IMG/VR virus record: IMGVR_UViG_3300038701_000335
Span: 1-20,077 of that record
Reading direction: 5' to 3' (one strand)
Source of the DNA: a virus
DNA length: 20,077 nucleotides
A model generated the notes under the pieces. The model was not told the DNA's origin. It was given only the letters and a program-made list of their open reading frames with translations, and made no database searches. This document shows, one piece after another, positions 1 through 20,077 of the stretch (position 1 is its first letter; each line of letters begins with the position of its first letter). The translations under genes and the position numbers were made by a program.

Positions 1-922
1 GCGCGCCCCGAGTGATCGCACCAGTGGCTTCATTGATGGCAAAGGCGTCATCGGCATTCCCGCCGCACATCTGCCAGTTGTCGGCGCGCCCAACGAGACC
101 TGGCGCAAAGATCGTGGTCCCAGCCGGATCGGACGGCACCATCCGTACTGGTGCCGTACAAGGCGAATAGCCCGTCTGAAAATCCAGAGCGATTGCGAGG
201 AAGCTTGCGGTGACGACATAGTCACCGTTGCCTTGAACGCCTGGATGAAGGCCATCGTCTGAGCGTGACGAGATGATATCGCCGGTCTGTGCGTCGAGGA
301 TGTCTGCCGCGACCGCGCTGTCTGCCACGCCCATCGCGTTCAGCATCTGCATCTCGAACATTTTGGGGTAGTGGGTCTCGACAACGAAACGCCGAATCTC
401 AGCTTCGTCGATACCGTTCTGACCGAGCACAAGCGGGCTGGCGATCAACGGCGGGCTTACTGCGAAACGCTGGTGCCCCAGCAGGGCAAAGGTCGCGGTC
501 ATGTTCGCGATCACCGTGGAAACAGCACTCCCGCTGATCTGTCCGATATCGTTCGTACCACCAGTGTAAAGCAGGAAGTCGTCAAGTTGATCTGATGCGA
601 ACCCTTGGAACCGGGCAAGGCCGTCGCCGGTTGAATTGCCCGAAACAGCAGACACATCGATCGCTGATCCGATGTTCTCTGCCAGACGGGCTGTCCAGAT
701 GTCCGCTGGCGTGTTCCCACCGCCAGTGTCGCCTTCTGTCAGACTGTCGACCTCCGCCCGAAGGCGATCAGAAAGAGTGGCAGGTGTGGTCCCGAACGTC
801 GCCGCCATGCTAGCCGCGTTCTGATCTCGCATTTGTGCCCAATCGGCGGTTGCTGCAACAACGGGGAACACCTGACCAATCGGGGTCGAAGCGAGAACGG
901 ATGAGCGTTGCAGAAACAGCAT
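1..922 (-). CDS. Tail-associated SGNH/GDSL hydrolase, truncated at the window's left edge
   Basis: The frame is open from an ATG at 922 to base 1 with no stop (307 codons visible), so the C-terminus lies outside the window. The start overlaps the stop of the upstream fibre gene as TAATG, which indicates translational coupling. All the SGNH-hydrolase landmark blocks can be read: block I DSLTEG with the nucleophile candidate Ser60, block II SGNS near residue 94, block III GGTNDI with Asn124, and block V DDGLHP with Asp223 and His226 (the DxxH pair). Family knowledge: these enzymes hydrolyse esters, and phage examples often remove acetyl groups from host polysaccharide. The segment after about residue 250 no longer looks like the hydrolase; near the edge it resembles a beta-rich repeat (FAINEATGAI). 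Its place at the distal end of a fibre cluster suggests a virion enzyme. The substrate cannot be told from sequence. Confidence 0.82.
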   Translation of the reverse strand, partial: MLFLQRSSVLASTPIGQVFPVVAATADWAQMRDQNAASMAATFGTTPATLSDRLRAEVDSLTEGDTGGGNTPADIWTARLAENIGSAIDVSAVSGNSTGDGLARFQGFASDQLDDFLLYTGGTNDIGQISGSAVSTVIANMTATFALLGHQRFAVSPPLIASPLVLGQNGIDEAEIRRFVVETHYPKMFEMQMLNAMGVADSAVAADILDAQTGDIISSRSDDGLHPGVQGNGDYVVTASFLAIALDFQTGYSPCTAPVRMVPSDPAGTTIFAPGLVGRADNWQMCGGNADDAFAINEATGAITRGA

Positions 923-1407
923 TACGCCACCGTTCCGTGCGCGCCCTGCATGACCCATTCGTCGGTGCCACGCTTGTAGAGGCTCACGCCCTGGAATTGT
1001 CCGGAGATGTCTGCGCCGCCTGCCGACACACCATTGACTGTGACACCAGTATCCCCAGTTACCGTTGTGACTCCGGCGCCGAGCATCGTCACGTTGACAA
1101 TCGTACCGACAGGGAAAGCGACTGCCGAGTTCGCAGGGATCGTCAGTGTGTTCGCACTGGCATTGCTCATTTCGACAATTCCGCCAGCATCGGTCAACGC
1201 CAACGTGTACGCCGTACCGGTCTGAGTGTTTGGGGGAACCGTGCGAGATGCCATATCCTGATCAGCGCGAAGCCAATCCGCGACCTGCGCCCCTGTGGCC
1301 TCTTTGGTGGACCCTGCGGCGTTCTGAGTGGTGTCAGACACATCGCGGATCAGAAACGCGTCGGCGTCCTGCGGCTGCACATCATCATAGGTATTCTGTT
1401 GGGCCAT
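922..1407 (-). CDS. Small tail fibre or virion surface protein
   Basis: This 161-residue protein has a good ribosome binding site (GGAG, 8 bases before the ATG) and starts 2 bases after the previous gene's stop. The C-terminal half (about residues 83-155) is a beta-rich, Thr/Val/Gly-rich segment with the pattern LTIPANSAVAFPVGT followed by LYKRGTDEW. I recognise this pattern from the ends of many phage fibre-like proteins, where a short beta domain is fused to different anchors. No enzyme motif is visible. The N-terminal 60 residues (QPQDADAFLIRDVSD and onward) may be the part that attaches to the virion. It sits between an adaptor-like protein and the SGNH hydrolase, so it probably belongs to the same distal tail assembly. 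The exact role is unknown. Confidence 0.75.
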   Translation of the reverse strand: MAQQNTYDDVQPQDADAFLIRDVSDTTQNAAGSTKEATGAQVADWLRADQDMASRTVPPNTQTGTAYTLALTDAGGIVEMSNASANTLTIPANSAVAFPVGTIVNVTMLGAGVTTVTGDTGVTVNGVSAGGADISGQFQGVSLYKRGTDEWVMQGAHGTVA

Positions 1408-1409
1408 GG

Positions 1410-2084
1410 TTACAGCTCCGAAATTGGGATCAGGAGGGACCGCTCATAGGTGCGACCGTAATTGGTGGTTGCCTGGATCGTGACGAGACCGTCTGTGTCT
1501 TCGACACCGCCACCAACCCAACAGATGACCTGAGAGCCATCTATGACTGGTGCAGGCGTTTCTTCGGTCAGATCGGTGAATGTCGTCTCGATCGCGCCGA
1601 TAACTTCGCCTTCAGTCAGGATGGCAGTGAAGTCGATGGCATAGTCCAGCACGTCGTCGGGATCTTTGTTCGACATGCGTCGCGCGCCATGAGCATCCGA
1701 CTCGACGGCGTAGATGCGGAATGCCGGAACCGTCAGAGTGTCGATGGTTGAGCCGATCGCCGAACCAGTCAGTGCTGAGAAGTTGCCTGACACGACACCT
1801 GTGGCTTCGCCCTGAACCGTGCTTCCTACGGCACTGCCGTCGAGCGCTGGAAAGCTGCCCGAAACCAAACCAGAGATACCAGGATCGAAGTTTCCAATCG
1901 CAGACCCCGTTAACGCAGGGAACGAGCCCGCGACAGTTCCCTCGATGCGTATAGATCCAACGGCAGACCCCGACAATGCCGAGAACGAACCGGTGACAAC
2001 CGCATCGAACCCAGCCATGTCAAAGATCGGGAGGCCACCCATATCCAAGATGGGAGACCCCGATATATCCTGTATAACGGGCAT
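1410..2084 (-). CDS. Repeat-containing fibre-tail adaptor-like protein
   Basis: This 224-residue protein starts at an ATG with GGAG 7 bases upstream. Three zones are visible. Residues 8-25 hold two near-identical short units (SGSPILDM, GGLPIFDM). Residues 29-113 hold four tandem units of 21-24 residues with core GSFPALTGSAIG, starting at Gly32, Gly53, Gly76 and Gly100. Residues 140-224 (from KDPDDVLDYAIDFTAIL) resemble the phage fibre-tail adaptor family, in which KDPD...LDY opens a small beta domain and a GR..ERS segment closes it; here it ends NYGRTYERSLLIPI. That assignment is from memory of the family pattern. The repeats likely form an extended beta spacer that presents or anchors the neighbouring fibre proteins. 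No catalytic motif is seen. Confidence 0.75.
   Translation of the reverse strand: MPVIQDISGSPILDMGGLPIFDMAGFDAVVTGSFSALSGSAVGSIRIEGTVAGSFPALTGSAIGNFDPGISGLVSGSFPALDGSAVGSTVQGEATGVVSGNFSALTGSAIGSTIDTLTVPAFRIYAVESDAHGARRMSNKDPDDVLDYAIDFTAILTEGEVIGAIETTFTDLTEETPAPVIDGSQVICWVGGGVEDTDGLVTIQATTNYGRTYERSLLIPISEL
1746..2000 (-). repeat. Four tandem 21-24-residue repeats inside the adaptor gene
   Basis: These codons encode four copies of a G-S/N-F-x-A-L-x-G-S-A-V/I-G unit. They begin at residues 32, 53, 76 and 100, giving spacings of 21, 23 and 24 residues. The core is strongly conserved in protein but only moderately in DNA, and the linkers differ in length, so the array is old rather than freshly duplicated. 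Copy-number change here would lengthen or shorten the protein without breaking the frame. Confidence 0.8.
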
Positions 2085-2097
2085 CTACGTGCTCCGA

Positions 2098-2523
2098 TCA
2101 GGATTCAGGCTGGTTGAGCGTGATTGATGTAACGCCGACCGTTTGGCCTGCCGTCACAGATGCACTATCGAGGATCATATCGGTGCCAGTTGTGCCGGCC
2201 GTTCCCTGAACGTGGGGAGTGTCGTCGCTATCAACGATCCGAAAGAATGTAGCTGTCCCGGTGGCATCTGCATCAGTGTCGTCTGAAACAGCATTCGCCA
2301 CCGATCGTGCGCCGGGATTGGTGTCAGTCGCGGCGGGAAAGGACGGATCTGACATCGTCAGTTCCGCAAGCAAGGTGTTGCCGGACAAAGCAGCATCAGG
2401 ACCGCCAGCAGGTGGTGTGCCCGAATAGATGCGAACCTTGCCTGGGCCAGACCCGGCGTCGACCAGTGCGGTACGAGCATTCAGTGCGGCCTGAGCAGCC
2501 GCATTCGATGTGGAAATTGCCAT
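2098..2523 (-). CDS. Conserved phage virion protein of unknown function
   Basis: This 141-residue protein has a strong ribosome binding site (GGAGG, 5 bases before the ATG). Its pattern is familiar from small proteins encoded near the tail fibres of many marine and soil phages: an Ala-rich N-terminus (ARTALVDAGSGPGKVRIYSG), an LLAELTMSDPSF segment, an Asp/Thr-rich middle (SDDTDADATGTATFFRI) and a beta-rich C-terminus (SVTAGQTVGVTSITL). I know of no biochemical role for this group. Low-complexity beta content, no signal peptide and position between fibre genes suggest a structural part or minor fibre. The gap of about 58 bases to the gene upstream is one of the longer ones in the tail module; it contains the ribosome binding site and no clear promoter. 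Confidence 0.75.
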   Translation of the reverse strand: MAISTSNAAAQAALNARTALVDAGSGPGKVRIYSGTPPAGGPDAALSGNTLLAELTMSDPSFPAATDTNPGARSVANAVSDDTDADATGTATFFRIVDSDDTPHVQGTAGTTGTDMILDSASVTAGQTVGVTSITLNQPES

Positions 2524-2581
2524 GATGGCCTCCAGTTTTCAGAGTGATTTAGTCGTTTAGGTAAGTGGCGGGACGCTGGAT

Positions 2582-3499
2582 CTATGCGCCGATCTCACGC
2601 GCTATCACTGTCGATGTGGCTCGCTCATGAATAGCGCTGTCGGTGTCGTTCAGTGTTCTGTTCAAGCTCACAACAGCAGACGCACTCATTCGAACATGAA
2701 ACGAGTACGTAACGGGAGATGTTGTCCCTGGACTGTCGATGTACTTGAAGCTGACAGTCGCCATGGATGACGCTGTGTCACCGTCGAATGGCATCGAAAC
2801 ATGGCCTGAAAGCCTAGATCCGGCTGTCGCCGCCGATGCAAATTCTGTTCCGTTCCGCTCCATGTAAAGCACCACGCCCGGCGCGGCTACGTTCGCTTCA
2901 ATGGATAGCGTTACATCAAGCTCAACTCGTGAAGTCGTGTCCGATGGCGTGATTACCACATCCATCTGTGACAAGTGAACGTCGCTCGCAGCCGTGTATG
3001 TTTCCGGGTCGGCATGATGAACTTGAACCACATTCATAGCAGACAGCATCATAGCTTCAAAGTTGGATGCATCGATCAGGTGGCCTGGTGTCTGCGCTGC
3101 GATCTCAGTTGAACCAGCGATGCCTCTTATGGTGTCGCCGTTTACCTGCAATCCATCCGCATTGAACCGAGCAACCTCTGAGCCAGAAACAACAACCCGG
3201 ATAACGTCGTCAGTGTCAGAGACGATGTAGCTGTCACGGTCATTGTCCATGAGCATACGCGCGACGTTGTTCGACGCATCCAGTTGCATGAACGGGATAT
3301 CAACGGATCCGTTGTAGACGTAGAAAATCAGATTCGATGAACTGCTATCCACCCACACCGTACCGGTCGACGCATATGATGGACGAGATGCCCCACTATG
3401 GTTTGACAGCAAGGCGTCCTCGAAGTTGGTCAGATCGGATGCCAGCGAATTGCCGGATTTCGAACCCGCAATGATTGTACCAAGGTTTGCCTGTGTCAT
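2582..3499 (-). CDS. Tail fibre or distal virion protein downstream of J
   Basis: This 305-residue protein starts 8 bases after the J stop, with AGGAG 5 bases before the ATG. The N-terminus (residues 1-80) has the pattern seen in fibre-like proteins that follow J: an Asn/Ser-rich lead, then TGTVWVDSSSSNLIFYVYNG, a short beta-hairpin unit often found in phage fibres. The middle (about 85-130) resembles a fibre repeat (VVVSGSEVARFNADGLQVNG), while residues 160-305 look like a compact beta domain, possibly a receptor-binding or trimerising head. No chaperone or peptidase motif is visible. It probably assembles on the tail tip, but receptor binding is inference from position. Confidence 0.75.
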   Translation of the reverse strand: MTQANLGTIIAGSKSGNSLASDLTNFEDALLSNHSGASRPSYASTGTVWVDSSSSNLIFYVYNGSVDIPFMQLDASNNVARMLMDNDRDSYIVSDTDDVIRVVVSGSEVARFNADGLQVNGDTIRGIAGSTEIAAQTPGHLIDASNFEAMMLSAMNVVQVHHADPETYTAASDVHLSQMDVVITPSDTTSRVELDVTLSIEANVAAPGVVLYMERNGTEFASAATAGSRLSGHVSMPFDGDTASSMATVSFKYIDSPGTTSPVTYSFHVRMSASAVVSLNRTLNDTDSAIHERATSTVIAREIGA

Positions 3500-3507
3500 G
3501 GCTGCTC

Positions 3508-6500
3508 CTATGTTCCGCGCTCATGACCGAAGCCAAGCGCTTGATAATCAAAGGTCCGATCGACGGACATTCCCGCTGCATTGAAGAACTCGACCGTGAA
3601 ACCGGTTCGCGATTTACCCGTAATCTCGAAATAATCGCCGGTACCCATGTCCTGTGCGGCTACCGTGACGCTTTGCAGCGTGTTGAATGCAGGGCTGAAG
3701 TCGATCGACTTACCGGCAGTTCCGCTGGCGATATCCTGATCGCTCACCAGTGTGTCCGGCGCGTCGATGGTAACATTCAGTCGAGTAACCTCGGGGATGA
3801 CGTTGTAACTCTGACTCGTCATCTCCAATCGGAACCTGAAATGTCGCGCGGTGTAGTCTCCAACGACGAATGGTCGATAATCGGTCCAGACCTGTTCGCT
3901 CGCTGCATCCGTCAGGCTGTGCGATACCCAAAGCTGAATGTTGAATTCATCGCCGCTCACACCGCCTGCGAGCGTTACGACGTCCGCGAGGGTCTCCCAC
4001 GTGTCCATGGTGTTCGCGGTGTCTGACGCACCAACCACCATGTCGGCAGTGATCCTGGTGGTGTAGACCGCGCCGAGATCGGTTTCGCCGAAGTCGTACA
4101 GACCGACCGGAATGGTCTCATCGACACCCTGAGACAGGGTCACAACGTCTGCCAAGGTCGTCCAGGTGTCCATCGTGGCCGACGTGTCAAGGATCAGTTT
4201 TGATCCACTGACCGCAACGTTGCTCTTGGTGCCTGAGAATGTCGGGGCTTCTGTGATCGACACGATGGCGTTGAGATTGCGCGGGTCTTCAAGCGATGAA
4301 TTGACGAACAAAGCGGTTTCTGCCCGGGTTCCATTAACGTCAAATGGCTTAATGGCATAGCTGCCAGATCGTGCCGGCACTGCGAAACTACGAGCCGAGC
4401 GTGGCACACTTTCAGAAACCCGAGTCATTGCTGACCAATCGGTGACGTCCTGATCAGGCGAATAGCGGATTTCGTAGCCAATCAAGTCGACCGGAATGTC
4501 AGTGTAGGTCCACTCGACGTATGCCTGATCCCCCGTGACGTTGATCCCGAATGTCGTAACAGCAGGTGGTGGCGCGATGGCACCGGTCACCTGGTGGTTC
4601 GAGATCGTCGCCCATTCCGACACCTCGCCAGCTGGACCAACCGCGCGAATCTCGACGTTGTATCCAAGTCCAGTCTCGACAGGCTGTAACGAAACGCTGG
4701 TAGCATTAGGCGAGATTCCATCGACATAGATGTATTCTGCGTCGTCTGTGTTCTCCTTGAATCGTGCCTGAAACTCTGCCGTCGTAGTAACGGTTGGGTT
4801 TTGCGCCGAGTCAGGCTGACCAGCCTGGAAGGACAGAATTATCGACGGAATAATCGCTCCCTCCGAAGTAACCGTCAGAGCTTGCTCATCAGAAGTCACA
4901 ACGGAGATCCTTGGAGCAGGAGGTCCGATGAAGCTGACGCTCGACGGAAGCGATATCAAAGATTCATAATCCGGGATGACGTCTGCTGCGCTGTAGATCG
5001 CTTCCCGATACGGAACGCATTCGAGGGTTGCACCGAGATCGTCGTCAGGCTCGATTGCTCTGATGATCAGGGTTTCGCTTTCTGATCCGGTTTCGCCGAA
5101 CATGAACAGGTCGCCAGCAGCGATGCCAGTTGCGTCGGCAACAGTGATCGTCGAATGAAGACCAGCCCCAGTGGTCACCGTCTGTGCTGTAGATGCCCCT
5201 TCGCTGTTCCTTACCCGCAACGTGTATGTCTTGCCGTCCTCAATCGTTACAGGCTCATCAAGTGTCACATCGTTGATGGACACCGATTTCACACGACCGG
5301 ACGTCAACCCGATCCGAGGAACATCGTGCGTGAACTTTATCAGGTCTCCTCGTTCCGCAACGATGTGCTCGATGTCTGCAGAGAACGTGAAGATCTCCGG
5401 TCGCAGTCGCGCAGCCGCAAGGATGTGACGACCCCATTGAAAAACGTCGTCTGGATCAGTTTTCCCCGGAGCGTCCAGCGACTGAAATTCGGTTGCGTTG
5501 CTTTCGTCATATCCGTCGTCGTAGACGACACGTTCATCCTCGATGAAATCGCGATCACGGTTAGGGAACCGAATGCGGTATCCGTGCGGAATCTCTGGTG
5601 AGACGATTTTCCCCTGAAACCCAAAGCTGTTTCGCGGCGTGAAGTGCTGTGAAATTACCGTCTTGGGCTTATCGACAACGACGCCCCATTTGCCATCGAC
5701 AAGACGTGGTGCTGCAAATCCTGCAGCTGCGATGTCCTGAAGGCGGTCTCGAACAGATGCCTGATCATCAAAAACACGGTCGTAAAACAGGTTGTTCACC
5801 TCACAGAACTCGTACCATTCCCCCAGACCGGCATTGTCGATCTGAACCGAGGTGCGCGCTTTCTTGTTTGCCGCACTGGTCAGCACACGCCTGAAGATGG
5901 AAGCCGGGTTGCGTGTGGCGTTCTCACCCGACCACGCGGACCCATCCCAAGTCGCGGTCTTCACGCCAACGATGGCGTTCAACTGGTCAATCACGCCGTT
6001 GAGCTGGTCCGTGGCCCTGATCCGGTACGCGCTTTTCGCGATTCCCAGCAGATTGACCGGACTGTCATTTCTGATGGATCGCAGCGCGCTCCAGACAACG
6101 CGCTCTTGTCTGCTCGGGTTGTTCTGCTCTGCGGAAGTTCTGCGAATCCGGACCTCGTATTGCCCAGGAATGAGGCCTGCTTGTCGTTTGGAAACCCTGA
6201 TGGCAGTGGTTCTACGACTCTCAACCAACTGCGAGAACCAGCTCGTGAAATCAGTATCGCCTACACGCCTGTATTCCCCAACAAGACGCACTTGCGATGC
6301 GATCCGTCTGCCGATTGAATCCACAAAGAACAGTCCTTGCGGGAATGTCATATCGACACTGATTTCGTCCGCGTCGATTTCCGTGGTGCGCGTAGTGAAA
6401 CTCGTCCCAAGGACGATTGATAAACCTTCCTGGCTTACGTCCTTGGGATACAGGCTAAGCGTCTCTGCCGTTCCATCAAAATCATGCTCGGCCAACACGT

Positions 6501-7218
6501 TGTCGAAGTTCTCAATCGGCGTATTGCCAATCTTGATGTCCGTCACGTCAACTGGACCGTACCCCCAAAGCACGATGAACCGAAGAAACTGATTGCTGCC
6601 CGATGCCTCGGTGAACGGAACCGCGCCGTATGGGGGCACCATGCGATGTTGACCAACCACTTCCGGCACTACGCCGAACGGAGCTACCGCATTGCGGGCA
6701 GATGTGATCGAGAAGACCTGGCTTTCAGTGCCGTTGTTGACGCGGCCCGGAGTTGACGGAGCGAAAAGCGTCGAAAGAGCGAAGCTCACAACGGTTGAAA
6801 CTACTGCACCAGCAACAGCAGCCAGCGTGCTAACTGAAACTCCGATACTTGCTGCGATAGCAGCGGCTGTAGCACTCGCAGTCACGCCAGCAGTCGCCAA
6901 AGAACCCGCGATCAGTGAGATCAGTGCAATCGCTCCAGTCACGCCAGGCGTCACCTTGATGAACACCGTCGTACCCGCGTTTGGCCTCACGCGGCCCCAA
7001 TGCCGTTGCAGGATCAACTGGTCTTCGATGTGAACGTGCGCAAACTGCCAGTGATCAGATGGCACATGAAGCGATCGCAGAACGTCCGCAATCGTGTTGC
7101 CTTCTGCCATAGGCATAACGACAACATGTCCATCATTGACCGGCTTAAGCTTCGCTCGGACGTGGAAGCATCCTTGCAAGGCGCTCTCGGCCAGATTCTC
7201 CAGTGTGGCATCAAGCAT
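3508..7218 (-). CDS. J: Tail tip attachment / host specificity protein J
   Basis: At 1236 residues this is the largest gene here and a close size match to lambda gpJ (about 1130). J proteins form the tip of long flexible tails and contact the receptor. Residues 1-90 look like a beta-grasp segment (GNTIADVLRSL, then TTVFIKVTP). Residues 91-153 are hydrophobic and Ala-rich, with several possible membrane-active stretches. About 160-720 is the J core, including FGVVPEVVGQHRMVPPYGAV. Fibronectin III-like domains follow at about 740-960 (EWTYTDIPVDLIGYEIRYS). The C-terminal 100 residues carry a motif common in proteobacterial J proteins (ITAQDM-like AAQDMGTGDYFEITGKS, then RTFDYQALGFG). No separate gpI gene is seen, so the N-terminus may replace it. 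The start overlaps the NlpC/P60 gene by 8 bases. Confidence 0.92.
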   Translation of the reverse strand: MLDATLENLAESALQGCFHVRAKLKPVNDGHVVVMPMAEGNTIADVLRSLHVPSDHWQFAHVHIEDQLILQRHWGRVRPNAGTTVFIKVTPGVTGAIALISLIAGSLATAGVTASATAAAIAASIGVSVSTLAAVAGAVVSTVVSFALSTLFAPSTPGRVNNGTESQVFSITSARNAVAPFGVVPEVVGQHRMVPPYGAVPFTEASGSNQFLRFIVLWGYGPVDVTDIKIGNTPIENFDNVLAEHDFDGTAETLSLYPKDVSQEGLSIVLGTSFTTRTTEIDADEISVDMTFPQGLFFVDSIGRRIASQVRLVGEYRRVGDTDFTSWFSQLVESRRTTAIRVSKRQAGLIPGQYEVRIRRTSAEQNNPSRQERVVWSALRSIRNDSPVNLLGIAKSAYRIRATDQLNGVIDQLNAIVGVKTATWDGSAWSGENATRNPASIFRRVLTSAANKKARTSVQIDNAGLGEWYEFCEVNNLFYDRVFDDQASVRDRLQDIAAAGFAAPRLVDGKWGVVVDKPKTVISQHFTPRNSFGFQGKIVSPEIPHGYRIRFPNRDRDFIEDERVVYDDGYDESNATEFQSLDAPGKTDPDDVFQWGRHILAAARLRPEIFTFSADIEHIVAERGDLIKFTHDVPRIGLTSGRVKSVSINDVTLDEPVTIEDGKTYTLRVRNSEGASTAQTVTTGAGLHSTITVADATGIAAGDLFMFGETGSESETLIIRAIEPDDDLGATLECVPYREAIYSAADVIPDYESLISLPSSVSFIGPPAPRISVVTSDEQALTVTSEGAIIPSIILSFQAGQPDSAQNPTVTTTAEFQARFKENTDDAEYIYVDGISPNATSVSLQPVETGLGYNVEIRAVGPAGEVSEWATISNHQVTGAIAPPPAVTTFGINVTGDQAYVEWTYTDIPVDLIGYEIRYSPDQDVTDWSAMTRVSESVPRSARSFAVPARSGSYAIKPFDVNGTRAETALFVNSSLEDPRNLNAIVSITEAPTFSGTKSNVAVSGSKLILDTSATMDTWTTLADVVTLSQGVDETIPVGLYDFGETDLGAVYTTRITADMVVGASDTANTMDTWETLADVVTLAGGVSGDEFNIQLWVSHSLTDAASEQVWTDYRPFVVGDYTARHFRFRLEMTSQSYNVIPEVTRLNVTIDAPDTLVSDQDIASGTAGKSIDFSPAFNTLQSVTVAAQDMGTGDYFEITGKSRTGFTVEFFNAAGMSVDRTFDYQALGFGHERGT
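3958..4011 (-). repeat. Second copy of an 18-residue duplicated module in J
   Basis: These codons encode residues 1070-1087 of J (TMDTWETLADVVTLAGGV). Fifteen of 18 residues match the other copy at residues 1015-1032. The DNA differs at many third positions, so the duplication is not recent. Confidence 0.8.
4123..4176 (-). repeat. First copy of an 18-residue duplicated module in J
   Basis: These codons encode residues 1015-1032 of J (TMDTWTTLADVVTLSQGV). The partner copy starts 55 residues later. The two probably open two copies of a small beta domain that follows the fibronectin-like region. Confidence 0.8.
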
Positions 7219-7615
7219 GTCGATGCGCTCCGATTGTGCGCCATGCGTGACGTTTGTTCAGACGGTCCACGATGCAGCTTCCGACCTCTGCTTCGATGTG
7301 CAGGACATGCTGTGGGGACACAAACACACCGATGTGCATCGGAACGACCTTCCCGCCATGGATGCCCTTCATGTGCATGATGTCGCCAGCGTCAGCATGG
7401 TCGATATCGATCTCAACCCAGTTCGGAACCGAGGGAACACTTGCAGACCCGGTGTCAGCCAGAAGATCTGCCACGTCGTCGTGCCGAGGCATCTGAATGC
7501 CGAACTGTTCCAGTTGAACCAAAGCAACCAGCCCGTAGCAGCCAATACCGTTGCGGCTGTATCCGTTCCATTCGAACGGTAGTCCCACATAGTCATTCGC
7601 CCATGGAGCGATCAT
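7211..7615 (-). CDS. NlpC/P60-family tail peptidase (gpK-like)
   Basis: This 134-residue protein matches the short NlpC/P60 peptidases found between the L-like and J genes of long-tailed phages. The catalytic Cys is likely Cys26 in the motif GIGCYGLV, equivalent to the usual D-C-x-G-L-V. A likely catalytic His is His94 in PMHIGVFV, and His106 in VLHIEAE lies where a third polar residue is common. Family knowledge: these enzymes cleave cell-wall peptides and help the tail tip through the peptidoglycan. The start overlaps the stop of the DUF1833 gene as TGATG and the end overlaps J by 8 bases, so translation is probably coupled. It is shorter than lambda gpK, which has an extra N-terminal JAB-type domain that is absent here. 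Confidence 0.88.
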   Translation of the reverse strand: MIAPWANDYVGLPFEWNGYSRNGIGCYGLVALVQLEQFGIQMPRHDDVADLLADTGSASVPSVPNWVEIDIDHADAGDIMHMKGIHGGKVVPMHIGVFVSPQHVLHIEAEVGSCIVDRLNKRHAWRTIGAHRHA

Positions 7616-8094
7616 CAGAAGAGGCCCGGAAACTGTGCTGGGTTCATCGTGTCGCCCGGATAGGGTTCTGACAGAAAGTTCTCGACAACCAGATCAGCCC
7701 GAAGCACATCCGCGTTGTAATCGACGTTCACCACCTCGAAATCGGACCATTGAGCCAGCGCAGTATCTGGGTCATCGGCTGCGATGATCGTAACGGTCGC
7801 GAATATGCGTTCCCGGCTTCCAGCTACCGAACGGAAGTCAGTGACGAACTCACCTACAGCATCCATCACAGCGATCTGAATCCGGGGCTGGAATTCGTCA
7901 GTGTCTGGCGGTGCGATGATCGAGAATGGAAACCGCAAGTAGGTATCACCGTTTGAGACGATGTCTTCGGTGTTGTTCACGACGCGTTGCGTGTCGAACG
8001 TCGAATGTGTGAACTCTACGAGAACGAGGAACGCCTCACCTGTTGATGCAGCGTTCAGAGCCTCGACAATCGTCGTTGGGATAGAACGGGCCAT
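7615..8094 (-). CDS. DUF1833-family minor tail protein (gpL position)
   Basis: This protein has 159 residues from the ATG at 8094, chosen because it overlaps the upstream stop as TAATG; the frame stays open upstream, but that extension only overlaps the previous gene in another frame. The fold pattern is that of DUF1833: an N-terminal LVLVEFTHSTF strand pair, a central FRIQIAVMDA-type stretch (EFQPRIQIAVMDAVGEFV), and a C-terminal EPYPGDTMNPAQFPGLF segment typical of the family. These proteins occur where lambda has gpL, between the M-like protein and the NlpC/P60 peptidase, and are thought to sit in the tail-tip hub. Lambda gpL binds an iron-sulphur cluster through C-terminal cysteines; this protein has no cysteine, so it cannot do that. 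Confidence 0.85.
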   Translation of the reverse strand: MARSIPTTIVEALNAASTGEAFLVLVEFTHSTFDTQRVVNNTEDIVSNGDTYLRFPFSIIAPPDTDEFQPRIQIAVMDAVGEFVTDFRSVAGSRERIFATVTIIAADDPDTALAQWSDFEVVNVDYNADVLRADLVVENFLSEPYPGDTMNPAQFPGLF

Positions 8095-8453
8095 TACGGC
8101 AGCAACTCCAGCGACAGAGATACTTTCCAATGACCAGTTGGACCGGCAGCGTTGATCAACTGCATCTCTGGCGGCTCCATGAAGCGGAATGTCTTGGTCG
8201 ACTTGTCGAGCGGATCGTTCATCGTGAACTCACCAGCACCTTCACCCAGCGTCGTGCTGTAGAACGTCTCAAACGTGTCACGCTGCCCCTTGGTCAGCGT
8301 CATCGTGCCAGTCAGATATCGCGACGTGGCTGTGAACCGTTTGCGTTGCTTGGCTGGTCCTGCGTCATTCGCAGTCCGGATGAAGCCCTGTTGGCGGCGA
8401 TCCGTTATCCCAAGTTCCATGTATCCCGGAAGGGACGCAGGCCATGCTGACAT
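8094..8453 (-). CDS. gpM-like minor tail protein
   Basis: This protein has 119 residues. The N-terminus (SAWPASLPGYMELG) and the stretch AGPAKQRKRFTATSRY are familiar from tail-tip proteins encoded straight after the tape measure in many proteobacterial phages. The middle and C-terminus (TKGQRDTFETFYSTTLGEGAGEFTMNDP, ending HWKVSLSLELLP) fit the pattern of lambda gpM: a helix presenting an F-x-x-F face, an F-rich loop with a Pro, and a final beta strand. The assignment rests on these patterns and on its place before the DUF1833 and NlpC/P60 genes. It shares 1 base with the next gene. Its 5' end overlaps a promoter-like element that points the other way, toward the lipoprotein gene. Confidence 0.75.
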   Translation of the reverse strand: MSAWPASLPGYMELGITDRRQQGFIRTANDAGPAKQRKRFTATSRYLTGTMTLTKGQRDTFETFYSTTLGEGAGEFTMNDPLDKSTKTFRFMEPPEMQLINAAGPTGHWKVSLSLELLP

Positions 8454-8475
8454 GTTTGCTATTCCCGGTTAAGAT
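8447..8475 (+). promoter_or_regulatory. Predicted sigma70-type promoter for the lipoprotein gene
   Basis: CTGACA at 8447-8452 (5 of 6 to the -35 consensus) is followed after exactly 17 bases by TAAGAT at 8470-8475 (4 of 6 to the -10 consensus). Transcription would start near 8482, about 23 bases before the ATG of the lipoprotein. It is the only promoter-like element I can support in the window, and it lies in front of the only plus-strand gene. It also overlaps the first codons of the gpM-like gene on the other strand. Confidence 0.6.
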
Positions 8476-8490
8476 CCATCCAGACTTGAT

Positions 8491-8496
8491 GGAGAG
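8491..8496 (+). promoter_or_regulatory. Ribosome binding site of the lipoprotein gene
   Basis: GGAGAG lies 8-10 bases before the ATG at 8505. It decides the start: the in-frame ATG at 8514 has no such site. Confidence 0.65.
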
Positions 8497-8504
8497 ATTT
8501 TCAA

Positions 8505-8801
8505 ATGCGCCACATGATTGGATTTGTAGCGGCAATCGCATTAGCAGGGTGCGCATCTGCTCCACCCCGGTTTAACCTCGCGCCAAAAGACAGAGTAAAA
8601 GTCCGAGATGTAACTGTTTCTGTTCAGCAACGAGGCGTTGAGGCTTATGCTCAGGTCGTTGCAACCGATGGCCTAATTCGAGTTTACGATGATTTCGAAG
8701 ACATCGATATTCTGAGGGAAGCAATCGAAACTTCGACCGGATGCAGTGTCGAGAACCAGACCACACGGGAAGGCACAATGTTGGCTGATCTTGCCTGCTA
8801 A
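8505..8801 (+). CDS. Small outer-membrane lipoprotein, moron-type gene
   Basis: This 98-residue gene is the only convincing one on the plus strand. Residues 1-15 are a lipoprotein signal peptide with lipobox L13-A14-G15-C16, so Cys16 would be lipidated; the +2 residue is Ala, which by the E. coli rule favours the outer membrane. The mature 83 residues are soluble and mixed alpha/beta, with two more cysteines (in TGCSVEN and at the last residue) that could pair. It has its own promoter-like element and ribosome binding site. A hand count over 8581-8700 gives about 47% G+C, against roughly 57% over 8161-8220 in the neighbour. Its stop overlaps the tape measure stop by 4 bases, tail to tail. Such lone, oppositely directed lipoproteins in tail clusters are often expressed from the prophage; known examples block receptors or superinfection. 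I do not recognise the family, so the function is inference. Confidence 0.78.
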   Translation: MRHMIGFVAAIALAGCASAPPRFNLAPKDRVKVRDVTVSVQQRGVEAYAQVVATDGLIRVYDDFEDIDILREAIETSTGCSVENQTTREGTMLADLAC

Positions 8802-10939
8802 CGCCGTGTCGTCGGCTGGCTTAGCTGAAACGTCTGCTTGATTGCCTTATGGACACGCCCGCCTCCTGCAACACTTCTGGCGACAGCTTGTTCAACCATG
8901 ATTTCGAGGTTGGGCCCTTTTTGTTCTGCTGAGATATCCGCACCGGACGTGTTCGTGATGTTGACAATCACTGGTGATCCGGTCCCAGACGCAGCAACCC
9001 CGAGCTTTCCACCTGGACCGCGCGACAGCGGCATGATGGCCTCTGGACCAGCCTCGCCCATCAACCCTGTGCCATTCGACATTGGGAACGTTGTCGGGCC
9101 TGAAACGATCCCACCTGATGCGAACGGCGTGACGCGGCCGGACGAAAAAACTCCACCCTTTGCAAAGCCTGCAGGCAGTGAACTGGCAGCGCTCGCAGAA
9201 GCTGCTGAACTGCCCGAGCTTGTCAGCAATCCGGCAATCCCATCGGCGCTGACTCCGATCAGGTCGTTAAACGCACCACCCAGTGGACCTTTTCCAAGTG
9301 CAGCATTCGCAGCCAGTTCCAGAAGCTGAAGTCCGATTGCTTTGAGCGCATCCTCGAAGGATTCTGCGTTCTTCACTGCGTTGATGAACTTGTCCGAAGT
9401 CGATTTAATCGAGTTGGCAAGGTCTTCCTGTTCCTTTTTGGCGGCCTTTGATGCCTCTTTGACTTTCTCCAGAGCTTCGGCTTCGTCGAAGATCGCGAGT
9501 GTCAGTTGCTGCGTTTGATCCGCAAGTTCGTTCGCGCGCTGAATCTCTTCTGCAGTCGCTGCGGTTCCATCTTTCTGTGCGGCGTTGAGCAGTTCGCGAA
9601 CCAGCCTTTCTCGGTCGAATGCTGCCGATAGTTCCTCGGCTGCACGTTCGGTCAGACCTATCTTCTGACGCTCGACCTCCAGAGCATCGATGCGATCTTG
9701 AACACGTTCGATTTGCTGTGGGAACTGATCGCGTTTTTGTCTGGACCGCCCACCGCGTCGTTTTCGCTTTGGTCTGTTGCGTCGGGTTATCTCGGAGGTG
9801 ACGCTGGATGATACTGCCACTGGCAGGCCGAACAGTTTGTCTTCAGCAGCGATGTCAGGACGTCTGCTCAGCAGGAACGATTGGGTCTCAAACGCCACCC
9901 GTGCAGCTCGCGCCGCTGCCTGAAGCTCTTCCTTCAAAACAGCAGCCTGATCGATGAACCTGCCAGTCTCGTCTGCACCGTTAGAAATTGCTTCCGAGAG
10001 ACGGTCTGCCGTCGCAGTTGCTTCAATCGTCTTTAGATCAAGATTGGACATCTGCTTGACTGCTTGAAAAATCTCTGCTGGAAGATCCTCCAATCGCACA
10101 CCATAGGCATCCAGTTGGCCGTTGATCTCGGCCCAAACTTCCCTCTTTTCTTGAAGCGTGTCGGCACCTTCGAATGCCAGCAGAGCTTTGTTCAGCGCCC
10201 GTGCTTGATCGATCGTTATTCCGAACGCTTCACTGAGCGGTTGCAGCGCGTTCAGCAATTGCTCCGTCCGACGCGCGGCCTCTCCAGGGTTGAATTCTTC
10301 AATCTGTTTGATCTGCTCTTCGCGTCCCGGCACGGTCAACTCATCGAACAAACCAGACATGGTTTCGGTAAGGCTTTCGACTTTGCGCCGCACATCTTCG
10401 ACAGCCAGCCCAGACAACTCGACCCTCAGACGATTCACCTCGTCAGCATTCTCACCAAATCGTTCAGTCAGCTCTTCAGTGCTAAGGGAGAGAAGCTCCT
10501 GCGCGTCACGGGCGGCACTGTGCGCCGCAGTAAGCCCTTTCATGGCCTCCTTTGACATCTTTGCCGCATCGGCGGATTCGAAAAACGACGACGCAACGGC
10601 ACCAGTCACGGCAGCAAGAATACCAAGCGTGACGCCTGCAGGACCAAACACCGACAGGATTTGCGGCCCCTGTTGTGAGAAGATACGCAGCGCGTCCGTT
10701 CCCATTTCTGCCTGAACTGCAACGTCCTGGATCTGCTGGCCAAAGTTGATGAAACTCGCCCGACCCTGCCGCGAAAATTCGAAACGGGTAGACCGGCTGA
10801 CACGCTGCTGCATCTGTGCTGCGCGTTTTTCAATCGCAGCGGACTGTCGACTATGCACCTGTCGAGCTCGAACCATTCCAGATTCAAAACGCCCTGTAGT
10901 GGCGTCAATCCGAACGTTGAGGTGTGCAGCTTCATCCAT
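8798..10939 (-). CDS. Tail tape measure protein
   Basis: This 713-residue protein has tape-measure features: an alpha-helical body, a hydrophobic stretch at about residues 93-120 (PAGVTLGILAAVTGAVASSF), coiled-coil regions rich in Glu, Lys and Ala, and a Gly-rich C-terminal segment (AKGGVFSSG, FASGGIVSG, GLMGEAGPEAIMPLS) found in many phage tape measures. These proteins fix tail length and are ejected with the DNA. By the rough family rule of 1.5 angstrom per residue the tail would be near 105 nm. A very basic patch lies at about 381-403 (RRNRPKRKRRGGRSRQKR). The ATG overlaps the end of the upstream -1 frame by 8 bases. The stop overlaps the convergent lipoprotein gene by 4 bases. Confidence 0.92.
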   Translation of the reverse strand: MDEAAHLNVRIDATTGRFESGMVRARQVHSRQSAAIEKRAAQMQQRVSRSTRFEFSRQGRASFINFGQQIQDVAVQAEMGTDALRIFSQQGPQILSVFGPAGVTLGILAAVTGAVASSFFESADAAKMSKEAMKGLTAAHSAARDAQELLSLSTEELTERFGENADEVNRLRVELSGLAVEDVRRKVESLTETMSGLFDELTVPGREEQIKQIEEFNPGEAARRTEQLLNALQPLSEAFGITIDQARALNKALLAFEGADTLQEKREVWAEINGQLDAYGVRLEDLPAEIFQAVKQMSNLDLKTIEATATADRLSEAISNGADETGRFIDQAAVLKEELQAAARAARVAFETQSFLLSRRPDIAAEDKLFGLPVAVSSSVTSEITRRNRPKRKRRGGRSRQKRDQFPQQIERVQDRIDALEVERQKIGLTERAAEELSAAFDRERLVRELLNAAQKDGTAATAEEIQRANELADQTQQLTLAIFDEAEALEKVKEASKAAKKEQEDLANSIKSTSDKFINAVKNAESFEDALKAIGLQLLELAANAALGKGPLGGAFNDLIGVSADGIAGLLTSSGSSAASASAASSLPAGFAKGGVFSSGRVTPFASGGIVSGPTTFPMSNGTGLMGEAGPEAIMPLSRGPGGKLGVAASGTGSPVIVNITNTSGADISAEQKGPNLEIMVEQAVARSVAGGGRVHKAIKQTFQLSQPTTRR

Positions 10940-11174
10940 CTGGGTAACGCTCCATCAAATCGTCGAGTTCTTTGATTGCCTCTGGGCTGATGTCGGGGCC
11001 GTCGTCATGACCTTGAGCCATCAGCCAGCCTGATAACGCCGCCTCGAAATCCAAGAGGGTACAAGCTCTGACCTCCCACGGCCGCCAGCCCATAGCGCCA
11101 CCCATCTTGATGTAAGGGTCGATCAGGAAGCGGCTGCTTCCTCCTTCGTCGCCTTTTCCGGGGCGGCGTCGGCT
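10932..11174 (-). CDS. gpT-like C-terminal extension of the tail assembly chaperone, reached by -1 frameshift
   Basis: This frame is open for 80 codons from the slippery site at 11174-11180 to a TGA at 10932-10934. Its first in-frame ATG is at 11105 and has no ribosome binding site, so a frameshift from the gene above is the likelier way in; the fusion would be 184 residues. The last 60 residues (MGGAMGWRPWEVRA, then DFEAALSGWLMAQG) fit the short tail-chaperone pattern seen after gp10 in GTA-like clusters (GW-P-E-- ... E-A-L-G). In lambda the same arrangement gives gpG and gpGT, which bind the tape measure before the tube forms. The frame overlaps the tape measure start by 8 bases. The gene was too short and lacked a good start, so automatic callers would probably miss it. 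Confidence 0.75.
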   Translation of the reverse strand, partial: SRRRPGKGDEGGSSRFLIDPYIKMGGAMGWRPWEVRACTLLDFEAALSGWLMAQGHDDGPDISPEAIKELDDLMERYPDG

Positions 11175-11485
11175 TTTCCCGACGATTCAATCCCGAAGAA
11201 TGACATCAGAAGTTTACGAGCACCGGTTGCGGCTGCCTGAAAGCCAGCGTCTTCGACAATCTGGTCGTAGGACACGTTAAGACCGGCACCCGAGATCCCT
11301 GCTTCAACAACAACACGAACATCGCGCGCGCTGTAGATGTTTGTCGCAAGCTGGTTCAGGACGTTGGCAGGGAGGAACGGCACAGGCGGCGATGAACTGT
11401 CGTCTGCGGGGATATCTTCCATCGCCCCGAGGGTAAGGCGCAGTTTATACGCCTTTTTCCCTTTGATCGTGACGTCACCCCTCAT
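11123..11485 (-). CDS. Tail assembly chaperone, GTA-gp10-like (gpG position)
   Basis: This 120-residue protein lies between the tail tube and tape measure genes, the standard place for the chaperone that coats the tape measure. Residues 1-20 (RGDVTIKGKKAYKLRLTLGA) match the opening strand pattern of the GTA gp10 family, where L-R-L-T-L-G-A is a hallmark. The middle (SARDVRVVVEAGISGAGLNV) keeps the family helix, and the C-terminal 25 residues are low-complexity and rich in Lys, Glu and Ala. That tail contains the slippery heptamer, so a fraction of ribosomes should continue into the downstream frame. The start overlaps the tail tube stop as TGATG. Confidence 0.82.
   Translation of the reverse strand: MRGDVTIKGKKAYKLRLTLGAMEDIPADDSSSPPVPFLPANVLNQLATNIYSARDVRVVVEAGISGAGLNVSYDQIVEDAGFQAAATGARKLLMSFFGIESSGKADAAPEKATKEEAAAS
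11174..11180 (-). promoter_or_regulatory. Programmed -1 frameshift slippery heptamer
   Basis: The minus strand reads G GGA AAA, in the gene's own frame (codons 103 and 104, Gly-Lys). This is the canonical X-XXY-YYZ form and differs from the lambda G/GT heptamer GGGAAAG only in the last base. Slipping back by one base leads into a frame with no stop for 80 codons, ending at the tape measure start. A 6-base inverted repeat (11167-11172 with 11179-11184) encloses the site. Confidence 0.75.
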
Positions 11486-11910
11486 CAGGTTTCAGCCACG
11501 AACACTGGAGCGCCAGAAAGCTGCAGTGTCAGCGAGAACCCGGAAGCGCCGTCATACGGACCTTCAAACGTCATGTCCGTGATCACGAAAGCCGCGGTCC
11601 AAGTCCCAACATTCGGAACGACGATTTCCATGTTGCGGATCACTCCGGTCGCGAAATCGTCGTAGAGACTTTGGATTGGCTCAAATGCCTTACCGATCCC
11701 GTTTCCGCTGATCGTCCCGGACTTCGGTCCTGTGATGAACGTCTGCCAGATCTCACCATTGGTGTCGACGTCGTCAGCAGTGGTAACATCGATGGGGTTT
11801 CCGTTGATCGACCATGTCGAGCTCTGAAGTGCTCCAACGGTCGTGAACACCTCCGGATCAGCGCCATCGCCGCGCTTGATCAGCAGCTTTGAACCACGTT
11901 GTGCGGCCAT
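11485..11910 (-). CDS. Major tail tube protein
   Basis: This 141-residue protein is of the TP901-1 / GTA major tail protein type. Hallmarks are the opening MAAQRGSKLLIKRGDG, the VGALQSSTWSINGNPIDVTTAD segment (the family has a conserved S-I-N-G/P--D-V-T), and a C-terminal beta stretch (GFSLTLQLSGAPVF). Such proteins stack as hexamers into the tube through which DNA passes. It starts 1 base after the previous stop, with AGGAG 6 bases before the ATG, one of the better ribosome binding sites in the tail module. That fits the need for many copies. Confidence 0.9.
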   Translation of the reverse strand: MAAQRGSKLLIKRGDGADPEVFTTVGALQSSTWSINGNPIDVTTADDVDTNGEIWQTFITGPKSGTISGNGIGKAFEPIQSLYDDFATGVIRNMEIVVPNVGTWTAAFVITDMTFEGPYDGASGFSLTLQLSGAPVFVAET

Positions 11911-11911
11911 G

Positions 11912-12358
11912 TCAGTCTCCTATGGTTTCAGGTGTTGATGCCTGGAGCCGGACCCGGAAACGGGTTGTCAGCACCACGGCTGTTTTCTCAGCGAGTTCAC
12001 CGAGGTTCATTGTGGCAGACGATGGAAAGAGGAAGATCACTCCGCTGCCATCATCCCAGATCCCACCGGTAGCGTTTAAGATTCTGCTCTCAATTTGAGC
12101 GGCGATGTCATCCAGCTTGTCGTCGACACCTTCGTCACCCAGATCCCAGATAGATACGTCAACCTGTATGTCACGATCAGTCTCGACATCAGTGTTGTCC
12201 AACGGCCCGATAGTCTCGGTCGGTGTCGTGATCTGAATTGCCGGCAACTCGCTGGCTGAAAACGGATCTGTTCGGATGCCATGAACGCCTTCAACGGCCG
12301 TCATACCTGCCAGAGCAGTCTTGAAGGCGTCTCTGACTTGCTGGCGAACGTGGCTCAT
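11912..12358 (-). CDS. Tail terminator-like protein (gpU-like)
   Basis: This 148-residue protein lies between the FII-like gene and the tail tube gene. The layout fits lambda gpU: an N-terminal helix (VRQQVRDAFKTALAGM), a short loop, a PAIQI strand after an acidic turn (SELPAIQITTP), an Asp-rich loop, a second strand (RDIQVDVSIWDL), then a long helix (VDDKLDDIAAQIESRIL). gpU caps the tail and joins it to the head. Lambda has gpZ between FII and U; no separate gpZ exists here, so this protein could combine or replace those roles. The ATG overlaps the previous stop as ATGA. Assignment rests on order and pattern rather than strong identity. Confidence 0.7.
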   Translation of the reverse strand: MSHVRQQVRDAFKTALAGMTAVEGVHGIRTDPFSASELPAIQITTPTETIGPLDNTDVETDRDIQVDVSIWDLGDEGVDDKLDDIAAQIESRILNATGGIWDDGSGVIFLFPSSATMNLGELAEKTAVVLTTRFRVRLQASTPETIGD

Positions 12359-12657
12359 TCAATGGACCTCAACGGGATGCGCGTCATACCCTTGTCGCCG
12401 GGGACTGGATGCGCTGCTCGGAAAGTGATGCCACCGACTTCGATCCGATCGTCCCGCGTGACATTGCTGACATCCGCGGTACGGGCAGAAAGATACGCCT
12501 CAGAACTGATCGCTCCGGGGTCGACCAAGTCGTCATCACTGGACCGCCGAAAGATCGCATCGATCTCATAGCGAGCCCCGTATTTCGGGAGAATGGTGAC
12601 GGCCTGGCCGAACGCTGCAATCGCTGGCTTGTTCACCAGTTCGTCGAAGTCGACCAC
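12355..12657 (-). CDS. Head-tail attachment protein, FII-like
   Basis: This 100-residue protein is close in length to lambda gpFII (117), which sits on the finished head so that the tail can dock. The start MVDFDELVNKPAIAAFGQAV parallels the FII opening (M-A-D-F-D-N-L-F---I). Then comes a VTILPKYGARYEIDAIFRR segment (the family has a --G----I-GVF- strand), a variable middle, and a C-terminal DRIEVGGITFRAAHPVPGD beta hairpin that fits a D-L-I-G---F-V pattern. It follows the coiled-coil gene after 3 bases and overlaps the next gene by 4 bases (ATGA). Confidence 0.82.
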   Translation of the reverse strand: MVDFDELVNKPAIAAFGQAVTILPKYGARYEIDAIFRRSSDDDLVDPGAISSEAYLSARTADVSNVTRDDRIEVGGITFRAAHPVPGDKGMTRIPLRSIE

Positions 12658-12660
12658 CCG

Positions 12661-13116
12661 CTACTTCTTTGCTTTGTTTTCAGGCTTCGTTTTGCCGTCG
12701 CCCGAGTTCGTTTCCTCGTTCTCGCCGTCGCCGGTGGCATCTGGCTGCGTGGCGGCCTCAAGATCAGATTTCAGCGAATCGACCTCTTTCTCGAATTCAC
12801 CGACGGCTTCTTTCGCTTCAAGTAGCAACCGATCAGCCTCGGCCTTTTCAGACGTAAGTTTCTGTTGCTCTTTGCGCAGGTCAGCCAAGGCCTTCTGCGA
12901 TTCATCAAGAGCAGCTTTCACTTCCGATAACTCGACACTTTGATCGACGATTTGCTCTTCTGTCGCTTCGTCTTCAATTACGTGGCCGAGATGTTTTTTG
13001 ACGAGATCAGCCGCGAAATCTTCTGGAACGTTTCCGGACCACCCTGCAGGCAGGATGCGCTTCTGGTTGTTCTCCAGTTCGTAAGAAACTTCAGCATAGA
13101 CTTTGACTTTTGGCAT
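12661..13116 (-). CDS. Coiled-coil protein in the gpFI position, function unknown
   Basis: This protein has 151 residues from the ATG at 13116, which has an AGGAGGG site upstream; the open frame reaches further, but that part has no ribosome binding site and overlaps the capsid gene. Residues 1-50 (ELENNQKRILPAGWSGNVPEDFAADLVKKHLG) form a small segment resembling the end of lambda gpFI and other phage proteins, where P-G--- ... V------A--L----G is common. Residues 58-118 are a predicted coiled coil with regular Leu and Glu spacing (EVKAALDESQKALADL). The last 35 residues are disordered, rich in Asp, Glu, Asn and Lys. gpFI speeds up packaging by helping the terminase engage the prohead, and position suggests a similar job. 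It could equally be a scaffold or decoration factor. Confidence 0.7.
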   Translation of the reverse strand: MPKVKVYAEVSYELENNQKRILPAGWSGNVPEDFAADLVKKHLGHVIEDEATEEQIVDQSVELSEVKAALDESQKALADLRKEQQKLTSEKAEADRLLLEAKEAVGEFEKEVDSLKSDLEAATQPDATGDGENEETNSGDGKTKPENKAKK

Positions 13117-13134
13117 GACGCCCTCCTGTTTGGA

Positions 13135-13155
13135 GCGGGCCCCGAAGGGCCACGC
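13135..13155 (-). other. GC-rich UUCG hairpin after the capsid gene
   Basis: On the minus strand GGCCC (13151-13147), TTCG (13146-13143) and GGGCC (13142-13138) form a 5-base stem. It extends by GCG (13155-13153) with CGC (13137-13135) across one bulged base (13152). It begins 2 bases after the capsid stop codon. No U-run follows, so it is not a classic terminator; an RNA-stability or processing role is possible. Confidence 0.6.
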
Positions 13156-13157
13156 TG

Positions 13158-14195
13158 TTAGTTGGACGAGTGACCGCGAACGAGGACCGCAGGACGCATG
13201 CAGACAGGAAGGCTGTTGAACTGTGCCATAACATCCACCCACTGGTCATATTTCGGATCCGGTGCGGTCTTAGCGTAATAGTCACGGCCTGGCGTGTTCA
13301 CGGTCTCCATGAAGTCGGCTGGAGCGTTGAACATGCGGAAGGTTGATCGCGTTCCGACGGGGAAGAATCTCGCGTCTCCGTCTGGCACGAATGCTTGCGT
13401 GGTGATTGAGCCATCTTCTTGAGGGACACCTGCAGATCCGAGGTATTTCTCAAACATGACGCCTTGGTACAGGAAACCATCTGTGACGTCGTCACGTTGC
13501 GGGTTCGGACCACTGTTGAAGTCGTCGTATGCGCGCTTGACGTCTTCGAACTGAAGCAACTTGTCCATCCACTGCTGTGAGGCCAAGCAATGGACACCTG
13601 TCATCATGTCGCCGAGAAGATTCAGCGTGATGTGGTCTTTGACCTCGCGAACCTTTCCAGCAACATCGGTCGAGGCTGTGCCCAACGTGAAGTCGACAAC
13701 CTTCTGGGAAACGCCGAACTCGGTGAACATCGAATGGATCAGAGACCCGTCCGCGTCACGAACTTCACCGCGCAATGCGCCAGCTCGAAGGTATTCCTTC
13801 GTGATGTCACTTGCGGATCGAATATCCTCGAGGCGGTCATTGACCTCGTCCATGACCTGCATCAACTCGGTCTCTTCGCCAAAGGCTCGGATTCCCGAAA
13901 CATCGTCAGCAGTGATCCGGCTTTCCCGTGCGAAGCGGCGAGCACGGAAGTCACGCATGACTCGCTTTCCGCGTTCTTGCGGAGGGATTGGAGAACCCCG
14001 CTCCGATGACTGGATCAGCGACAGTACACCGTTCTTGGATTCGATCTGGAAGCCAGGCGTTCGAACTGGTTTCGGCGTGAACAGGTTCATTTCGCCAATA
14101 CGTCCGAACTGGTTTGGAATTACCCGGATTGCCTCACCCATCGCTCGGGTGTTGAAGGCGTCCGGATTCGCACGAAAAATGTCGAGAGTAGCCAT
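13158..14195 (-). CDS. E: Major capsid protein, lambda gpE type
   Basis: This 345-residue protein is the length of lambda gpE (341) and clearly of that family. Family-like segments include the opening DIFRANPDAFNTRAMGEAIR, then FTPKPVRTPGFQIESKNGVL, the P-P-Q-E-R-G run (IPPQERGKRVMRDFRARRF), and the central DVNDR-type helix (MDEVNDRLEDIRSASD). It folds into the shell subunit of the icosahedral head; 400 or more copies are needed per head in lambda. Expression must be high, and it has the strongest ribosome binding site seen (AGGAGGG, 4 bases before the ATG). Unusually, both sides of the gene carry stable UUCG hairpins, and 87 bases separate it from the decoration gene, the longest gap in the head cluster. 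Confidence 0.95.
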   Translation of the reverse strand: MATLDIFRANPDAFNTRAMGEAIRVIPNQFGRIGEMNLFTPKPVRTPGFQIESKNGVLSLIQSSERGSPIPPQERGKRVMRDFRARRFARESRITADDVSGIRAFGEETELMQVMDEVNDRLEDIRSASDITKEYLRAGALRGEVRDADGSLIHSMFTEFGVSQKVVDFTLGTASTDVAGKVREVKDHITLNLLGDMMTGVHCLASQQWMDKLLQFEDVKRAYDDFNSGPNPQRDDVTDGFLYQGVMFEKYLGSAGVPQEDGSITTQAFVPDGDARFFPVGTRSTFRMFNAPADFMETVNTPGRDYYAKTAPDPKYDQWVDVMAQFNSLPVCMRPAVLVRGHSSN

Positions 14196-14230
14196 GAAGC
14201 CCTCCTATGTTTCGACAGATTGATGATGTT

Positions 14231-14247
14231 CCGGCAATACCCGCCGG
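14231..14247 (-). other. Small inverted repeat in the leader of the capsid gene
   Basis: CCGGC and GCCGG pair over 5 bases around a 7-base loop. The repeat lies between the UUCG hairpin and the capsid start. It is short, and a functional role is uncertain. Confidence 0.35.
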
Positions 14248-14260
14248 TGAGGCGATGAAG

Positions 14261-14278
14261 CCGCGCCCGAAGGCGCGG
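14261..14278 (-). other. GC-rich UUCG hairpin upstream of the capsid gene
   Basis: On the minus strand a perfect 7-base stem (CCGCGCC with GGCGCGG) closes on the loop TTCG. The C(UUCG)G tetraloop is exceptionally stable in RNA. It begins 4 bases after the decoration-protein stop and stands 66 bases before the capsid ATG. There is no U-run after it, so termination is unlikely. It may protect the capsid message or guide its processing. Confidence 0.65.
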
Positions 14279-14282
14279 GATG

Positions 14283-14651
14283 TTAACGTACAGCCAGGAT
14301 TCCCAGAGCTTTAAGGCCCTGAGCGACGGTGTCACGTTCTCCTGTCGTATCGATGCTGGAGTGATAATTCAGTCCATCTCGGCGAACTCTCGCATGCCGT
14401 GACAGGATAAGTGCGCCGACGACATCTTCAGAGGCCGCATCAGCATCGCTCAGCAGCACACCAGCAACTGTTTCAGTGCCATCAGAAGCACCAGGGTTGT
14501 GAATGGCGTACTTTCCATTTGACGTGACGATGCCCAGAACGGCCCCCACGGTCAGGTTTGATCCCGACGCAATGGTTCCCGTATCGCGGCTGTATGCCTG
14601 ATCCTCTTCGAAGATCACAACGTCGTCGATTCGGTTCAGTTCGTTGCTCAT
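14283..14651 (-). CDS. D: Head decoration protein, gpD-like
   Basis: This protein has 122 residues from the ATG at 14651, chosen because GGAGGG lies 7 bases upstream; an in-frame TTG two codons earlier is too close to that site. It has the head-decoration pattern: a disordered N-terminus, then SRDTGTIASGSNLTVGAVLG, the --Y-----GA-DGTETVAGVL stretch, and a final HARVRRDGLNYHSS then ALGILAVR, which matches the conserved end of the family. Lambda gpD trimers sit on the expanded shell and stabilise it against DNA pressure. It lies directly upstream of the major capsid gene, as in lambda. Confidence 0.9.
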   Translation of the reverse strand: MSNELNRIDDVVIFEEDQAYSRDTGTIASGSNLTVGAVLGIVTSNGKYAIHNPGASDGTETVAGVLLSDADAASEDVVGALILSRHARVRRDGLNYHSSIDTTGERDTVAQGLKALGILAVR

Positions 14652-14666
14652 GTTCAATCCCTCCGA

Positions 14667-15110
14667 TTAAGCCGCGTGGCGAGCTCGAGCCCGGTCTGCA
14701 ATCGACATCATTTTCCCGTCATCACCTCCGCCGCTCGACAGATGCGGATCAGGTTCATCGTCCATCCGCTGCGAGAGCGATGACTTCGAAGCCACCGGTG
14801 CTGCAGCCAGGATGGCAGCGGCTTGTTCCGGGGACAGATCGGTGTTGCAGGCGACTTCGATGGCCTGTGCCATGTTGTCAGCATTCACCGACTTGCTGGA
14901 CAGGATCGAACCAATGCGTTTGCGCTCAGCAGCGCGGCCGGCGTCAAAGCTGGCCTCTTCGTCCTTGTCGTCCATCGCCTCTCCATTTTCCGCCGAGGTG
15001 TCTTCCTCGTCGTCCATGGCTTCCGTGTCGCCCTCGTCTTCTGCCTTGTCGGCAGACTCCGACTTCGCTCCGCCGGTGAGATTGGCGAAGCTGAAACGTC
15101 CCTTTGACAT
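14667..15110 (-). CDS. Probable capsid scaffold (Nu3-like role)
   Basis: This 147-residue acidic protein lies between the S49 protease and the decoration protein, where lambda reads the scaffold Nu3 from the end of its protease gene. Residues 15-55 are strongly acidic (EAMDDEEDTSAENGEAMDDK), with EAMDD present twice. Residues 58-105 form a helical segment (AAERKRIGSILSSKSV, then SPEQAAAILAAAP) of a type that I know from the C-terminal extensions of phage S49 proteases. Here that extension has become its own gene. High charge, helices and lack of cysteine suit a scaffold that is later digested by the protease. Its ATG follows the protease stop by 11 bases. No homology to Nu3 itself can be claimed by eye. 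Confidence 0.65.
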   Translation of the reverse strand: MSKGRFSFANLTGGAKSESADKAEDEGDTEAMDDEEDTSAENGEAMDDKDEEASFDAGRAAERKRIGSILSSKSVNADNMAQAIEVACNTDLSPEQAAAILAAAPVASKSSLSQRMDDEPDPHLSSGGGDDGKMMSIADRARARHAA

Positions 15111-15121
15111 GGGATTTCCTT

Positions 15122-16018
15122 TCAGGTGGTGCCGCCATCGGCGGTCAGGTGGGTGACGAGTGCGCTGAACGCATCGTCGGCGGCCATGATCCCGTCGATC
15201 ATGCCCATCTCTTGCGCAGCCGTGATTTGGCTGGGTGTTCCGTAAACGCGGGCCTCTGTGCCCATGGCTGCGTCTGCATCGAAGCGATCGCCCCGGCCGA
15301 GCGCCACGTCGTCGGCAAAGAGCGATCGCATCTCTGCAATTTCAGACTGGAAACGCTCCTGGACAATATCCGGAAGCGGCTGGAACGGGTTGCCGTCAAC
15401 TTTGTGCTTACCTGAGAACAGGATGGTCGGCTTCAGACCCCATTCGTCGAGCATCTTCGAAAAGTCCCAATGCACCATCAGGACACCGATAGAGCCAACG
15501 GTCGAATATCCACTGGCGCTGATCGAATTTGCGGTAGCTGCGATGGCATAGGCAGCAGAACACGCGCACGAGTCCACGATTGCATAGATCGGCTTGACCT
15601 CACGTGCATCTCGGAGATGCGCCGTCAGTTCGAACAGGCCGTCGACATAGCCACCGCCAGAGTCGACCAACAGCACGATTCCTTCGACACCGTCGTCTTG
15701 CAGAGCAATCTCGACCTGCATCCGGATCTGAGCATAGCCAGTCGCCCAGCTGTCCCCGATCCATCGATAGTCCTTCAGCAGAAGACCAGAAACCGTGATT
15801 ACCGCAACGCCCCCTGCAATCTCATAGGGGCGGTGACGATCATCGTGATACGCTGCAAGTGCATCGGTTGCGAGAACACCTTCATTTGAATCCCCGGTAA
15901 GCACATGTTCGGCCCGCGCGTTCGCCCAGACCAACCAATCAGCGCCTTGCGATGGCTGCGAGAGGGCAAGCAGGCCTGTTCCCAGACGCGCGAGTGCCGG
16001 CGCATTATCTCCGTGCAT
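15122..16018 (-). CDS. C: S49-family head maturation protease, gpC-like
   Basis: This protein has 298 residues from the ATG at 16018, which has GGAGG 7 bases upstream; the longer open frame (to 16144) runs back into the portal gene and is not used. It is a SppA/S49 serine protease: LLVDSGGGYVDG (residues 116-127), then SCACSAAYAIA with the nucleophile candidate Ser154, then TVGSIGVLMVHWD, then SGKHKVDG with Lys206 as likely general base. The Ser-Lys spacing of 52 equals that known for lambda gpC and B. subtilis SppA. It digests the scaffold inside the prohead. The start overlaps the portal stop by 14 bases, an arrangement that couples their translation. Confidence 0.93.
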   Translation of the reverse strand: MHGDNAPALARLGTGLLALSQPSQGADWLVWANARAEHVLTGDSNEGVLATDALAAYHDDRHRPYEIAGGVAVITVSGLLLKDYRWIGDSWATGYAQIRMQVEIALQDDGVEGIVLLVDSGGGYVDGLFELTAHLRDAREVKPIYAIVDSCACSAAYAIAATANSISASGYSTVGSIGVLMVHWDFSKMLDEWGLKPTILFSGKHKVDGNPFQPLPDIVQERFQSEIAEMRSLFADDVALGRGDRFDADAAMGTEARVYGTPSQITAAQEMGMIDGIMAADDAFSALVTHLTADGGTT

Positions 16019-17585
16019 CGTTATCCTCCATCGGCGGCCCGCCGTTATGTCCGAGTAGCTTCGCGAACGATTCCTGAGCCGGGTGCAGCATGCCCTTTGG
16101 CATCGACGCGATTTCCCTTCGTATCTGAGCCAGGTTGTCGTCAAAGTCGGCGCCGGTCAGTTCAGCTGCTTCGTCTTCCAGCGTCGACATTCCCGATGCG
16201 ACCCGAAGTGCCGCCGCCTGAGCTTCTTTCACCGGATCCACGAAGCCCCGACCCGGTCCAATCCACTTCGCGCGGGCATATGAGTGCCAGTTCTCGTAGA
16301 AATCCGGGGCATCGGTCGGAAGAACCAACGTTCCGCGGTCGACCTCTTCCTCCATCCAAGCCATGAACAGAGGCTGGGCGAAGCGCTGGGCGAAAGAGTG
16401 CCGCTTTCCAGTCCATCCACGCCAGATTTCGATCAGGGCCGCGCGAGCGCTCGAATAGTTCGTCTTTGACCAGTCAGCAGCCAATTGCTCGTAACTGATG
16501 CCCAAACCAGCAGCGATGTTCCGAAGAACCGCACTTTCGAAATCCGCAAATCCTGTCGCTGGCCGTTGTGCTTTCTGGAAACCCAGATCTTCGCCAGGGA
16601 ATAGCCGTGGAATCTGCACACCACCGAGGGTGACTGCGTTTTCCTTCGCCGATTCACTGCGCATGTCTTGATAGACACCGAGGCTGTCGCCATCACTACC
16701 AAGCACCTGGTCGAGCATCGTGTGGTCAAACGGTGACTTGATGAATGCCGCCAAGATGGCGTTCAGTGCCGCAGCCTCAAGCTCGATCCGGGCGTATCGA
16801 TCCTCCATCTTCAGCTTTTCGATGATCGGTGCCAAACGGGACATCCCGCGTGTCTGACCATCTCGCTTTTTCTCGAACCAGTGCAGCACCACAGGTCGAC
16901 CCCAACGGCGTTCCCTGATCACACGTTCCCATTTGAAGGACCGTGAGCTTGCCCAGTGATCGCGTTCGTGCGCCTGTCGAAAATGATAAGCGCGGGCTGC
17001 ACCGTCTCTGTCGATCTCAACTCCGCCGCGCATGAACTCACTGTCGGATCCATCTTGCGGATTCGACAGGAGATCTGGATCAACCACGCGAAGCACAGTC
17101 GCGTTCGGTCGTCCCGGCCGCCAGTTCAGCACACCGATCGCATCCCCATCGAGGACAGCATGGCGATAGGCCAAGCCGAGATTCTGGCTGACCGTCAGTT
17201 GTCGCGCTGCGTCCGCATAGCACCTTGGATCATCAGCATATGCCCGCCATCGTGCCTGAACCTGCTGTCTCCAATCTGTTGCCCAGTCTTCCGAGAGACC
17301 GAGTGCAACATGATCAGGTTTAGGGATAGGTCGGAACGTTGACCCAATGACCGCGTCCAGCTCCTTTTGAAGCCCGCCGCTTGCCCAGCCGTTGTTCCGC
17401 TCGAGGTCCCGGGCCCGGGCGGTGACCCGATCCCGGTTTGGCAATACTTCTCCGTCAGCTGACCGCAAAGATGGGTGCCATAGAGCAAGCGCTTCGCCGC
17501 CCGTAGACGCAGCGTCATAAATTCCGTCGCTCACCAGGCCAGCCTTACGGGCGGCCCAACCTTTCCCGCCAAACTTCTTTTTCAT
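16005..17585 (-). CDS. B: Portal protein, lambda gpB family
   Basis: This 526-residue protein is close to lambda gpB (533). Family-like segments: the opening GIYDAAS (residues 21-27), a LPNRDRVTARARDLERNNGW stretch (the typical R-R-ARDL-RN---A motif), VVDPDLLSNP, and SYEQLAADWSKTNYSSARAAL, which is a conserved block of lambda-type portals. Twelve copies form the ring through which DNA enters and leaves the head, and to which the terminase and then gpW bind. The C-terminal 50 residues (DFDDNLAQIRREIA, then HPAQESFAKLLGHNGGPP) are less conserved. It overlaps gpW by 4 bases (ATGA) and the protease by 14. Confidence 0.94.
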   Translation of the reverse strand: MKKKFGGKGWAARKAGLVSDGIYDAASTGGEALALWHPSLRSADGEVLPNRDRVTARARDLERNNGWASGGLQKELDAVIGSTFRPIPKPDHVALGLSEDWATDWRQQVQARWRAYADDPRCYADAARQLTVSQNLGLAYRHAVLDGDAIGVLNWRPGRPNATVLRVVDPDLLSNPQDGSDSEFMRGGVEIDRDGAARAYHFRQAHERDHWASSRSFKWERVIRERRWGRPVVLHWFEKKRDGQTRGMSRLAPIIEKLKMEDRYARIELEAAALNAILAAFIKSPFDHTMLDQVLGSDGDSLGVYQDMRSESAKENAVTLGGVQIPRLFPGEDLGFQKAQRPATGFADFESAVLRNIAAGLGISYEQLAADWSKTNYSSARAALIEIWRGWTGKRHSFAQRFAQPLFMAWMEEEVDRGTLVLPTDAPDFYENWHSYARAKWIGPGRGFVDPVKEAQAAALRVASGMSTLEDEAAELTGADFDDNLAQIRREIASMPKGMLHPAQESFAKLLGHNGGPPMEDNDARR

Positions 17586-17800
17586 CGGAACACCGGACGC
17601 AATGGACGGGATCTGGTCGAGTTGCCCAGCTGAGAATTAAGTTCTGAGATGTATGCCCGAAGTTTGATCTCATCAGTCTTCCGGTAGGTGACTTCTAAAT
17701 CACCGTGCCCAACCTTCACGACAGACTTTCCCATGATCAGATCATGGAGCGCCGTTTGGGCTTCGGTCAGCCTTGCCTGAAGCGTTGCAGTATCGATCAT
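17582..17800 (-). CDS. W: gpW-like head-tail joining protein
   Basis: This 72-residue protein is the size of lambda gpW (68) and shows its pattern clearly: an N-terminal helix (LTEAQTALHDLIMGKSVVKV; the A--ALHDL--G--V core is the family signature), a short beta hairpin (GDLEVTYRKTDE), a second helix (KLRAYISELNSQLG), and a basic tail. gpW fills the base of the portal after packaging so that FII and the tail can attach. It is set between large terminase and portal with 4-base ATGA overlaps on both sides. Confidence 0.9.
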   Translation of the reverse strand: MIDTATLQARLTEAQTALHDLIMGKSVVKVGHGDLEVTYRKTDEIKLRAYISELNSQLGNSTRSRPLRPVFR

Positions 17801-19578
17801 GAAGCGATTTTTCCTGCCAGTTTTGCGAGGCGATCCGCACGGGACAACGTTTCACCGGCCGGAGTGGCCGCCATTTCCCGCAAATTGTCCCAGTTCGGTG
17901 AAATCAGTCGCGTCGATGCAAACGCGTAGACCGTGCAGTCCAATGCCTCGGCCGCGCGTCCCGGTATCCGTTCGTGACCAAGTTTCGGTTGTCCGCGCAC
18001 ATACCGGCGCACCATCTTTTCCGAGGCCAGTTGCTCGAACCACACCGATTTTAGGTCGCCAGAGAATTGGATTGTGCCCATCTCTATCCGGTTTCGGATG
18101 TGCGTCTTGATCGTATCGACGCCGACAATGTGCAGTTTTCCACCCACCTTCTTCGACTTCGAAGTCTCCAGCCAGGATCGGTTGCCATCAGCACCTTTGA
18201 TCGCAACGATTTTCCGGCTGCGCCGTGGAAAGCAGAACGAATAGACCTTTTCGGTGACGGTGCCGTCCGAACTATCAACGGCCCCTGCAGACACTCCAAT
18301 TGATCCACCGAGAGGATGTTTCCATCGGGTTTTCAACGTTTCGTCGAGCTCATCCCACGTCGTGTCGTCGTCCCAGTCTCCGTCGATTACGTGGTGACCG
18401 AGGACAAAAGCCTTCTTGTCTTCGCTGTGACCGAGAAACGTGATCTCCAATCGATCGCGTTGAACATCGACACCAACTGTGATGAACAGAACCTGTTCAG
18501 GAATTGCGTCGAGGCCAAAGTTCTGTGCTTTCTTCTCCAGATCGCTATCGTCGATCTCTTCGCCTCCGGTCTTCCACCCCTGCGCCAAGATCGTGTTGGT
18601 GAACGTCTGAAGGTCAGACGGGTCGCTCTTGCTCTCCAGAAACTCTGCGACCAGTTTCGCCCAGGACGTGTTTGCCAGTAGTGAAATCAGCGCGTTCATG
18701 CGGAAACCGGCATGATCTTTGACTTCCGGCCGGAGTGCCCGCCAAGCCCCAGACTGCACCATCTTCCGCTTGTGCCGTTCGTCGACCGGTTCTTTGCAGT
18801 GCGGACATTCGAAATGTGCCGTTTCGGGCTTTCCATCGTCCCACTTGATGTGAGCCCACTGGATTTCCGTCAGTCCACCACATTCGGGACAGGGAACCTC
18901 GTAGACCCGTTGGTCCGAGTTCTTCCATCCCCGAAGGACTGGGCTCGTATCCTCAAACACTGGCGTTGAACCAATGACGATCTTGCGGTTCGCAAACGAG
19001 AGTGTTCGCTTGATCGCCAGCGGTATCGGGCCACCCTCTTTCGTGACTTCCATTCCATCGGCTTCGTCGATGATCAGGACACGAATGTTGTGCCGTCGAA
19101 GGTTCCTCGGTGCCTTCGCAGCGACGACCTTCAAAAATCCACCCGGGAACCGGCGGGACATCAACGTGTTGCGGCCGTTCTCCGAATGATCCCCACTGAG
19201 CAGTTCGCCCAGATCACCAGAAGCCTCGAACACCGGTTCAAGATCACTGACGACGTAGTCACGGCAATCAGCCTCGGTCGGCAACAGTGCCAACATCGGC
19301 GCCGGGTCGTTCTTCACGAAGTTCCCTATTGCCCCGGTCAGCAGCGTGGTGAAGCCAACGCGCACCGGCTTGACCAAAGTGACCCGCTCGATCGCCGGAT
19401 CACCGATGGCGTCTGCAATCTCATGCTGGAACGGCCAGAGTCGAACCGGTCCAGGCGTTGCAGAAACATCGTCCGGAAGCCGAACATCCCGCTCAATCCA
19501 TTTCGAGAGTTGGAGTTTGTCTGGTGGCTTCAGACATGCCAGCGCGTTCCTTTCTACGCGCTCGAGGGTATCAATCAT
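17797..19578 (-). CDS. terL: Terminase large subunit, GpA family
   Basis: This 593-residue protein (lambda gpA has 641) is the packaging motor and nuclease. The ATPase half has a Walker A-like motif at residues 70-78 (KPVRVGFTT, the deviant form typical of this family), Walker B at 167-172 (VLIIDE) and motif III at 203-206 (GSTP). Two CxxC pairs (Cys230/Cys233 and Cys258/Cys261) form a probable zinc ribbon linking to the nuclease half. The nuclease domain opens at VGVDVQRDR with Asp371 as a likely metal ligand; a later acidic pair lies in AAEALDCTVYAF. Such enzymes cut at cos or pac sites and drive DNA into the portal. It overlaps TerS by 8 bases and gpW by 4. Confidence 0.95.
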   Translation of the reverse strand: MIDTLERVERNALACLKPPDKLQLSKWIERDVRLPDDVSATPGPVRLWPFQHEIADAIGDPAIERVTLVKPVRVGFTTLLTGAIGNFVKNDPAPMLALLPTEADCRDYVVSDLEPVFEASGDLGELLSGDHSENGRNTLMSRRFPGGFLKVVAAKAPRNLRRHNIRVLIIDEADGMEVTKEGGPIPLAIKRTLSFANRKIVIGSTPVFEDTSPVLRGWKNSDQRVYEVPCPECGGLTEIQWAHIKWDDGKPETAHFECPHCKEPVDERHKRKMVQSGAWRALRPEVKDHAGFRMNALISLLANTSWAKLVAEFLESKSDPSDLQTFTNTILAQGWKTGGEEIDDSDLEKKAQNFGLDAIPEQVLFITVGVDVQRDRLEITFLGHSEDKKAFVLGHHVIDGDWDDDTTWDELDETLKTRWKHPLGGSIGVSAGAVDSSDGTVTEKVYSFCFPRRSRKIVAIKGADGNRSWLETSKSKKVGGKLHIVGVDTIKTHIRNRIEMGTIQFSGDLKSVWFEQLASEKMVRRYVRGQPKLGHERIPGRAAEALDCTVYAFASTRLISPNWDNLREMAATPAGETLSRADRLAKLAGKIAS

Positions 19579-20029
19579 TCCCTGACAAAGCCGTCAGTGC
19601 ATCTCTCAATTCATTCTCGATTTCTTCGCCGTCTTCTCGTGACAGATGCGGCAACCTCTGCAGGATCCGAGATTTGCAGGCAAGAACACCGGAGCGGACA
19701 TTGCGAAGAATTTCAGACCACCGAGCTTCAACCGCGTCCGCCTCGATATACTTTCCCTCTGCGACGTCGTTTTTGATCTCCTGTCCTCGACGCTGAGCCT
19801 GCGCCAGTAACGCCCGCTCATCAGCCAAGGAAACGATCTGTTCATCTTCGCCGCGGCCGCTCGCAACACCGCGAAGGTGCGCGCAGTACATCCGGACGCT
19901 TTCAGCGGTATCGAACTGGTTGCGCTTCAACTTCTTGACGAGACCGCGTTTGTCGAGATCTCGGACTTTTTGCTGGCTGACCCCGAAAAGGTCCGCGAGC
20001 TCTTGCGTCTTTGCGATTTCGGCAATCAA
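19571..20029 (-). CDS. terS: Terminase small subunit, Nu1-like
   Basis: This 152-residue protein starts at TTG (20029); the frame has a stop five codons upstream, so no ATG is available, and GGGG lies 8 bases before the start. Residues 6-30 form a winged helix-turn-helix (TQELADLFGVSQQKVRDLDK) like that of lambda Nu1, which binds the packaging site. Residues 60-105 are a helix rich in Glu and Arg (ADERALLAQAQRRGQEIKND), probably used for oligomerisation, and the last 40 residues (LPHLSREDGEEIENELRDAL) should contact the large subunit. The length is close to Nu1 (181), though shorter. It begins the packaging operon. Confidence 0.88.
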   Translation of the reverse strand: MIAEIAKTQELADLFGVSQQKVRDLDKRGLVKKLKRNQFDTAESVRMYCAHLRGVASGRGEDEQIVSLADERALLAQAQRRGQEIKNDVAEGKYIEADAVEARWSEILRNVRSGVLACKSRILQRLPHLSREDGEEIENELRDALTALSGND

Positions 20030-20077
20030 GTCGCAATCCCCTTAGAGATTGTTGCGTAGAGTGAAGTTATGCGTCCA

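What the first reader, a model, noticed from the sequence alone, without database searches (positions are those of the whole stretch)
8447..8801. Lone lipoprotein gene against the grain of the tail operon, with its own promoter
Seen: every other gene runs on the minus strand, but this 98-residue gene runs on the plus strand. It has a CTGACA-N17-TAAGAT promoter-like element, a ribosome binding site, a perfect lipobox (LAGC, Cys16) and about 47% G+C in its middle. It is wedged exactly between two tail genes and overlaps the tape measure stop. Known: 'moron' genes of this kind are expressed in the lysogen, and several phage lipoproteins (Cor, Llp, and similar) block receptors or stop superinfection. 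Inference: this is a prophage-expressed surface lipoprotein that changes phage adsorption or the host envelope. I do not recognise its mature domain, so it may be a new family.
Basis: partly seen in the sequence, partly recalled or inferred. Interest (0 to 1): 0.68.

Follow-up and report, generated by a model that had tools for sequence, protein, structure and literature searches.

The report
Phage-carried relative of host lipoprotein
A virus of bacteria carries, slotted backwards between two tail genes, a small gene whose product is a distant relative of a membrane-anchored protein of unknown function that most bacteria of the order Rhodobacterales keep as a single gene.

Summary
An intact 98-codon ORF (8505-8801, +) lies between a conserved tail gene (8094-8453, -) and the tape measure gene (8798-10939, -). 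It has a lipobox with Cys16 and a ribosome binding site, and it overlaps the tape measure stop by 4 nt. The junction is otherwise tight: -4 to +27 nt in 90 of 93 measured related phage loci, and -4 to +7 nt in 19 of 19 Rhodobacterales prophage loci. The 344 nt here are therefore an added cargo segment of lower G+C (49% against 56%), a 'moron' in anatomy. The promoter match is no better than chance for the stretch, no terminator was found, and nothing shows that this 20 kb record is a prophage. The protein has no Pfam, NCBIfam or PHROG family. It is, however, a divergent homologue of an unnamed family of small lipoproteins found in 251 of 391 sampled Rhodobacterales genomes, usually once, beside cobN/cobO, smc or a TsoY-like gene. 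It keeps the three invariant cysteines but has lost the GD and Arg motifs. No other viral copy was found. Best reading: a host-derived envelope lipoprotein carried as phage cargo. An exclusion role is plausible but unshown. It is not a Cor, Llp or spanin relative by sequence.

The parts
8505..8801 (+). 98-aa lipoprotein gene, divergent homologue of a Rhodobacterales chromosomal lipoprotein family; signal peptide residues 1-15, lipidated Cys16, invariant Cys80 and Cys98
8454..8797 (.). 344-nt segment present here and absent from the same junction in relatives; 49.1% G+C
8447..8475 (+). promoter-like site CTGACA-N17-TAAGAT, right place but not above chance in the scan
8491..8496 (+). ribosome binding site GGAGAG, 8 nt before the ATG
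   Evidence: sequence
8798..8801 (.). 4-nt overlap of the convergent tape measure gene and lipoprotein gene, stop codon over stop codon
8094..8453 (-). tail gene downstream of the tape measure gene (PHROG 384), intact at its start
8798..10939 (-). tape measure protein, aligned to its last residue with a Bradyrhizobium phage homologue, so not damaged by the insert

Best explanation
This is a moron-like cargo gene: a divergent descendant of a chromosomal Rhodobacterales lipoprotein, inserted cleanly between the tape measure gene and the next tail gene, facing the other way. Shown: the extra segment, the intact ORF, the lipobox, the homology. Inferred: the protein is exported by Sec, cut before Cys16 and lipid-anchored; Cys80 and Cys98 form a disulphide in a small beta-beta-alpha-beta-beta domain; it is transcribed apart from the late tail operon. 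Most likely function: it takes the place of, or competes with, the host's own family member for an unknown partner in the envelope and so alters the envelope of the infected or lysogenic cell, with superinfection exclusion the most likely benefit (about 0.3 for that last step).
For: Junction closed in 90 of 93 measured related loci. The three exceptions are a transposase-type insert (L103), an apparent frameshift or truncation in the tape measure gene (L035) and another gene on the same strand (L046). Also closed in 19 of 19 Rhodobacterales prophage loci. Family: matches in 20 of 395 genomes of one Rhodobacterales family with the single sequence, the best of them full-length; alignment A3 shows C16, C80 and C98 invariant; the profile finds 251 of 391 Rhodobacterales genomes, mostly one copy each, and in a class-wide sample only two strong hits, both in genomes also drawn for the Rhodobacterales searches. 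The mature part alone scores 39 bits against the 14-member profile (shuffles max 7.4) and 26 bits against a profile of 26 other members (shuffles max 7.2). Chromosomal context cobN, cobO, smc, TsoY-like. Position antisense to late genes is described as characteristic of moron loci (PMC7067206).
Against: No transcript data. The promoter is at chance level and no terminator was found. The window is a fragment with no identified integrase or repressor, so lysogeny is not shown. The G+C of the gene (50%) and its GC3 (43%) are below those of the phage genes, so a recent copy from a high-G+C host is unlikely. The tree places it on a very long branch (2.36) with weak support. The family's own function is unknown.
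Confidence: 0.72

Rival explanations
1. A true superinfection-exclusion lipoprotein that works like Cor or Llp, binding an outer-membrane receptor from the periplasm.
For: Small lipoprotein with a probable disulphide, as in Llp/Cor (PMC9586334). Ala at +2 would allow outer-membrane sorting by the enterobacterial rule, whereas 28 of 40 chromosomal members have Asp there (crude count).
Against: Cor PHROG matches residues 1-22 only, E 0.12. The mature part is instead homologous to a chromosomal family. Enterobacterial sorting rules were not tested for this host.
Confidence: 0.25
2. Passenger host DNA with no benefit to the phage, caught in the act and decaying.
For: Unique to this record; lost GD and Arg motifs that at least 90% of relatives keep; long branch.
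Against: The ORF is open with its lipobox, three cysteines and RBS kept across great divergence, which indicates selection; it interlocks with the tape measure gene without harming it.
Confidence: 0.25
3. The plus-strand transcript itself matters: with no terminator it would run antisense into the tape measure mRNA and damp tail synthesis or exclude relatives, like asRNA STnc6030 of prophage BTP1.
For: Convergent, overlapping stops and no terminator found. Precedent of an asRNA to late genes that excludes phage (PMC7067206).
Against: The match to a conserved protein family shows selection on the peptide; no RNA evidence.
Confidence: 0.1
4. An outer-membrane spanin (Rz1-like).
For: Weak PHROG spanin matches, E 0.06 and 0.29.
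Against: Matches confined to the signal peptide and early residues; the neighbours are tail genes and no inner-membrane spanin partner was noted beside it; the mature part belongs to another family.
Confidence: 0.03

Closest known systems
Unnamed small-lipoprotein family of Rhodobacterales chromosomes (alignment A3; members beside cobN/cobO, smc or a TsoY-like gene)
   Same: Length about 100 aa, lipobox, Pro/Phe motif after the lipid Cys, AIE..[TS]GC motif, terminal L.C, three invariant cysteines
   Different: Phage copy lacks the GD and the Arg that at least 90% of members keep, has Ala not Asp at +2, 25-35% identity, lower G+C than its surroundings
T5 Llp and the Cor lipoproteins of T1/phi80 (PMC9586334)
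   Same: Small phage lipoprotein with a probable disulphide
   Different: No sequence match to the Cor profile beyond the signal peptide; the mature part here is of a host chromosomal family
Ltp of Streptococcus thermophilus phage TP-J34 (PMC3952083, found)
   Same: Phage-coded lipoprotein of the cell envelope, there linked to exclusion
   Different: Gram-positive host; no sequence relation was tested
Moron loci antisense to late genes, e.g. STMMW_20121 of prophage ST64B (PMC7067206)
   Same: Orientation against the late operon and probable own transcription
   Different: Transcription is shown there, not here

Membership tests
Moron | Extra gene between two genes that are adjacent in related phages | tested here: met
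Moron | Different base composition from neighbours | tested here: met
   49% against 56% G+C, GC3 0.43 against 0.54-0.67
Moron | Own promoter and terminator | tested here: inconclusive
   promoter-like site at chance level, no terminator found by a simple scan
Moron | Expressed in the lysogen | not testable with these tools
   no RNA data; lysogeny itself not shown
Rhodobacterales small-lipoprotein family (A3) | Profile match of the mature part beyond composition and signal peptide | tested here: met
   39 bits and, with members not in A3, 26 bits; shuffles at most 7.4
Rhodobacterales small-lipoprotein family (A3) | Lipobox Cys plus two further invariant cysteines | tested here: met
   C16, C80, C98
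Rhodobacterales small-lipoprotein family (A3) | Common, not defining: GD and Arg motifs (at least 90% of aligned members) | tested here: not met
   absent in the window protein; hence 'divergent homologue', not orthologue
Rhodobacterales small-lipoprotein family (A3) | Common, not defining: chromosomal neighbourhood (cobN, cobO, smc, TsoY-like) | tested here: not met
   the window copy lies among phage tail genes; the context is shared by most but not all chromosomal members
Cor superinfection exclusion protein (PHROG 1119) | Profile match over the mature part | tested here: not met
   E 0.12, residues 1-22 only
Rz1-like spanin | Profile match beyond the early residues and an adjacent Rz partner | tested here: not met
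   E 0.06 for residues 1-51; neighbours are tail genes

The most novel reading that the evidence does not exclude
The phage protein is a mimic of a widespread Rhodobacterales lipoprotein, retargeted from inner to outer membrane (Ala instead of Asp at +2) and stripped of two conserved motifs, so that it acts as a decoy for the host protein's partner and thereby blocks infection by rivals or evades a host defence.
Probability: 0.15. Interest if true: 0.7.

Novelty: new member of a known kind. Interest (0 to 1): 0.42.

Why it matters
It ties a phage cargo gene to an unnamed lipoprotein family that most sampled Rhodobacterales carry (251 of 391) but that none of the three curated libraries searched here names. 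That gives two testable handles: what the host family does beside cobalamin and smc genes, and why a phage would carry its own altered copy.

Tried and rejected
Pattern scans of viral and genome collections with the protein itself found nothing, as did tblastn in plasmids (one chance-level hit). The Vibrio H20-type 'putative lipoprotein' hit (29%, E 0.1) lies beside a CI repressor and rests on the signal peptide and a gapped tail: rejected. L197 viral hit: a 16-residue chance match in a short unrelated frame. Viral scans with family alignments gave no phage relative, but these scans are insensitive. Single-sequence AlphaFold models are weak (pLDDT 55 and 64). Fold searches gave no match at E 0.001 or below and no Z above 5.0: no fold claim is made. 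Flanking direct repeats were looked for and not found. Larger gaps in L035 and L046 are not comparable inserts.

Full report
The window is a 20,077-base virus record with a phage head and tail module whose 22 assignable genes all run on the minus strand. The one exception is the ORF at 8505-8801 on the plus strand, 98 codons, with GGAGAG 8 nt upstream and a lipobox ending at Cys16. Its stop codon and that of the tape measure gene overlap head to head (4-nt gene overlap, 8798-8801).

Is the gene an addition? I collected loci coding for the neighbouring tail gene (PHROG 384; 8094-8453) from viral contigs, phage records and genomes and measured the distance from the tape measure stop to its start. 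It is -4 to +27 nt in 90 of 93 measured loci (a few are overlapping copies of one contig). The three outliers are a transposase-type insert (L103), an apparent frameshift or truncation within the tape measure gene (L035) and a different gene on the same strand (L046). In 19 of 19 further prophage loci of Rhodobacterales genomes it is -4 to +7 nt. In the window it is 344 nt. The tape measure protein still aligns to its last residue with a Bradyrhizobium phage homologue and the tail gene starts as in its relatives, so the insertion is clean. No flanking direct repeats were found.

Is it a gene? Its codon log-odds are positive (0.138 per codon) while the five other frames are negative. G+C is 49% in the insert against 56% in the window, and GC3 is 0.43 against 0.54-0.67 in the phage genes. 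An ORF this long would arise in 3% of simulated inserts. The promoter-like site is real but is what chance gives in this stretch (1 found, 1.0 expected), and no terminator was found.

What is the protein? Pfam, NCBIfam and PHROGs give only weak matches, mostly to the signal peptide region, and pattern scans find no close relative. A six-frame search of 395 genomes of one Rhodobacterales family, however, gave matches of 31-38% identity over most of the length in lipoproteins of about 100 residues. Fifteen sequences align with Cys16, Cys80 and Cys98 invariant, and with a Pro/Phe motif after the lipid Cys, AIE..[TS]GC, GD and a terminal L.C. A profile of this alignment finds a match in 251 of 391 Rhodobacterales genomes, usually one per genome. 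In a class-wide sample of 240 genomes only two strong hits appear, both in genomes also drawn for the Rhodobacterales searches. Chromosomal members lie beside cobN/cobO, smc or a TsoY-like membrane protein gene; a few, including the window's nearest tree neighbours, lie beside an alpha/beta hydrolase gene. The neighbour names cobN, cobO, smc, TsoY and hydrolase are my reading of the sequences, not a profile result. No member is recognised by the three libraries.

Because members were first picked by similarity to the window protein, I tested the relation again. The mature part alone scores 39 bits against the 14 chromosomal members (about 500 shuffles, best 7.4) and 26 bits against a profile of 26 members not in that set (best shuffle 7.2). 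Those 26 were found with a profile that included the window protein as one of 15 rows, so the test is nearly but not wholly independent. The homology is therefore well supported but distant. The window protein lacks the GD and the Arg that at least 90% of members keep, and sits on a long branch. It has Ala after the lipid Cys, where 28 of 40 relatives have Asp (crude count). Asp at +2 is a LolCDE avoidance signal that keeps lipoproteins in the inner membrane of gram-negative bacteria (PMC5727369, abstract), but whether Rhodobacterales follow that rule was not tested.

How does it most likely work? Sequence supports export and lipid anchoring. A disulphide between Cys80 and Cys98 and a small beta-beta-alpha-beta-beta domain are suggested by conservation and by low-confidence models. 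I infer that it acts in the cell envelope in place of, or against, the host's own copy. Phage lipoproteins of small size are known to exclude rivals (T5 Llp and Cor, PMC9586334; Ltp, PMC3952083), and a region antisense to the lytic genes is described as characteristic of moron loci (PMC7067206). Those are analogies, not membership: the Cor profile covers only the signal peptide. Whether the phage is temperate is unknown, as the fragment has no identified integrase or repressor gene; I did not scan every window protein against the libraries for one.

Verdict: an ordinary kind of phage cargo with an informative twist, namely that its source family is a widespread, unnamed host lipoprotein. No other viral member was found, though the viral scans are insensitive.

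Noticed in passing
L103:3903-5010: In an uncultured Rhodobacteraceae genome a transposase-like gene (zinc-ribbon, IS1595-like by eye) sits just upstream of the PHROG 384 tail gene, where the tape measure gene should end, so this junction tolerates insertions.
   Followed up: partly
L009:1-239: Rhizobium phage RHph_Y3_1 has a small hypothetical gene on the opposite strand just before its tape measure gene: another against-the-grain gene in a related tail operon.
   Followed up: no
13158-14195: The major capsid protein is closest (42%) to Wolbachia phage WO, while the tail genes resemble Bradyrhizobium, Rhizobium and Rhodobacter phages: a head/tail mosaic.
   Followed up: partly
L132-L163: The unnamed Rhodobacterales lipoprotein family lies in a recurrent neighbourhood with cobN, cobO, smc and a TsoY-like gene, and has no Pfam or NCBIfam match.
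   Followed up: partly
1-921: No convincing gene was assigned in the first 0.9 kb of the window.
   Followed up: no
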